A stretch of 64,000 nucleotides of DNA, from positions 243,107 through 307,106 of the forward strand of contig NZ_JTGN01000005.1 in NCBI RefSeq assembly GCF_000797495.1. Reading direction: 5' to 3'. The notes under the pieces are model-generated. The model was given only the letters and a program-made list of their open reading frames with translations. It ran no database searches and was not told the DNA's origin. Origin of the DNA: Robinsoniella peoriensis (GTDB lineage: Bacteria > Bacillota > Clostridia > Lachnospirales > Lachnospiraceae). Numbering within the stretch: position 1 is the stretch's first letter; the number at the start of each line of letters is the position of its first letter. A program made the translations under genes and the position numbers. Below, piece after piece: positions 1-64,000 of this stretch.

Positions 1-142
1 CTGCCTTTGTCTCAGCCTCTGTTGCTTCTGTTGCAGCAGGTGTTTCAGCCTTCTGAGTCTCTTTCGTACCACCTCCGCATCCGGTGACCATAGCCATTAC
101 CATTGCTGTACATAAAATTGCGCTTACCACTTTTTTCTTCAT
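1..142 (-). CDS. Sugar ABC transporter substrate-binding lipoprotein, N-terminal part only
   Basis: The gene runs off the left edge; only the first 47 codons are visible. They encode a lipoprotein signal peptide with two lysine-rich N-terminal residues, a hydrophobic core and the lipobox VTGC (Cys at residue 22). A Gly-Gly-Gly stretch and a Thr/Glu/Ala-rich linker follow, as in many Lachnospiraceae sugar-binding proteins. The ATG is preceded by AAGGAG. The substrate domain is not visible, so the family is inferred. Its promoter is almost a copy of the one in front of the RbsA/RbsC-type transporter genes (8049-8690 onward), which have no binding protein of their own type. It is therefore probably the periplasmic binding partner of that transporter. 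Confidence 0.7.
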   Translation of the reverse strand, partial: MKKKVVSAILCTAMVMAMVTGCGGGTKETQKAETPAATEATEAETKA

Positions 143-181
143 ATCATCTTCTCCTTTTTTATAAATATTTTTAATAATTTT

Positions 182-265
182 ATATAAATTATTTATATAT
201 ATATTAACAAATCAGGGAATAGAAAAATATAACGATTCTGAACTAAATGTGTAGTATTCTGACTT
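182..265 (-). promoter_or_regulatory. Promoter with two 21-bp-spaced direct repeats
   Basis: On the minus strand a -35 box TTGTTA (205-210) and a -10 box TTATAT (182-187) are 17 bp apart. Thirteen bp upstream of the -35 lie two tandem 21-bp units (224-244 and 245-265), each holding TCAGAAT followed by an AT-rich run. The same arrangement, with identical spacings, precedes the DUF2291 gene at 8758-8841. This suggests co-regulation by one activator. The YesN-type regulator at 3558-5126 is the obvious candidate, by inference. Confidence 0.7.
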
Positions 266-276
266 TTTACTAAATT

Positions 277-300
277 ACAAAAGGCGGGCAAAAGCCCGCC
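277..300 (-). terminator. Rho-independent terminator
   Basis: A perfect 7-bp GC stem (283-289 with 294-300, GCGGGC core) with an AAAA loop is followed on the minus strand by TTTT. It lies directly after the stop of the solute-binding protein at 307-1791 and separates that transcript from the promoter of the next gene. Confidence 0.85.
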
Positions 301-306
301 GCACTA

Positions 307-1791
307 TTACTTATACTCCTTTTTCCACTCCTCAAACTGCTTTCTCTTTTCTGCTATCACTTCCTGCAGCCCATTTGCATTCAACTCACCCAGCATTTCC
401 CGTAGCCCTTCTTCCGGATCCACCAGGCCGCTTTCTAAAATTGGTTTATACTTATTATAGATCTTTTCCAGGGTGATATATTCCGTTGAGACTTCCGATA
501 CATCAAAATTGAATCCGATTTCGCAGGATCGCAGGGCAGAATTATTATACTCATCCATCCTCTCCCACAAATCCAGTGGATTTCCTTCCCATACATATGT
601 AATAAACTGATTTGGCATCTTCCAGGAGCCTTTTATAAATACGTTGCTTGCGGCACCTGTAGGCAGCTTAATATGGCCGTCTTCCGTTTTAACATAGTGA
701 ATATTTTCAACCCCATAGGACAGCAGATTCATAATATCCGCATCGGTATACATCAGATTCAGAAGCTGCATGGATTTCTCTTTTGATATTGAATTTTTGG
801 TAATCACCCATGGCAGGGCAGCCAGGGAATTATAACTGATAGCATTTTCACCAAACTGGACAATCACCAGTTCTTTTCCATAAGACATGGATTCCTGCCG
901 TTCAATTCCCGGCTTCCCCTTCTGGGGATAAGAAAATACCGTCCCCTCCCGAATCTTGTCCCGCAGAGACTGGGTATCTTCCAGAATCCTGTCTCCCATA
1001 TATCCTTTCAGATACCATTCCCTCACACGTTTTAAATTTTCCATATATTCATCCGTCTCAAATATATTTACAATCTCCTCATCCTGGCCATAGTTCAGGT
1101 GGCCGCCTGCCGGGAAGCTGTTTATGCCATCCGCCAGCGCAAAATTACCGAACATGGAACCGGAGGATGCTATAGGGGTAATATCCGGCTCTTTTTCCAG
1201 AAGCAGATCAAATACTTTTTCCAAATCTTCAATACTTTTGATGTCTTCTTTTTTGATGTTATATTTATCCAGAATGTCTTTTCTCAGCATATATGCATCC
1301 CAGCCAGCAGCAAAATCACGGTTATTCGGAAGGCCGTACAGCTTTCCTTTTATCCGGCAGGCATTGATATTATCCATCCCCAGCGCTTCTTTTATACCGG
1401 ACCCATATTGATCCAGAAGATCATCCAATTCCCACAGATTCTGATTGATATAAGCTTCCATATACATCTGATTATCAATCGTCATAATGTCCAGCTGTTC
1501 CTTGCCTGAGAGCATCAGATTAATTGTATTTTTAAAATTATCAAGTACCTTCAGTTCCACTTCTATACCCAGCTTTTTACGCGTGATCTTATTCAGTTCA
1601 TCCTGGACAAGCTGCAGATCCTTTGTCCCGCCAATACTTCCGGAATACGCTACTACCAGTTTTTCATATTCCTCATGCTCTGCCTGTTGTTCTTTATTTA
1701 CCGGGTGGCACCATCTTAAGAAGAGCATTAAACCGGACATTGCACATGCAATAACCAATAAAATAAATAACTTTTTCATATTTGTATTCAT
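307..1791 (-). CDS. LplA-like extracellular solute-binding protein, probable sensory partner of the adjacent two-component system
   Basis: This 494-residue protein resembles LplA/family-1 sugar-binding proteins. The C-terminal part (FNFDVSEV, then LDPEEGL-like and AEKRKQFEEWK motifs) matches the DUF3502 domain of that group. The N-terminus is one hydrophobic segment with no canonical lipobox (RWC precedes the end), so it is probably membrane-anchored rather than a lipoprotein. The start is at the ATG encoding MNTNMKK, which follows AGGAGGG; a longer reading frame to 1818 lacks such a site. It lies 64 bp after the histidine kinase gene, and no matching LplB/LplC permeases are beside it. A role as ligand-binding sensor for the kinase is therefore inferred; an orphan transporter component is the alternative. 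Confidence 0.75.
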   Translation of the reverse strand: MNTNMKKLFILLVIACAMSGLMLFLRWCHPVNKEQQAEHEEYEKLVVAYSGSIGGTKDLQLVQDELNKITRKKLGIEVELKVLDNFKNTINLMLSGKEQLDIMTIDNQMYMEAYINQNLWELDDLLDQYGSGIKEALGMDNINACRIKGKLYGLPNNRDFAAGWDAYMLRKDILDKYNIKKEDIKSIEDLEKVFDLLLEKEPDITPIASSGSMFGNFALADGINSFPAGGHLNYGQDEEIVNIFETDEYMENLKRVREWYLKGYMGDRILEDTQSLRDKIREGTVFSYPQKGKPGIERQESMSYGKELVIVQFGENAISYNSLAALPWVITKNSISKEKSMQLLNLMYTDADIMNLLSYGVENIHYVKTEDGHIKLPTGAASNVFIKGSWKMPNQFITYVWEGNPLDLWERMDEYNNSALRSCEIGFNFDVSEVSTEYITLEKIYNKYKPILESGLVDPEEGLREMLGELNANGLQEVIAEKRKQFEEWKKEYK

Positions 1792-1855
1792 TGACCCTCC
1801 TGTCTGCCTGGCAGACATCTGTTTTTAATAAACTTCTTAAATTTTTAATCACGCT

Positions 1856-3550
1856 TTATACCTCACTCTTTGGCAGGCGTATCTCGATCACTGCTCCTCC
1901 GGCATCTCCATTCCCAAATTGAATATGTGCTTCTTCTCCATATATAAGTGCCATTCTCTGACATACATTGTAGATTCCGATATGCTCCCCGTTTTGTTTT
2001 AATATAACTTCATTATTTTTCAGCTTTTCCAATATATCACTTTCGAATCCATCTCCGTTATCCGATACTGAAATGTAGAGATATTCTTTTTCCTCTTCCC
2101 CCATAATATATTTTACCTCCACGGTAATGAGAAGCTGCGACTCCGGGCTTAACTGGTGTTTGACCGAATTATCCACGAAGGTCTGAATCAGCATGTTGGG
2201 GATCATCTCTCCATCCACTTCCCCCTTTTTACTTAGCACCAGGCTCAGCTGGTCTTCATAACGCAGTTTTTGCAGGCATATGTAATTCTCTACATGTTCC
2301 AGCTCATGCAAAACGGATACTTTTGTATCGCTTCTCAATGTATACCGCATGTATTTGCTTAAGACAACCGTCGCTTCCCGGGCTGAATCTTTTCGGTCCA
2401 GCAGAAGCAGATTCTGAATCAGACTCATGCAATTTGTCAGAAAATGAGGGTCAATCTGTACCTGCAGATACTGGAGCTGGGCTTTTTGCTTGTGTATCTG
2501 TTCTTCATAGACATGAATTTTCAGGGATTCTATTTCTTCCGTCATGAGATCAAAGGTTTTATTTACAATCTGGAATTCTTCAAACTCCTTGTCATTTGCA
2601 AGCTTCACCTTCAGATTCCCGTTTTTAAGCTGCTGCATTGCCTGCACAAGCCGGTTCAGCGGTTTTAAAAAATACCGGTTTAGCAAAAACAGTACCAATG
2701 CAGAGAGAATCGCCACAGATACCAGGGTTACCGCCACATTGATTCCAGCCACCCGGAGTTCATCCAGGAATCCGCCTTTCTTCTTCAGTACCGCAATGGA
2801 CAGTCCATGGTTTTCAATATCCACCTGGATATTCTGATAACGGTTTTTATTCAGGACCACCTCATCCTGTCCGGTCAGTTTGATCTGCCGCTCAGTGTAG
2901 TGAAGATCCAGTACCTTACCGTCTTCCCGGCACAGGAAGATAAAGTCTGAGTCCGCACCCAGACCTACTTTCAGTTCTTTTAATATATTTTCTATTTTAA
3001 CCCAGCCCGCCACATAGATTTGCTGGTTCTCCAGTACTTTAATGAGGCAGGTATCATTTAATATCTGTACGGTAAACCACGAACCCTGCCCCTCTCTTTC
3101 AAACTTGGCAAGGGTATCGTATATATTCTTATAAATATCTGTGTTTTGCTGAGACGTTACGCCATTTTGCACACCGCTTAAGTAAATGTCATTTTTCCTG
3201 TCATATAGAAATATTCCATCCAGCATTTTGTAATTGCCTATCTGCTTCATAAAATCAGATTTTATGGATAGTTCCGCCATATACCGGTCCAGTTCCCTCT
3301 TCGGATTCACCAGTTTCCTCTTTTCCTCTTCCATCAGGCTTTGGGTAAGCAAAAAAGTCTGGATATTGTCCAGATTACTCTCAATCTGGCGGTTATAAAT
3401 GCCAATTGTAGCTTTCACCGAATCTGTCACGCGTCTTTCCATCAGATGCATGATGTAATAATTATAGCACATTACACATGCACACAATATAATCAGGACA
3501 GCGCTCACTATTTCCACAATAAAATAGCGAAGTGAATGATTTTTCTTCAT
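1856..3550 (-). CDS. YesM-family sensor histidine kinase
   Basis: A 564-residue membrane kinase. TM1 spans about 8-30, an extracellular sensor region about 31-265, TM2 about 268-291, and a HAMP linker about 292-345. The phosphoacceptor His369 sits in the QIDPHF motif typical of the YesM/LytS class. The ATPase domain shows an N-box (TFVDNSVKH) and a G1 box (SDNGDGF). It is seven bp downstream of the response regulator gene, so the two form an operon with the binding protein that follows. The signal is unknown; the neighbouring binding protein and sugar transporter suggest a sugar. Confidence 0.93.
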   Translation of the reverse strand: MKKNHSLRYFIVEIVSAVLIILCACVMCYNYYIMHLMERRVTDSVKATIGIYNRQIESNLDNIQTFLLTQSLMEEEKRKLVNPKRELDRYMAELSIKSDFMKQIGNYKMLDGIFLYDRKNDIYLSGVQNGVTSQQNTDIYKNIYDTLAKFEREGQGSWFTVQILNDTCLIKVLENQQIYVAGWVKIENILKELKVGLGADSDFIFLCREDGKVLDLHYTERQIKLTGQDEVVLNKNRYQNIQVDIENHGLSIAVLKKKGGFLDELRVAGINVAVTLVSVAILSALVLFLLNRYFLKPLNRLVQAMQQLKNGNLKVKLANDKEFEEFQIVNKTFDLMTEEIESLKIHVYEEQIHKQKAQLQYLQVQIDPHFLTNCMSLIQNLLLLDRKDSAREATVVLSKYMRYTLRSDTKVSVLHELEHVENYICLQKLRYEDQLSLVLSKKGEVDGEMIPNMLIQTFVDNSVKHQLSPESQLLITVEVKYIMGEEEKEYLYISVSDNGDGFESDILEKLKNNEVILKQNGEHIGIYNVCQRMALIYGEEAHIQFGNGDAGGAVIEIRLPKSEV

Positions 3551-3557
3551 TTTCTAC

Positions 3558-5126
3558 CTATGCCTTCCTGAATTCTTTTGGTGTCATACCGGTTGCGCGC
3601 TTAAATAATTTTGTAAAATATGCCGTATTGGGATATCCTACTTTTGCCGAAATATCAGAAATCCGGTCATCTGTTTTCTGAAGCAGTACCTTCGCCTTGT
3701 CAATCCTGACCTGAATGATAAAATCTGACAAGGACATTCCCATCTGTTCTTTAAATATCCGGCTTAAATAATCCGGATGCAGAAAAACCTTTGCCGCCAG
3801 GTCATTTCTGCTGATTTCCTCCCCAGAGTTTTCTTCTATAAAAACTTTAATCTCTTTTATCATATCCGGTGTTTTTTCTTTTTTATAATCATACTGTACC
3901 AGGGAATCTGAAAGGTCAGAAACCCAGTTGACCATATCCGCGATACTCCTGGATGCCCGGTTGAAGGACTCCAGCATTTGCGGGCTGGACAGGACACTGT
4001 GGGCATAGATCCCTTTCCGCTCCAGGACGATGTATAATTCCTGTAAAAAATCATGCTGGAACTGCCCTAAAGACTTTGAATCCGCATGGTAGACCACGCC
4101 TACTTCTTCCAGATATCTCTGTATTTCCTTCAGCACTTTACTCTGGTTTTTATCAAACAGGCCATTCACCCAGGGCTCCATGTCCGGTTTTTGGTATTTG
4201 AACACTTCTTTGTCCTGCTGGGCCATTATGACCCTGTTTTCTTTAAGGATATCTTCTTCTTCGGTTTCTATTAGCATGTCCACAGCCTCCTTCAGCTTTT
4301 CAAATGGCGTATCTCCCGTAACATAACAGCTGATATTGCAAAAACTCAGGTATTCCCCGCACCGGTCCAGCATCATCTTACACTTTTCCCTCATCCACAA
4401 CCGGGTCTCTTTCTGCATAGGGTAGACCGCCAATATGCAGTTGTTTCGGAGCAGTACAAAATTCCCGTTTTGCATCTTCCCGAACAACACCTCAGATACG
4501 ATGTTCCGGATCGAGAATTCGATGATCTCATCATCCCACACAGTCCCTCTGTTTTTCTTTCTGGACCAGTATAAAAGTATCGGATAATAAATCGTCCCCG
4601 GTTCTGCATCAATATCAATCTTCTTTGACATGCTCTGCAGATTCTTATATTCCTTTCCACCAGATAGATAGGACTTCCAAAAATCCTGCTGCATAATTGT
4701 CTTACCGGAATTCCAGTAGGAAGCATATTTTTCATTCTGTTCTATCTGCTTATGTAATTGAATTTTTTCCGATGCCAGCTGGATTGCCTGTTCCAATTCC
4801 TCCGGAACCACTGGCTTTAGGAGATAGTCGGATACACCATACTTAATCGCCTGGCTTGCATACTGGAATACGGCATGGCTAGTCAGAAAGATGATCTTAA
4901 TATCCAGCTTCTGCTCCTGTATCCATGCGGCTACTTCAAGCCCGCTTCCCTTTGGCATCTCGATATCACATAATAAAATGGATATCTGATGCCGTTCCAT
5001 CGCCTCCACAGCCTGCTTCATACTATAAGCCGTATAGACTTCCTCTATTCCATAACTTTCCCACTGAATCATGTTCTTGATAACTTCAACTGCCAGTTTT
5101 TCATCATCTACAATTAAAATATTCAT
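3558..5126 (-). CDS. YesN-type response regulator, REC plus AraC DNA-binding domain
   Basis: A 522-residue regulator. The receiver domain (1-120) has Asp54 in CDIEMP as phosphorylation site, acidic DDE at 7-9 and the conserved Lys104 of LLKP. A central region of about 300 residues is typical of YesN proteins. The C-terminal AraC-type double helix-turn-helix has the LHPDYLSRIFK and VGYPNTAYFTKLFK signatures. The start chosen is MNILIVDDE at 5126, preceded by AGAGGGGA; the reading frame extends to 5180 without a better site. It heads the regulator-kinase-binding protein operon. It probably binds the paired 21-bp repeats at 224-265 and 8800-8841, which is inference. Confidence 0.92.
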   Translation of the reverse strand: MNILIVDDEKLAVEVIKNMIQWESYGIEEVYTAYSMKQAVEAMERHQISILLCDIEMPKGSGLEVAAWIQEQKLDIKIIFLTSHAVFQYASQAIKYGVSDYLLKPVVPEELEQAIQLASEKIQLHKQIEQNEKYASYWNSGKTIMQQDFWKSYLSGGKEYKNLQSMSKKIDIDAEPGTIYYPILLYWSRKKNRGTVWDDEIIEFSIRNIVSEVLFGKMQNGNFVLLRNNCILAVYPMQKETRLWMREKCKMMLDRCGEYLSFCNISCYVTGDTPFEKLKEAVDMLIETEEEDILKENRVIMAQQDKEVFKYQKPDMEPWVNGLFDKNQSKVLKEIQRYLEEVGVVYHADSKSLGQFQHDFLQELYIVLERKGIYAHSVLSSPQMLESFNRASRSIADMVNWVSDLSDSLVQYDYKKEKTPDMIKEIKVFIEENSGEEISRNDLAAKVFLHPDYLSRIFKEQMGMSLSDFIIQVRIDKAKVLLQKTDDRISDISAKVGYPNTAYFTKLFKRATGMTPKEFRKA

Positions 5127-5304
5127 TACCGGAGTCCCCTCTTTCCTTTTCATTGTTCTTCTGTTCCCCCTGGCTGACACTGGAGGGATGCTCTTGAAAA
5201 TCCATTGACTTTTGAATGCGGAACAAGACAGGAAAACACCGTTCCCTGTCCATAAGCTTCCACTATAAACTGTAAAGTCATCTGACTATACTTACAATAC
5301 TACT

Positions 5305-5371
5305 ATTATACTACATCTGTAAATTTTTTTATTTCCTTATTTTTCCATACAATTCCTCATATTTTTCCATA
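5305..5371 (-). promoter_or_regulatory. Probable response regulator promoter with 22-bp-spaced repeats
   Basis: Within the 298-bp gap between the permease and regulator genes, a -10 TATAAT lies at 5305-5310 on the minus strand without a good -35. That is compatible with an activator-dependent promoter. Upstream, the 11-mer TATGGAAAAAT occurs twice on the minus strand (5339-5349 and 5361-5371), offset by 22 bp. No terminator is visible, so read-through from the transporter genes is possible. Confidence 0.45.
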
Positions 5372-5424
5372 TGTGTAACCCGGTCTGCGGTGGATGATAT
5401 GTATTCCAGCGCTTTCTTCTCTGA

Positions 5425-6474
5425 TTATTTGGATTCATTGCGAACCTGCAGCGCCATCTTCGCCTGCATATTTCTCTGGAACTGGTCTATGATAACCGCA
5501 GCCACAATTACGATACCTTTGATTACCTTCTGCCAGAATTCCGAAACTCCGCACATAACCATACCGTCATTAATAACGCCGATTACAAATGCACCTACGA
5601 TTGTGCCGCCTATGGTGCCCACACCGCCAGCCATGGAAGTTCCGCCAAGTACTGCCGCCGAAATCGCGTTCATCTCCCAGCCTTCACCGGTTGCCGGATG
5701 TGCAGCAACCAACTGTCCTGCAGCGATCATACCAACCATTACGGAACAAAAGCCTGAAAACATATATACGTATGTCTTTACTCTTTTCACCTTGATACCG
5801 GACAGCCTGGCTGCCCTTTCATTTCCACCGATTGCCAGAACATGCCAGCCAAATGGTGTATACTTTAGAATAAGCGCAGCTCCCACTGCAATCAGCGCAA
5901 GTATGATTACACCTACCGGGATGCCTGCTACTGTACTTCCCAAAAACTCAAATCCATTGTTGCCCAACACTTTGTTACCTACAATGTTGGAAAAAGTCTT
6001 ACCTCCGGAACGGAGATTTGCAAATCCTCTTGCCACGTTCATAATTCCAAGTGTGGCAATAAATGGTGCCACATTAAATTTCGTTATAATAAAACCATTC
6101 AGCCATCCTGCAAAAACACCTACCAGGGCAGTAATTAAGATTACCCAGGGTACGCTGAAATAAATCGTAACTCCAAACATTGGAAGTGTCAGGCCTTCAT
6201 TAATCAATCCGCCTGCAATCATTCCTCCCAGCCCTGCGATAGCGCCTACTGACAGGTCAATTCCGCCCGTAATGATAACATAAGTCATACCAAGTCCCAG
6301 AATTCCATAAAGGGCAACGTGTTTTGCAACCAGAAGTCCTGTATTCAATGTGAAAAATGTAGGTGTTATGATACTGAAAAACAGTACCAGCACAATTAAA
6401 ACAATAAATGTCCTTCCTTTCAGCAGTGTCATGGCAATGGAATTATATGTACCTGTATTATTTTTCTTACCCAT
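5425..6474 (-). CDS. RbsC/MglC-type sugar ABC transporter permease
   Basis: A 349-residue integral membrane protein of the BPD_transp_2 class (ribose/xylose/galactose permeases). Many hydrophobic helices are visible, with the family signatures GMTYVIITGGIDLSVGA and GGNERAARLSGIK and the ALGGTSMAGG-like loop. It forms the channel moved by the RbsA-type ATPase encoded 17 bp upstream. AGAGGAG precedes the ATG. The precise sugar cannot be read from sequence. Confidence 0.93.
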   Translation of the reverse strand: MGKKNNTGTYNSIAMTLLKGRTFIVLIVLVLFFSIITPTFFTLNTGLLVAKHVALYGILGLGMTYVIITGGIDLSVGAIAGLGGMIAGGLINEGLTLPMFGVTIYFSVPWVILITALVGVFAGWLNGFIITKFNVAPFIATLGIMNVARGFANLRSGGKTFSNIVGNKVLGNNGFEFLGSTVAGIPVGVIILALIAVGAALILKYTPFGWHVLAIGGNERAARLSGIKVKRVKTYVYMFSGFCSVMVGMIAAGQLVAAHPATGEGWEMNAISAAVLGGTSMAGGVGTIGGTIVGAFVIGVINDGMVMCGVSEFWQKVIKGIVIVAAVIIDQFQRNMQAKMALQVRNESK

Positions 6475-6491
6475 TTTAATTCTCCTCTTTT

Positions 6492-8024
6492 CTATGCATT
6501 AATCTGTGTATGGTGTCCTTTATAAGAGGACAGTACTAACTGGTCTTCCGTAATCTCATCTCCGCTGAATTCACCGGTTTTAATCCCGTTGGACAGGACA
6601 ATGACTCTGTCTGCAATTGCTACGATTTCTTTCAGCTCTGAGGAAACTACAAGGATTGATAAGCCCCGTTCCGCATATTGGTTGATAATATCAAACACTT
6701 CCGTTTTGGCTCCGATGTCGATTCCCCTGCTGGGTTCATCCAATAGCAGTATTTTGGGATTGGTCAGGATTCCTTTTCCGATGACACACTTCTGCTGGTT
6801 CCCCCCGGAAAGGGAAAGAATCGGCAGCTTTTTATCAGCCACTTTAATTTGAATGTCCTGAATCTGTTCTTCAACATGCCTGCTTTCTTCTTTTTCATTC
6901 AGGAAAAAATGTCTGGCATATTTCTTCAGGCTGGAAAGGGAAATATTTTTCCCGATGTCTAACGTCTGCACCAGCCCTTCTGCCTGGCGGTCTTCCGGCA
7001 CCAGTGCAAAACCGCGGGCAATCTGTTCGGAGATGTTACGGATCTGTAATTTATCACCATCTATCATTACCTCCCCGGAATGTTCCGGCCTCATTCCCAT
7101 GATGCATTCAAATATTTCTGTCCGCCCTGCACCCATCAACCCGTATATTCCCAGTATCTCGCCTTTTTTCAGGTTGAATTCTATGTCTTTCAGAAGATAT
7201 CCACCGCCCTTTTTGGGAAGTGTCAGCCCTTTCACCTCCATTACCGTCTCTACTTTTTTCCAGTTAATACCACGCTCTTTTTTCGGATAGGATTTCCCTT
7301 CGCCTACCATTCGCTGAACAATCCACGGTACATCAATATCTTTTACTTCTGCCTTGGCTACGAACTTTCCATCCCGCAGAATCGTTACGTTATCACCGAT
7401 CCGCATGATCTCTTCCAGTCGGTGGGATATGTATACAATTGACATACCCTGGCTGGTAAATTCCCTCATAAGTTTGAATAAAACCTCTACTTCCTGTTCA
7501 CTTAAGGAAGAGGTTGGCTCATCCATAATGAGGATCTTTAAATCTTCCTGCACTACATTCCTGGCTATCTCGATCATCTGCTGCTGTCCAACCCTCAGGT
7601 CCCCCACGAGAATATTCTCATTAATGGGATGTTCCAGCCTCTCTAATACTGCCCTGGTCAGTTCTGCATGCTTTTTATTATCCAGCTTCAGTCCCTTAGT
7701 CTGTTCTCTGCCCATAAATATATTCTGGTATACATTCAGGTTTGGATACAGGCTGAGCTCCTGATGGATAATGCCGATTCCATGTTTTCTCGCCTCTGTT
7801 GTATCTTTGAAGACGACCTCTTTATCATCCATATACATTTTACCGGAGGACGGCTGCTCAATTCCCGCAATTAACTTCATCAGCGTAGATTTGCCTGCTC
7901 CGTTTTCTCCGATTAAAACATTGACCTTCCCTTTCTCAACGTCATAGGAGACCTGATCTAGCGCCTTTGTTCCGGGATAAATTTTATTCATGCACTCGGC
8001 ATGTAAAACCACATTTTCTTTCAT
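6492..8024 (-). CDS. RbsA/MglA/XylG-type sugar ABC transporter ATPase (two ATP-binding domains)
   Basis: A 510-residue tandem ATPase. The first domain has Walker A GENGAGKST and Walker B ILIMDEPTSS. The second has the degenerate Walker A GLMGAGRTE normal for this family, plus signature LSGGNQQK and ILLLDEPSRGID. It powers the permease encoded just downstream. It lies 24 bp after the DUF2291 lipoprotein gene and is probably co-transcribed with it. The substrate is a monosaccharide by family; which one is unknown. Confidence 0.95.
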   Translation of the reverse strand: MKENVVLHAECMNKIYPGTKALDQVSYDVEKGKVNVLIGENGAGKSTLMKLIAGIEQPSSGKMYMDDKEVVFKDTTEARKHGIGIIHQELSLYPNLNVYQNIFMGREQTKGLKLDNKKHAELTRAVLERLEHPINENILVGDLRVGQQQMIEIARNVVQEDLKILIMDEPTSSLSEQEVEVLFKLMREFTSQGMSIVYISHRLEEIMRIGDNVTILRDGKFVAKAEVKDIDVPWIVQRMVGEGKSYPKKERGINWKKVETVMEVKGLTLPKKGGGYLLKDIEFNLKKGEILGIYGLMGAGRTEIFECIMGMRPEHSGEVMIDGDKLQIRNISEQIARGFALVPEDRQAEGLVQTLDIGKNISLSSLKKYARHFFLNEKEESRHVEEQIQDIQIKVADKKLPILSLSGGNQQKCVIGKGILTNPKILLLDEPSRGIDIGAKTEVFDIINQYAERGLSILVVSSELKEIVAIADRVIVLSNGIKTGEFSGDEITEDQLVLSSYKGHHTQINA

Positions 8025-8048
8025 TTATATACCTCACTGCCATTTCGC

Positions 8049-8690
8049 TTATTTTTCGGTGATACTGATTGGTGTAATTAGTATGGATGTATTGTCACTG
8101 ACCGAGAAACATCCCACAAACTCTATGGTCTTTCCTTTCAGCCCTTTTGCAATGTCCGGATTAATAACCGTCTTCTGAATCAAAGCGTGGATACCCTGTG
8201 ATACCTGGGCATATTCTTCCTGATTGGTATAGTCCCCAAACTTAATAAATGACAACGCATCTCTCACGGCCGAGCCTTTAATAACGGAACCTATCTGCAT
8301 TTTGATTTCTTCCGGTCCCGAATAGCCCTCCAGGGAAACCGTCATGAAACCCGCTTTTTTTTCTGCCTCCACTTCCTGAACCGTTACCGTTCCCTTTACG
8401 GTATAAGTCAATTCTCCCGAATCTCCCATGGAATATTTTCCATACTTCTCTGCAACAGATTTCAGATCCCCGTTTGCTTCTGTCAGTAACGTGCCAAGAT
8501 CCACCGCTTTTTCACCCAGCTCCGGCAAAGCCTTTGACTCCCAGAAAGAGGCAACATCGTCTCCTGCACTGAATTTTTCTTCACCTGTCAGAGCTGCCTC
8601 ATCTCCTATTTTTACTACCTTAATACAGCCTGTCAGTGAGGTTGACGCCAATGACAGGGCTAATAGCAATATTACAATTCTTTTTTTCAT
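8049..8690 (-). CDS. DUF2291-family lipoprotein associated with sugar ABC transporter
   Basis: A 213-residue lipoprotein with lipobox LTGC (Cys22). The body matches the DUF2291 family: an FWESKALPELGEKAVDL-like segment, an LVTGTV-like strand, and a VIKGSAVRDALSFIKFGDYTNQ-like stretch with the invariant RDAL and NQ. The family is regularly found beside RbsA/RbsC-type transporters but has no established role. An extracytoplasmic accessory to substrate capture is the usual guess. This is the first gene of the operon and its promoter carries the paired 21-bp repeats. AAGGAG precedes the ATG. Confidence 0.88.
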   Translation of the reverse strand: MKKRIVILLLALSLASTSLTGCIKVVKIGDEAALTGEEKFSAGDDVASFWESKALPELGEKAVDLGTLLTEANGDLKSVAEKYGKYSMGDSGELTYTVKGTVTVQEVEAEKKAGFMTVSLEGYSGPEEIKMQIGSVIKGSAVRDALSFIKFGDYTNQEEYAQVSQGIHALIQKTVINPDIAKGLKGKTIEFVGCFSVSDNTSILITPISITEK

Positions 8691-8757
8691 ACATTCTCCT
8701 TCTTTCCATACTTTTCATTCTTTTCAAACATTTTAATATAAAAAATTAATAACTTTT

Positions 8758-8841
8758 ATATAAATTATTTATATACATTTTAACAAACTCCCTAATCCAA
8801 AAATATAATCATTCTGAAATAAAATATAACGATTCTGACTT
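8758..8841 (-). promoter_or_regulatory. Transporter operon promoter with two 21-bp-spaced direct repeats
   Basis: Minus-strand -35 TTGTTA (8781-8786), a 17-bp spacer and -10 TTATAT (8758-8763). Two tandem 21-bp units (8800-8820 and 8821-8841) share TCAGAAT followed by TTATATTTT and end 13 bp before the -35. Boxes, spacer and operator distance equal those at 182-265. The 42-bp direct-repeat layout one side of the -35 fits dimeric AraC-type activators. Confidence 0.75.
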
Positions 8842-8902
8842 TTTACTTTCCGGGCGGTGGTTTTCTATGTTCTTTCTATATGTATATAATTTCGGGCAGA
8901 CG

Positions 8903-8950
8903 AAAAAGATTCCGGTACTGCACGTTAAATTGCAGTACCGGAATCTTTTT
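8903..8950 (-). terminator. Strong terminator, potentially bidirectional
   Basis: A perfect 20-bp stem (8903-8922 with 8931-8950) around an 8-nt loop begins with A5 and ends with T5, so it could act in both directions. It follows the nuclease-like gene at 9065-9919 and shields the transporter promoter at 8758-8841. Confidence 0.85.
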
Positions 8951-8982
8951 ATATTCGTTCTTTTACAATCTTTTTTCTATCC

Positions 8983-9035
8983 GCTTTGTATATAGGTAAT
9001 GTACGAAAAGATGGGGAAAACTGGTATGGAAAATC
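8983..9035 (+). repeat. Truncated copy of the long-hairpin repeat family
   Basis: The stretch CTTTGTATATAGGTAATG, then TACGAAAAGATGGGG and AAACTGGTATGG, matches the 5' end of the full repeat copy at 10861-11220 read on its minus strand. Only the outer end is present. It lies between the nuclease-like gene and its terminator. Confidence 0.7.
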
Positions 9036-9064
9036 TGCATGTAGATCGTACTTTTCCTATCCTC

Positions 9065-9919
9065 TTACATTGATATACTTTTTGGTATCTTCAGGATATC
9101 TTCTATTGCCATTTCTGTAAATTCTGCTATCTCCTGTATGGTTTTCCCGGCACGAATCATGTTTTCTGCAATTTTTATCTGCTTTCTGTGTTCACCTTCC
9201 TCCAACCCTTCCTCAAATATGATTCTCTCTACTTTCAACATACGAATTTCCCTCCTTATCTCTTCTGCCAGCTGACTGCTTATAATCTTATCAGCGAAAG
9301 TCAATAGTCCCGCCATAATAAACGTGCGGTCGTTTTCATTTTGTATTTCTTTTGCTAACATGATGATTTCTTTTAGAAGAACTTGTTTTTCTTGTTTTCC
9401 TTTTACTGTTAATGGTAATATAATCAGTTGCATATTTTCATCATCTGTCAGTTTCTCATGGCATTTTATTTTCTTCTTTATATTTTCATAAATACGGGCA
9501 GTGTCTAAGCCGCATAGAAATGCCTGCTCAATTTTAAAAGTAAGGCATCCAATATCCAGAACATCGTTTGCCTGTTCCACATCGGAGGTATATAGGATTA
9601 AAACCCTAATTTTCACCCCTATCCATCCCTTTCCCAACCTTTTTAATATTCTGCAGACATAGCTCAGATAATCTAAAATATCATCATTTAAAAATTTGCT
9701 TTCATAATCTACCAGTACAATGCTGTTATCTTCCAGCAAAAACAAATTGTCTAATCTCAGCTCATTTACTTGAATGCTGGGCAGATTGGTTGGCAGTACC
9801 TCTATGATCCTGGGTAAATCGATTCCGTAAACAGAAAATGATTTCTCTTTTAGTGACTCAGCAAAAATTTTAGATAAAATATCTTTGTTTTGATACGCAA
9901 TTCCTTCCAACGACAGCAC
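9065..9919 (-). CDS. Rpn/transposase_31-like PD-(D/E)XK nuclease-family protein
   Basis: A 284-residue protein of the type common in Lachnospiraceae and annotated as Rpn-family or PD-(D/E)XK nuclease-family putative transposase. The N-terminal part opens with IAYQNKDI and continues to LPTNLP, ELRLDN and LVDYESK. Asp of RLDN and the D-x-E-S-K element form a plausible PD-(D/E)XK active site. The C-terminus has an EEGLEEGEHRKQ segment and a helix-turn-helix-like tail typical of the group. The start shown is GTG, close to AAGGAG; a TTG at 9910 would be better spaced. Its partners are unknown; it sits between a truncated and two full hairpin repeats. Confidence 0.75.
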   Translation of the reverse strand: MLSLEGIAYQNKDILSKIFAESLKEKSFSVYGIDLPRIIEVLPTNLPSIQVNELRLDNLFLLEDNSIVLVDYESKFLNDDILDYLSYVCRILKRLGKGWIGVKIRVLILYTSDVEQANDVLDIGCLTFKIEQAFLCGLDTARIYENIKKKIKCHEKLTDDENMQLIILPLTVKGKQEKQVLLKEIIMLAKEIQNENDRTFIMAGLLTFADKIISSQLAEEIRREIRMLKVERIIFEEGLEEGEHRKQIKIAENMIRAGKTIQEIAEFTEMAIEDILKIPKSISM

Positions 9920-10252
9920 TCTCCTTCACGTGCAAACGTACCATCATACATATATTACGTGAAAAGGAAAATAACTTTTAAGTATATATGTAACATCATA
10001 CTTTGCTTAACAAACAGGGGTTTTTGATTTGAATAAATCAGAAGTTTACAGAAAATAAAAGATTATAAAATACACATAAATTGATCGGTGAATTTCTTAT
10101 TTTTTTTAATATATCATAACTATAAGAATAATGCAAGGGTTTATTCTACTAATACTACAATTCATAATTTCCGCTTATAAATATACTACAACAATACTGG
10201 TCTTTACTTAGCGAGGATATCGGGAGTCCATGCGGTTATAAAATACTAAATT
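9920..10252. other. AT-rich intergenic region, nothing recognised
   Basis: About 330 bp of AT-rich sequence upstream of the nuclease-like gene. It presumably holds that gene's promoter, but no convincing -35/-10 pair, open frame or structured element could be assigned. Confidence 0.5.
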
Positions 10253-10613
10253 TGGGTTTAGCTGATTAAGACGCTTTGTAGATGTAGGTAGTGTACGGAA
10301 AGAGAAGGGGGCGGACCAGGACATTGGTTTGAAAGGCTTACCGCAGAACTGGCATTTTCTAACCTTCCCGGAGCACTTTTTGGCGGCACGCGGGCATTCG
10401 CTCCGAAATCCTGATGCATTTCGCAGCTCACTGCCCGCTTAGTATCCGATGGGAGCCAGTCGAATACTATCCGCCAAAAAGCACTTCGGGAAGGTAAGTA
10501 AATGCTCAGCTCTGCTATACGCCTTCAAAACCAATGTCCTGGTCCGCCCCCTTCTCTTTCCGGGATGCAGTTTATTGATACAAAGCTGGTTTTCTCAGCA
10601 GGGTGGGACCCCG
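10253..10613 (+). repeat. Long-hairpin repeat, copy 1
   Basis: About 360 bp able to fold end to end. An entry motif GACGCTTTGTAGATGTAGG leads to GTGTACGGAAAGA. The outer stem then pairs 10297-10337 with 10521-10561 (about 40 bp, few mismatches). The inner part carries CTAACCTTCCCGGAGCAC and TTTTTGGCGG, which pair with CCGCCAAAAAGCACTTCG and GGGAAGGTAAG. A tail with CAAAGCTGGTTTTCTCAGC follows. Copy 2 shares the entry, inner part and tail but has a different outer stem. No credible reading frame was found, so a structured RNA or non-coding mobile repeat is likeliest. Confidence 0.75.
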
Positions 10614-10860
10614 GGCATGTGGCATGCCGGACGTTATTGGCTTAGATCACATATCACATAAAAACCAATAAACCAGCTGGATGTTATCATTCTGAACTGT
10701 CTCTAAATTCTACTGCAGTATATTTGTGATTTTAGTACCTACATCCAGTTAAGTTTGTGATCAGGAAAGCAGGTAAAATTTCGTCTTATCATCCCCCTTT
10801 CACACTGAACTGCCGTAACACACTCTGCTGCATCCAAAAACGAATAGACCGTCACAGCCC
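10614..10860. other. Unique spacer between the two inverted repeat copies
   Basis: About 250 bp separating the head-to-head repeats. No gene is seen. The flanking tails remain partly complementary, so the repeats and spacer together make one large inverted repeat (10253-11220). Confidence 0.5.
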
Positions 10861-11220
10861 AGGGGTCTCCACCAGGCTGAGAAAACCAGCTTTGTGGCAG
10901 TAAACTGGATCTCGGAAAGATGGGTGTGGGAAACTGGTATGGGCGGAGGAAGCGTAGAGCAGAGCTGAGTATTTACTTACCTTTTCGAAGTGTTTTTTGG
11001 CGGATAGTATTCGACTGGCTCCCATCGGATACTAAGCGGGTACTGAACCGAGAAATGCATCAGGATTTCGCGGTGAATACCCGCGTGCCGCCAAAAAGCG
11101 CTTCGGAAAGGTTAGAAAATACCAGTTCTGCGGCCAGCTGACGGAGCCCATGCCAGTTTCCCACACCCATCTTTCCGTACATTACCTATATCTACAAAGC
11201 GTCCTAATCAGCTAAACCCA
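10861..11220 (-). repeat. Long-hairpin repeat, copy 2 (inverted relative to copy 1)
   Basis: Read on the minus strand this copy starts TGGGTTTAGCTGATTAGG and then CGCTTTGTAGATATAGGTAA, nearly as copy 1. Its outer stem pairs 10914-10944 with 11146-11176 (31 bp, one mismatch), with a sequence unrelated to the copy 1 stem beyond GGAAAGA. The inner hairpin is about 90 percent identical to copy 1 by eye. The outer limits 10253 and 11220 begin with the same TGGGTTTAGCTGATTA. Confidence 0.75.
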
Positions 11221-11271
11221 TATATAATACACAATAGTGTCCCTTCCCCGTACAACCTGTTCAATGTAATA

Positions 11272-11886
11272 CTAGAGCGTGTTCTGATCACGCAAATCAA
11301 TAATAGTTGTACAAACCCGCTCAGCCAGCGCTTTATTATGTGTCACCATCAGCAGTCCCAGATTCCTGCTTTCTACTTCCTTCAGCATGAGCTTCCAGAT
11401 CTGAGCCTGGGTAATCACATCCAGCATAGTGCTCATTTCATCCGCCAGCAGAAAATGTGTTCCATGAAATAAGGATCTTGCCACACAAAAACGCTGTAGC
11501 TCTCCCCCGGATAATTCCCTGGGATATCGACCCAGCCACTCGCTTTCTATTCCCAGCGCCTCCATCACCTCATCCCGGAACATGCCGGATTCCTCCAGTA
11601 CTTTTTTCATCTTCCATCTGGGATTAATTGCCTTTTCAGGATGCTGGTAGATCAGCTGGACCGGGCAGACGCCTTTGGGAGTCATTGGTTTTTCGTCCAG
11701 CAGTATCTCTCCCTGATCCGGCTTTAAATATCCGCCCATCAACCGTAACAGTGTACTTTTACCATAGCCGCTGGGGCCCACCAGCCCTACCCGCTCTCCT
11801 TCTTCCACTTTCAGGTTCACATCCTTTAATATCCAGGGAGCATTTTCATGATATCGAAAACTGACATTTCTAGCCTCAAGTTGCAT
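11272..11886 (-). CDS. Nickel/peptide ABC transporter ATPase (NikE/DppF-like)
   Basis: A 204-residue ATP-binding subunit, shorter than typical DppF (about 320) because the C-terminal oligopeptide extension is absent. Walker A reads GPSGYGKST (Tyr in place of the usual Ser), the signature is LSGGELQR, and Walker B is FLLADEMS. The start overlaps the upstream ATPase gene by 11 bp, which indicates translational coupling. It is the last gene of the five-gene operon 11272-16595. Confidence 0.9.
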   Translation of the reverse strand: MQLEARNVSFRYHENAPWILKDVNLKVEEGERVGLVGPSGYGKSTLLRLMGGYLKPDQGEILLDEKPMTPKGVCPVQLIYQHPEKAINPRWKMKKVLEESGMFRDEVMEALGIESEWLGRYPRELSGGELQRFCVARSLFHGTHFLLADEMSTMLDVITQAQIWKLMLKEVESRNLGLLMVTHNKALAERVCTTIIDLRDQNTL

Positions 11887-12823
11887 GAATACACCTCACA
11901 GTTCCCCCACGCAATTCCTGCATAGGTATTTTTTCTTCACATTCCTTCGTCCGAAATGGACATCTTGGTGAAAACAGACATCCTTTAGGAAGGGTCTTTG
12001 CATATGGCTGAAATCCCGGTATTGGTTCAAATCCGTTTTGGGGCAGCGCGTTCCAGAGCGCTTTGGAGTACGGATGTCGCAGAGCCGATGGTCCTGTGAT
12101 AAAATCGGAGGATGGTGCCATCTCTACCGTTGTTCCTGCATAAAATACAGCTACCCTGTCTGCCACATGAAATGCCAGGTCAATATCATGGGTAATTAAA
12201 ATTACGGATTTCCCGCTGTCCGCCATTTCACGGAAGCACTGCAGTGCCTCCAATGCCATTTCCAGATCCAGACCGGGTGTTGGCTCATCTGCGATAATCA
12301 GCTGTGCGCCGCTGATGATTGCCGTGGAAACCAGGACTCTTCGTGCCATCCCGCCCGACAGCTGGAACGGATAATACTTTTCTATCTTCTCGTCCAGTTT
12401 AAACCGTTCAAATACTTCTTTTTGTGCATTTCTCTTTTCTGCCCCCGGATGCTCTCCCAAAACCTGGGAACCAATCCGCATCGACGGGTCCAGATAAGCT
12501 ACCGACTGGGGCACCAATGCAATTTCCGTTCCACGCAGTGTTTCTTTCTTTTTTTGTGTTAAGATTTCTCCTTTATATAACATTTCACCGGATATTGCAG
12601 CATTTTCCGGGAGAAGCCCCATAACTGCATGGGCAAGCAGGCTTTTTCCCGAACCGCTGGATCCGGCTATTGCTACGATTTCCCCAGGCTTTACATCCAG
12701 GCTTAAATTCGAAATAACTTTCAGGTCATACTGTTCCAGACCGGTATCATACATGTGGAAAGAAACTGATAAATCCTTTACCTGAAGAACAGGCTCTCTG
12801 AGTGAATCACTTTTTACAGACAT
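11876..12823 (-). CDS. Nickel/peptide ABC transporter ATPase (NikD/DppD-like)
   Basis: A 315-residue ATPase with Walker A GSSGSGKS, signature LSGGMARR and Walker B LIIADEPTPGLD. The C-terminal oligopeptide/dipeptide transporter motif includes CLFSPRCPF and later cysteines. It pairs with the shorter ATPase encoded downstream to drive the two permeases upstream. It begins 9 bp after the second permease gene. Confidence 0.93.
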   Translation of the reverse strand: MSVKSDSLREPVLQVKDLSVSFHMYDTGLEQYDLKVISNLSLDVKPGEIVAIAGSSGSGKSLLAHAVMGLLPENAAISGEMLYKGEILTQKKKETLRGTEIALVPQSVAYLDPSMRIGSQVLGEHPGAEKRNAQKEVFERFKLDEKIEKYYPFQLSGGMARRVLVSTAIISGAQLIIADEPTPGLDLEMALEALQCFREMADSGKSVILITHDIDLAFHVADRVAVFYAGTTVEMAPSSDFITGPSALRHPYSKALWNALPQNGFEPIPGFQPYAKTLPKGCLFSPRCPFRTKECEEKIPMQELRGGTVRCIHAT

Positions 12824-12832
12824 TTTAACCTC

Positions 12833-13693
12833 CTATTCATGTGCACTGTATGGGTCCACGATTTTCTTTAAATTTTCACCAAGCCTGTCGAACAGCAGAA
12901 CAATGATAACCAGCATCAGTCCCGGGAAAAATGCCAGCCACCACATGCCGGTGGAAATATATTTCATGGATTCTGATAAAATAATTCCAATCGCCGGCTG
13001 TTCCGGTGACAACCCAAATCCCAGGAATGTCAGGGAAGATTCATGCATGATAGCATGGGGAAACATCAGGATCAATCCGATGATAAACTGGGGAACCATA
13101 TGCGGCAGTATGTGGTTAATTGTAATCCATCTGCTGGAATGACCAAGCCTTCTGGATACTTCTATGTATTGCTGGGAACGGATCTGAAGTACTTCACTTC
13201 GAATCAGACGCGCCAGTCCGGTCCAGTGTGTTACCGCAACTCCAATCAGAACACCTTTTAAACCTTTTCCACATGCAAAGGATATTAAAATTAATAATAC
13301 TGTGTGGGGAATTCCCATGACTAAATCAATTAGCCAGTTAATAAAATGATCCAGCAGGGTGGAACCGGATGCCGCAGCCACCCCTACAAATAATGCAATT
13401 ACCGCACTTACTGTAGATGCAACTGTCCCAACCACAATGCTGATAGACAAACCTTTTACCGTTCTCACTAACATATCTCTACCCAATAAATCTGTACCAA
13501 ATGGATGCTTGAAGGATGGTTTCAGTCCTTTTTGGGAAAAATCTGCCTGTATGAGATCATTGCTCATAAAAGTACCCGCAAGATATACCCCCAGTATAAA
13601 AAGAAAGATAATAATAATTGTAATAATTGTGCGTGTTCTGCGGTTTATGCGCAACTTTTTTACTTTAGTTCTCTCAGCTACACTATTGTTCAC
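12833..13693 (-). CDS. Nickel/peptide ABC transporter permease (NikC/DppC-like)
   Basis: A 286-residue permease. The start is set at the GTG at 13693 because GGGAGGG lies 8 bp upstream and this gives normal family length; the open frame continues to 13912 but overlaps the previous gene. One N-terminal TM is followed by the periplasmic HPFGTDLLGRD motif that marks DppC/OppC/NikC proteins, then the BPD_transp_1 core. It overlaps the NikB-like gene by 11 bp. Confidence 0.93.
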   Translation of the reverse strand: MNNSVAERTKVKKLRINRRTRTIITIIIIFLFILGVYLAGTFMSNDLIQADFSQKGLKPSFKHPFGTDLLGRDMLVRTVKGLSISIVVGTVASTVSAVIALFVGVAAASGSTLLDHFINWLIDLVMGIPHTVLLILISFACGKGLKGVLIGVAVTHWTGLARLIRSEVLQIRSQQYIEVSRRLGHSSRWITINHILPHMVPQFIIGLILMFPHAIMHESSLTFLGFGLSPEQPAIGIILSESMKYISTGMWWLAFFPGLMLVIIVLLFDRLGENLKKIVDPYSAHE

Positions 13694-14684
13694 TCTGATA
13701 TCCCTCCCTGATCTGCGGATCAACGCCCCCGTAAATAATATTTGCAAGCAGATTACCCGTGAATACAAAAACTGCACTAAACAATGTAATGCCCAACAGC
13801 AGCGGAATATCTGACCCCATGCCTGCAGCAGAGGCAGCCGCTCCCAGTCCGGGATACGAGAATACGGTCTCCGCCAGCACCGATCCGCCAAACAGTTCAC
13901 TAAAGGAGCCAAACTGCATGGTAACTGCCGGAAGCATAATGTTGCGCAGGCCGTGTCTCTTTAGAATGCAGAACCGGGACTCCCCTTTCGCCTTTGCAAA
14001 AAGAACGTAATCGCTTTCCAATACATCTGTGAGTTTTTCCCGGGTATGCAGTGCAATATTGGCAAATGACAAAAAACTGAGTGTGAGCGCCGGCAGGATA
14101 AGATGGTGCAGGCGCTGCCAGATCGTGACCTGATCCGACGGCACCCCTTTTGGAACACTCATTCCCATAGGGAACCATCCCAGCTTAGCCGAAAAGACCA
14201 TCAGCAGTATAATTCCAATCCAGAAGGTGGGAATAGCGCACATAGTCAGACAGATCTTTTTTAAGATCCTGTCAGGCCATTTTCCGTTAAACGCACCCAT
14301 CACGCAGCCGATGGAAAATCCGATAATTCCTGATAGCAGCCATGCAGTAATCATAAGCGCCAGGGATGCCGCAAACTTTTCCCCTATAATATCCAGCACC
14401 GGTCTTCTATAGATCAGAGAGGTCCCGAAATCCCCTTGGAGCAGAGATTTCGCCCAGATACCAAACCGTTCTACAGGCGGCTTGTCCAGTCCCCAGTACT
14501 GGGCAATCTTCTCTCTCTGTTCCATACTTACATTTGGTACAGCACCCACATACTGCTGTACCGGATCCACCGGCGACATACTTACCAGAATAAAGCTTAT
14601 GATACTGATTGCAATTAAAAGTGTAACCAGCCTGACCATATAGCGGCCGGTAGTCTTAATAAATCTCTTTTTCCCCACTTTCAT
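13683..14684 (-). CDS. Nickel/peptide ABC transporter permease (NikB/DppB-like)
   Basis: A 333-residue permease of the DppB/OppB/NikB class, with the N-terminal TM followed by SMSPVDPVQQYVG and the GDFGTSLIYRRPV loop. The ATG is only two bases from AGGAG; a GTG two codons later would be spaced normally, so the true start may be 14678. It is the first membrane subunit gene after the binding protein. Confidence 0.93.
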   Translation of the reverse strand: MKVGKKRFIKTTGRYMVRLVTLLIAISIISFILVSMSPVDPVQQYVGAVPNVSMEQREKIAQYWGLDKPPVERFGIWAKSLLQGDFGTSLIYRRPVLDIIGEKFAASLALMITAWLLSGIIGFSIGCVMGAFNGKWPDRILKKICLTMCAIPTFWIGIILLMVFSAKLGWFPMGMSVPKGVPSDQVTIWQRLHHLILPALTLSFLSFANIALHTREKLTDVLESDYVLFAKAKGESRFCILKRHGLRNIMLPAVTMQFGSFSELFGGSVLAETVFSYPGLGAAASAAGMGSDIPLLLGITLFSAVFVFTGNLLANIIYGGVDPQIREGYQSEQ

Positions 14685-14772
14685 TTCTCCTTTTTTCCAA
14701 AATTTATATCCATAAATATAATGTATAGCGTCCAGTATGCCACAACCCTGAAGTCCCGCACTAACGCAATTA

Positions 14773-14799
14773 GGGGACGCGGCTAAATCGCCTGTCCCC
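14773..14799. other. Small stem-loop between binding protein and permease genes
   Basis: GGGGAC pairs with GTCCCC around a nested GGC/GCC stem. There is no T run on either strand, so it is more likely a processing or mRNA-stability hairpin than a full terminator. Its position after a binding-protein gene is typical for uneven expression within transporter operons. Confidence 0.5.
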
Positions 14800-14810
14800 G
14801 TAAAGTTTCA

Positions 14811-16595
14811 TTATGAATTCCATTTCCATTCTGCCAGATTTGCAATCAATGGCCATGCGGCGCCATGTGCATGGATTCTCTGTTTGCCGATATCCAGTCC
14901 GTCTTTTACATAATACAGATGCGACATATTCACATAGAATGCCCAGGGTGCCTCACCCCGCATGGAGGTACCGGTTGTCCCATCCCATTGTGCTTTCTTC
15001 CACCATTCCAGTGATTCTTCAAATGTCTTTGAATTCATAGCTGTATCCAGATATTTATCCACTGTTTCATTTGTAAAAAATTCAGGATTATAGAAATCAG
15101 TTTTTCCGGCATTGCTGCTGTGGAATAACATATAGGAAGTCATCGGGCTGTCCGATCCCCAGCCCATGATCATGGGTTCGGAGAACATTCTCTTCACGGT
15201 GTCATCTGCGCTTACACCTTCAACATTAATCGCAATTCCAAGGTTATCTTTTGCCTGGTTTGCAACAGACATGGCTACTGCCTGCCTCATGGAATCTCCT
15301 GCAAAATACATCAGATTGAATTCAGCCTTTAACCCGTCTTTTTCGCGGATTCCATCATTATCTGTATCAATCCAGCCTGCATCTTCCAAACCTTTTACGG
15401 CATAATCAATATCGGTATCGATTTTATCCTCTTCGTTCCACCAGGGAAGTCCGTCACATTCAGAATACGCCGGGTTTGCAAAACCGTTCAATGCCTCACT
15501 AATGATTTTTACACGGTCAATTCCATAACTCATAGCTTTTCTGACTGCAAGATCGGAAGTTACGTTATTACCGATTTTGTATCCGTCTTCCGTAACTTTT
15601 CCTTCATCGGGTACAGTTGGCATTGTAATTCCGCGGTTATCAACGGAGTCTACCGATTTCACCTGCATACCGTCAATCTGCGTAGTTGCCAGCGTTGCTG
15701 ATGTAAGTGCAATGTCCACATCACCTGACTGGGCAGCTACAAAGCGGGCATCTTCTTCCTGCACAAGAAACACCGCTTTTTTAATTTCCGGCTGTTCCCC
15801 GTAATAGTCTTCATTTACTTCAAAAATGAACTGCTGTCCCTTATCCCACTGGGTTAATTTATAAGGTCCTGATCCAATTGGCTCCATCCCAAAATTATCG
15901 GTATAGGAATCTTCCGGTACAATACCCGCTCCTGCCAACGTATAGATAAAAGTCACACATGGTTTATTGAGTTTGAATTCTACCGTATGATCATCAACCG
16001 CCGTACAGCTATCCAGCATTGTCAAATCCACATAAGTGGCTTTTTCTTTTGTTGTGTTAAAAGTAAATGCAACATCGGATGCATTCAGTTCTTCTCCGTT
16101 TGTAAATTTAACGCCATCCCGGATTTTAAATGTCCAGGTTAATCCGTCTTCGCTCATACTGTAATCGGAAGCCAGATCATTCTCCAGTTTATTATCTCCG
16201 TTGATTTTAACAAGTGTACTATAGAGAGGTGAACCAGTGTAACCAAATCCGGTACATGGATCCCAGCTATCCGTATCATTAGAAAAACCAACAGTAATTT
16301 CTGATTTTGCAGAAGTGTCTGTGTCATCACCCTTCTTGCTTTCCTTCTCTCCCGCTTCCATATTTTTGTTTTCGGTACCCTGGCTTTCGGAACTCTGAAT
16401 GCTGCTATCCTGACTGTCTTTTCCCTGGCTCCCGGTATTTTTGTCTCCGGTGCTATGACTTTCAGTACTCTGCCCTTGTGCTGCTTTATCATTCTGCTTA
16501 GCGATAGTTGTTCCCGAATCGCCTGAACCACTGCAGCCTGATAAGATTGCTGCCATACAAAATAGCGCAATGACCGTTTTCATTCTCTTTTTCAT
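14811..16595 (-). CDS. Nickel/peptide-type substrate-binding lipoprotein (SBP_bac_5)
   Basis: A 594-residue lipoprotein with lipobox LSGC (Cys21). A low-complexity Ser/Gln/Glu/Lys-rich linker covers about residues 24-95, followed by an SBP_bac_5 domain with DSWDPCTGFGY and DGLTWTFKIRDGVKFTNGE-like signatures. It delivers the ligand to the NikBCDE-like subunits encoded downstream. The tail contains an unusual RIHAHGAAWPL segment whose two histidines could bear on metal or peptide binding. Nickel, another metal chelate and short peptides all remain possible. GGGAGGA precedes the ATG. Confidence 0.9.
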   Translation of the reverse strand: MKKRMKTVIALFCMAAILSGCSGSGDSGTTIAKQNDKAAQGQSTESHSTGDKNTGSQGKDSQDSSIQSSESQGTENKNMEAGEKESKKGDDTDTSAKSEITVGFSNDTDSWDPCTGFGYTGSPLYSTLVKINGDNKLENDLASDYSMSEDGLTWTFKIRDGVKFTNGEELNASDVAFTFNTTKEKATYVDLTMLDSCTAVDDHTVEFKLNKPCVTFIYTLAGAGIVPEDSYTDNFGMEPIGSGPYKLTQWDKGQQFIFEVNEDYYGEQPEIKKAVFLVQEEDARFVAAQSGDVDIALTSATLATTQIDGMQVKSVDSVDNRGITMPTVPDEGKVTEDGYKIGNNVTSDLAVRKAMSYGIDRVKIISEALNGFANPAYSECDGLPWWNEEDKIDTDIDYAVKGLEDAGWIDTDNDGIREKDGLKAEFNLMYFAGDSMRQAVAMSVANQAKDNLGIAINVEGVSADDTVKRMFSEPMIMGWGSDSPMTSYMLFHSSNAGKTDFYNPEFFTNETVDKYLDTAMNSKTFEESLEWWKKAQWDGTTGTSMRGEAPWAFYVNMSHLYYVKDGLDIGKQRIHAHGAAWPLIANLAEWKWNS

Positions 16596-16628
16596 TTGTA
16601 TTTCCTCCCATTTCTGTTGTGTTTTTCC

Positions 16629-16657
16629 ATTATATCTATAAACAATATGTCACACAA
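16629..16657 (-). promoter_or_regulatory. Promoter of the nickel/peptide ABC operon
   Basis: Minus-strand -35 TTGTGT (16652-16657), a 17-bp spacer and a consensus -10 TATAAT (16629-16634), about 34 bp before the start of the binding-protein gene. Confidence 0.6.
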
Positions 16658-16780
16658 GCTCCCCCTGGGGTTCTTTTTTTTATTTATAAGTAATATGCCA
16701 GAGGTAAATAAAAATAGCAGAAAAACTCGAAAAAAAGGCAATTCTCCGTTCTGATAACTGCCTGTAATCCCTTGTAAGGA

Positions 16781-16969
16781 ATGTGTGCTTACCTATACTT
16801 TGCATTTTTCTGTCCAACGGCAACCCGGGGGATAGGATACATCGCTGCAGTAGCCACATTCCCGGATCAGCCCCTCATCTCTTTAGCATTGGTAATTGGA
16901 CCTGTAATTGAATTACCCGTGCTGTCAATCATATCAGCCATTTTAAATAAGTGGCGAAAAAGAAATTAG
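16781..16969 (+). pseudogene. Remnant of an ACR3/bile-acid-symporter-like permease C-terminus
   Basis: The last 45 or so codons read TFPDQPL, SLALVIGP and IELPVLS, which resembles the C-terminal helix of ACR3-type arsenite permeases and related transporters. The preceding codons do not look like that family and no upstream part exists. The 62-codon frame is therefore read as a decayed 3' fragment rather than a gene. It ends just before the BlaI promoter. Confidence 0.55.
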
Positions 16970-16988
16970 CTCACTACTAGAATAGTCA

Positions 16989-17044
16989 TTGACTTCATGT
17001 GACTATTGTGATAGTATAACAATATAGTTAACTATTGTAGTAGT
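16989..17044 (+). promoter_or_regulatory. BlaI-type promoter with two operator dyads
   Basis: A -35 TTGACT (16989-16994) is followed 17-20 bp later by TAGTAT/TATAAC. Two related dyads overlap the promoter: ACTATTGTGATAGT (17002-17015, perfect arms) and ACTATTGTAGTAGT (17031-17044), 29 bp apart. They resemble BlaI/MecI operators and imply autorepression by the downstream BlaI. Confidence 0.65.
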
Positions 17045-17064
17045 CACGTGAGAGGAGTATTTAG

Positions 17065-17424
17065 ATGGATATGAAACTTTTCGATTCAGAATTAAAAGTA
17101 ATGGAGATTTTATGGAAGGAAGGTGATCTTTCCGCCGGACAACTAGCAAAAATGTTAAAAGATGAAACCGGCTGGAACAGAAACACAACTTATACCGTGA
17201 TTAAAAAATGTATTGCAAAGGGAGCCATTGAACGTTATGAACCGAATTTTATGTGCCGCAGCATGATCAGCAGAGAACAGGCGCAGAATTATGAGACAAC
17301 GGAATTAATTGATAAAATGTTCGACGGATCTAAGGAACAATTTTTTGCCGCATTTTTAAATGGTAAAAATCTCACAGATGATGAGGTTGAACAATTACGG
17401 CTTTTAGTTGAAAAGCTGAAATGA
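17065..17424 (+). CDS. BlaI/MecI-family transcriptional repressor
   Basis: A 119-residue winged-helix protein of normal family length. The DNA-binding part contains EILWKEGDLSAGQ and the recognition region GWNRNTTYTVIKKC. The C-terminal dimerisation helix is the target of proteolysis in this family. It is followed by the BlaR1-like gene after 11 bp. GAGAGGAG precedes the ATG. It probably represses its own operon through the dyads at 17002-17044. Confidence 0.93.
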   Translation: MDMKLFDSELKVMEILWKEGDLSAGQLAKMLKDETGWNRNTTYTVIKKCIAKGAIERYEPNFMCRSMISREQAQNYETTELIDKMFDGSKEQFFAAFLNGKNLTDDEVEQLRLLVEKLK

Positions 17425-17435
17425 GGTGAATAAAT

Positions 17436-19241
17436 ATGAATGTTCTTCAGATGAGCATTTCAGGGGGATTATTGATTATCGGAATTATGGTTGTCCGGGC
17501 ACTTTACATCAACCGGATTTCAAAAAAGTTTTTTGTCTTACTGTGGGATATTGTTTTATTGCGGCTCCTTTTTCCATTTACTGTCACTTTTCAATTTATC
17601 ACAACAAATTTATTTACATCAGTACCAAAACAAATAGACCAGGTTATCCAGCAGAGAGTTTCGGATCTTCCACTTATAAAAGGCACCCCCGGTACTTATC
17701 TTTCGGCTGGCGTGGGAGTTTCACAACAGGAAAATATTCCTGTTTTTCAAATCATATGGTTATTTGGCTTGATTGCATTATCCCTATTTTTTATGATTGC
17801 ATACTATAGAGACTATCGGAAGCTGCGGGAAGCACTGCCCATAAAACACAATATATTCTTAAACCACTGGATGAAGGAAAAACAGCTTAAAAGAAAGGTT
17901 GTAATCCTGCTTTCAGACCGGGTAAATACACCGGTTACTTATGGTATTTTCTCGCCTAAAATTATACTTCCACGTACAATGGACCTGACTGACCACAATG
18001 CACTTAGGTTTGTATTGGAGCATGAATTTGTCCATATAAAATGCCATGATAATCTCTGGAAGATCGTTGCACTGGCTGCCCTGTGTATCCATTGGTTTAA
18101 TCCTACTGTCTGGATCATGCAGATTCTGTTTAACCGGGATCTGGAACTGTCCTGTGACGAAAAGGTGATAACATCGGTGGGCGCAGAAAAGCGGCAGGAA
18201 TATGCCCTTACGCTGATTAATCTTGCCGGGAACAAATCCGGAATCTCCTTTCTGCACAGCAGTTTTGGTAAGAATGTAATCAAAGAAAGGATTGTGTCAA
18301 TTATGAAATACAAAAAAACTTCTATAATAAGTTTTATATGCGTGATTGTATTAATCACCGCTGTATCCGTATTTTGGTTCATCTCACCGGACAATGATCA
18401 GATTCCTGCCTCTGCTTCCGAAAATGATAAACATACCGAAGAAGCCCAGGCAACCTCCGACAGCCAGAAAGAAACCGGAGGCAAAAGTGACCTGTCACAG
18501 ACAGAAAACCAGAAAAAAATAATAACGCCGGCAGCCGATATGAAATCAAAAAAATCTGACCGGCAGAATCAAAAAATTACAGATTCCGAAAAGAAATCGG
18601 GGAATGAAAATAAAACGCCAAAAACACAACCCATGGAAACAGAAGCCATAACGGAAGCAAAAACAGAAACTAATCAGACGGTGCCCCCCGAAACCAGTTC
18701 GTATACCTCGTCTGGCTTTGTTACAAGAATTGAAGGCAGTACCATGTACTTACAGGAAGAGGGACATGGAGACAGCAAGGTTGCATATGAATTAATCAAT
18801 GCCGTGATAAACATACCGGATGGTGTCAGAATGAATCAAACCGTTGAAGTCCATTACTATAAAAAAGACGGAAAAAATGTTGCCACAGAGGTAAACGGAG
18901 ATGGTACGGGTACAAAACCGATAGATACCGGGGATTATTTTAGCGGCAGCTATGAGCTGGCAAAAGACGGCATGACAATTAAATTAAGCATCAGTTCTTA
19001 TACGGACTGGTACACCTCAGCGCGGGGAAATGTCATGGGCACCATCATAAACAATGATGGGACGGAATCCGGATTTTATGGTGAGCTTATCATGACAGAT
19101 ACGGTTAACCAATATGACGTCACCACCGACAGTGGTCTGTCCTGCAGTTTCACCTTCTCTGGTGACACTTTAAACATTTCGTCTTCACCTGATACAATTT
19201 CGGGAGCCTATACGAAAACCAGTGCATACCGCCCTTCATAG
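17436..19241 (+). CDS. BlaR1-like M56 membrane peptidase with unfamiliar C-terminal sensor domain
   Basis: A 601-residue protein. The first 320 residues are a standard BlaR1/MecR1 peptidase: TM helices near 7-26, 32-58 and 103-124, the zinc motif HEFVH (His196, Glu197, His200) and a final TM near 296-316. In place of the penicillin-binding sensor there is a charged linker (about 320-425), then about 175 residues with two small beta-rich parts. One resembles an OB-like repeat (VTRIEGSTMYL through VHYYKKDGKNV). The other is a lipocalin-like or beta-sandwich stretch (YFSGSYELAKDGMTIKL onward). No beta-lactam-binding SxxK is evident. The signal is unknown. Confidence 0.85.
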   Translation: MNVLQMSISGGLLIIGIMVVRALYINRISKKFFVLLWDIVLLRLLFPFTVTFQFITTNLFTSVPKQIDQVIQQRVSDLPLIKGTPGTYLSAGVGVSQQENIPVFQIIWLFGLIALSLFFMIAYYRDYRKLREALPIKHNIFLNHWMKEKQLKRKVVILLSDRVNTPVTYGIFSPKIILPRTMDLTDHNALRFVLEHEFVHIKCHDNLWKIVALAALCIHWFNPTVWIMQILFNRDLELSCDEKVITSVGAEKRQEYALTLINLAGNKSGISFLHSSFGKNVIKERIVSIMKYKKTSIISFICVIVLITAVSVFWFISPDNDQIPASASENDKHTEEAQATSDSQKETGGKSDLSQTENQKKIITPAADMKSKKSDRQNQKITDSEKKSGNENKTPKTQPMETEAITEAKTETNQTVPPETSSYTSSGFVTRIEGSTMYLQEEGHGDSKVAYELINAVINIPDGVRMNQTVEVHYYKKDGKNVATEVNGDGTGTKPIDTGDYFSGSYELAKDGMTIKLSISSYTDWYTSARGNVMGTIINNDGTESGFYGELIMTDTVNQYDVTTDSGLSCSFTFSGDTLNISSSPDTISGAYTKTSAYRPS

Positions 19242-19381
19242 CTTATCTGATATATAGCAAAGAGGATACCGCAAACTATCAATCAACATGATATTTTGCA
19301 CATCCTCCATCATTTTCTATCATTTCTAACTCAATTATTTAAAACTCTATCATTTAAAACCTGCCATTTAAAATCCCAAAT

Positions 19382-19720
19382 CTAATGTGTCCCCCGTACA
19401 ACTTCAATACCACTTTCTGCTATCATATCCAGTATTCTGGAAATTACGGGACATTCCTTTCCATCCCGGTCTTTTGTACACACCCCTGCATGTACGGTCT
19501 GAATTCCTTCCTGCACAAGGCGCTGCAGTTTTTCCTGCATCCCTTTATCTGTTGCCGGATCGTTTTCGCAGCCGTTGCACCGCATAAAAACAGCAACCTC
19601 TGCTTCCTCTTTCGCGTAACGGGAAAATGATTTGCTGCGTGCATAAAACGCTTTCATACACGCTGCTCCTGTACATATTTCATTTGCCTTGAGGCAATTT
19701 AACATTCCTATTTTTTTCAT
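19382..19720 (-). CDS. CGGC-domain putative metal-binding protein
   Basis: A 112-residue cytosolic protein with cysteines typical of the CGGC family: CLKANEICTGAAC near the start, CNGC in the middle and a later GVCTKDRDGKECP. The family is thought to bind a metal; function is not established. It lies 2 bp after the btuD stop and has no strong ribosome site of its own, so it is probably translated by coupling at the end of the B12 uptake operon. A role in corrinoid or cobalt handling is a guess from context. Confidence 0.75.
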   Translation of the reverse strand: MKKIGMLNCLKANEICTGAACMKAFYARSKSFSRYAKEEAEVAVFMRCNGCENDPATDKGMQEKLQRLVQEGIQTVHAGVCTKDRDGKECPVISRILDMIAESGIEVVRGTH

Positions 19721-19722
19721 AA

Positions 19723-20493
19723 TTATTTTTTAAACCCCGGTCTGTATAAAATGTGTAAAAGCCCATCTTGATCTTTTAACAGTTCCACATCTACCTCATA
19801 GACTTCTTTTATAAATTCTTTGGTCAGTACTTCTTCTGGTGTACCAAAAGCTACGATTTTTCCATCTTTCACAACAAATATTTTATTGCAGTACATGGCT
19901 GCAATATTTAAATCGTGTATGGCAGATACGACAGTCAGATTTAATGATCGGACGATATCCATCAGCTGGAGCTGGTATTTAATATCCAGATGATTAGTAG
20001 GTTCATCCAGAACAAGGCAGTTGGTTTTCTGTGCCAAAGCCCTTGCCAGAATAACTCTTTGCTGCTCACCGCCGGAAAGTGTTGAAAAACTTCTGTCCCG
20101 GAATTCTTTCATGCCTACCTTTTCAAGTGACTCCGAGACAATGCCAAAATCATTCGCATTGTCTCTTTCCATTGCCTTTTTGTGAGGTGAACGCCCCATA
20201 AGGACAACATCCTGAACTGAAAAATCAAAATTATAATAATTGTGCTGTGCCACTACCGCCATTTCTCTAGCAGATTCTTTGACAGAGTAGGCTTGAATTG
20301 CTTTACCATTTAATTGCACTTCACCTGATTTCGGATGCAGCACACGGTAAATACATTTTAGAAGTGTACTTTTTCCGCTGCCATTGGGACCCAGGATACC
20401 GACAAATTCCTTATCTTTAATTTCTACACTCATCCCTTTTATGATCCGGGTACCTTCCAGAAATACTTCAAGATCTTTTGTACTTATTTCCAT
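19723..20493 (-). CDS. btuD: Vitamin B12/corrinoid ABC transporter ATPase
   Basis: A 256-residue FecE/BtuD-class ATPase with Walker A GPNGSGKST, signature LSGGEQQR and Walker B CLVLDEPTNHLD. Its ATG overlaps the permease stop by one base (TGATG). By sequence alone the family includes siderophore transporters; the cobalamin riboswitch in front of the operon makes corrinoid the likely substrate. Confidence 0.92.
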   Translation of the reverse strand: MEISTKDLEVFLEGTRIIKGMSVEIKDKEFVGILGPNGSGKSTLLKCIYRVLHPKSGEVQLNGKAIQAYSVKESAREMAVVAQHNYYNFDFSVQDVVLMGRSPHKKAMERDNANDFGIVSESLEKVGMKEFRDRSFSTLSGGEQQRVILARALAQKTNCLVLDEPTNHLDIKYQLQLMDIVRSLNLTVVSAIHDLNIAAMYCNKIFVVKDGKIVAFGTPEEVLTKEFIKEVYEVDVELLKDQDGLLHILYRPGFKK

Positions 20494-21542
20494 CAGTTAT
20501 TTCCTCCAAACCCATATTTTTTACGAACCATCAAAAAGATGAAGCAAGGCGCACCAATCATGGATGTCAGAATGCCAATCGGCAACTCTGAGCCGTGTAT
20601 GATAACACGGCATAATACATCTGCCCAGATCAGAAAAACCGCTCCCAACAGCGCACTTAAAGGAATCAGTTTTTTATGGTCGGTACCAACAACCATGCGT
20701 ACGATATGTGGAATAATCAGACCTACGAAACCGATCATTCCGGAACTGTATACTACAAATCCAATCATGGCTGAAGAAATCAACAGATATAACTGTCTCC
20801 ATTTATGCAGATCCGTACCCAGGGTTATCGCAGCATCATCCCCTAAAAGCATCAGGTTCAAAGTGCGGTGCTGGGTCCAGAAAAACAGGGTTCCCAATAA
20901 TATTACAGGTGCGATGAACAGCAGCTTTTCCCATTTTGCACCTGCCAGGCTTCCCATCATCCAGTAAGTGACGGTCTGGATTTTATCTTTGTCATTAACC
21001 AGATAGACGATGAAATTAGAAAATGCAGAGCAGACGGCACTTAATGCCATACCTGCTAAAAGCAGTTTTACAGAATTTGCCCGTCCTCCTATATTTGCTA
21101 TCATCACCACTGCTACCGAGATGCCAAAAGCCCCCAGAAACGCCATAATCCCCACTGTATTTGCTCCGAAAGCAACTCCCACCCCCAGCATAATCGACAG
21201 AGTTGCACCAAGGGATGCACCGGATGAAATTCCCAGCACATAGGGATCCGCCAGCGGATTTTTCACAATCGCCTGCATAATTACGCCGCAGACGGAAAGC
21301 CCCATTCCCACCAGAAGTGCCAGCACCAGGCGTGGCATGCGGATAAACCATACCACGTCGTGAATTTTGCCGGAGCTCAGACTGGCTGCATCACCGATCC
21401 CAAAAAGTTTAAACATGACAATCTGATAAACCTCCCGGACGGTAATGCCAGTAGAGCCTATCGTGACCGCCGTCAGAATAGTAGCTGCCAATGCAGCCAG
21501 CAGCAAAATACATAGTGTGGCATAAGATGCCTTATTTTTCAT
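20493..21542 (-). CDS. btuC: Vitamin B12/corrinoid ABC transporter permease (FecCD family)
   Basis: A 349-residue FecCD/BtuC permease with about ten hydrophobic helices. Family motifs include GLSVCGVIMQAIVKNPLADP and the conserved GLIIPHIVR near the C-terminus. It works with the ATPase encoded immediately downstream and the binding protein encoded 69 bp upstream. Confidence 0.93.
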   Translation of the reverse strand: MKNKASYATLCILLLAALAATILTAVTIGSTGITVREVYQIVMFKLFGIGDAASLSSGKIHDVVWFIRMPRLVLALLVGMGLSVCGVIMQAIVKNPLADPYVLGISSGASLGATLSIMLGVGVAFGANTVGIMAFLGAFGISVAVVMIANIGGRANSVKLLLAGMALSAVCSAFSNFIVYLVNDKDKIQTVTYWMMGSLAGAKWEKLLFIAPVILLGTLFFWTQHRTLNLMLLGDDAAITLGTDLHKWRQLYLLISSAMIGFVVYSSGMIGFVGLIIPHIVRMVVGTDHKKLIPLSALLGAVFLIWADVLCRVIIHGSELPIGILTSMIGAPCFIFLMVRKKYGFGGNN

Positions 21543-21611
21543 GACTACCCCCTTGCGTACCGCAGCCTCTGCGATACGATTTTATTAAGGTAATTGCGGT
21601 TACTACCACTG

Positions 21612-22787
21612 TTAATCCTGATATAATTCCGGATACAGTGCCTTTCCAATCGCATTTAAGCCGTCAATTGTACGAATGCCGCTTGTATAAACATCGCTGA
21701 GATTCAGTGGGAATACCTGGCTGTCTTTTACTGCTTTCAGACTGCTGTAAGCCGGATTTTCCGTGATACTCTTTACCGCATCTGAACCTGCACCTTCTCC
21801 ATATCCATCCATGTGGATCGTAAAAATAACATCCGGATCTAAATTTACAATATCCTCGGCGCTGATATCCTTTGCGGTATCCACCAGTTCTCCGCCCATT
21901 TTGGTTACCATATCCCCCGCCAGAGATGTTTTGTCGTAAATACTAATGGTGTCGCCGAGGAACTCTATAATCAGCACTTTTTTCTTCTCCTGGCCCTGTG
22001 TCGCTGTGGTTACCTTGTCTACGGACGCTTTCATTTCATCCACAAGTGCCTGGGCTTTGTCTTCCACATTGAAAATCTTTCCTACAGTCAGGATATCCTG
22101 ATATTCATTGTCTACGGTTCTGTTTTCACTGATATCATTGGAGTTCAGTGCCATATAGGTATTAACGCCATTCTCCTGCCAGTAATCCACGTCCCCCAGG
22201 GACTTGTCTGAAAAAGTGGATTTCCATGCCAGAATAAAGTCCGGTTCCAGCATAATGGCTGCTTCCTTGCTCATCGCTGCATTGGAATCCGTGAAATCAT
22301 TAAATTCTTTATCTTTAATTTTGGCATAAGCCTCACGCAGAGACGGCGAAATATCATCTTCGCTCACCCCAATGATGGAAATAATGTTGTCTTCCAATCC
22401 AAGTGCCAGCATTGTCTCAACGGAATTCTGCCATGCCGTGATTACTTTTTTCGGTGCTTCCGTAAAGGTCTCTTCCACGGGTTCCTTATTAAAATTGAAA
22501 GTACTGATTGTCAACGGATAATGGTCTGTCTCTGATTTTGATGCTGACTGCGCTGCTGTTTCAGATTCACCGGATACATCTGTAGAACCTTCTGAAGACT
22601 CTCCCGCTTTATTATCGGTCTGTGCCGCAGTCTCTGTCTCCGTTTTTGCCTCTGTTTTCGCCTCTGTAACAGCTTCTGTTTTTGCCTCTGTCTGCGCCTG
22701 CGTTGCTGCCGTACTATTTCCTGATCCACAGGCTGTCAATACTCCCATTAAGCCTGCCAGTGCGATAACTGCTAATTTCTTTTTCAT
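21612..22787 (-). CDS. btuF: Vitamin B12/corrinoid-binding lipoprotein
   Basis: A 391-residue lipoprotein. The start is set at 22787 because AAAGGAG precedes it and the product begins with a clean signal and lipobox (LTAC). The open frame to 22988 runs back into the riboswitch leader and is not translated. A Glu/Thr/Ala/Lys repeat-rich linker covers about residues 25-80. The periplasmic-binding domain (FecB/BtuF type) contains KKVITAWQNSVETMLALG and a DPDVIFTIH segment. It is the first gene of the riboswitch-controlled operon. Confidence 0.92.
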   Translation of the reverse strand: MKKKLAVIALAGLMGVLTACGSGNSTAATQAQTEAKTEAVTEAKTEAKTETETAAQTDNKAGESSEGSTDVSGESETAAQSASKSETDHYPLTISTFNFNKEPVEETFTEAPKKVITAWQNSVETMLALGLEDNIISIIGVSEDDISPSLREAYAKIKDKEFNDFTDSNAAMSKEAAIMLEPDFILAWKSTFSDKSLGDVDYWQENGVNTYMALNSNDISENRTVDNEYQDILTVGKIFNVEDKAQALVDEMKASVDKVTTATQGQEKKKVLIIEFLGDTISIYDKTSLAGDMVTKMGGELVDTAKDISAEDIVNLDPDVIFTIHMDGYGEGAGSDAVKSITENPAYSSLKAVKDSQVFPLNLSDVYTSGIRTIDGLNAIGKALYPELYQD

Positions 22788-22864
22788 CTGAATTTCTCCT
22801 TTGTTTTTATTTATACCACCGCATATCCCATATTTTAAAAAGAAAATACTTATCTGTTTTAAAC

Positions 22865-22897
22865 AAAAAAAATGCCCGCGTAATCGCAGACATTTTG
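22865..22897 (-). terminator. Riboswitch expression-platform terminator
   Basis: On the minus strand AATGTCTGCG pairs with CGCGGGCATT (22885-22894 with 22871-22880) around ATTA and runs into T8. It sits between the cobalamin aptamer and the btuF start, where a B12-bound aptamer would be expected to stop transcription. Confidence 0.85.
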
Positions 22898-22956
22898 TTA
22901 AAAGCCACATAAAATATTCAGAAATCCGGGCAAACTTTATCTGATGGCCCTGACCG

Positions 22957-23049
22957 GAGTGTCTCTGAAAAATAATTGCACCATTCACCCCTCTTAACTG
23001 GACAGATCAGTCAGAGTTCTGTAGATACAAGCATTTTTCAGACACACTC
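22957..23049 (-). other. Long stem in the btu leader
   Basis: Two 17-nt arms (23033-23049 and 22957-22973, GAGTGTGTCTG with its complement) pair with one mismatch and bracket a 59-nt loop. It lies between aptamer and terminator and could serve as an intermediate element of the expression platform. Confidence 0.55.
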
Positions 23050-23116
23050 AAAGAATATTGATGGACTTATTTCTCTGTATATGGAATGGATACTTTCTGC
23101 GGAAGATACCAACCCT

Positions 23117-23278
23117 ATATTAAGCAGGTTTCCTGACTTATGGTTATAACGCAAAGACACGCCTTCTCACAAAAATGCAATGGCTCTCTATGGCTTTGCT
23201 CACCAATCACAGTGACCGGATCGTTTAGGATTCTACACCTAATTCCCTTTTACCCCACATGCAGCGGGCACTTAATAT
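23117..23278 (-). promoter_or_regulatory. Cobalamin (B12) riboswitch aptamer
   Basis: On the minus strand the conserved core is clear: AAAAGGGAATTAGGTG with downstream ATCC, then GGTCACTGTGATTGGTGAGC, and the B12 box GTCAGGAAACCTGC. The closing P1 helix pairs ATATTAAG (23271-23278) with CTTAATAT (23117-23124), which fixes the limits. It controls btuF, btuC, btuD and the CGGC gene, lowering expression when cobalamin is plentiful. Confidence 0.92.
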
Positions 23279-23291
23279 TTTATGCTTGTAC

Positions 23292-23321
23292 ATTCTACAC
23301 CCTGTTTTGATATAAAGTCAA
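23292..23321 (-). promoter_or_regulatory. Promoter of the btu operon, overlapping the upstream gene's stop
   Basis: Minus-strand -35 TTGACT (23316-23321) contains the TGA stop of the UroD-like gene. It is followed after 18 bp by -10 TAGAAT (23292-23297). The predicted RNA starts just before the P1 helix of the riboswitch. Confidence 0.65.
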
Positions 23322-24382
23322 CCGTTAATTGCAGTATTGATAACTTTTGTTCTTTCGTACATTCCAACATACCCCACAGTTTCTTCATACAACGCCCGAA
23401 GGCTTTCTAATTTCCAGTCTTCCGTTGACCCGTTTCCCATGGTAACCATTAAGCGTCCATCTTCCCGCCAATAGGCATCCAGAAGATACCTGACTTCCTC
23501 TCTCACCTCTTCCGGTGTTCCAAAAGGTATCGTCTGCTGCACATCGAATCCCGCAAGAATACAAATCTTATCTCCGTATACGGCGGCAATCCTTTTTTCA
23601 TCCATGGTATATTTTTGTATGGGATGAATGACATCCAGCCCAATTTCAATAAACTCCGGAAGAAACAACTCAATGTTTCCGCAGGTATGAAGCCAGAAAT
23701 GGGTACCAAGTTCATGGGCCTTCCCGAATATCTGCTGATAATAGGGTTTAAAGAATTCCCGGAAGATATCCAGTGAAAAAAACGGGGAGTTTTGTGTTCC
23801 CAGGTCATCTGAAACAAAGAATCCGTCGATTTTCATCTCCGTGCAGGCTCTCTCCATAATCCGTATATAGAAGTCCGTCAGTTTTTGATAGAGGCGGTGG
23901 ATTTCATCGGGGTATAAATAAAAATCCATCAACGCATTTTCCATGCCCCGCAGCGACCAGTGGCGTTCAAATAATCCATACCACCATCTTGCCAGGGTAT
24001 ATCGTTCTCCGGAGGGCTTCTTCTCCGGGATCAGCCCAGGATACTCTGGATCCGGAAATGTCTCAAAGAATTTTTCTGCTTCCCCGCTCTCCCAGTCTTC
24101 AATTAAAATCCTGGCATCCCATCCTTTTTCCTCCATATCTTTCATATCTGTGCCTGCCCAGCGGTAATCCGGATCATCTGCCGGAGCATGAATCAGATCG
24201 GGAATGTTCAGAAACACATCCTCAATATCTCTTGGATAACCGGAAAGCCATGCTTCTCTTTCCTTTGTATTCCAGCCAAACACATTCTCTCCGATCCACA
24301 AATCATAGAGAATCGGCGGTCTGGATGCTGCTCCTCTGCCTTCAATTACGTCTTTTACTTGCTGCTTGCTTAAACAGTTCAT
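23318..24382 (-). CDS. Uroporphyrinogen decarboxylase (URO-D) family protein, non-haem type
   Basis: A 354-residue TIM-barrel protein of the URO-D superfamily, which includes haem-pathway HemE and corrinoid/CoM methyltransferases such as MtaA and MtbA. It has the HTCGN motif (His-x-Cys) of the methyltransferase branch and the GDKICILAGFDVQ segment. Where MtaA/MtbA supply a third zinc ligand (GC) it reads MGNGS, so classic zinc methyl transfer is doubtful. It is the last gene of the beta-xylosidase operon, 39 bp after the alcohol dehydrogenase. The substrate is unknown; demethylation or decarboxylation of a plant-derived compound is possible. Confidence 0.82.
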   Translation of the reverse strand: MNCLSKQQVKDVIEGRGAASRPPILYDLWIGENVFGWNTKEREAWLSGYPRDIEDVFLNIPDLIHAPADDPDYRWAGTDMKDMEEKGWDARILIEDWESGEAEKFFETFPDPEYPGLIPEKKPSGERYTLARWWYGLFERHWSLRGMENALMDFYLYPDEIHRLYQKLTDFYIRIMERACTEMKIDGFFVSDDLGTQNSPFFSLDIFREFFKPYYQQIFGKAHELGTHFWLHTCGNIELFLPEFIEIGLDVIHPIQKYTMDEKRIAAVYGDKICILAGFDVQQTIPFGTPEEVREEVRYLLDAYWREDGRLMVTMGNGSTEDWKLESLRALYEETVGYVGMYERTKVINTAING

Positions 24383-24421
24383 CTGCCTTACACTCCTTTT
24401 CTTTCATGCAGGTGCCAGATT

Positions 24422-25585
24422 CTAATCCCGCTCATAGCAGGAAACCAGCAGCTCATACATTTCCTCAATGTCAGCCACTCTCGGGTTGTTCAGATAATCG
24501 CCCAGTACCTGTCCGCAGTCTGCAATCTCACGGATATCTTCCATGGTAACCCCAAGTTCTTTATAGCCAGTCCAGAGACCGATCTTTTTTAAGAAACGGT
24601 CTATTTCCTTACAGCATTTTGCCGCAGCTGTGTCTTCTGTTTCCGACTGGAGCCCGGGATTTAAAATTCTTCCTACTGCAGCAAATTTCTCCACTGCTGC
24701 GGGGTAAGTGTATCTGGTAAATGCGGGATAAAACGCAGCCAGTGCCTGTCCATGAGTCACCTGGGGACAGTGGCCTCCCACCTGCATGCCCAGTCCATGG
24801 GGCAGTGTTACACCGGCATTGGCGTTTGTCAATCCACCCAGGGTATCCGCCCATGCCATCCTGGAACGGGCTTCCATGTCATTCCCGTCTGCCAGCGCTT
24901 TGGGCAAATATTCCACAATGGCTGCTATGGCTTCCAATGCCATCCGTTCAACCATTGAACTGGTATTTATCGAGAGATATGCCTCAAAATTATGACAGAA
25001 TGCATCGAACCCGGTTTGTGCTGTTACCGCTTTTGGCATACTCCTGGTCAGTTCCGGGTCTACAATTGCAATTTTGGGAAAAATATTCCGATGCCAGACT
25101 GCAGACTTATACTTGTCTTTCGTCCGGGTAATCACAGCACATTGGGTCACCTGTGAACCCGTTCCTGCGGTTGTCCCGATTGCAATCACCGGCAGTGTCT
25201 TATCTGTGGGCCCCTCTGTATGGCAGTTATAATCCCATACGGTACCGGGGTGTGACGCCTCCACTGCGATTGCTTTCGCGGTGTCCATTGCAGATCCGCC
25301 CCCCAGTCCAATGATTACCTCTGCCCCAAGTTTTTTTGCCATTTCAGCGCCTTCTGTTACCAGATCAGTAGTAGGATTGGGTGATACACCGTCATAATGT
25401 GCCGTTTTAATACCTGCCCCCTGCAAAAGTTCAAGAACCCGGCGGGCTGCATTTACAGAGGATTTTCCTTTTCCAGTCACCAGCAGTGCTTTATTTCCAA
25501 ACCGCTTTACCAATTTTGCTGTCTCTACCAGCTTCCCGCACCCAAAGATTATTTCGGTGGGGCTATAGTAAGTAAATGCCTTCAT
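24422..25585 (-). CDS. Iron-type alcohol dehydrogenase
   Basis: A 387-residue group III (Fe-ADH) dehydrogenase. The start at 25585 (MKAFTYYSP) is preceded by GGAGGA. It shows the nucleotide-binding GLGGGSAMDTAKA motif, TAGTGSQVT, and metal-ligand region residues DAFCHNFEAY and LPHGLGMQVGGHCPQVTHG with the expected histidines. Such enzymes reduce aldehydes or oxidise alcohols with NAD(P). It lies 5 bp after the beta-xylosidase gene; the sugar-derived substrate is unknown. Confidence 0.9.
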   Translation of the reverse strand: MKAFTYYSPTEIIFGCGKLVETAKLVKRFGNKALLVTGKGKSSVNAARRVLELLQGAGIKTAHYDGVSPNPTTDLVTEGAEMAKKLGAEVIIGLGGGSAMDTAKAIAVEASHPGTVWDYNCHTEGPTDKTLPVIAIGTTAGTGSQVTQCAVITRTKDKYKSAVWHRNIFPKIAIVDPELTRSMPKAVTAQTGFDAFCHNFEAYLSINTSSMVERMALEAIAAIVEYLPKALADGNDMEARSRMAWADTLGGLTNANAGVTLPHGLGMQVGGHCPQVTHGQALAAFYPAFTRYTYPAAVEKFAAVGRILNPGLQSETEDTAAAKCCKEIDRFLKKIGLWTGYKELGVTMEDIREIADCGQVLGDYLNNPRVADIEEMYELLVSCYERD

Positions 25586-25590
25586 TTTTG

Positions 25591-27684
25591 TCATTCCTCC
25601 ATCCATAAAATGCTTGTTACACCACGGGGATAATATTTGCTTGCACTGATGATGCCGCTTACAATCTGATCCGACCAGCACCAGTATGAATGCTCCGGAT
25701 GGGTCAGCCAGTCCACGTGCGCCCGGTCTGCTTCTTCCATATAAGTCTTCCGGTCAAATCCAAGAATTTTTCCTGCAATAAACTCAGAGAGATAAATTTT
25801 GCTGAGCCAGGAATTATTACTTGTGGAAGAGAGCTTCCATCCGCCGTCTGAAAAGATACAGACTCCCTTTTGCATCACTGTTTCAAAATGTTTTTTCAAT
25901 GCCCGGATATATGCTCCGTAAATGCCGTCTTCTCTGCAGGCTTCTTTTAAATCCAGCACATATGGGAAAATCAGCCCTTCAATTGCAGGAATGATCTTAG
26001 AATCATTATCCTCATCCATAACAGCCGGTATGTATCCGCCTTCCGTCATATGAGACCGTATCGTTTCTGCACACCTCTGCGCCTGCAGTGCCGACTGTTT
26101 GGCAAGACCTGCCTCCCGGTTCGTTTCAAAATAATCTTTCAGGCCCACATAAGCTGCCCAGCATTTTCCCGCCAGATAGATATTGTTCCTGGCTTGTCCC
26201 AGAGATACATCCAGGCTGTCATAAGTGGTGATCTCCGCGCCCCCTTTCGTCTGGGTGCTGTCCAGTCCCATAACCCCGTTTCGTTTGTGCTGATCGGGAT
26301 GATCCCGGTTAACCATGCTGGCAAAACAGCTCTTCAATGTCTCTTTGCGGCTGTCACTCCATGACTGATCCCCGGTCTGTTTTATGTACACCAGGGCACA
26401 GCAGGTCCAGTTTACCAGCTGTTCATGGCTCATATAAGAAAAGCAATCCGTTAACCGGCATTTTTCATAGGCAGACCTCCCCTCTGGTGCAAATACATTC
26501 GCCACGCCACAGTCATGGCAAAAGCTGATGCCGCCCTCATACTCAGTGTCACTGCCCGGAAACCGTACCTTATCCTCATAGGAATAATTCCGGAGATAAA
26601 AATCAAGTTCGTTACGGACCGTCCATGGATTCATTTTCATTTCAAAGAACAACTGATCAACCGTCAGATCCATGGTATTCATCATCCGGAATTCGCCCTC
26701 ATTGATGATCCAGAGCGGCTCTCCGTCTTTGATCAGAAATTGTGATGAATTGTAATAACTTTTTATGGAATGCCACAACATAAAACGCTGTTCCGGGGTA
26801 AGGCTTTCCTTGTCAAATCTCAGGTTTGCTTCCCGGCATTTTTCCACAATCCGGTCAAATACGGAAAGTGCATAGCTGCCTACTTCCTCAATGTTACGAA
26901 AATATCTGGTATAGTAATATTTTGTATCAATCCCGTAAGTTGCCTGTGTGCCATGATAAAAGCAGACTGCAAAGCGAAAGGTTTTCTTTGTATCCTCTGG
27001 TACATCCAGCACCAGTAATGCTGTCTTTCCCAGCCGGAAGTTCCAGTTATCACGATCCTCTTCTCCCAAGATACACTCGGGGCAAAATCCGCCCGCCGGA
27101 TGGGCATCCTGATCCAGGGTAAAAACCGCCAGATTTCCCCCCTGTCCCACACCATGCATTTTTCCCGAAGAAAGAGGACGCATGCCATACCGTTCTTCTA
27201 CTTCATTAAATCCGAAAAATGCCTTTCTTCCATTGGGGCATCCGCGGTTATCAATGGTTAACTCAGCCAGTACAGCGGGTACAATTACTTCTTTCAGACA
27301 TTCCTCATCGCAGAATTTTGGATCCGGTATGGATTCCACCTGATTATAGAGGGTGAACGTTATGTCTCTGGCTTTCCAGCTATCGCTGCTTACCCGGAAG
27401 TCTCTCTCTATTTCAGAAGCCGGAAACTGGTCAAAATATCCTTCCTGTTCCTGGGTGTCTTCTTTTTCCACATCGTACTGTTTACTCTCATCATCTTCAT
27501 TTTTAAAAAAGGGAAAGCTCTCATAGCTTCCTCCTTCACGCCGTTCCACTCCGATATAAACATTTGTATCTGCAGGTCCTCTGCGCTCCATCCCGGGACC
27601 CCCGGCTGCGCCGGGGAATCCAAGTGTGAAACTGGCATATGCGCCAATTGGTGAGTGATTTGCATTAAACATTATATTTTTCAT
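25591..27684 (-). CDS. GH52 beta-xylosidase
   Basis: A 697-residue enzyme that follows GH52 beta-xylosidases along its entire length (FFNANHSPIGAYASFTLGFPG-like start; SWLSKIYL and YYPRGVTSILW near the end). The nucleophile is Glu329 in WIINEGEF; the acid/base is expected at Asp489 in TTYDSLDVSLG. There is no signal peptide, so it acts in the cytoplasm on imported xylo-oligosaccharides, releasing xylose. It lies in the same operon direction as the LplA/B/C-type transporter just upstream. AAGGAG precedes the ATG. Confidence 0.95.
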   Translation of the reverse strand: MKNIMFNANHSPIGAYASFTLGFPGAAGGPGMERRGPADTNVYIGVERREGGSYESFPFFKNEDDESKQYDVEKEDTQEQEGYFDQFPASEIERDFRVSSDSWKARDITFTLYNQVESIPDPKFCDEECLKEVIVPAVLAELTIDNRGCPNGRKAFFGFNEVEERYGMRPLSSGKMHGVGQGGNLAVFTLDQDAHPAGGFCPECILGEEDRDNWNFRLGKTALLVLDVPEDTKKTFRFAVCFYHGTQATYGIDTKYYYTRYFRNIEEVGSYALSVFDRIVEKCREANLRFDKESLTPEQRFMLWHSIKSYYNSSQFLIKDGEPLWIINEGEFRMMNTMDLTVDQLFFEMKMNPWTVRNELDFYLRNYSYEDKVRFPGSDTEYEGGISFCHDCGVANVFAPEGRSAYEKCRLTDCFSYMSHEQLVNWTCCALVYIKQTGDQSWSDSRKETLKSCFASMVNRDHPDQHKRNGVMGLDSTQTKGGAEITTYDSLDVSLGQARNNIYLAGKCWAAYVGLKDYFETNREAGLAKQSALQAQRCAETIRSHMTEGGYIPAVMDEDNDSKIIPAIEGLIFPYVLDLKEACREDGIYGAYIRALKKHFETVMQKGVCIFSDGGWKLSSTSNNSWLSKIYLSEFIAGKILGFDRKTYMEEADRAHVDWLTHPEHSYWCWSDQIVSGIISASKYYPRGVTSILWMEE

Positions 27685-27810
27685 TATTTCTGCTCCTTAT
27701 ATCCTGCTGCAATTTCAATACGGTTATATATCATTTCATACTCAAATTCTGCTGCACAAGCATACTATTGCATTGGTTTTCCATGCTGCCCGGCATCTGC
27801 AAAACTGCAT

Positions 27811-29583
27811 TTATTTCATCCCGAAGGCTTCTGCTTCTTTTTCCGCAGCCGCATACAGCTCTTCTATTTTCGCAGTTGCTTTTGAGTATTCTTTACTCTC
27901 CAGACCTTTCAATGTCTCTTCTTTGCAGGCAGCAAAATCCTCTGCCGTTGCCGTCATAATTGCATTTACACCCTGTACATTCATATATTGTTCGCACTGT
28001 GCTATGATGTTGAGTGTTTCCTCATCGGGACTCTGCACCAAGGTGGGATAGAGATAGAAATCTGTGATCGTATCGACTTTTTCTTTCTGCCACATATCAT
28101 AGAGAACCTGGCCCGGATATTGATAATCTCCCCCTTCTTTTTGGGAGTAATATTCACAGTAGCTCTTATCTGTATCGGTAATTGTGGCTGCTTTCTGCTC
28201 ATCCGATTTCATCAGGTCTGCCGGATATCCGTCGGAAAGTACCTGGATATCTTTGAATCCGCAAAGTTTATTGTAAAGGTTAACCCCAACATTAAGCTTA
28301 TAATCCGGATCTGTCTTAGACTGGGTAATAAATTCCTCTGATGGCTGCACAACGCCATCCTTACTGGTCCAATGTGTACCTTCTACTCCGCTGTAAATCA
28401 GACGGGCGCCTTCTTCTGAATTCATGAAATCAATCAGTTCCATTGCTTTCTCCGGATTCTTACAATTCTTGGTAATCGCTGTGGCATACTCTATACCACT
28501 TCCAAGAGGTGCGGTTGTTGAAACAATACCGGAAATATAATCATATCCGTCGTACGGCAGTTTTTGGTAACTCCAGTCCGGATGTCCGTTCGTCTGGAAA
28601 AATGTATTAATACCTTCCGTCTGCCAGCTGGCATATGCCATCATCACCTGTCCGTTCTTGCATTTTTCCCAGAACTGATCATTTTTCATTGTAAATGCTT
28701 CCGGGTCCAGAATGCCCATGTTATAAGCTTTGTTGTAAAATTCCAGGGACTGCCAGAATGCATCACTTGCAAACACTCCCTCTACGGACTTCGTCTTATA
28801 GTTAAAGATGGTTGAGTTGGCAAGATCCGTATATCCCATTTCTCTGGTATTTGCCAGCCACCATGGCCATAGACCCCAGTCACTCCATCCGGAAATTGCA
28901 TAGATCTGCTTCCCGTCTGCCAGATCCTTTTCCCTTGCATATTCCTGCATTTCTTTCAGTACATTCAGATAGTCATCGGTAGTTTTAATTTCCGGACATC
29001 CGATTGCCTCATAGATATCCCATCTTGTCATCAATCCTACATTTTCAATAGAATAGCTGACATTGGGATGCTCTTCATTTGCCTGGTATGCCAGAACCGG
29101 CAGATAATAAACCTTATCTTCTCCGTTACTTGCAAACTGCTTAGAATACTTCAGGCGGTCCGGAAAATTTTTCTTAATATTTTCCCCATACTGGTCAATC
29201 AGTTCGTCCATGGGCATCAGCTGCCCGCTTGTTATCAGATTGTTGGATGCCACGTTCTGCTGAGCCGGATTGGTATAGATGATATCCGGCAGATCTCCCC
29301 CTGCAACCAGAATACTGAATTTCTGAGCATCGCCCTGTACAATTTCCATTTTGATGCCCAGTTTTTTTTCAATTTCCTTTGCTACTTCATTAGTCTGGAT
29401 ACCGGGAGTCAGAACTTCTGTATTCCAGATGGTAAGGGTCACCGGTTCATCAGAACTTGCCTGTGAACCGGCTGTAGTACTTCCTGTATCCGTCTTCTCT
29501 TCACTTTTTCCGCACGCTGCAGCAGACATGCATATTGCTCCTGCCAATAATAAAGCCGTTATTTTTCTTAATTTATTTTTCAT
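27811..29583 (-). CDS. LplA-like oligosaccharide-binding lipoprotein
   Basis: A 590-residue lipoprotein (lipobox AAAC, Cys24) with a Ser/Thr-rich linker, then a family-1 binding domain (VTLTIWNTEV, LGIKMEIVQGD, GGDLPDIIYTN). The length and motifs match LplA-type proteins that work with LplB/LplC permeases. It is third in the transporter operon, 68 bp after the second permease gene. Xylo-oligosaccharide is the likely ligand given the GH52 gene next in line. Confidence 0.92.
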   Translation of the reverse strand: MKNKLRKITALLLAGAICMSAAACGKSEEKTDTGSTTAGSQASSDEPVTLTIWNTEVLTPGIQTNEVAKEIEKKLGIKMEIVQGDAQKFSILVAGGDLPDIIYTNPAQQNVASNNLITSGQLMPMDELIDQYGENIKKNFPDRLKYSKQFASNGEDKVYYLPVLAYQANEEHPNVSYSIENVGLMTRWDIYEAIGCPEIKTTDDYLNVLKEMQEYAREKDLADGKQIYAISGWSDWGLWPWWLANTREMGYTDLANSTIFNYKTKSVEGVFASDAFWQSLEFYNKAYNMGILDPEAFTMKNDQFWEKCKNGQVMMAYASWQTEGINTFFQTNGHPDWSYQKLPYDGYDYISGIVSTTAPLGSGIEYATAITKNCKNPEKAMELIDFMNSEEGARLIYSGVEGTHWTSKDGVVQPSEEFITQSKTDPDYKLNVGVNLYNKLCGFKDIQVLSDGYPADLMKSDEQKAATITDTDKSYCEYYSQKEGGDYQYPGQVLYDMWQKEKVDTITDFYLYPTLVQSPDEETLNIIAQCEQYMNVQGVNAIMTATAEDFAACKEETLKGLESKEYSKATAKIEELYAAAEKEAEAFGMK

Positions 29584-29651
29584 ATGATGATTCCTCCCAT
29601 TTTTATATCGTTATCATTGTTATATCGTTAATCATTGTTTTCTTATTTTAA

Positions 29652-30554
29652 TCATCCTTTGACTGCTCCCATCATAATACCCTTTACAAAATATCTCTGA
29701 AGGAACGGATATACACACATAATCGGTAGTACTACCAGCACCGTGATACACATTTTAATCGAAGAAGGTGTAATGGAACTGGTTACTGCGGATGCATCAA
29801 TTGCATTACTGGACATGCTCTGAAACCGGTTTGCCTGATTCAGGTAATTATAGAGCACCATCTGCAGGGTCTGTAATTTTGCATCGGAAACCAGGAAGTA
29901 GTTGTCCTGCCACTGATTCCACTGTCCCACCATGGAGAATACCCCTACAGTCGCCACTATTGGCTTTGACAGTGGGAAAATAATTCTCCCAAAAATTGTC
30001 ATCATTCCCGCCCCGTCAATTTTCGCGGACTCTTCCAGCTCTTTTGGCAGGGACTCCATGTAAGTCTTCAACAGGATGACATAATAAGCAGAAAGCGCAC
30101 CCGGTAAAATATAAAGCAGGAAATTATTCTGCAGCCCGTATGCTTTCATGGTGATATACCATGGAATTAAACCTGCATTGATGTACATTGTAATAATAAC
30201 AAAACGGTATACAATTTTTCTGTAATACATTTTCTGGTTCGTAACCAGGTATGCAAAGAAAGAAGAACTGATAATGGTAATCCCGGTTCCCAGCAGCGTT
30301 CTGAGAATGGAGATCAGATATGCTCCCGGTATGTCGTTCAGTTTGATAATCCCTTTATAAGTATCCAGGTTAAACCCTTTTGGCAAAAGGAAAATCCCTT
30401 TGGATGCCTGTGCAGGATCACTGATGGAATAAATTATTACGTAGTAAAATGGATAAATGCAGATAATGACCAGTAAAATGCAGATTAAATAAATAAAAAT
30501 ATCTGCTATCCTTTCCGACAATGTTTTTTTCGATTTCAATCTTTTCGTTATCAT
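29652..30554 (-). CDS. LplC/YtcP-type carbohydrate ABC transporter permease
   Basis: A 300-residue permease with six predicted TM helices. The EAA loop reads ELEESAKIDGAGMMTIFGRIIFPLSKP-like (ESAKIDGA). The C-terminus has PFLQRYFVKGIMMGAVKG, diagnostic of LplC-type subunits. AGGAGGGG precedes the ATG. It partners with the LplB-like subunit encoded 12 bp upstream. No ATPase is encoded nearby, so a shared MsmK-type ATPase elsewhere is expected. Confidence 0.93.
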   Translation of the reverse strand: MITKRLKSKKTLSERIADIFIYLICILLVIICIYPFYYVIIYSISDPAQASKGIFLLPKGFNLDTYKGIIKLNDIPGAYLISILRTLLGTGITIISSSFFAYLVTNQKMYYRKIVYRFVIITMYINAGLIPWYITMKAYGLQNNFLLYILPGALSAYYVILLKTYMESLPKELEESAKIDGAGMMTIFGRIIFPLSKPIVATVGVFSMVGQWNQWQDNYFLVSDAKLQTLQMVLYNYLNQANRFQSMSSNAIDASAVTSSITPSSIKMCITVLVVLPIMCVYPFLQRYFVKGIMMGAVKG

Positions 30555-30566
30555 TCTATTCCCCTC

Positions 30567-31493
30567 CTATACAATCGACTCACCGCGAACCCTCTTGGAA
30601 AGCTGGTTTGCCGTGAAGAGAAGTATGACAGATATAATCGTTTTTGACATACCAAGGGCAATGGACTGGGGATAATCATTCGTCAATACACCGATCTTAA
30701 ACACATAGTAGTCAAGAACTTCTATCTTGTCTGCGGTCAACGGGTTATAGAATACAAAATACTGTTCAAAACCATTACTCAGCATATTGCTGATTGCCAG
30801 CAGAAGCTGTACAAAAAACGTTGCGTATAATCCCGGTACGGTAATATGCCGTATGGTCTGCAGCCTGTTTGCACCATCCACATGAGCAGCATCATAAAGT
30901 TCGCTGTCAATACCCGCTATGGATGCGATATAGATAATTGCACTCCACCCCAGGCTTTTCCAGGTTGCCAGCGCCCACTGGAATGCCCATGCATGTTTGT
31001 TGTCACCAAGCAGATTCACCGTTTTCTCTATCCCTAATGATTTAAAGACGCCCGCAACCATACCATCGGTAGAAAACATTGCAAATGCCAGTGTAAATAC
31101 TACAATCCAGCTGATGAAATTCGGAAGTGTAGTGGTGGTCTGAACCAGTTTGCGGAATTTCGAATTTTTTATCTCATTCAGCATAATTGCAAAAACGACT
31201 GCAAGGGGCATTGTTGTAATACAGATTGCACTCATCGCCAGGGTATTTCGCATTACCCGGAATAACTCTGACTTATTTGCCCAGATCTTAGCAAATGTCT
31301 TCAGTCCCACAAAATCACAATCAAACAATGACATTCCGGGATGATAATCGAAAAATGCATATGCCCATCCCAAAAGCGGGACATAAGCAAATGCGAAAAC
31401 CAAAATCAGGAAAGGAACGGACGCAAGGAAAAACTTCTTTCCCTCCGGCATTTTCCTTCTGACAATACCCTTTCCATTTGGTATCTTTCGCAT
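30567..31493 (-). CDS. LplB-type carbohydrate ABC transporter permease
   Basis: A 308-residue permease. The signature VPLLGWAYAFFDYHPG near the start and the EAA-type loop ELYDAAHVDGANRLQTIRHIT mark LplB-like subunits. It is the first gene of the transporter/GH52/dehydrogenase/URO-D operon, preceded by GGAGG and a promoter at about 31544. Confidence 0.93.
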   Translation of the reverse strand: MRKIPNGKGIVRRKMPEGKKFFLASVPFLILVFAFAYVPLLGWAYAFFDYHPGMSLFDCDFVGLKTFAKIWANKSELFRVMRNTLAMSAICITTMPLAVVFAIMLNEIKNSKFRKLVQTTTTLPNFISWIVVFTLAFAMFSTDGMVAGVFKSLGIEKTVNLLGDNKHAWAFQWALATWKSLGWSAIIYIASIAGIDSELYDAAHVDGANRLQTIRHITVPGLYATFFVQLLLAISNMLSNGFEQYFVFYNPLTADKIEVLDYYVFKIGVLTNDYPQSIALGMSKTIISVILLFTANQLSKRVRGESIV

Positions 31494-31543
31494 AAAAAAA
31501 CCTCCTTCTCTTCTGAACTTTATTGGTTAACCTTATAGACAAT

Positions 31544-31690
31544 ATTATAGGGAATCCCGCACTACATTTCGATAAAGGATATTCTCATTTTCTGTCTTAA
31601 ATTCAGTCAGCCATATTTCAGAATACGAAGGAGATTTTCTAAAAATTGTATTTCGTTATGATTTTATGTACTTTCTTGTGCTCTTTTATA
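31544..31690 (-). promoter_or_regulatory. Transporter operon promoter with CGAAAT elements
   Basis: A -10 TATAAT (31544-31549) has no good -35. The minus-strand element ATCGAAATGTAGTG lies at about 31561-31573 and CGAAATACA at 31647-31655. Closely related elements occur in front of the GH3 gene (ATCGAAATACAGTG at about 40367-40380) and the YesN gene at 33614. They are candidate sites for that regulator. Confidence 0.45.
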
Positions 31691-31753
31691 TAATTGCTGT
31701 CATTATATATTGTTTATAGCTTATCTGCCGTTCCCGCTTTGCAGCAATGATTT

Positions 31754-33556
31754 TTAAACAGGCTTTATAACCGGCATAACCAGATATATACAGGTGGATT
31801 TCCCCGGTATACTTTCCAGCCTGATTCCGTATGCGTCCCCAAAATGTACCTTTAACCTCCGATGCACATTCACAATGCCTACATGATTCTTATAAAGCTC
31901 CTTCTGTTTCTCCGCCTGCTTCAGTAATTGGCAAAGTCGTTCCTGCTCTTCCTCCTGAATTCCGCTGCCGTTATCTTCAACGTACACCTGCAGCTGATTC
32001 TCTTTCTGCTCTGCCCCCATCACAATCATGCCGGCTCCACCGGAATCTGCAAATCCATGTTCAATGGCATTTTCCACCAGGGGCTGCAAAATGAATTTAA
32101 GTACCGGAAGCTCCATCTGCATATCCGGTATCTCAAATTCCATGATAAGCTTACCACCGTAACGGCAATTCATGATCGTAATATAGGTAGACATGTAGTC
32201 TACTTCCTGTCTGAGGCTCCACAATTCTCCCTGACTGCGGTACATTGGCTGCAGCATTCTTCCCAGTGCGCAGAAACACTCTTCCAGGGGTTCATTCTGT
32301 CCCAGCTTTGCCATAAAGCGCATGGTGCTCAGGGTATTAAATAGAAAATGCGGATTTAACTGACCCTGCAGGGCTTCTTTTTCCAAAATTCTTTTCTCTT
32401 CTTCCATATCCCGGATCTGGTCGATCATGGTATGAATACTCATGGACATCCGGTTAAACTGCCGTCCCAGCATTCCCAGTTCATTTTTGCTGCTTTCATC
32501 CAGCTGTTCTCCCAGAGAACCATTTTCCATCCGCTCCATCGCCGCCCTCAGACGTTTCAGCGGTTCAGTCAGCCGATAAAGGCTGTACGCCGACAATGCA
32601 AGTGCTACCAGAAGCCCCCCTGCCGCAAGAACCAGAAACCAGCGTTTCAATGAAACCAGGCTTCCATAGAGCGATTCTTTGGGAATCTCCGTTACAATGG
32701 TCCAGGGCAGCCCCTGTATCCGATGGTAATTAATCTGAATATTTTCTTTCATCAGATAGCCGTCACCGGTCTTTTCCAGCTCACGAGGGGTAAACTCTGC
32801 CTGTTTTCCTACTTTTTCGCTGTTCTGATGAACCACGATTATGCCCTGGTCATTCATCAGATAACTTTCTCTTTCATCCGGAGTATCTGACTTTGTAAAA
32901 AGATCTGCAAGTGCATTTTGCCGGATATTCACTACTACAGTGGCATATCTTCCCGTTCCCAGCCAAATGCTGCCGGCTGCGGTTATATATGGCACCTCTT
33001 TCGCTTCCTGCTCCATGGCAAAATCCAGATTCGTATACCCTCCAAACCACAGTACCTTCCCCGGATTTTTCAGAGCTTCCTCCTGAATCCCCAGGGAATA
33101 CCATGGCAGATCCAGAGCCGGTATCCTGGTTACCATATTCTTCTTCTCCAAGACTCCCAGAGCCGTACCGTCATTTCCATAGTAATAAATAGAATCCAGG
33201 TATTCATAATTCCCCATCACGACATTGGTATAATCAAAAATCTGCATCGCTTTCTGGATGCTGTCAAACTGGTTTTTCCATCCCTGCCGCATATAGTCCT
33301 GAAGAGAGTCCTGAATCATAAAAAGTCGCAGTATTTTTTCCACCTCCTGGGTATAGCGGATAATGTTATACTGATTTTGTTGGAAATACTGCTGCATCAT
33401 ACTGGCTGACTGTTCCTGAATCACTTTTTCGGAACGTTTGTAGCTGAATATGGACACAACTCCCACCAGGATTGTGATCGTCACCATAAAGACTGCCAGC
33501 AGCTGTGACTGGAGCCGTCTGCTGAATGCCTGTCCGTTATTCTTTTTTCTTCTCAT
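31754..33556 (-). CDS. YesM-family sensor histidine kinase
   Basis: A 600-residue kinase. TM1 is about 19-38, the extracellular dCache-like sensor about 40-300, TM2 about 306-328, and HAMP about 329-382. The acceptor His403 lies in QLNPHFLFN. The ATPase domain has N-box LVENAIEHG and VEDNGSG. The start at 33556 is chosen so that TM1 is near the N-terminus; the frame extends to 33589. It follows the response regulator gene after 57 bp. It likely senses xylan-derived sugar, directly or through a binding protein. Confidence 0.93.
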   Translation of the reverse strand: MRRKKNNGQAFSRRLQSQLLAVFMVTITILVGVVSIFSYKRSEKVIQEQSASMMQQYFQQNQYNIIRYTQEVEKILRLFMIQDSLQDYMRQGWKNQFDSIQKAMQIFDYTNVVMGNYEYLDSIYYYGNDGTALGVLEKKNMVTRIPALDLPWYSLGIQEEALKNPGKVLWFGGYTNLDFAMEQEAKEVPYITAAGSIWLGTGRYATVVVNIRQNALADLFTKSDTPDERESYLMNDQGIIVVHQNSEKVGKQAEFTPRELEKTGDGYLMKENIQINYHRIQGLPWTIVTEIPKESLYGSLVSLKRWFLVLAAGGLLVALALSAYSLYRLTEPLKRLRAAMERMENGSLGEQLDESSKNELGMLGRQFNRMSMSIHTMIDQIRDMEEEKRILEKEALQGQLNPHFLFNTLSTMRFMAKLGQNEPLEECFCALGRMLQPMYRSQGELWSLRQEVDYMSTYITIMNCRYGGKLIMEFEIPDMQMELPVLKFILQPLVENAIEHGFADSGGAGMIVMGAEQKENQLQVYVEDNGSGIQEEEQERLCQLLKQAEKQKELYKNHVGIVNVHRRLKVHFGDAYGIRLESIPGKSTCIYLVMPVIKPV

Positions 33557-33613
33557 GGCTTCTTCCGCCTTTCCTGTCCCGGCGCACATTCTCTAATACC
33601 AGCCAGAGCATGT

Positions 33614-35173
33614 TTATACCCCTTTTTTAAATGAATTGGGAGATTGACCGGTCACTTTCTTAAAGGTACGGCTGAAATAACTTTCATCGAGAAACCCCAC
33701 CTTCTCAGCTATCTCATATGATCTTAAGTTGGTACTGCGCAGCAGCTCCTTCGCTTTCTCAATCCGGTAGTTCATAATATAATTGGTTAAATTTACACCT
33801 AGTTCCTTCTTGAACAAGCCGCACACATAAGTCCTGCTCAACTCTACCATTTGGGAAACCTGATCCAGGGTGATATCTTCCGGATAATGCAGGCTGATAT
33901 AATACAGGATATCTTTGACCGGCTTACTTAATAATGTCTGCTCACCGGAACTGACCTGAAGATATTCCATACAGGATTCATAAACCTCCAGGACCCCGTC
34001 AAAGGTCTGGCTGTTTTTCAGTCTGGTTATAAACTGCTCTGTGATCTGGTATCTTTGCTGGCCTTCCGGCAGAATTCTGCACATCTCTACATTGATGGCA
34101 TGTTCAAAATAATGCCGGATGGTAACCGGATTTTCATGCTGGCAGAATCCTGCTTCCGCCTCATGAAGCCGCCTGGCAGCAGACTCATCCATTTTCATCT
34201 GTAAAATTAACCGCCCCATCTTTCTGCGGATCAGCCGCTTACAGTCATCCGGGTTCTGTGCATTATACAAGGTATTCCGGTTCAATCCATAAAAGAATTT
34301 CTTTTCCAGCGCCTGGCAGCACTGATGGTACATTTCATAAAGTTCATCACCGCTATTGCCCCGGCTGCTTATGGCGAAGGAAACCGTGCTTTTCACACAC
34401 CGCTGCAATACCTCCCGCATTTTTTCCAGCTGCTGCTGCAGCTGTCCGGACAGAATTTCACTGTCCCCGGCCTCTTCCAGGATCATGATAAATCTCCCAT
34501 CCTTTTCCGGAAGCAGAATATGGTTTTCCTCCACCAGCAGTTCTGACAGGATATTCTCTACTGCCGAATCCAGGATACTGCCATAAGAATCGTTGAATAT
34601 CCGTTTGCTTTCCGTATAGTTATCAATCTCCAGTGCCACCATCTGCATTTGCTTTTCCGCATCAGAAAATTGTTCTTCCAGCATCATTTTCCAATCCTGG
34701 CCCACATCCAGGCGGTAATAGAGGAAATTGCGGAGTGAGTCCTCAAACCGTTTTCTTTCCATCCCGTTTTCCTGTTTCTTCTGGCTTCTGTCCATGACAA
34801 CCAATTCTCTTTTGACCTTCTCCAGGACTTTTTCCATATCTTTCTGTGTCATGGTCAGCTTTAATACATAATCGGAAACCCCAAGTGAAATGGCTTCCCG
34901 CACAATATTGAATTCTTCCATGCAGCTGAGGATGATAAATCTGGTCCGCTCATCCTTTTGCCGTATTTGCCTGATCAGTGAAATTCCATCCATCACGGGC
35001 ATCTTAATATCCGTTATGACAATATCCGGCTGAAAGGCTTCCCATGCTTCCAGTGCCCGCTGCCCATTCTCCACATCAGCTGCCACCTCCATCCCCAGCT
35101 TCTCCCAGTCAACAGACATCTTGATTCCCAGCCTCACAAACATTTCATCTTCCGCAATTACAACCTTATACAT
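33614..35173 (-). CDS. YesN-type response regulator, REC plus AraC DNA-binding domain
   Basis: A 519-residue regulator with receiver Asp55 (ITDIKMP), acidic EDE at 8-10 and Lys105, which is followed by Leu instead of the usual Pro. The AraC-type C-terminus contains VSQMVELSRTYVCGLFKK and VGFLDESYFSRTFKK. The start is at 35173 (MYKVVIAEDE), preceded by GGGGGAAAG. It sits between the GH3/GH29 operon and the transporter/GH52 operon and is the natural activator of both, by inference. Confidence 0.92.
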   Translation of the reverse strand: MYKVVIAEDEMFVRLGIKMSVDWEKLGMEVAADVENGQRALEAWEAFQPDIVITDIKMPVMDGISLIRQIRQKDERTRFIILSCMEEFNIVREAISLGVSDYVLKLTMTQKDMEKVLEKVKRELVVMDRSQKKQENGMERKRFEDSLRNFLYYRLDVGQDWKMMLEEQFSDAEKQMQMVALEIDNYTESKRIFNDSYGSILDSAVENILSELLVEENHILLPEKDGRFIMILEEAGDSEILSGQLQQQLEKMREVLQRCVKSTVSFAISSRGNSGDELYEMYHQCCQALEKKFFYGLNRNTLYNAQNPDDCKRLIRRKMGRLILQMKMDESAARRLHEAEAGFCQHENPVTIRHYFEHAINVEMCRILPEGQQRYQITEQFITRLKNSQTFDGVLEVYESCMEYLQVSSGEQTLLSKPVKDILYYISLHYPEDITLDQVSQMVELSRTYVCGLFKKELGVNLTNYIMNYRIEKAKELLRSTNLRSYEIAEKVGFLDESYFSRTFKKVTGQSPNSFKKGV

Positions 35174-35289
35174 GTTCTTTCCCCCATGATCCCATGTTTT
35201 CATACATCAAAACTCTCCGAACCCCAAATCTGACCGATTTGCGCCTCCGAGAGTATTTGATGATTCATTGTATTTATTATATCATAAAA

Positions 35290-35340
35290 TTCGTTCATGA
35301 ATATATGCAACGTTCGTAAAATTTATAGTATGTTTCGTAT
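35290..35340 (-). promoter_or_regulatory. YesN upstream region with 21-bp-spaced TTCGTA repeats
   Basis: On the plus strand CGTTCGTA and GTTTCGTA have their TTCG cores at 35313 and 35334, exactly 21 bp apart; a third TTCG occurs at 35290. The 21-bp spacing suits an AraC-type regulator, so autoregulation is possible. The transcript leader also contains a CAAATC/GATTTG hairpin near 35227. Confidence 0.4.
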
Positions 35341-35400
35341 ATCTCCAGCCATCCATTCTGCAAAAAGCAGTGCTGATACCGCCACAAAAGGATTCCCGGT

Positions 35401-36846
35401 CTAAAAAGGAGACTTCCGGGCAATTTCCAGTACCCAGGCATAATCACAGGGCTTTTGGTCCGGAAGATTTACAACCAGCCCCTCATCCGTACAGCTCCAC
35501 TGCAGCGGTTTTCCATTACCTAGCATAGTAATCTCTTCTATTTCTCCCGGATAGAACCGGGCGGCACTTCTGATGACTGCCTTTCCATCCTGCGGCCACC
35601 CAAGAAGTGCCGCATAAAGCATGTTTCCATTAACGGTAAACCGGATATCCTCCGGCCCATACTGAAGCTTTTCTCCTTCACTGAACATACCGGCCTTTTC
35701 CATTTTAGCCGGGCCTTCTCCGAATGTCATCCAGGGTGTGGTATCATAGATTGCATCACCGTTAACTTCCAGCCATTTTCCCATTTCCAGAAGGATATGT
35801 CTGGCTTCTTCCGGAATCTCTCCATTGGGTTTTGGACCTACATTGAGCAGGAGATATCCGTTCTTGCTCACATTGTCAATGAGATAGTGTACCAGTTCCT
35901 CCGGCTGCTTATATTCCGCATCAAACAGATAGCACCATCCCTCCCCGTCATCTACGGTGGTATCGGTGATCCATTCGTGATACATCATCCGGTCAAATCT
36001 TCCCAGTTCCAGATCAATGACACCATTTCCCACCGGAAGATCCTGATATTTATAGGTAATGACTACTTCTCTTCCCTGCTCTTCACTTTTATTATAGTAA
36101 TAAGCCAGCATCTCTTCCCGGTAGGTTTCCGGCATAAATCCCAGACCAAAGTCAAACCATAGCATATCCGGTGAAAACCGGTCGATAATTTCCTTGCATT
36201 TTGCAAGCCATTTGTCACAAAATGCTTTATCCGGCAGAGTCTGTGCATTCCAGATCGGCCATTCGCCCTTATCCGGTATCCCGTCCTTCCAGTCCAGGTC
36301 ATGCGGGGTACCGTACAGATCAAAATACTCCGGATCCGATAAATCTGTTCCCTCTGCCCAGTGTGGAAAGAACCTCCAGTTTTCCGCATGATGAAGCGCC
36401 ACCATATACTTCATTCCCTGCGCCCGGATCTCCCGTTCCATCTCCGCCACAACATCTGCTTTGGGACCCATTTTCGCAGAATTCCACCGGTTTAAACCGG
36501 TGTCCCACATACTAAATCCGTCATGATGCTCGCCTACTGGTCCTGCAAATTTTGCTCCTGCCTTTGCAAATAATTCGGCCCATTCCCTGGCATTGAACTT
36601 TTCTCCGGTAAATGCCGGGATAAAATCCTTATATCCATATACGGATGGATCTCCGTATGTTTTTGTATGGTAATCATATTGGGGACTGCCTTTCTGATAC
36701 ATATAAAAGCCATACCAGCTTCCATTGGGTCTGCAGGCAGGTACGGAATAAATCCCCCAGTGTGTGTAGATTCCGAATTTTGCCTTCTGAAACCATGACG
36801 GTGTTTGATGGGTTTTCAGTGAATTCCAGGATGCTTCATATTTCAT
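35401..36846 (-). CDS. GH29 alpha-L-fucosidase
   Basis: A 481-residue enzyme of GH29. It has the KFGIYTHWGIYSVPA entry motif, the GEHHDGFSMWD histidine motif and nucleophile Asp232 in MLWFDFG. A C-terminal beta-sandwich follows the catalytic barrel. There is no signal peptide, so it acts on imported fucosylated oligosaccharides. The start at 36846 is preceded by GGAGG. It is 14 bp after the URO-D-like gene and third in an operon led by GH3. Confidence 0.93.
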   Translation of the reverse strand: MKYEASWNSLKTHQTPSWFQKAKFGIYTHWGIYSVPACRPNGSWYGFYMYQKGSPQYDYHTKTYGDPSVYGYKDFIPAFTGEKFNAREWAELFAKAGAKFAGPVGEHHDGFSMWDTGLNRWNSAKMGPKADVVAEMEREIRAQGMKYMVALHHAENWRFFPHWAEGTDLSDPEYFDLYGTPHDLDWKDGIPDKGEWPIWNAQTLPDKAFCDKWLAKCKEIIDRFSPDMLWFDFGLGFMPETYREEMLAYYYNKSEEQGREVVITYKYQDLPVGNGVIDLELGRFDRMMYHEWITDTTVDDGEGWCYLFDAEYKQPEELVHYLIDNVSKNGYLLLNVGPKPNGEIPEEARHILLEMGKWLEVNGDAIYDTTPWMTFGEGPAKMEKAGMFSEGEKLQYGPEDIRFTVNGNMLYAALLGWPQDGKAVIRSAARFYPGEIEEITMLGNGKPLQWSCTDEGLVVNLPDQKPCDYAWVLEIARKSPF

Positions 36847-36860
36847 AATGTACTTCCTCC

Positions 36861-37949
36861 TCATGCATGTGTATTTTTTTCCACATAGCGTATAATCTTA
36901 TTGGCTTCATCCACGGTATCTGCATAAGTATGCAGATACAGCCCCCTGGATGACAGGTTATCAAGCAATGCGGGAATATCCGATGCCGGAGTCAGCACCA
37001 GGATCTTTTTCCCTGCCTCCTGCATCCGCTTCAGTGCAGGAATAAAATGTGCGGGACTTTCCTGCCCATCCACATTGGTCCATTGAATCATTTGAAGCTC
37101 TTTCAGGTCCAGTAAATGATCCAGATGGCTGATCTGTTCTTTTCCGTCAAAATGGTAAACAGGATATTCTTCCCATTCCATCTGCTTTTTGAGTTCCGGT
37201 ACCACAAACTTCTGATAACAGTCCGGCGAGAACATGACAGACATATCACACTGCATCTGGGCATGGCGCCCCGGTGCCCAGGTGTCCATCCACCCAACAC
37301 AGCTGCCCCCTTCGTTGCAGTTCTTCCCCAATTGATAGAAAGTCTCCGCCGCATCTGTCCAGCCTTCATTGATTGTTGATATGGCCGCCTGAACTGCCCC
37401 GGGACAGCTATACATGTCCATCATGGTTTCCATAGAACCATGCAGATGTCCGATGGCATCCAGTGTGCCGCAGTTATCCGGCATAGACAGCAGATAATTT
37501 CCCATGCCCTTTTCTGCAAGATATTGGACAATCTCCCGCTGGCGGCGGTAGAATCTATTTTCACGGTCATATTTCCATTGGTGCTCCTCCAGGTCTTCCA
37601 CCACTGAATCAAACCAGATCGTATCCGCTTTTAACGTGTATTTACCGCCGTAGTAAACACAGTGCCCGGAGGCTCCAAAATTTGGCATCACCAGGGGCAG
37701 TGACTCCCCTCCGAAATAGGTATGTTCCAGCCGCAGGATATTACGTTTCCAGATCCGCTCCGGGTTCATCCAGTAATCTTCCAGATCTTCCGGGTCATTT
37801 GGATTACATTCACCGGGAGCAAATATGTGTACATTTGTTTTACCGTCCCGGGGAGCTGCAACGGATATACAGCAGCGATCCAGTATCTCATTGTCCCATA
37901 ACGCTGTCAGTCTGGCTTTTGCTTTTTCCCAGTCTTCTTTATAGTACAT
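36861..37949 (-). CDS. URO-D superfamily-like protein
   Basis: A 362-residue protein resembling uroporphyrinogen-decarboxylase-like proteins found near plant-glycan genes in Clostridia. Motifs include DRCCISVAAPRDGK, a WMDTWAPGRHAQMQCDMS segment and VYHFDGKE, where the methyltransferase branch would have a His-x-Cys zinc motif. That loss argues against MtaA-type chemistry. It is translationally close to GH3 (3 bp) and GH29 (14 bp), so it acts on the same substrate set. The reaction is unknown. Confidence 0.72.
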   Translation of the reverse strand: MYYKEDWEKAKARLTALWDNEILDRCCISVAAPRDGKTNVHIFAPGECNPNDPEDLEDYWMNPERIWKRNILRLEHTYFGGESLPLVMPNFGASGHCVYYGGKYTLKADTIWFDSVVEDLEEHQWKYDRENRFYRRQREIVQYLAEKGMGNYLLSMPDNCGTLDAIGHLHGSMETMMDMYSCPGAVQAAISTINEGWTDAAETFYQLGKNCNEGGSCVGWMDTWAPGRHAQMQCDMSVMFSPDCYQKFVVPELKKQMEWEEYPVYHFDGKEQISHLDHLLDLKELQMIQWTNVDGQESPAHFIPALKRMQEAGKKILVLTPASDIPALLDNLSSRGLYLHTYADTVDEANKIIRYVEKNTHA

Positions 37950-37952
37950 AAA

Positions 37953-40304
37953 CTACACCTGCTTTCTTACAATTACCTGATTTTCAAATACCCGGTCTGC
38001 TTTACACTTATTCCCTGTCAGGATGATATTGTCTCTGAACCGGATATCATTGGAGGCTGCCCCCACCATAACCTCGATTGTTCCCGGCTCCAGCACATAA
38101 TCCATATTGATATCATAAAATCCCATCTGCGCCGATTTAATGGTAAATTCCAGCACCTTACTTTCACCGGGCTTCAATGTGATTCTCTTATATGCTTTCA
38201 GTTCCTGTACCGGTCTGGTGACACTGGCAGCCACATCCCGTATATAAAGCTGTACTACTTCATCACCTTCCCGGTCTCCGATGTTGGTGATCTTAACGGA
38301 GGCTTCCAGACTGCCTCCTACCGCTATTTCCTTTTTTTCTATTTTGAAATCTTCAAAACGGAAATCTGTATAACTCAGTCCATAGCCAAATGCATACAGA
38401 GGGGAAGCACTGACGTCATCGTAATTTCCTCTCCAGTGGGAACGCCCGCCGGATTTTTTATGCATATAGTACACCGGAATCTGCCCGGAGGTCCGTGGTA
38501 CGGATACCGGAAGTTTGCCGCCCGGGTTCCTGTCTCCGAATAGAATTTCTGCTACGGCTTTTCCTCCCTCTTCTCCAGGGAACCACGCTTCCAGAATTGC
38601 CGGGATATGCTCTTCTTCCCAGGTAATCGAATAGGGGCGCCCGTTGCTCAGCACCAGAACTACCGGTACCCCGGTGGCTGCAATGGCGCGTACCAGTTCT
38701 CCCTGTACTCCCGGAAGACTTAATTCTGCCCGGTCCACCGATTCTCCCACCGTACATTCCAGAGTAATTCCAGTCAGATCGCCCAAAAACAACAGTACGG
38801 TGTCAGCCTGTCTGGCAGCATTTACCGCTTCTGTAAATCCATCTCTGGAAGTCCCTTTTATCTCACATCCTTTTGCATAGATAATCTCCGTATCCGAAGA
38901 CACCGCCTTTTTGATTGCCTCAAGGTAACTCTCCATCTGCACGATATTCCCGGACATTTCAATATTCTCCGGTATGGGCTGATTCATGGCATTTCCCTGG
39001 CTCTCATGCAGCTCCAGCAGACCTTCGATCTGTCCCTGATAGGTGTAGTCCCCGATCATATGCCGGATATTGTCTGCAGAAGGACCGATGACAGCCAGTT
39101 TTTTGATATCCTTTGATAAAGGCAGAAGCCGGTTCTCGTTTTTCAGTAAAACAACGGACTTTCTTGCCGCTTCCAGGGCAAGCTGACGATCCTCAGGCGT
39201 ATCAAACTGCTCCAATGTCTTCTCCGCTTCCACATATGGATGTTCAAATAATCCCAGACGGAATTTAAATGTCAGGACTTTTCTTACACTGGTCCGGATC
39301 AGTTCCATGGAAATATCTCCCTTTTCTACCGCGCGCTTTAAAGGTCCCCCAAAGCAGTCCACATTGGGAAGTTCTACATCCATGCCTGCTTCCAGCGCCA
39401 TTTTTGCTGCTTCTTCTTTATCCGCTGCCATATTGTGATAATCAAAGATCTGGTTAATGGCAAAATAATCAGAAACTACAATGCCCTCAAATCCCCACTC
39501 TTCTTTCAGGATATCGTTCAGCAGCTTCTTCGAAGCACCGCAGGGTACGCCGTCAATCTCATGATATCCATTCATAATGGATGCCAGATTTCCTTCCTTT
39601 ACCGCCATCTCAAATGGTGTCAGGTATACTTCCCGCAGCTCCCGCTCCGGCAGATGAACCGGCGCCCAGTTCATACCGCCTTCCGATGCGCCGTAGCCTA
39701 CAAAATGCTTCCCGGTTGCCAGAACTCCCTGCTCTTTCAAATCACCCTGGATTCCCTTTACATAGGCTGTGCCCATAGTCCCCACCACATAGGGATCTTC
39801 CCCATAGGTCTCTTCCATACGTCCCCAGCGCGGATCCCTTGCAACGTCTAACAGCGGCGCAAGGGCCTGATGTGCTCCTGCAGCCCTCATCTGTCTGCCA
39901 ATCACCTTGCCTATCTGTTCACTCAGCTCCGGATCAAAAGAAGATGCCACTCCTATGGTCTGTGGAAATGTAGTAGCGCCGATTGCCGTAAAGCCGCTGC
40001 AAGCCTCCTCATGAATCATCGCTGGTATCCCCAGCCTGGTTTCTTCCACCAGATATTTCTGAATCTGATTTGCCATCCTGGCTGCCTCATCCGGTTTCAG
40101 GCTGCTGCCGCCGCAGACTCTTGTAATCTGTCCAATCCCATCATGCAGATATCTTTGTGCTTTCTCCTGAGACAGGTTCTTCCCGTCATCTAACTGGTAG
40201 ATCCAGTATGATCCAAGCTGCGCAGCCATCTCATCCAGTGTCATCCGCCCCATCAGATCCTCTACCCTTTCCTCTATGGAAAGAGAATCATTTTTATATT
40301 TCAT
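37953..40304 (-). CDS. GH3 beta-glucosidase/beta-xylosidase
   Basis: A 783-residue GH3 enzyme with three parts: a TIM-like barrel with nucleophile Asp279 in VVSDY and KHFVGYGASEGG, the alpha/beta sandwich carrying acid/base residues (about 400-630), and a C-terminal fibronectin-III-like domain (about 690-760). There is no signal peptide. The overall pattern is nearest to cytosolic BglX/Xyl3-type enzymes; sequence alone does not fix glucose versus xylose specificity, though the GH52 neighbourhood favours xylosides. First gene of the GH3/URO-D/GH29 operon. Confidence 0.93.
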   Translation of the reverse strand: MKYKNDSLSIEERVEDLMGRMTLDEMAAQLGSYWIYQLDDGKNLSQEKAQRYLHDGIGQITRVCGGSSLKPDEAARMANQIQKYLVEETRLGIPAMIHEEACSGFTAIGATTFPQTIGVASSFDPELSEQIGKVIGRQMRAAGAHQALAPLLDVARDPRWGRMEETYGEDPYVVGTMGTAYVKGIQGDLKEQGVLATGKHFVGYGASEGGMNWAPVHLPERELREVYLTPFEMAVKEGNLASIMNGYHEIDGVPCGASKKLLNDILKEEWGFEGIVVSDYFAINQIFDYHNMAADKEEAAKMALEAGMDVELPNVDCFGGPLKRAVEKGDISMELIRTSVRKVLTFKFRLGLFEHPYVEAEKTLEQFDTPEDRQLALEAARKSVVLLKNENRLLPLSKDIKKLAVIGPSADNIRHMIGDYTYQGQIEGLLELHESQGNAMNQPIPENIEMSGNIVQMESYLEAIKKAVSSDTEIIYAKGCEIKGTSRDGFTEAVNAARQADTVLLFLGDLTGITLECTVGESVDRAELSLPGVQGELVRAIAATGVPVVLVLSNGRPYSITWEEEHIPAILEAWFPGEEGGKAVAEILFGDRNPGGKLPVSVPRTSGQIPVYYMHKKSGGRSHWRGNYDDVSASPLYAFGYGLSYTDFRFEDFKIEKKEIAVGGSLEASVKITNIGDREGDEVVQLYIRDVAASVTRPVQELKAYKRITLKPGESKVLEFTIKSAQMGFYDINMDYVLEPGTIEVMVGAASNDIRFRDNIILTGNKCKADRVFENQVIVRKQV

Positions 40305-40333
40305 TCCTAATCCTCCTCGTATCTTTTGGGGAA

Positions 40334-40400
40334 ATTATAGCATGGAGGAATTTGTAATTTAATTCACTGTATTTCGATTTCTTGCAATTTGTTATGTTTC
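40334..40400 (-). promoter_or_regulatory. GH3 operon promoter
   Basis: A consensus -10 TATAAT (40334-40339) lacks a clear -35. Upstream on the minus strand is ATCGAAATACAGTG, shared with the LplB promoter region, which suggests common activation. Confidence 0.45.
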
Positions 40401-41015
40401 AGGTGTCGCCGAAAACATAAATGTCTTATAATTTATCTTCTTCCAATCTTTAATCTGAAAACCATACCTTTGGAATAATGGAATAATTTCCTTCTTATGC
40501 CAGATCTTTGCCTCCCCGGAATGACTGTATTTCATAAGCCAGTTCAGCATATTGGTAAAGATTTTCCCCGGCAGAGTCGGATCCCCCAATATGACCGTTC
40601 CGTCAGGCTTTAAAACTCTTTTCATCTCTGCAACTGCTTTCTCTGCTCTGGGATAGTGATGGAAGGAAGCATTACAGATAATCAGATCAAAGGTATGATC
40701 CTCATATGGAAGATTTTCTGCATCCCCTACACACAGTTCCACTTCATTTCCAAAACGTTTCTTTGTCTCCTCTATCATTTTTTCTGAGATATCCAGTCCG
40801 TAGTACTTTGCAGATATCCGGCTTTTCAGCAAATGTATGACATTTCCATTTCCACACCCCAAATCCAGTACACTGTCAGGCTTCAAAGCTGCCGCCCTCT
40901 CCACAATCTCCTGATACATGCAATATACAAATTTTCCGTCATGACTTTGATCATAATCCTCCGCGGTACTGTTAAAATATTGTTTTGTTAATTCCTTACT
41001 GCTTTCTTTACGCAT
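40392..41015 (-). CDS. Class I SAM-dependent methyltransferase
   Basis: A 207-residue Methyltransf_11-type enzyme with motif I LDLGCGNGN, the acidic motif II region CVGDAENLPY and post-motif ICNASFHHY. The start is at 41015, where AAGGAG precedes; the frame extends to 41051. The acceptor is unknown. Two copies of the neighbouring TetR regulator's operator lie just upstream, so it is probably the TetR target; a drug or toxin modification role is possible. Confidence 0.88.
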   Translation of the reverse strand: MRKESSKELTKQYFNSTAEDYDQSHDGKFVYCMYQEIVERAAALKPDSVLDLGCGNGNVIHLLKSRISAKYYGLDISEKMIEETKKRFGNEVELCVGDAENLPYEDHTFDLIICNASFHHYPRAEKAVAEMKRVLKPDGTVILGDPTLPGKIFTNMLNWLMKYSHSGEAKIWHKKEIIPLFQRYGFQIKDWKKINYKTFMFSATPET

Positions 41016-41082
41016 AAATTTCTCCTTTCCTGAAACTGATTTTTTTTGCATTTGTTCAGATTCTAAGCATATTGATTAATAT

Positions 41083-41131
41083 TCATTGACTCGTATTCAT
41101 TGAAATATATTCATTGACTTTCGTTCAATCA
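41083..41131 (-). promoter_or_regulatory. Two TetR operators upstream of the methyltransferase
   Basis: Two 21-bp elements (41083-41103 and 41111-41131) share TCATTGACT and TTCA with the palindrome in the TetR promoter (41854-41874). They are 28 bp apart. A possible -10 TAGAAT is further downstream near 41062. Confidence 0.65.
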
Positions 41132-41145
41132 CAAGGTATTTGTTT

Positions 41146-41167
41146 GCCCTGCCAAACTTGGCAGGGC
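41146..41167. other. GC-rich palindrome after the TetR gene
   Basis: GCCCTGCCAA and TTGGCAGGGC form a near-perfect stem with a two-base centre. There is no T run on the minus strand, so it is at best a weak terminator. Confidence 0.4.
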
Positions 41168-41260
41168 TGATTATACTTAGTATCAATAGCTGTTTGCTTA
41201 TTCTGTACGACGTAGCAATAGAAACATGAATGTCATATTCTAAATGTCTAAAATCTTGTT

Positions 41261-41824
41261 CTAATCTAATATTTTTTTAAATATCTTCCTGATAAACGCA
41301 ATTCTCTTTTCAACCGGTACACTTTCCTCATTCATAACCGAAGACTGTCCATTCCACAAAAAATGTGCTAACAGACCGGTATCTTCTGCCTGGATTTCCT
41401 TACGCTTAGCCAGACACGCTATGTAATTCTGCATAAACGGAAAGATCTCTTTTGACATGTACAATTCCAGCTGCTTATGAAATAGTTCATTTCCTTCTTT
41501 GTTAAAAAATTCTTTGTATTTATAACCGTGTTCCTGGCTGATAGAGATTTTCTCCATGGCATCCAGACATTCATCTAAAGGTAATTCAGTCTGTTGAAAA
41601 ATGGAAATGAATGCACTGCTGCATTCCTTTGCATATTGTGTCACGGCTGTTTTATAAAGTTCCTGCTTATTTTGAAAATAGTGGTAGCACAAACCTGCCA
41701 CAACATTTGCTTCTCTTGCTATATCCTTCATTGTTGCGGCTTCATATCCCTTTTCAGCAAATACTTTCATAGCCACATCTATGATCTCCTGTTTTCTTAC
41801 TTCCGGTTCTTTTGATATGCGCAT
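41261..41824 (-). CDS. TetR-family transcriptional regulator
   Basis: A 187-residue regulator. The N-terminal helix-turn-helix is typical: IIDVAMKVFAEKGYEAATMKDIA followed by GLCYHYFQNKQELY. The C-terminal ligand domain is generic. GAGGTGA precedes the ATG. A 21-bp palindrome overlaps its own -35 and recurs twice before the methyltransferase gene, so it probably represses both. Confidence 0.93.
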   Translation of the reverse strand: MRISKEPEVRKQEIIDVAMKVFAEKGYEAATMKDIAREANVVAGLCYHYFQNKQELYKTAVTQYAKECSSAFISIFQQTELPLDECLDAMEKISISQEHGYKYKEFFNKEGNELFHKQLELYMSKEIFPFMQNYIACLAKRKEIQAEDTGLLAHFLWNGQSSVMNEESVPVEKRIAFIRKIFKKILD

Positions 41825-41842
41825 ATTATCACCTCGAAAATC

Positions 41843-41874
41843 ATTCTACCATATGATTGAATATGAGTCAATCA
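41843..41874 (-). promoter_or_regulatory. TetR promoter with overlapping palindromic operator
   Basis: Minus-strand -35 TTGACT (41866-41871), a 17-bp spacer and -10 TAGAAT (41843-41848). The operator 41854-41874 has perfect 7-bp arms TGATTGA/TCAATCA around a 7-bp centre and covers the -35. Confidence 0.75.
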
Positions 41875-41989
41875 GGAATTCAGGAACTTATTGTAGTCTG
41901 CGGAAGAAAATGCACACTTTACGCCGCTGCACCAGATTGTCATGCAATTATTGGTTACTTTAGTCAGTACCCGGCATGACTTTTCTGCT

Positions 41990-42661
41990 TTAATATCTTC
42001 CTTCTCTTTCAAACTCTGCATTTCTTACTCCGCTGATCGTAGCAAGATCTTCAATGATATCCGCAAGTGATATATCCTCATTATAAGATAAAGTCAGCTC
42101 AATCTTAAAGATATGTGAATCCATATTTTTTACTAACATATATACTATGTTCATATTATAATCTGACACTATCTGCAAAACCTGTGAAATAGTCTCTTTT
42201 CCATTTAGGATTTCCAATTCCAGGGCAACTGCTCTTTTATGCTTCAACTGCCACCTTTCCAACATCCGAAGAAACTTGAGTGAACCGAATACTGCCAATG
42301 TAGAAAAAACAGCTTCTTTATACAGGCCTGTTCCTACCGTAATTCCAATACATGCGACTGCCCAGAGGCTTGCTGCTGTGGTAAGGCCTTTAATACTATT
42401 TCCCTCTTTAATAATGGTACCTGCTCCCAAAAATCCAATGCCACTAATGACCTGCGCACCCAAACGAAAGGGATCTGATGCATAACTTCCCATAACCTGT
42501 CCATAGAATTCAAGGGATGTGACTTGTACAATGGCGGCTCCCACGCATACCAGGACATGTGTCCGCAGACCTGCCGGCCGGTTTTTATGCTCTCGCTCAT
42601 ATCCGATAATTCCGCTCAGCAGAATTGCAAGAAATAGCTTCAGCAGTGTTTCATACCACAT
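41990..42661 (-). CDS. MgtC/SapB-family membrane protein
   Basis: A 223-residue protein. The N-terminal membrane half (four or so helices) carries GYEREHKNRPAGLRTHVLVCVGAA and GFLGAGTI motifs of the MgtC family. The C-terminal soluble part (about 140-223) is ACT-like. MgtC proteins relate to magnesium or phosphate homeostasis. It is 8 bp after the PHP gene and is the last gene of the ABC/PHP operon, an uncommon association. Confidence 0.9.
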   Translation of the reverse strand: MWYETLLKLFLAILLSGIIGYEREHKNRPAGLRTHVLVCVGAAIVQVTSLEFYGQVMGSYASDPFRLGAQVISGIGFLGAGTIIKEGNSIKGLTTAASLWAVACIGITVGTGLYKEAVFSTLAVFGSLKFLRMLERWQLKHKRAVALELEILNGKETISQVLQIVSDYNMNIVYMLVKNMDSHIFKIELTLSYNEDISLADIIEDLATISGVRNAEFEREGRY

Positions 42662-42669
42662 GGATTTCT

Positions 42670-43389
42670 TTATTCAGAATCTAAGCCAATAGATTCCAGA
42701 TATTTTTTCAGCCGCCCGCAATCTGTATTTATAATTAAATTTTCCGGAAAGTCAATACTTTCTAACATTTCAAAAGCCTTTTTACATTCTCCGACTTCGA
42801 ATTCCGAATGTGCATCTGAATTCACTGCTACCGGTACTTCATACTGTTTGCAAAGTTTAGCAATGTGTATACAGTTTGGGATCGACTTTTCTCTGCAGAT
42901 AAACGTATGTGCATTTATTTCCACCACTTTATCATATTTCTTAAAAACCGGTATTACCTTTTCATAATCATACAGAAACTCTGCGGAACCGGAATGTCCG
43001 ATAATATGTACCAATGGATTCTCTGCCACTTTTAAATAAGCATTTGTATGTTCCTCCATTGTTCCCGGCACCAGGCATGCGGTATGAAATGATGCAATCA
43101 CAACTTCCATTTTTTTCAGAGCTTCTTCAGGCATATCCAGATTTCCATTAAAATCCATAATATTAGCTTCAACACCCTTTATCAAACGAATGCCTGCAAT
43201 CTGCTCCGGCAAAGATAGTAAATTTTCAAAATAATTAACCGATGGTGCATCCTCACATCCAATACCATGGTCGGTAATGGCAAGCACCTTTAAACCTTTT
43301 CCATTTGCAGCCGTAATATTTTCTCTCAGGGTGCTGTAAGCATGGACAGATGCAATCGTATGGCAATGTAAATCACCAACTAACTTCAT
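42670..43389 (-). CDS. PHP-domain phosphatase (YcdX-like)
   Basis: A 239-residue PHP-fold metal-dependent phosphatase. Metal-ligand motifs are visible: DLHCHT (7-12 region), ITDHG, GVEAN, SFHT, GHSG and NSDAH. YcdX-type enzymes hydrolyse small phosphate esters. It follows the isomerase gene after 4 bp. Together with the transporter this suggests uptake and dephosphorylation of a phosphorylated compound. Confidence 0.9.
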   Translation of the reverse strand: MKLVGDLHCHTIASVHAYSTLRENITAANGKGLKVLAITDHGIGCEDAPSVNYFENLLSLPEQIAGIRLIKGVEANIMDFNGNLDMPEEALKKMEVVIASFHTACLVPGTMEEHTNAYLKVAENPLVHIIGHSGSAEFLYDYEKVIPVFKKYDKVVEINAHTFICREKSIPNCIHIAKLCKQYEVPVAVNSDAHSEFEVGECKKAFEMLESIDFPENLIINTDCGRLKKYLESIGLDSE

Positions 43390-43393
43390 ATCA

Positions 43394-44254
43394 TCACCTG
43401 CTGCTTTCTAATATAGACAATAGGGCTTTTCTGCTGTTTTGTAAATTTTTTGGTGTACATAGATAAAACTCCATCATGTAAAGACCCTGATATTGTATTT
43501 CCAGGAGTGCCTTAATAAATAGATAATAGTCTATCGTACCCTCACCCACCGGAAGGTGTTCATCTTGCCATGTCTCTTTACGGGGACCATGATTATCATG
43601 AATATGCAAATGGTGAAGCAGATTCCCTGCGGCAATTACTTCCGAATAGATTTCTTCTCCCATATGATAGCAATGTCCCACATCAAAAACCTGCTTAATA
43701 TTCTCTCTGTTTACCGCATTTAAATAACGCTTTAAATCTTCTGTGGTAATAGTAAGCTGAGCTCCGTTGAGATTTTCGGTATAAAGTATCATACCTTCTT
43801 CTTTTGCCATATCACATGCACACTGCATCATTTCTACAGAAAGACGAAATGCCTTTTCATAAACATCTTTTGCATTAGCGGTTTTTTTATCAGACCGCAG
43901 AACAGGTACATGAATACCTGCACCTCTATCACCGGAGTGGATGATTATCTCTTTTCCCCCAAGCCATTTTGTATAGGCGATACAGTTTTTTATTTCTTCT
44001 AGAATTCCTTTTCGAAGGGTGCTGTTTTCTTCTGCTAAATTGAAACCTGAAATATGCACCAGTACCTGTGGATGATATTTGTCTGCAATCTCTTTCACTG
44101 CATCATTATAATCCTTGGTATCTACATGCTCCATATTCTCATAATACGTAACCTCAATAGCCTGATAAGTCCCATCTCTTAACACGGCCTCTCCTACTGT
44201 CCGAATATCATCCGGCGTCATTTTCAAATTGATATTAAATCCAAATCTTTCCAT
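43394..44254 (-). CDS. Xylose-isomerase-like TIM-barrel sugar phosphate isomerase/epimerase
   Basis: A 286-residue AP-endonuclease-2-type barrel. Metal ligands are plausible in IIHSGDRG, YTENLN, DVGHCYHMG and HIHDNHG, followed by HLPVGEGTIDY and MMEF. The substrate is unknown. It lies 15 bp after the permease gene, in the same operon. Confidence 0.88.
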   Translation of the reverse strand: MERFGFNINLKMTPDDIRTVGEAVLRDGTYQAIEVTYYENMEHVDTKDYNDAVKEIADKYHPQVLVHISGFNLAEENSTLRKGILEEIKNCIAYTKWLGGKEIIIHSGDRGAGIHVPVLRSDKKTANAKDVYEKAFRLSVEMMQCACDMAKEEGMILYTENLNGAQLTITTEDLKRYLNAVNRENIKQVFDVGHCYHMGEEIYSEVIAAGNLLHHLHIHDNHGPRKETWQDEHLPVGEGTIDYYLFIKALLEIQYQGLYMMEFYLCTPKNLQNSRKALLSILESSR

Positions 44255-44269
44255 CTTATCCCTCTTTCT

Positions 44270-45952
44270 TTAATAATTTCTGTATTTTTGTGTTGCAGCC
44301 AAGGTAATACCCGAGAAAATCATCAATACAACAATATAGACCAGTGTACTTGCTGCCGAATACGGATCGGGGTTTGTTGCCGGTGTACGGAGAACGATAC
44401 CCAGGGGAACCGTATCAGCACTATATAAAAGTGCAGATACCGTATATTCAGAAAGTAATCCGTTAAATGTAATTGCCCCCACAGATACTGCCGTAGGTAA
44501 CATGGCTGGAAGAATAACCCGCAGCATTGTATAAATTGGTCCGGCTCCCAACGCCCTGGCCGCCTCCTCATGAGATGTATTGATATTATACAGGGAGGCC
44601 TTGATCAAACGCATGGCCTGAGGAATGCTGGTTACCGCATAAGCAATGGGCAATAGCCAAAATCCCCCCAAAAGAGCGACTCCCAGTACCATGATATTGG
44701 GCTGAGAATAGGTAGAGATCATTCCGACTGCCAGCATGGTTGCCGGAAGCATCCATGGTATTAACAAGGTCAATTCTAAAATCAAAGTCATTTTGTTCTT
44801 ATTTTTGTGAATCGCCAGTGCCGAAATAATGCAAATAATCATTACAATTACCACAGCTATCAGACTGAGCTTAACGCTATTCATCAGAGGCTTAAGGGTT
44901 ACACTGCGTGAAAAGACACGGATATAGTTTTCCAGTGTAAAACTCTTCGGAAAAGTCTGGTCTACAATAGTCTGAATATCTGCAAAAGAAAAAATCAGGA
45001 TTCCGGCAATGGGCAACGCGTAAATGATCCCCAGCAGATAAGATATTCCATGAACCAATACATTCAAAAATGGATTTCTTATTTTCATTTTGCGTATTTT
45101 AGTAGGGACCTTAGATACTGAAACATAATTATTTCTTCGCTCAAACCATTTCATTACCAGCAGTAGGATAATACAGGTAAATGCCAGAACCAATGCCAGC
45201 AATGCTGCTAAATCTCTGCTTCCTATACTATTCAGGTTAAGAATCATACTGTTAATTAAATAAAAATCTTTCCCACCAAGTACAGCCGGTGCTGCAAATG
45301 AGTTTAAAGACATCAGGGTCAGAAGTACCGTTGCAGAAAATATAGAAGGTTTAATGACCGGAAGCGCAACCTTAAAAAATGCCTTTATATTGTTTCCACC
45401 AAGACTCCTGCAAGCTTCAATGGTAGAGTAATCGATTCTCTTAAATGTTGTTTTCACAAACAATATATGGTAGGTTGTCATAGAAAAACTATGTACAAAA
45501 AGTACCCCCACAAACCCGGTAAACCACTTTGGATCCATCCCTGGAAAAACATCCACCAAAAGCTTTGTCACAAAACCGTTTGAAGAGTAAATATAATTGT
45601 ATCCTGTTACGAGAGAAATACCACCATAAATCAATGGAGTATGAAAAGCCGCTGATAAAATTTTTGATCCTTTGATATCAAAATACTCCGTGACCAAAAT
45701 CTGAAAAATACCGATAATACTTACCGTTACAACGGTACAGACGGCCATCAGATATGTGTTTTTTAATGAGCTGACCACTCGCTTTGAAGCTGTCAGCTTT
45801 TTCACTACATCAATGCTAAAGCTGCCATCCGCAAAGAAAATCTCTCGAAATACCCCAATTACCGGAAGGATAATAAAAGCAGCAATAAACCATCCGATAA
45901 TCAGAAATAATATCCCATATAAAATATATTGAATTCGCTTTTTACTGCTCAT
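44270..45952 (-). CDS. FbpB/ThiP-type double permease (iron or phosphonate ABC transporter)
   Basis: A 560-residue protein with two fused BPD_transp_1 halves, about twelve TM helices. EAA loops occur in both halves: TIEACRSLGGNNIKAFFKVALP and HEEAARALGAGPIYTMLRVILP. Fused double permeases of this size are typical of FbpB and 2-aminoethylphosphonate or putrescine-like systems. The start at 45952 is preceded by GGAGGGA and overlaps the ATPase gene by 11 bp. Confidence 0.93.
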   Translation of the reverse strand: MSSKKRIQYILYGILFLIIGWFIAAFIILPVIGVFREIFFADGSFSIDVVKKLTASKRVVSSLKNTYLMAVCTVVTVSIIGIFQILVTEYFDIKGSKILSAAFHTPLIYGGISLVTGYNYIYSSNGFVTKLLVDVFPGMDPKWFTGFVGVLFVHSFSMTTYHILFVKTTFKRIDYSTIEACRSLGGNNIKAFFKVALPVIKPSIFSATVLLTLMSLNSFAAPAVLGGKDFYLINSMILNLNSIGSRDLAALLALVLAFTCIILLLVMKWFERRNNYVSVSKVPTKIRKMKIRNPFLNVLVHGISYLLGIIYALPIAGILIFSFADIQTIVDQTFPKSFTLENYIRVFSRSVTLKPLMNSVKLSLIAVVIVMIICIISALAIHKNKNKMTLILELTLLIPWMLPATMLAVGMISTYSQPNIMVLGVALLGGFWLLPIAYAVTSIPQAMRLIKASLYNINTSHEEAARALGAGPIYTMLRVILPAMLPTAVSVGAITFNGLLSEYTVSALLYSADTVPLGIVLRTPATNPDPYSAASTLVYIVVLMIFSGITLAATQKYRNY

Positions 45953-46976
45953 GGGCACTCCCTCCAAAAACAATAACATCTGATTCTTTGAACCATACGC
46001 TTACCTCGTCCCCAATCTGAAACAGATCCTCATCTGCGAACACAAGGCTGCTGATCCGTTTCCCGTCACCTAAAAGCAAATTCACCTTGGAATAAGCTCC
46101 CTGAAACTCAAAGCTTTCTACTCGTGCAGGAAAACGGAAAAATCCTATTTCTTCTTCCATACTGCTTCTTTTGGCTACCATAAGCTTCTGTGGACGAACG
46201 TAACAAGAGCATTCAGGATTGAGTTCATTTTTTTCTTTAAATGCTTTATCAATTTCTCCCTCCAGTAAATTGATTTCTCCCACAAAACGGGCGACAAATT
46301 CACTTGAAGGGGAATGATAAATCTCCCGGGGCGTTCCCACCTGCTCCAGACATCCCAGATTAAATACGGCTATCCTGTCAGAAATGGCAAGGGCCTCTTC
46401 TTGATCATGGGTAACATAGATAGTCGTAATTCCCAGTTCCTTTTGAAGTCTTTTGACTTCTTCCCGCATAGTAATACGCAGTTTGGCATCCAGGTTTGAT
46501 AAGGGCTCATCCATGAGTAAAATCCTTGGTTCCAACACCAACGCACGTGCAATAGCAATCCTCTGCTGCTGTCCTCCGGAAAGATCAGAAACCTTCTTAT
46601 GCAAGTGCTCTGTAATTCCTGTACGCTCTGCCACATTTTTCACCTTCATCTGGATTACTTTTTTATTTACCTTATGAGCCTTCAGTCCAAAAGCAATATT
46701 TTCATATACATCCATACTTGGAAAAAGTGCATAGCTTTGAAACACAAAACCCAGATTTCTCTCTTCCGGCAACATTCCCGAAATGTCACGTCCGGAAACA
46801 ACAATCTGACCCCTTGATGCTTTTTCAAATCCTGAAATACAACGCAGGGTAGTGGTCTTTCCACAACCGGATGGACCTAAAAAGGTAAAAAATTCCCCTT
46901 CCTTAATATCAATATTCAGTTCTTTTACTGCTATAAAATCTCCATATTTTATTTCTAAATCTTTAATTTCAATCAT
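45942..46976 (-). CDS. FbpC/PotA-type ABC transporter ATPase
   Basis: A 344-residue ATPase with Walker A GPSGCGKTT, signature LSGGQQQR and Walker B ILLMDEPLSNLDAK. The C-terminal TOBE-type regulatory part runs from about residue 240. The start at 46976 (MIEIKDLEI) is preceded by GGAG; a longer frame reaches 47030. Confidence 0.94.
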   Translation of the reverse strand: MIEIKDLEIKYGDFIAVKELNIDIKEGEFFTFLGPSGCGKTTTLRCISGFEKASRGQIVVSGRDISGMLPEERNLGFVFQSYALFPSMDVYENIAFGLKAHKVNKKVIQMKVKNVAERTGITEHLHKKVSDLSGGQQQRIAIARALVLEPRILLMDEPLSNLDAKLRITMREEVKRLQKELGITTIYVTHDQEEALAISDRIAVFNLGCLEQVGTPREIYHSPSSEFVARFVGEINLLEGEIDKAFKEKNELNPECSCYVRPQKLMVAKRSSMEEEIGFFRFPARVESFEFQGAYSKVNLLLGDGKRISSLVFADEDLFQIGDEVSVWFKESDVIVFGGSAHEQ

Positions 46977-46993
46977 ATGCGGTCTCCATTTTG

Positions 46994-47021
46994 CAACAGA
47001 CGGCTTTTTTGCCGCCTGTTG
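46994..47021 (-). other. Intercistronic hairpin between binding protein and ATPase genes
   Basis: On the minus strand CAACAGGCGGC pairs with GCCGTCTGTTG around an A6 loop, only 13 bp after the binding-protein stop. No T run follows, so it probably stabilises the upstream mRNA or attenuates. Confidence 0.6.
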
Positions 47022-47034
47022 TTTCTCCATCCTA

Positions 47035-48153
47035 TTACGGCATAATCTCTAATTCTATTTTTTCCAACCATTTATCTAAATTCTTTGCAGCTACTTCCCA
47101 GTCAATATTCTGTGCCGTAAACATCGTAGCATTCTCTTTTACTTCCTCTGGACATAGCTCAATGGCTTCCGGTGATGCAGGTGCCTGTCCAAATTCCTTA
47201 GCATAAGCGGCCATTACTTCTGCAGATCCAAACCAGTCAATGAATTTCTTTCCCCCATCTTGGTTTTTTCCTCCCTTAACAAGGCCAATCGCTTCTGCCA
47301 CCACAGGAGTACCGCTCTCTGGTTTTACATATTCCACAGGTATCTGATTTTTCGCACAATTTGAAACCACACCTCCATACCACCATAGCAGTATAGGCAG
47401 CTCTCCATCCTTAAATGCCTTCCATATATCCGCATCTGAGCTTGGCAGTGTACCTGCATTCTCATATACCTGACTTAAGAAATCCCAGCCTTCCTGAGAA
47501 ATGTCTCCGGTTTCCGCATCATAATACTTCCATAGCATTCCAACCAAATATGTTCTCGTTGTCTGTGCTGATGTAGCTCCAATACCATACAATCCACTAT
47601 ATTCCGGTTTATTTAAATCCTCCCACCCCTTCGGTGCCTTATCGGTTGAAAGGAATTCGGGATTATAAGCAATTACAATGGGCGTCTGCCAAAAGCTGTT
47701 AAAATATCCTTCTTTGTCCCGGTATACTTCTGGCAGCCCTTCTACCCATGCCGGTTCATAAACGTCTAATATTTCCTCAGTTTTCAACTTATACATAGCG
47801 GTCTGGGCCAACCCCATTACCACATCTGCCTGGGGATTATTCTTCTCTGCAACCAGCCTGTCGGAAAGTTCTCCTCCGCCCGCACACAAAAACTGAATGT
47901 TCAGTCCCAGTTCCTCTTTTGCCTTATCTTTAATCCAGGTTCCTCTCAGTTCATCTCCTTGAGGCGAATACACTACAATTGTTCCTTCTCCTCCATTTTG
48001 TTTTTCTTCAGAATCTGTATTTTCTTTGGTTGCCTCCTCAAATGCTGCCTTTTCCTGGGTACCATCTTTTTCTTTCTCTGTATTACTGCCACATCCAGAT
48101 ACGGTAAATGAAACTGCTAAAAATATTGCTGCCATTTTCTTAAATTTAATCAT
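47035..48153 (-). CDS. Iron/phosphonate-type substrate-binding lipoprotein
   Basis: A 372-residue lipoprotein with lipobox VSGC (Cys20), a Glu/Lys-rich linker to about residue 50 and then a type-2 binding domain. GGGELSDRLVAEKNNPQADVVMG and the GIGATSAQTTRT stretch resemble FbpA or PhnS-like proteins that bind ferric ion, 2-aminoethylphosphonate or organophosphates. It begins a six-gene operon with ATPase, double permease, isomerase, PHP phosphatase and MgtC. The start at 48153 is preceded by AAGGA. Confidence 0.88.
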   Translation of the reverse strand: MIKFKKMAAIFLAVSFTVSGCGSNTEKEKDGTQEKAAFEEATKENTDSEEKQNGGEGTIVVYSPQGDELRGTWIKDKAKEELGLNIQFLCAGGGELSDRLVAEKNNPQADVVMGLAQTAMYKLKTEEILDVYEPAWVEGLPEVYRDKEGYFNSFWQTPIVIAYNPEFLSTDKAPKGWEDLNKPEYSGLYGIGATSAQTTRTYLVGMLWKYYDAETGDISQEGWDFLSQVYENAGTLPSSDADIWKAFKDGELPILLWWYGGVVSNCAKNQIPVEYVKPESGTPVVAEAIGLVKGGKNQDGGKKFIDWFGSAEVMAAYAKEFGQAPASPEAIELCPEEVKENATMFTAQNIDWEVAAKNLDKWLEKIELEIMP

Positions 48154-48308
48154 AGTCCTTATCCTTTCCAAATCCCTTCCGTTTTTTCTGATTCCGTTGT
48201 ACTATGTAACCTGTTATTTCTGTATACCCGTAAATCATTCCCCAAAAATTCCTGTATACGCTATGTCCTCTGGTTATTTTGCCCTCCTTTTTCTCTTTTG
48301 TAATTCAT

Positions 48309-48380
48309 ACGATACTATACTTTTACTAAATTGTCAATAAGTTTTACTGAAATATATGTAAATTTTAGTAAAACTTATTG
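48309..48380 (-). promoter_or_regulatory. Phn/Fbp-type operon promoter with a large LacI-type palindrome
   Basis: Minus-strand -35 TTGACA (48332-48337) and -10 TATCGT (48309-48314), with a 17-bp spacer containing TTTAGTAAAA. A long inverted repeat (48335-48353 with 48362-48380; one mismatch in 19 bp) carries TTTTACT/AGTAAAA half sites. The divergent LacI regulator is the probable binder. Confidence 0.7.
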
Positions 48381-48541
48381 TAAGGATTGCGTAAACTCCA
48401 TAACTCGCCCACTATAAGCAATTGTATATGAAAATATCTGTAACACCCTTCCTTATTAGGTTTCACCAGGCTCAAAGAATCATGTGTTTCTCTCTTGTAG
48501 GAATATACCTATTGATTAGCAGCAAGAAAATGCGGTGACGA

Positions 48542-48588
48542 ATATTTAGTAAATGCTAGTTGTATTTACTAAATATTTATTATATAAT
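48542..48588 (+). promoter_or_regulatory. LacI autoregulated promoter
   Basis: A perfect 13-bp inverted repeat (48542-48554 with 48564-48576; TTTAGTAAA half sites, 9-bp centre) overlaps the -35 TTGTAT (48560-48565). A -10 TATAAT follows at 48583-48588 after 17 bp. The half sites match those before the divergent operon. Confidence 0.75.
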
Positions 48589-48606
48589 GAATAGAACTAC
48601 TTTAAG

Positions 48607-48645
48607 AAAGGAGTGCATAGCGTATCGCTATGTTATTAACCTATG
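48607..48645 (+). promoter_or_regulatory. Translation start with a hairpin between Shine-Dalgarno and ATG
   Basis: The only good ribosome site, AAAGGAG (48607-48613), is 29 nt from the ATG at 48643. A perfect 7-bp hairpin CATAGCG-TAT-CGCTATG (48616-48632) fills the gap. If folded it leaves about 12 nt, a normal spacing. An in-frame stop at 48637-48639 excludes an earlier start. Confidence 0.6.
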
Positions 48646-49668
48646 ACAACTATTAAAGAAATCGCTGAAACTCTTAGTCTTTCATCAGCAACGGTATCCA
48701 GAGCCTTACGGAATGATGAGACTTTATCCATAACTGCCGAGACAAAAGCCCGTATATTCATGACCGCAGACAAACTGGGGTACGTGGCAAAGGGAAAAAA
48801 GATATTGACGCAGAATTCCGAGTCCAACATTACAGTTCTTCATAAGAAACAGACTTTTCGGAATCAAATAGATTCCTCCTACTATTTTTCCGTCCGGACA
48901 GGTATTGAGGATGCCTGTACCAAACATCAAATCTTATGCAATTTTATAACCATTGACGCTTTAAACAGCTATCGTAATACTACTGAAGGAATTCTGATTG
49001 TAGGAAATTATTCGCTGAAAGATTTTCAGCTATTTACATCCCACTTTCCATCAATTCCTATGGCTACCACCGGAATCATTTCTTATTATCCGGAACGGAT
49101 CGATCATATTACACATAGCAATTATGATTCTCTGTCCATGGCCCTGGAACATTTATTCGAAAACGGGCATACCCAAATTGGTTATCTGGGGGTAGAAGAA
49201 GCTCCGGGAACCATCCAGTTCGGCTCCAGAAAAGAAATTTTCAAACAAATTCTGGAATCCCATAACTGCTTCCGCCCTGAGTGGGTATACGAAAGCAAGC
49301 ACGGAAAAGACCGTGTAGAACGGGGGTATGCTACCATGAAAGGGTGGCTTTCCAAAAAACAGGCAATGCCTACCGCTCTTTTTTGTGCTAATGACCCTAT
49401 TGCACTCGGCGCTCTAAAGGCCCTCAACGAGTCAGGTCTTCGTATTCCTGATGACATATCCATCGTAGCTCATGATGGTTCCTATCCCACCCAATATTCT
49501 CAGCCCCCCCTTTCCACAATTGATGTCCATCCATATCAGATTGGGTACGAAGCTGTTAATTTACTGTGTGAGCGAATGTCCGGGGAACGAAAAATCGCAA
49601 AAAAAGTAACTTTCTATCCCGAACTTTTAAATCGGCAGAGTGTTAAAAATTTTAATATAAATCTTTGA
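48643..49668 (+). CDS. LacI-family transcriptional regulator
   Basis: A 341-residue repressor. The N-terminal helix-turn-helix is TIKEIAETLSLSSATVSRAL. The periplasmic-binding-like core has the usual HLFENGHTQIGYLG and FCANDPIALGALKAL, and ends in DISIVAHDGS and STIDVHPYQIGYEAVNLL. It is divergent from the Fbp/Phn-like operon and shares TTTAGTAAA half-site palindromes with it, so it probably controls that operon and itself. Confidence 0.93.
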   Translation: MTTIKEIAETLSLSSATVSRALRNDETLSITAETKARIFMTADKLGYVAKGKKILTQNSESNITVLHKKQTFRNQIDSSYYFSVRTGIEDACTKHQILCNFITIDALNSYRNTTEGILIVGNYSLKDFQLFTSHFPSIPMATTGIISYYPERIDHITHSNYDSLSMALEHLFENGHTQIGYLGVEEAPGTIQFGSRKEIFKQILESHNCFRPEWVYESKHGKDRVERGYATMKGWLSKKQAMPTALFCANDPIALGALKALNESGLRIPDDISIVAHDGSYPTQYSQPPLSTIDVHPYQIGYEAVNLLCERMSGERKIAKKVTFYPELLNRQSVKNFNINL

Positions 49669-49740
49669 ACAGGAGGACGCATAAAAGGAACTTGTTCTTA
49701 TCTGCCCTCCCGCCCTACAAACCCAACGGTATAAAGGAAA

Positions 49741-49876
49741 GCTTTGTAACATTGAAGTATATCCCTGAAAGAGCAGAAGGCAGGCAAGGACAGGGGCTGA
49801 GAAAGTTTTGCCATTTCTGTGGCAAGCCTTCTCAGCCCCTGTCCTTGTCTGCCTTCTGCTCTTTCCGTACACGAAA
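49741..49876 (+). repeat. Long-hairpin repeat family, copy 3 (compact)
   Basis: A 39-bp stem (49767-49805 with 49827-49865) has one internal mismatch plus one at the apical end. The cap is a second TTGCCA/TGGCAA hairpin. The left flank GCTTTGTAACATTGAAGTAT and right flank CTTTCCGTACAC correspond to the entry motif of the copies at 10253-11220. The stem sequence differs from both of them. It lies after the LacI gene and could also serve as its terminator. Confidence 0.65.
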
Positions 49877-49950
49877 AAAATGCAAAAGATCATCGCAGGC
49901 ACTTATAGAACCTCAGGCAATAGAGTTATAACATGCAGGTGGAATAAATT

Positions 49951-52640
<2,690 letters not shown>

Positions 52641-52654
<14 letters not shown>

Positions 52655-54530
52655 TCCCCCGCATTTTCAACATGATTACAGGATCTCCTGCTTTTACCAT
52701 TCCTTCACCGGCTGATTTTACTTCTGAATATTCCTCTGTATTAGTGATAATGACTGGAGTAGTGGTATCATATCCGGCTCTCATAATCACTTCCAGGTCG
52801 GCTTCCATCAGGAGATCTCCGGCTTTTATCCTCTGCCCCTCAGAAACATGTACGGTAAATCCTGCTCCATTTAATTTCACGGTGTCCATTCCCACATGAA
52901 TCAGGACTTCTGCCCCTTCTGCTGATGTAATGCCTACAGCATGTCCGGTAGGGAACAAAGCGCTTACCACACCATCACATGGTGCACAGATTTTACCGTC
53001 AAGAGGAACAATTGCAATCCCTTTCCCGAGTGCTTCAGCTGCGAAAGCTTCGTCTTTAACTTCGGAGAGCAGAATAACTTTTCCATTTACAGGGGATTTA
53101 ATCTCTGCTTCCTGCTTGCCGCTGATAACTGTCCCTGCGTCTTCCGCTATAGAATTTTTGTCCGGCTCCAGTATCATATTGTCCTGGAATCCAAATAAAT
53201 ACGTTACAATCGCAGAACCAAAATATGCGATGGCGCAAGCGATACAAAATCCAGCAAAGCCTTTGCCAATATATCCCGGCAGTGTCAGAATACTGGTGGA
53301 TAACAGCGTGGGGGCTCCTGCTCCGCTAGCTGCCACAATTGCTCCTGCAATTCCGGAAAATACGGCTCCAATAAAAAATGGTTTTTTATATTTTAATGTT
53401 ATACCGTAAATTGCCGGCTCTGTAACACCGGCAAGTACAGCTGATAATGCTGCAGATCCGGAAAGCGATTTTAACTCTTTATTCTTTGTCTTTAAAAATA
53501 CACCTAAAGTTGCACCTGCCTGTGCCATATTATTCGGTCCTGTTATGGTAAATAAAGTATCCCGTCCATATTCTGCTATATTATTAAATACAATTGGAGC
53601 AAATCCCCAATGGAGTCCAAACATAACCACTGCGGGCCATAGCAGCCCCAGCACAAATCCTGCAATGATCGGACTGAAGCCAACCATGCCTGTATAACCA
53701 GATGCCAGGAGATTCCCTGCAAAATCCGCAACCGGGCCAATTACCAGATACGTGGTTGGTACCATAATAACCAGGCTGAGTAAGGGTGTCATAAACCGTT
53801 TACAAATTTCAGGGAGAATATGTTTCAGTCCCTTTTCTAATTTAGATAATACATAAATAGAAATGATAATTGGAATAACGGAAGAAGTATAACTTACCAA
53901 TACCACAGGTATATTCATAAAAGTCAGGGCCTCTCCTGCAGAATAAGCCGCCGTAATATCCGGATATACCAGTGCTGCCGCAATACCTACGGATACATAT
54001 TGGTCTGCGTGAAATTTCTTAGCAGCAGTAAACGCCAGAAATACAGGTAAAAATGTAAATACTCCATCTGCGGCTGCATACAAAATGCGGTAAGTTCCCA
54101 TATCTGCCGTCAGCCAGCCCAGTGTAGTACACAAGATCAGGATTCCCTTTAGCATACCTGCTCCGCACATAGCTGCCAGAATCGGTGCAAAGATTCCGGA
54201 GACCGTTTCCATGAACAGATTCAGAATGTTTTTCTTTCCCCTGTTCTCCACTTCTTCCGCTTCATCCTGTGCCTTAATTTTCGTATTTTTCAGAATTGCC
54301 TCGTATACATCTGCAACCTGGTTTCCGATTACAACCTGTATCTGCCCGCCGCTGTCAATGACCTTAATGACGCCTTCCAGCTGACCCAGTCTTTTTTTAT
54401 CTACCCTGCTGCCATCCTTCACTTTAAAACGAAGACGCGTTGCACAATGAAATAAAGAAATTACATTTTCAGACCCGCCTACAAAGGTCTCTATCTTTTT
54501 TGACAAATCATCATAATTTTTCTTTGCCAT
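52641..54530 (-). CDS. Beta-glucoside PTS EIIBCA component
   Basis: A 629-residue fused permease. The EIIB domain (1-85) has phospho-Cys29 in LFHCATRLRF. EIIC (about 105-460) carries multiple TM helices and PAIYGITLKYKKPF. EIIA (about 480-629) has the HVGMDTVKLNG motif with its phospho-histidine. It imports and phosphorylates beta-glucosides such as aryl-glucosides or cellobiose. The start at 54530 is preceded by AGGAGGAG; the frame continues to 54605. It is the first gene of the operon. Confidence 0.94.
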
Positions 54531-54620
54531 GATCTCTCCTCCTAAAATCAACTGCATGAATTGTTTCTTTAAGATGCGCGCCAGAGCATGTTTTAAAATG
54601 CTCAAATCTTATTTGTCTGA

Positions 54621-54649
54621 ATTTTAGCATTTCTCAATTCCACATACAA
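54621..54649 (-). promoter_or_regulatory. PTS operon promoter
   Basis: Minus-strand -35 TTGTAT (54644-54649), a 17-bp spacer and -10 TAAAAT (54621-54626). A GAGCAT/ATGCTC dyad at 54584-54603 lies in the leader and might be an operator for the LacI regulator upstream. No BglG-type antiterminator site was recognised. Confidence 0.6.
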
Positions 54650-54718
54650 TCCCCTCTGGATTTTTCTATCTATATGCTAATTTTCTCCCAAAAACGAACA
54701 GATATTTTAAAAAATTTG

Positions 54719-54763
54719 TAAAAAAACAACATGCTTTTAAATTTTCTTTAAAAGCATGTTGTT
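54719..54763 (-). terminator. Terminator of the upstream LacI gene
   Basis: A perfect 17-bp stem (54725-54741 with 54747-54763) with a 5-nt loop is followed by T7 on the minus strand. It ends the LacI transcript before the PTS promoter. Confidence 0.85.
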
Positions 54764-54837
54764 GCTATAATATACCGTACAGCATTGTTAGAAAGTAATT
54801 ATAAAACATTAAATAGAGGTTTCGTTGAGAAAGGGAT

Positions 54838-54880
54838 GCTTTGTAGCCGGGGGAGTGTACGTAAAGATGGGGCGTGGCGG
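54838..54880 (+). repeat. Remnant of the long-hairpin repeat family
   Basis: GCTTTGTAGCCGGGGGAGTG, then TACGTAAAGATGGGGCGTGG, matches the entry of the copies at 10253 and 11220 (minus strand). The rest of the element is missing. Confidence 0.55.
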
Positions 54881-54914
54881 AATTACTTTGCAGAATTGAA
54901 TTATCAAACAGACT

Positions 54915-55961
54915 TTAGGAATAAATATACTTAGTTTTATCGAAAACACTGTCCCCTTCCAGAATTCTGGTTTTATAATAGATTCTGACAGTCTCTTCTT
55001 CCGCTTCTTCCATATGACGCAGCAGGTGCTTGACTGCCGCCAGATGGCGCTTTGTATGCGTTCCTTTTATAAGCGTCAGATTAATTCCGAGAAGACTAAC
55101 CGGAGGCAGTGCATCGAATCCCACCAGGGAAACATCCCTTGGAATCCGGATCTGCCTCTCCAGAAGTGCTTTGCTGACTCCCAGTGAAATCACCGAACTC
55201 TCCAAAATAAAAGCCGTAGTACGAAAGATTCCTTCATCCAGATATTTGACCATGGACTCATAAACCTCAGCAACTGTATTCCCCAGGTGCCTGATCCGGT
55301 TGCACGCATCCCCGCATTCCCGCTTTGCCATCTCCAGGATAAATGCTTCCCGCCGTTCTACAAAATTAAAAATATCGATATTCTCCGCTAAATAAACAAT
55401 ATGGCTGTGCCCTTTATCAACCAGATAATCCACACCCCGTCGGATTCCCTCCCGGTTGTCTACCAGATAGCTGTCCAATCCCTGGTCATAGAACAAATTA
55501 TCCCCCACAACAATGGGAATCTTCATTTGGAGAAATGGATAAATATCACTCTGCAGCATTTCAGCAGCCATAATATATATTCCCCTGACATTTTTATCCT
55601 TACATTTCTTTATCAGGTTTTCCAGATTTTCTTTTTTTTCATGAAAAGTCATGTGCAGAAACTGATATCCGTTCCGATTGACAACACGCTCCAGCTCCTC
55701 CATAAAAATTTCTCCGCTTTTACTGGTGCTGCGTTCAAGAATCACCCCATGTTTGACGTAATTAAGCATCAGCACCATCCCTTTATCCACCGCGCATGCA
55801 CTCAGTCTTTCTTCTTTATACAGCATCTGCATCCGGTCTGCATATTCCAGTATTTTCTTTTTGGTTTCCTCATTTACACCCGGCCGGTCATTTAATGCCA
55901 GGGAAACCGTTGCCGGGGATACTTTCAGTGCTTTTGCAATGTCTTTGGCTTTTAAACGCAT
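54915..55961 (-). CDS. LacI-family transcriptional regulator
   Basis: A 348-residue regulator with the helix-turn-helix KAKDIAKALKVSPATVSLAL followed by NDRPGVNEETKKKIL, and a periplasmic-binding-like effector domain. It is encoded upstream of the PTS/GH140/GH1 operon on the same strand, so it is its likely repressor. AAAAGGAG precedes the ATG. Confidence 0.93.
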   Translation of the reverse strand: MRLKAKDIAKALKVSPATVSLALNDRPGVNEETKKKILEYADRMQMLYKEERLSACAVDKGMVLMLNYVKHGVILERSTSKSGEIFMEELERVVNRNGYQFLHMTFHEKKENLENLIKKCKDKNVRGIYIMAAEMLQSDIYPFLQMKIPIVVGDNLFYDQGLDSYLVDNREGIRRGVDYLVDKGHSHIVYLAENIDIFNFVERREAFILEMAKRECGDACNRIRHLGNTVAEVYESMVKYLDEGIFRTTAFILESSVISLGVSKALLERQIRIPRDVSLVGFDALPPVSLLGINLTLIKGTHTKRHLAAVKHLLRHMEEAEEETVRIYYKTRILEGDSVFDKTKYIYS

Positions 55962-56046
55962 TCCTACTCCTTTTACCTATATTTATCTGTTGTTTTGTCC
56001 ATTGTATCATAATTCCATTAAATATCCTATCGCTAACTGTTTCCAA

Positions 56047-57801
56047 TCATTCCCTCAGCCTGAGTATTGACTGGTATAAATTCAACACTCCCATTCCCCA
56101 CTCTCTGTTGGGATAAATATAAGCCGGATTCCGATCGGCTCCCCGTAACAGATAAGTCTTGATGGAAGCAGAATTCATACTGAGATTATGTCCCTGCACA
56201 ATTCCCCACGACATCAAAACTGCAGCTGCACCTGCCACATGGGCTGCCGCAATTGAGCTACCCGACTGATATGTCATGGGAATTCCAGACTCTGACAGGA
56301 CACCGGAAATCCCCGGACCATATACGTCCACCCCGGGAGCCACCAGATTTGGTTTCAAAAAGTTAACCCTGTTAAATCCATAACCTGTATGAATATAAAG
56401 GCTGCCGTCCCTGTGATTATAAGCACCTACCGTTATGCTGCTGTACGTATTTCCCGGCTCGGTAATTGTGGTAAATGGATCAGGATTCAAAAAAACTGTA
56501 TGTTCTGTAATAAACCCAGTTATTGGAAGCCACATATGATAACTGCCTGTAATATAAAGAGAATTATATACCCGAATCCTCCATATCCCATGAGTCGGCG
56601 ACACAAAACGCATCATAATAAACTGGCTCCCGGATCCTTGCTCCGAAATTCCATAATGAACGGAAATCTGTGTATTTTCTAATGTGAAGGTAACCAGAGT
56701 ATCATTTTCTGAATCTAGCGGCAGCCTTTGAATGACCTGTCCTCCGGGTGATACAAATCCTACGGTATAAAGTTCAGGAGTGGATGCCCAAAGCTCCATT
56801 ACGAATCCTTTTTCATCCGTCCCCACAAGCAATTCAACATCTTCGTACTCCATATTCGATGTTATATTTCCAAGAAAATGATGATGTCTTCCCACTTCAT
56901 TCCCGGTTGCTACCACAGAAGCAAATCCCGTGATCAGATTTGTCCTCCTGAGCAGAAGCCCAAGCGGTGATGATCCTTCATGGCTTCCAAGATTAGTTCC
57001 AAGCCCAATACAGATAACCAGAGGCATTCTATAGCGTGCCGATACAAGAGCCAAATACTTTATCCCCATCATAATATCATTTTCCTGATATGCCACAGCA
57101 GAATCCTGAATGCAGTAAAAATCACGTAAATATTTTTTAGATTCTTTCAATTTTACAACTGCAATATTGCATTCAGGCGCTACTCCGATAAAATCAGAAT
57201 TTTCCGATTCCGAACCGGCTGCTATGCCTGCAATAAAAGTTCCATGTCCGTTTTCATCTATACTTGGAACAACAGACAGAGGCTGTTCCGAAGCCAGTGC
57301 CAGATTAATCTGTTCGTTGGTATATTCTGTTCCATAAATAATTGTATCATTTACCGTAAATCCCGGTATTCCAGGTGGCAGCTCATTAGTTCCATTTTCA
57401 GACGGCAGATTCTGATCCCAAATACCTAAAATACGGGACCTTCCATCCACATGCCTAAATAATGGATTCCGGTAATCAATGCCCGTATCAATAAAACCTA
57501 TAATGGTGCCCTGCCCCCGCAGGTTCAAAACAGGCTGATTAATTGTTTCAATAATACCGGAAGCTTCCAGACTTGATGTGTCTAGTAGCGTATAAAGTTT
57601 CGGGATGGAAAAATATTTATATTTGTGCGTGGTAATTGGGACTGCATCTTCCATAGGAACATACAGGATAGAAAACTGACTGTCCGCATAATCTGCACAT
57701 GCCCCCGTATTATCCTTAAGGACACCGTCTAAATCATAGGTGTTGTTTGATATAATAAAATCAGCAAATTCCTCTGATGCTACATTTTTCTGGCACTCCA
57801 T
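56047..57801 (-). CDS. S8 subtilisin-family protease (Csp-like)
   Basis: A 584-residue serine protease. The triad is intact: Asp105 (GFIDTGIDY), His186 (DENGHGTFIAG) and Ser516 (YQSGSSIAAAHV); the oxyanion Asn301 lies in ATGNE. An insert of about 140 residues between Asn301 and the Ser region forms the jelly-roll typical of clostridial Csp-type proteases. No signal peptide is visible. Csp proteins activate spore germination in clostridia; many Lachnospiraceae have several paralogues of unknown role. Confidence 0.88.
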   Translation of the reverse strand: MECQKNVASEEFADFIISNNTYDLDGVLKDNTGACADYADSQFSILYVPMEDAVPITTHKYKYFSIPKLYTLLDTSSLEASGIIETINQPVLNLRGQGTIIGFIDTGIDYRNPLFRHVDGRSRILGIWDQNLPSENGTNELPPGIPGFTVNDTIIYGTEYTNEQINLALASEQPLSVVPSIDENGHGTFIAGIAAGSESENSDFIGVAPECNIAVVKLKESKKYLRDFYCIQDSAVAYQENDIMMGIKYLALVSARYRMPLVICIGLGTNLGSHEGSSPLGLLLRRTNLITGFASVVATGNEVGRHHHFLGNITSNMEYEDVELLVGTDEKGFVMELWASTPELYTVGFVSPGGQVIQRLPLDSENDTLVTFTLENTQISVHYGISEQGSGSQFIMMRFVSPTHGIWRIRVYNSLYITGSYHMWLPITGFITEHTVFLNPDPFTTITEPGNTYSSITVGAYNHRDGSLYIHTGYGFNRVNFLKPNLVAPGVDVYGPGISGVLSESGIPMTYQSGSSIAAAHVAGAAAVLMSWGIVQGHNLSMNSASIKTYLLRGADRNPAYIYPNREWGMGVLNLYQSILRLRE

Positions 57802-57856
57802 GTAATTCTCCCGTACTGCTTTTTTTAAAATCTATGCTGAACTAGCTGGAAACATA

Positions 57857-57890
57857 CTAACCTTCCCAGAGCGCTTTTTGGCGGCACGCA
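57857..57890 (+). repeat. Fragment of the inner part of the long-hairpin repeat
   Basis: CTAACCTTCCCAGAGCGC and then TTTTTGGCGGCACGCA match the inner arm of copies 1 and 2 (for example 10358-10392). Only this arm is present, in the gap between protease and YfhO genes. Confidence 0.6.
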
Positions 57891-57981
57891 GTCTAAAAAT
57901 CTGTATACTTCACTGGTTAATTATGGTATTATTTTATTAATAAAAGATCCCGTTTACAATAATCAGAAAGGTTTTATAAAT

Positions 57982-60714
57982 ATGCTATCTTCGATGAAAA
58001 AGAACGACACAAAAAGTAAAGATGATTTTGGTATTCCCTATTACGCATTATACAGTATTTTATTTTTAATGATCGGCGGCATATGTTTTTTCTGCCTGTT
58101 TTCTCAGAATAAATCTCTGGTCTCTAATGGAGATGCCCTTAATCAGCATTTTTCTGCCCTTGGCTACTATGGAAAGTATTTACGGGGAATCCTAAGAACA
58201 TTTTTTGAAACGGGAAATCTGTCTATCCCCCTATGGGATTCTAAGCTGGGATTTGGTGCAGACGTAATCACTACTCTAAATTATTATGTAATCGGAGATC
58301 CCCTTACGCTGCTTTCGGCGCTTGTTCCAGCTTCTAAAACAGAGTATTTATATGGATTTTTAATTATTCTGCGGCTCTATCTGTCAGGTTTGGGATTTTT
58401 ATTATACTGCCGTGTTATGAAAAAAGATAGGCTCTCATCTATTTGCGGAGCATTTGTCTACACTTTTTCTGCATATGCACTGTATGCTTCCACAACACAC
58501 CCTTTTTTCGCTAATTCTATGATATACCTGCCTTTCCTGTTAATAGGAATCGAAAAAATATTTCAAAATAAAACACCTTATCTCTTTATAATCATGGTCT
58601 TTATTTCAGCACTCAGCAATTTTTACTTTTTCTACGTTTTAAGTATTTTAATTTTCATATATGCAGTGGTTCGCTTTTTTGATTATTACAAAGAACGCAG
58701 GGGACACCATTTTTTATTATGTCTGGGGCGCTTCAGTGGTTATTACTTTTCAGGTGTTCTGCTCTCCGGCATCTTATTACTGCCCGGTATCCTGGCTGCA
58801 TTATCTACCAGGCGCTTCAACATGGACAATGCCGTACCGTTGTTCTATCAATATAGTTACTACAAAAAGCTTCTGTTTGGTATTTTTACAGGTCAGGGTG
58901 CAGGGAACTGGACTTTCATTGGCTGCTCCATTATAACCTTTCCTGCGCTTGTCATTTTATTAATGCAGAGAAAAAAATACCGGAACCTGAAAGTCTGCTT
59001 CCTGATCCTGACAGGATTTCTGTTAATACCTTACATTGGTCATATTTTTAATGTTTTCTCCTATTCCATAAACCGTTGGAGTTATGCATATTGTTTTATG
59101 ATGGCATTTATCCTGGTGTGTATGATACCTGAGTTTTTACATATAACAAAGAAAAAATTCATACTGTTAACATGCATCACTGTCTGTTATCTCATACTCT
59201 GCAATACCATTGGAAGAAACACCGGGGACAGTTTTCTTAAATTTGGAACTTTACTGGTACTAACAGTTCTGGCTCTGCCACTGATATCTTTTCTATATAA
59301 GAATCAGTCTATCAGACCTCATCTGCGCGAGCCAATAACATATTTATCAATTCTCATATTGATTACCGCAGGAATTGCATGTTATGGATTTGACCAATTT
59401 TATTCGGAACACCCGGACGAAAGCAGATTCCACAACAGAGATGCAGCCTATTCCGTCATTGTGAATGAACCGCTCAGCACGCTAAATCAGTTAAATGATC
59501 CTGATTTCTTCCGCTATGAACTTATGGGACAGGCTTCGAATATCTCCCGTACTAACTCCGCCCTGCTAAACGGCTTAAATGGTATGGATTTTTATTATAG
59601 TATAGCAGATGAAAATGTGAGCAAATTTCTGTTTGAAGTATCAGGGTCCTTTCGCAGTACTAACTGCTATCGCGGATTGGACAATCGCATTATTCTGGAT
59701 TCCCTTGCAAATGTGAAATATCAGGTTACCGACAACACAACAAAAGAAAATCCATTTTACGGCTATGCATTGCTTCAAACACCTCAAGCCGGGACCTCGG
59801 CCTGCCAAATATACCAGAATCAGAATATGCTGCCCTTTGGATATACTTATGACAGTTATCTCCCCAGAGCGGATTATGAATCGCTTAGCCCTACACAAAA
59901 ACAGGCGGCGATGCTTCAGGCTGCTGTTCTGGATTCAGATACCGGTAATCTCAAAAAAGCGGAAGTTCAATATACCGATTTGAAAGTGCCATACAAAATA
60001 AAATCCTCTAAAAATGTAACTTATGAAAACGGGAGCTTTTATGTAAAAAAACCTTCTGCATCGGTAACATTTGTTTTTAATGGAATTCCGGACTCTGAAA
60101 ATTACCTTATCTTCCAGAATCTCCAATATAAAGGAGAAACTCAGAGCAAAAGTAAAAGTACAGAAACATCTGCCGAGATCACTGCTGCAGCAAACGATAT
60201 TACGAAAAGCCTGACCGTGTTGACTCCGGAATACCGCTGGTATGAAGGCCGAAACAACTATCTCTTAAACTTTGCTTACAGCAGCAGCCCCTTGAAAGAG
60301 ATCACGATTACATTTCAGCGTAAAGGTTCCTATACCTTTGATGATATCATTGTCAACTGCCAGCCAATGGATCATTATATTTCGCAGATAAACCTTTTGA
60401 AACAGGATTATCTTAAAAATACGGTATTTTCGCCTAACCGGATCAAGGGATCTATTCATTTGGATTCCTCCAGGCTCTTATGTATGACCATCCCTTATTC
60501 CAAGGGCTGGAGCGCCTATGTGAATGGCAATAAAACAGAACTTTACAGAGTAAATACTATTTATTCCGGAATTTTACTGGATGCAGGTGAGCATAAAGTG
60601 GAACTGAAGTATTTTACTCCCGGCTTGGGGGCAGGCATCTTTTGTTCTCTGCTGGGCATCATTTGCTTTATAGGTATTATACGATACCGGAAATTTCAGA
60701 ACAGGAGATCCTAG
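57982..60714 (+). CDS. YfhO-family membrane protein
   Basis: A 910-residue multi-pass protein of the bacterial YfhO family (GT-C-like topology). It has a first TM at about 25-42, about twelve more helices to residue 470, a long extracytoplasmic part (about 475-880) and a final TM (about 883-902). The conserved VSNGDALNQH near the start and the HPFFANSMIYLP segment fit the family. YfhO is involved in glycosylation of lipoteichoic acid or other wall polymers. Its stop overlaps the convergent AraC gene by 4 bp. Confidence 0.9.
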   Translation: MLSSMKKNDTKSKDDFGIPYYALYSILFLMIGGICFFCLFSQNKSLVSNGDALNQHFSALGYYGKYLRGILRTFFETGNLSIPLWDSKLGFGADVITTLNYYVIGDPLTLLSALVPASKTEYLYGFLIILRLYLSGLGFLLYCRVMKKDRLSSICGAFVYTFSAYALYASTTHPFFANSMIYLPFLLIGIEKIFQNKTPYLFIIMVFISALSNFYFFYVLSILIFIYAVVRFFDYYKERRGHHFLLCLGRFSGYYFSGVLLSGILLLPGILAALSTRRFNMDNAVPLFYQYSYYKKLLFGIFTGQGAGNWTFIGCSIITFPALVILLMQRKKYRNLKVCFLILTGFLLIPYIGHIFNVFSYSINRWSYAYCFMMAFILVCMIPEFLHITKKKFILLTCITVCYLILCNTIGRNTGDSFLKFGTLLVLTVLALPLISFLYKNQSIRPHLREPITYLSILILITAGIACYGFDQFYSEHPDESRFHNRDAAYSVIVNEPLSTLNQLNDPDFFRYELMGQASNISRTNSALLNGLNGMDFYYSIADENVSKFLFEVSGSFRSTNCYRGLDNRIILDSLANVKYQVTDNTTKENPFYGYALLQTPQAGTSACQIYQNQNMLPFGYTYDSYLPRADYESLSPTQKQAAMLQAAVLDSDTGNLKKAEVQYTDLKVPYKIKSSKNVTYENGSFYVKKPSASVTFVFNGIPDSENYLIFQNLQYKGETQSKSKSTETSAEITAAANDITKSLTVLTPEYRWYEGRNNYLLNFAYSSSPLKEITITFQRKGSYTFDDIIVNCQPMDHYISQINLLKQDYLKNTVFSPNRIKGSIHLDSSRLLCMTIPYSKGWSAYVNGNKTELYRVNTIYSGILLDAGEHKVELKYFTPGLGAGIFCSLLGIICFIGIIRYRKFQNRRS

Positions 60715-61610
60715 GTCCAGTCATTTTTCCTGTATTTTTCCGGTGAGATTCCATTCTGTTTGCGAAATGCCTTACAGTAGTAGCTTGCGTCATGGAAACC
60801 ACAGGCGTACGCTATTTCTGTAATAGATTGGGTTTCCTGTTTTAACAATTTCTTGCTTTGATTGATCCGGAATTCCAGAAGATAGCCAAAGGGTGTCATA
60901 TTCAGGATTCGATGGAAAAGCCTGTTACAGCTGCTCTTGCTGATATTCGCGGCATTTGCCATATCTTCCAGGGTAATTGATTCCGTATAATGTTTTTTAA
61001 TATACAGCATGATTTTCATAATGCTGTAATTGGAGGAATCTACCGGTGAAGATGATGCAGTACAAAGCCCCGGAATGTTTTGTATCATATCAATAAATAT
61101 CTGCTGTAATGAATGCTGTACTAAAAATTCTCTTTCAAAACCATTGGAAGCTGCCGCCTGATTCAGTTTGTGTATATGTGACAGACAGATCATTTCCCAT
61201 GAAGTGGATTGATTGAAAATATGATATGGAACACAGCCATTTTGCATAAGCGGAATAATATATTTGGCCGCTATTAAACTTTGCATGGTTTCTGAAATAA
61301 ATTCCGGTGCAAAAGTATAGCTGTAATAAACCGGATTTTCATTCTGGGCAGGTTTTACCTGATGCAGAACCTTGGAGTTAATAAAAACTGCTTCTCCAGG
61401 GCCCATCTCAAAAGTATCAGAACTTACCGAAAAATGAAAATGACCGGATTCAACATAGGTTAATTCAAAATCATTATGCCAATGCCAGGGGACGATACCC
61501 ATATCCAGATTAAGGGTAAGACCGGTGGATATCAGAATGGGATATATAGAGGTTCCATGTTCTTCTAACTGCTTCAATGTGTGATCCGTTTTTATAATAG
61601 GTGTTTCCAT
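60711..61610 (-). CDS. AraC-family regulator with cupin sensor domain
   Basis: A 299-residue regulator. The N-terminal cupin (WHWHNDFELTYVESG and FEMGPGEAVFINSKVLH) is followed by AraC helix-turn-helices (LEDMANAANISKSSCNRLFH; ACGFHDASYYCKAFRK). Such proteins sense sugars. It is divergent from the acetyltransferase/MATE pair, which may be its target. GAAAGGA precedes the ATG. Confidence 0.92.
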   Translation of the reverse strand: METPIIKTDHTLKQLEEHGTSIYPILISTGLTLNLDMGIVPWHWHNDFELTYVESGHFHFSVSSDTFEMGPGEAVFINSKVLHQVKPAQNENPVYYSYTFAPEFISETMQSLIAAKYIIPLMQNGCVPYHIFNQSTSWEMICLSHIHKLNQAAASNGFEREFLVQHSLQQIFIDMIQNIPGLCTASSSPVDSSNYSIMKIMLYIKKHYTESITLEDMANAANISKSSCNRLFHRILNMTPFGYLLEFRINQSKKLLKQETQSITEIAYACGFHDASYYCKAFRKQNGISPEKYRKNDWT

Positions 61611-61813
61611 TTACATATTCCTTTCGCACTATGCCTGATCTGGCTTTACTAGTGAGCCTATTCGGGAGCTTTCTGACAATATATTTATAAAAAATGACAT
61701 TATCACTATATAAACAAATAAATATTAGTAATATAATACCATAAGGTCCGTAAAAGGAACAGCATAAAATAATATGAAAAAATAATACAAAACAGTGTAA
61801 GGAGGATATACGA

Positions 61814-62437
61814 ATGGATAATATTGAAAGAAGAGATCGGGAAATGCCGTATATTTCAGATGATGCGGTATTTGAGGAACAAAAAATAACCAGAAAACTT
61901 TTACAGGAATTTAATTTTATGGATCGGTCAGATTTTGACGGTCTTGGTAAATTAGTAAAACAGATACTTGGAAAATCCGGAGAGGGCACTTTTATTAATC
62001 CACCTTTTTATTGTGATTATGGAAGCCATATTGAAGTAGGTGACAATTTTTTTGCTAATTATAATTGCAGCATTATCGATGTGGCTAAAGTGACGATAGG
62101 TAATAATGTAATGTTAGCGCCAAATGTTGCAATTTACACAGCTGGACATCCGATTCACCCTGATTCCAGAAATTCCGCGTATGAATACGGAATAAAGGTA
62201 ACCATTGGCAGTAATGTCTGGATTGGGGGAAATGTTGTAATCAATCCCGGAGTGACCATTGGGGATAATGTAGTAATCGGAGCAGGAAGTGTAGTTACCA
62301 GAGATATTCCCGCTAATGTAGTAGCTGTTGGAAATCCCTGCAGAGTAATGAAACAGATTACGGAAAATGACCGCAAATATTATTATAAAGATAGAGAATT
62401 CGATGAGGAAGCATGGGCAAATATCTCCGGAAAGTGA
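61814..62437 (+). CDS. Maltose/galactoside O-acetyltransferase (hexapeptide repeat)
   Basis: A 207-residue left-handed beta-helix acetyltransferase of the Maa/LacA type. The Mac domain at the N-terminus is followed by NPPFYCDYGSHIEVGDNFFANYNC, YTAGHPIHPDSR (catalytic His) and repeated hexapeptides ending NPCRVMKQI. It transfers acetyl from acetyl-CoA to sugars. AAGGAGG precedes the ATG. The MATE gene follows after 10 bp, so exported acetyl-sugar is conceivable. Confidence 0.94.
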   Translation: MDNIERRDREMPYISDDAVFEEQKITRKLLQEFNFMDRSDFDGLGKLVKQILGKSGEGTFINPPFYCDYGSHIEVGDNFFANYNCSIIDVAKVTIGNNVMLAPNVAIYTAGHPIHPDSRNSAYEYGIKVTIGSNVWIGGNVVINPGVTIGDNVVIGAGSVVTRDIPANVVAVGNPCRVMKQITENDRKYYYKDREFDEEAWANISGK

Positions 62438-62447
62438 TTAAGGTAAG

Positions 62448-63866
62448 ATGAAAAATTTAAAAAGTATGATCCCTGCAAAAGGGGGATTTTATGGTAATCT
62501 CTTAGCCCTTGTGTTTCCGATTGCATTCCAGAATCTAATGACCGCTGCCGTGAGTGCGGCGGACGTTGTTATGGTAGGGGTTGTAAGCCAGACTGCGCTG
62601 TCTGCAGTCTCCCTGGCGAGCCAGGTTCAATTTGTCCTCAGCCTGTTTTATGCAGGTCTTACCATAGGGACAACAATTCTTGCCGCCCAGTATTGGGGTA
62701 AAGGTGATAAGTCCGTGGTGGAACAAGTTCTTGGGATTTCTATTAAATTATCACTTGTCATCTCAGTCCTGTTTGCCGTTGGAGCGATTTTTTTCACCGG
62801 ACAGCTGATGATGATTTTTACATCTGATCCCGAACTGATAGCTACGGGGATTCCTTACTTAAGAATCGTGGGAATTTCTTATCTGTTTACCAGTGTTTCC
62901 CAGATATATCTCTGCATTATGAAAAATACCGGCAAGGCATTGTTAAGTACTATTATCAGTTCCACTGCTATGATTTTAAATATTTTATTAAATGCAGTAT
63001 TTGTATTTGGCCTTTTCGGCGCTCCTAAATTAGGTGTAGCGGGCGTGGCTATTGCAACAACTATTTCCCGGGCAGTGGAACTAATCTGGTGCATCGCAGA
63101 ATCCCTCAAAGAAAATAATATTCACATTCGAATCAAATATATTATAAAAAATAATTGGGAACTGTTTAAAGATTTTATGCACTATTCTACACCTGTATTA
63201 GGAAATGAGCTGGTATGGGGTTGTGGGTTCACCATGTATTCCGTTATTATGGGACATCTTGGAAGTGATGCTGTAGCGGCAAATTCCATTGCCAATATCG
63301 TTAAAAACCTAGCAATCTCTCTTTGCATCGGTGTCAGCAGCGGAGGTGCAATTCTACTTGGAATCGAGTTAGGAAAAAGAGATTTAAAACTGGCTAAACT
63401 ATATGCTGCCAGGCTTTGTAAACTTTCCCTGATTACCGGTGTGATCGGCGGAGGCATTATACTTGCCGCCAGACCCTTTATCCTGGATTTTGCATCTTTA
63501 TCTGATCTGGCAAGAGGATACTTAAGTACGATGCTGTATATCTGTTCCTATTACGTTATTGGGAAGTCAATCAATTCTACTATTATCGCGGGGATCTTCT
63601 GTGCCGGAGGGGATACTAAATTTGGATTTATCTGCGATACCATTGATATGTGGCTGTTTGCAGTCCCTTTGGGACTTTTATGTGCATTCATTTTCAACCT
63701 GCCGGTTGGCTGGGTATACTTTATCATCAGTATGGATGAACTTGTAAAGCTGCCATTCGTATACCGGCATTACAAGAAATACCTCTGGCTTAAGAATATT
63801 ACACGGGAGTTTGACAACATTAATCCTGATGGAGACTTAGCAGCAATTAAAAAAAAGGCGGTATAG
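62448..63866 (+). CDS. MATE-family efflux transporter
   Basis: A 472-residue transporter with twelve predicted TM helices in two MatE repeats (VFPIAFQNLMTAAVSAADVVMVG; STPVLGNELVWGCGFTMYSVIMG). It exports drugs or metabolites using a cation gradient. It is co-transcribed with the acetyltransferase and ends in a strong terminator that overlaps its last codons. Confidence 0.94.
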   Translation: MKNLKSMIPAKGGFYGNLLALVFPIAFQNLMTAAVSAADVVMVGVVSQTALSAVSLASQVQFVLSLFYAGLTIGTTILAAQYWGKGDKSVVEQVLGISIKLSLVISVLFAVGAIFFTGQLMMIFTSDPELIATGIPYLRIVGISYLFTSVSQIYLCIMKNTGKALLSTIISSTAMILNILLNAVFVFGLFGAPKLGVAGVAIATTISRAVELIWCIAESLKENNIHIRIKYIIKNNWELFKDFMHYSTPVLGNELVWGCGFTMYSVIMGHLGSDAVAANSIANIVKNLAISLCIGVSSGGAILLGIELGKRDLKLAKLYAARLCKLSLITGVIGGGIILAARPFILDFASLSDLARGYLSTMLYICSYYVIGKSINSTIIAGIFCAGGDTKFGFICDTIDMWLFAVPLGLLCAFIFNLPVGWVYFIISMDELVKLPFVYRHYKKYLWLKNITREFDNINPDGDLAAIKKKAV

Positions 63867-63894
63867 CGCATCATGCTATACCGTCTGTTTTTTT
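63857..63894 (+). terminator. Terminator of the acetyltransferase/MATE operon
   Basis: GGCGGTATAGC pairs with GCTATACCGTC around a short loop and is followed by TGTTTTTTT. The stem begins within the last codons of the MATE gene, and the A-rich flank lets it act weakly on the minus strand as well. Confidence 0.88.
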
Positions 63895-63918
63895 ATCTTC
63901 TGTTATATATCTTCTGTA

Positions 63919-63962
63919 TTTGAATTACTTTTGAACTACTTTTGAACTACTTTTAAACTACT
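63919..63962. repeat. Four 11-bp tandem repeats
   Basis: Four consecutive units close to TTTGAACTACT (63919-63929, 63930-63940, 63941-63951, 63952-63962). They overlap the stop codon of the partial minus-strand gene. They look like slippage duplication at a gene end. Confidence 0.65.
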
Positions 63963-64000
63963 TCTACTTTTACTTTTGTGCTCTTTCCATTGCTGGTTTT
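63953..64000 (-). CDS. Partial gene, C-terminal 15 codons only
   Basis: Reading in from the right edge on the minus strand gives KTSNGKSTKVKVEVV and a TAA stop at 63953-63955. The alternating Lys/Val strand looks like a real protein end. Too little is visible to name a family. Confidence 0.35.
   Translation of the reverse strand, partial: KTSNGKSTKVKVEVV

Follow-up and report, generated by a model that had tools for sequence, protein, structure and literature searches.

A 64,000-nucleotide stretch of Robinsoniella peoriensis DNA (the window) carries one copy of a non-coding, near-palindromic, MITE-like repeat of ~1.0-1.1 kb. The repeat is a dispersed family with dozens of copies over the genome. 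The full element has its own hairpin in each arm (A on one side, B on the other) around a common core, plus outer and inner inverted repeats. Within each hairpin the arms are kept matched by double-sided, sometimes multi-base changes, and the A and B arms of an element do not track one another. The element is probably a MITE-like palindrome without a transposase, spread in trans, whose local hairpins are kept matched mainly by template switching. The region had been described in an earlier note as hairpin repeats with unrelated but self-complementary stems. That observation is sound locally, its strong interpretation fails at the family level, and arm copying is its best-supported part.

The near-palindromic element spans 10244-11229, with a terminus near 11274. 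Its left half, on the + strand, consists of the outer inverted repeat (10244-10303; 60 nt, 90% complementary to 11170-11229, ending GACGCTTTGTAGATGTAGGTAGTGTACGGAAAGA), the near arm of stem A (10296-10335), the left copy of the core hairpin (10336-10522; 187 nt, 89% complementary to 10952-11138, with an internal repeat), the far arm of stem A (10523-10562) and the inner inverted repeat (10555-10606; 52 nt, 87% complementary to 10869-10920). Beyond a central spacer (10607-10868, no strand), which differs in length and sequence among copies, the partners follow on the - strand: the inner repeat (10869-10920), the far arm of stem B (10913-10951), the right core copy (10952-11138), the near arm of stem B (11139-11177) and the outer repeat (11170-11229). 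Stem arms were placed by inverted-repeat search and stem reading, and each element arm holds one local inverted repeat (A, 10296-10351/10507-10562; B, 10913-10967/11123-11177). A right terminal module (11230-11274, - strand) ends TAGTATTACATTGAAC, a relative of TAGTACTACAGCGAAC, and extends to the stop codon of an ABC gene at 11272; its left counterpart lies somewhere upstream of 10244, its placement being imprecise. The longest open reading frame within 10244-11229 encodes 73 aa, so the element has no transposase of its own. Its predicted fold energy was -601 kcal/mol, versus -294.5 +/- 9.6 for 20 shuffles (z -32).

What had been called copies 1 and 2 are real hairpins, but they are inverted mirror arms of one element and not separate copies. 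Their entry and inner hairpin had been judged roughly 90 percent alike, in agreement with 90% over 60 nt for the entry and 89% over 187 nt for the inner part. The far arm of each is indeed complementary to its near arm: copy 1 has its initial 35 bases identical (43/48 in all), and copy 2 its initial 25 (34/40). The two stems do differ from one another, agreeing without gaps at 21 of 42 positions, the shared first 8 counted in.

We surveyed the genome as 32 contigs totaling 7.39 Mb. Allowing at most 2 mismatches, we located the end motif GACGCTTTGTAGATG at 170 places (91+79) versus 10 (7+3) for a reversed control, and a terminus like TAGTACTACAGCGAACARTTT, with up to 3 mismatches, at 57 places versus 0 in the control. 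Using the A half as query, with 40 of 206 candidates scored and the window's own included, we obtained 86 matches at 83-100% identity; the best of these 40 scored candidates besides the window copy reached 97%. Subsequent analyses relied on 74 regions extracted around the first 100 of the 170 end-motif places and the earlier matches, and thus on part of the family. Flanks of the copies (400 bases) have little in common beyond short terminal modules. Element size varies, and the many shorter derivatives look, by eye, like deletions; one element of 48 bp (L181:2202-2249) is nearly just both termini. Among 41 two-end elements flanked left and right by ORFs of 110 aa or longer (74 regions plus the window), these ORFs were tandem in 26, convergent in 9 and divergent in 6, and in none of the 41 did an ORF run through the element.

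The earlier note implied that stems vary freely from copy to copy, which is refuted by the 118 ends read in the 74 regions and the window: 55 carried stem A, 54 stem B and only 9 neither. Loci with exactly two ends (n=37) were A/B in 34 cases and B/B in 1, and included another kind in 2. A search for hairpins delimited by GAAAGA/TCTTTC gave no further clear stem class, its third group consisting of one A variant and a hairpin at 49767-49865. This last hairpin, reported as a third stem that was "again different", is real (39/42 paired; DNA fold z -14.4), yet it is a diverged A stem, its right arm being identical at 50/64 positions to the end motif, A stem and core start. Each of the 10 changes in its near arm is also present in its far arm, where 4 more are seen (hypergeometric P 7e-7). 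With A or B in 109/118 ends, the outcome of the scan and the match of the 49767 hairpin to A, the ends read show two stem families and not many. Of the interpretation offered at the time, joint change of both arms holds within the A and B families, whereas free stem variation across copies does not. The 49767 hairpin belongs to a solo family relic (49738-49872, - strand) comprising a possible inner repeat, the part taken from visual reading of the alignment, an A-type hairpin in which the core is mostly missing, and the start of an outer repeat. Elsewhere in the window, a B-end relic of end motif and B stem (8985-9035, + strand) showed 83% identity over 54 nt and no visible partner arm.

Joint change of the arms was assessed in 72 hairpins (39 A and 33 B), collected on the condition that each arm match a 16-base stretch with no more than 3 changes; hairpins unpaired at these ends were dropped, so the sample favors paired outer ends. 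Both-sided changes filled 126 cells in A, versus 44 +/- 9 with 3' arms shuffled among copies, and 46 cells in B, versus 12 +/- 4 (0/500 shuffles as high in either case), although these counts are of non-independent events because related copies share ancestry. The excess was present in the outer stem and in the core of both A and B. By script classification, the A hairpins with agreeing arms fell into sub-types A1 (17), A2 (11) and A1' (6), set apart from one another by several bases in each arm; the A2 block and the A1' block may each represent a single event. Departures from sub-type consensus in these 34 A hairpins included 5 shared by both arms (4 distinct; ~0.16 expected), with 26 confined to the near arm and 20 to the far arm. 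The 33 B hairpins showed 19 shared departures from consensus (6 distinct; ~0.9 expected), most of them in one group of similar copies, with 29 near-only and 8 far-only. Five of the 39 A hairpins were left out of this count: L032, L050 and L075, the arms of which are clearly of unlike sub-type, L095, with a misaligned far arm, and L072, an A2 hairpin with a single change. A further hairpin, L054, was classed A1/A1 by script and is partly mixed in appearance. Since at least 3/39 A hairpins have mixed-type arms, pairing is not strictly required.

The matching of arms depended on distance. Near and far arms agreed better within the same hairpin than between different hairpins, both in A (0.948 versus 0.878, n=39) and in B (0.956 versus 0.925, n=33), with 0/2000 permutations as high in either, though this short-range match is inflated by shared ancestry. 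Mirror parts showed no within-element match, in line with what independent mutation alone leads one to expect: values were 0.883 versus 0.884 for the A and B cores (23 elements; 1693/2000 permutations as high) and 0.872 versus 0.871 for the outer repeats (19 elements; 792/2000). Arms lie ~155 bp apart within a hairpin and 430-870 bp apart between mirror arms. Taken together, both results indicate that the force keeping arms matched works on close arms alone.

Of the two explanations originally put forward, selection for pairing and the copying of one arm from the other, arm copying fits better. It would operate by template switching at replication (quasipalindrome correction), in which the nascent strand folds back and one arm templates the other. 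Such correction would be effective over a short loop and ineffective for mirror arms, which are 430-870 bp apart. Were it effective at short range alone, A and B would have drifted apart while each stayed self-complementary. Copies would have spread by transposition in trans, with transposase supplied from elsewhere. Selection on the local hairpins, acting on a structured RNA or on a DNA hairpin or cruciform bound by transposase or host protein, would instead make the two-sided changes ordinary compensatory mutations; it is possible for these hairpins, if rather unlikely. In its favor are the surplus of two-sided changes, seen for A as for B in outer stem and core alike, and the strand read from inside to outside, on which distinct single transitions leaving G-U numbered 43 versus 16 leaving A-C (P 0.0006). 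However, the opposite strand reads G-U 16 versus A-C 43, and with strand-reversed counts and A and B inverted, one transcript through the element cannot account for both hairpins. No Rfam family was found on the element at gathering score, a further point against selection. It is because changes partly arrive as multi-base blocks, one-sided mismatches survive (46 in 34 A hairpins) alongside the mixed-type hairpins, and the effect is limited to close arms that arm copying is preferred over selection.

Further accounts were weighed. In a nested insertion, a palindromic core would have landed in the loop of hairpin A and in that of an unrelated hairpin B, with stem sequence reflecting the target in each case, and the centre would have taken further insertions. 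A core common to both halves between unlike stems fits such a history, as do a coreless A hairpin in L058, the 49767 hairpin without most of the core, the IS1182-family element at the centre of L058 and the varying spacer. Against it, an ACCA at the junction of the coreless L058 hairpin was found by eye in both parental arms, which is what a deletion would leave, the 49767 hairpin retains the core start, A and B have an identical end motif, and the later two-sided changes in A and B are left unexplained. We regard it as improbable. The same grade applies to an undescribed kind of bacterial fold-back transposon, the ends of which would carry different self-complementary DNA hairpins (A and B) that a missing transposase reads as left and right end, with the result that shape is kept as sequence drifts. 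Chance or decay is refuted: some elements are truncated, as in the 9/118 ends with neither stem, but the fold energy, the excess of motif places over the control and the permutation results for arm matching are all opposed to it. Arm copying by template switching remains the likeliest reading.

Published accounts of quasipalindromes agree with arm copying in several respects. Template switching is reported to homogenize arms, produce multi-base changes and be associated with shorter spacers (PMC8604942), and to give rise to hairpin stems and preserve them (PMC8794818). The family shares the arm homogenization, multi-base double-sided change and dependence on short spacing described there. Multi-base changes complementing the other arm are seen in the hairpins, where the sequence of events would be that of correction, and near and far arms are matched while distant mirror arms are not. 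Unlike in that literature, the process here would be read from many natural copies of one genome and at ~155 bp spacing, and the spacers searched in PMC8604942, of up to 70 bp, are shorter than ours. The wider spacing would be eased by the core, which is itself a hairpin and would draw the arms together.

Two-sided stem changes are usually regarded as strong evidence for functional RNA. Here a single genome supplies 72 analysed hairpins with two-sided changes between close and not distant arms, and without a known RNA. The palindrome family offers a natural system for testing arm copying and a caution for covariation tests on mobile palindromes.

Comparison with known repeats places the family nearest to MITEs, of which it has the multi-copy, dispersed distribution, terminal inverted repeats (60 nt, 90%) and absence of an own transposase (longest ORF 73 aa). 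Bacterial MITEs and small non-autonomous repeats such as Correia/NEMIS, RUP and ERIC (reviewed in PMC2229807) are likewise non-coding, with terminal inverted repeats, many dispersed copies and shorter derivatives; the element differs from them in its ~1.0-1.1 kb length and the arm-specific hairpin in each half, and no related autonomous element was found. REP/REPIN sequences (PMC3733652, PMC3116915) are palindromic and of high copy number like the element, but REPs reportedly measure 20-40 bp versus ~1 kb here. A literature search returned nothing on fold-back, palindromic MITEs of bacterial genomes; matches for Lachnospiraceae MITEs were unrelated judging by title, as were those listed for IS1182 and palindromes by title or start of abstract. 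By sequence comparison, the element appears confined to this genome among those compared. BLAST against 144 other genomes, with 3 candidates scored in each, gave no match, and the terminus with up to 1 mismatch had no match in 396 genomes of the family; at the genus level the comparison comprised its own genome alone. Neither plasmids and phages nor, for the exact pattern, viral contigs and genome contigs gave a match, sets that may omit this genome and its close relatives.

As to mobility, the terminus is often directly adjoined by a YTAR-like tetramer, which by eye is identical on both sides in only 2/10 pairs taken as real ends (L047, L048). Exact repeats indicative of target duplication were not above a re-paired-end control among 127 end pairs, a set into which a loose pattern brought many chance pairs. 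Transposases of two types, IS1182 and presumably IS3, were the sole ones recognised among the ORF groups found repeatedly in the 74 regions; the presumed IS3-like transposase recurs near palindromic copies at five loci (L046, L052, L055, L074, L081). One palindromic copy has at its centre an IS1182-family element (L058:2527-4191; G000:C5:563026-564690) that carries an intact gene for a 526 aa transposase, scoring 332.5 bits against NCBIfam NF033551 (cut-off 270). Genome-wide, this transposase has 17 protein matches, of which several lie at the ends of contigs; further IS ends adjoin element sequence, and the IS also occurs outside palindromes (L140). Sitting between the two halves of its host copy, it is an inserted element. 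A role as mobiliser is unsupported, the IS having its own ends, GAGGCCACTGAAAAA, and occurring outside palindromes as well, nor does the palindrome look like a derivative of it, its terminus being TACTACAGCGAAC versus GAGGCCACTGAAAAA. We also rejected as partner a neighboring gene at 9065-9919 (- strand) with weak likeness to the Rpn recombination-promoting nuclease/putative transposase family, of PD-(D/E)XK-like type: it scored 25.5 bits against TIGR01784, below the cut-off of 52.1, with no Pfam match, and in none of the 74 regions surrounding the other copies did tblastn (E up to 0.01) find a relative.

Several minor observations accompanied the survey. The sole Rfam match in the window at gathering score, a cobalamin riboswitch (RF00174, 23106-23290, - strand, 91.7 bits), lies away from the element and was set aside as an RNA family for it. 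At the centre of another copy, L101 (within ~2705-3232), a ~200 bp piece has IS1182-like ends (GAGGCCACTGAAAAA ... TTTTTCAGTGGCCTC) and is perhaps a small derivative of the IS1182-family element. Beside copies in the flanks of L031, L040, L086, L167 and L174 there was another repeat, the ends of which resemble CTAGAGCGTGTTTTAAAA; it is possibly a second palindromic family and in some cases abuts the terminus.
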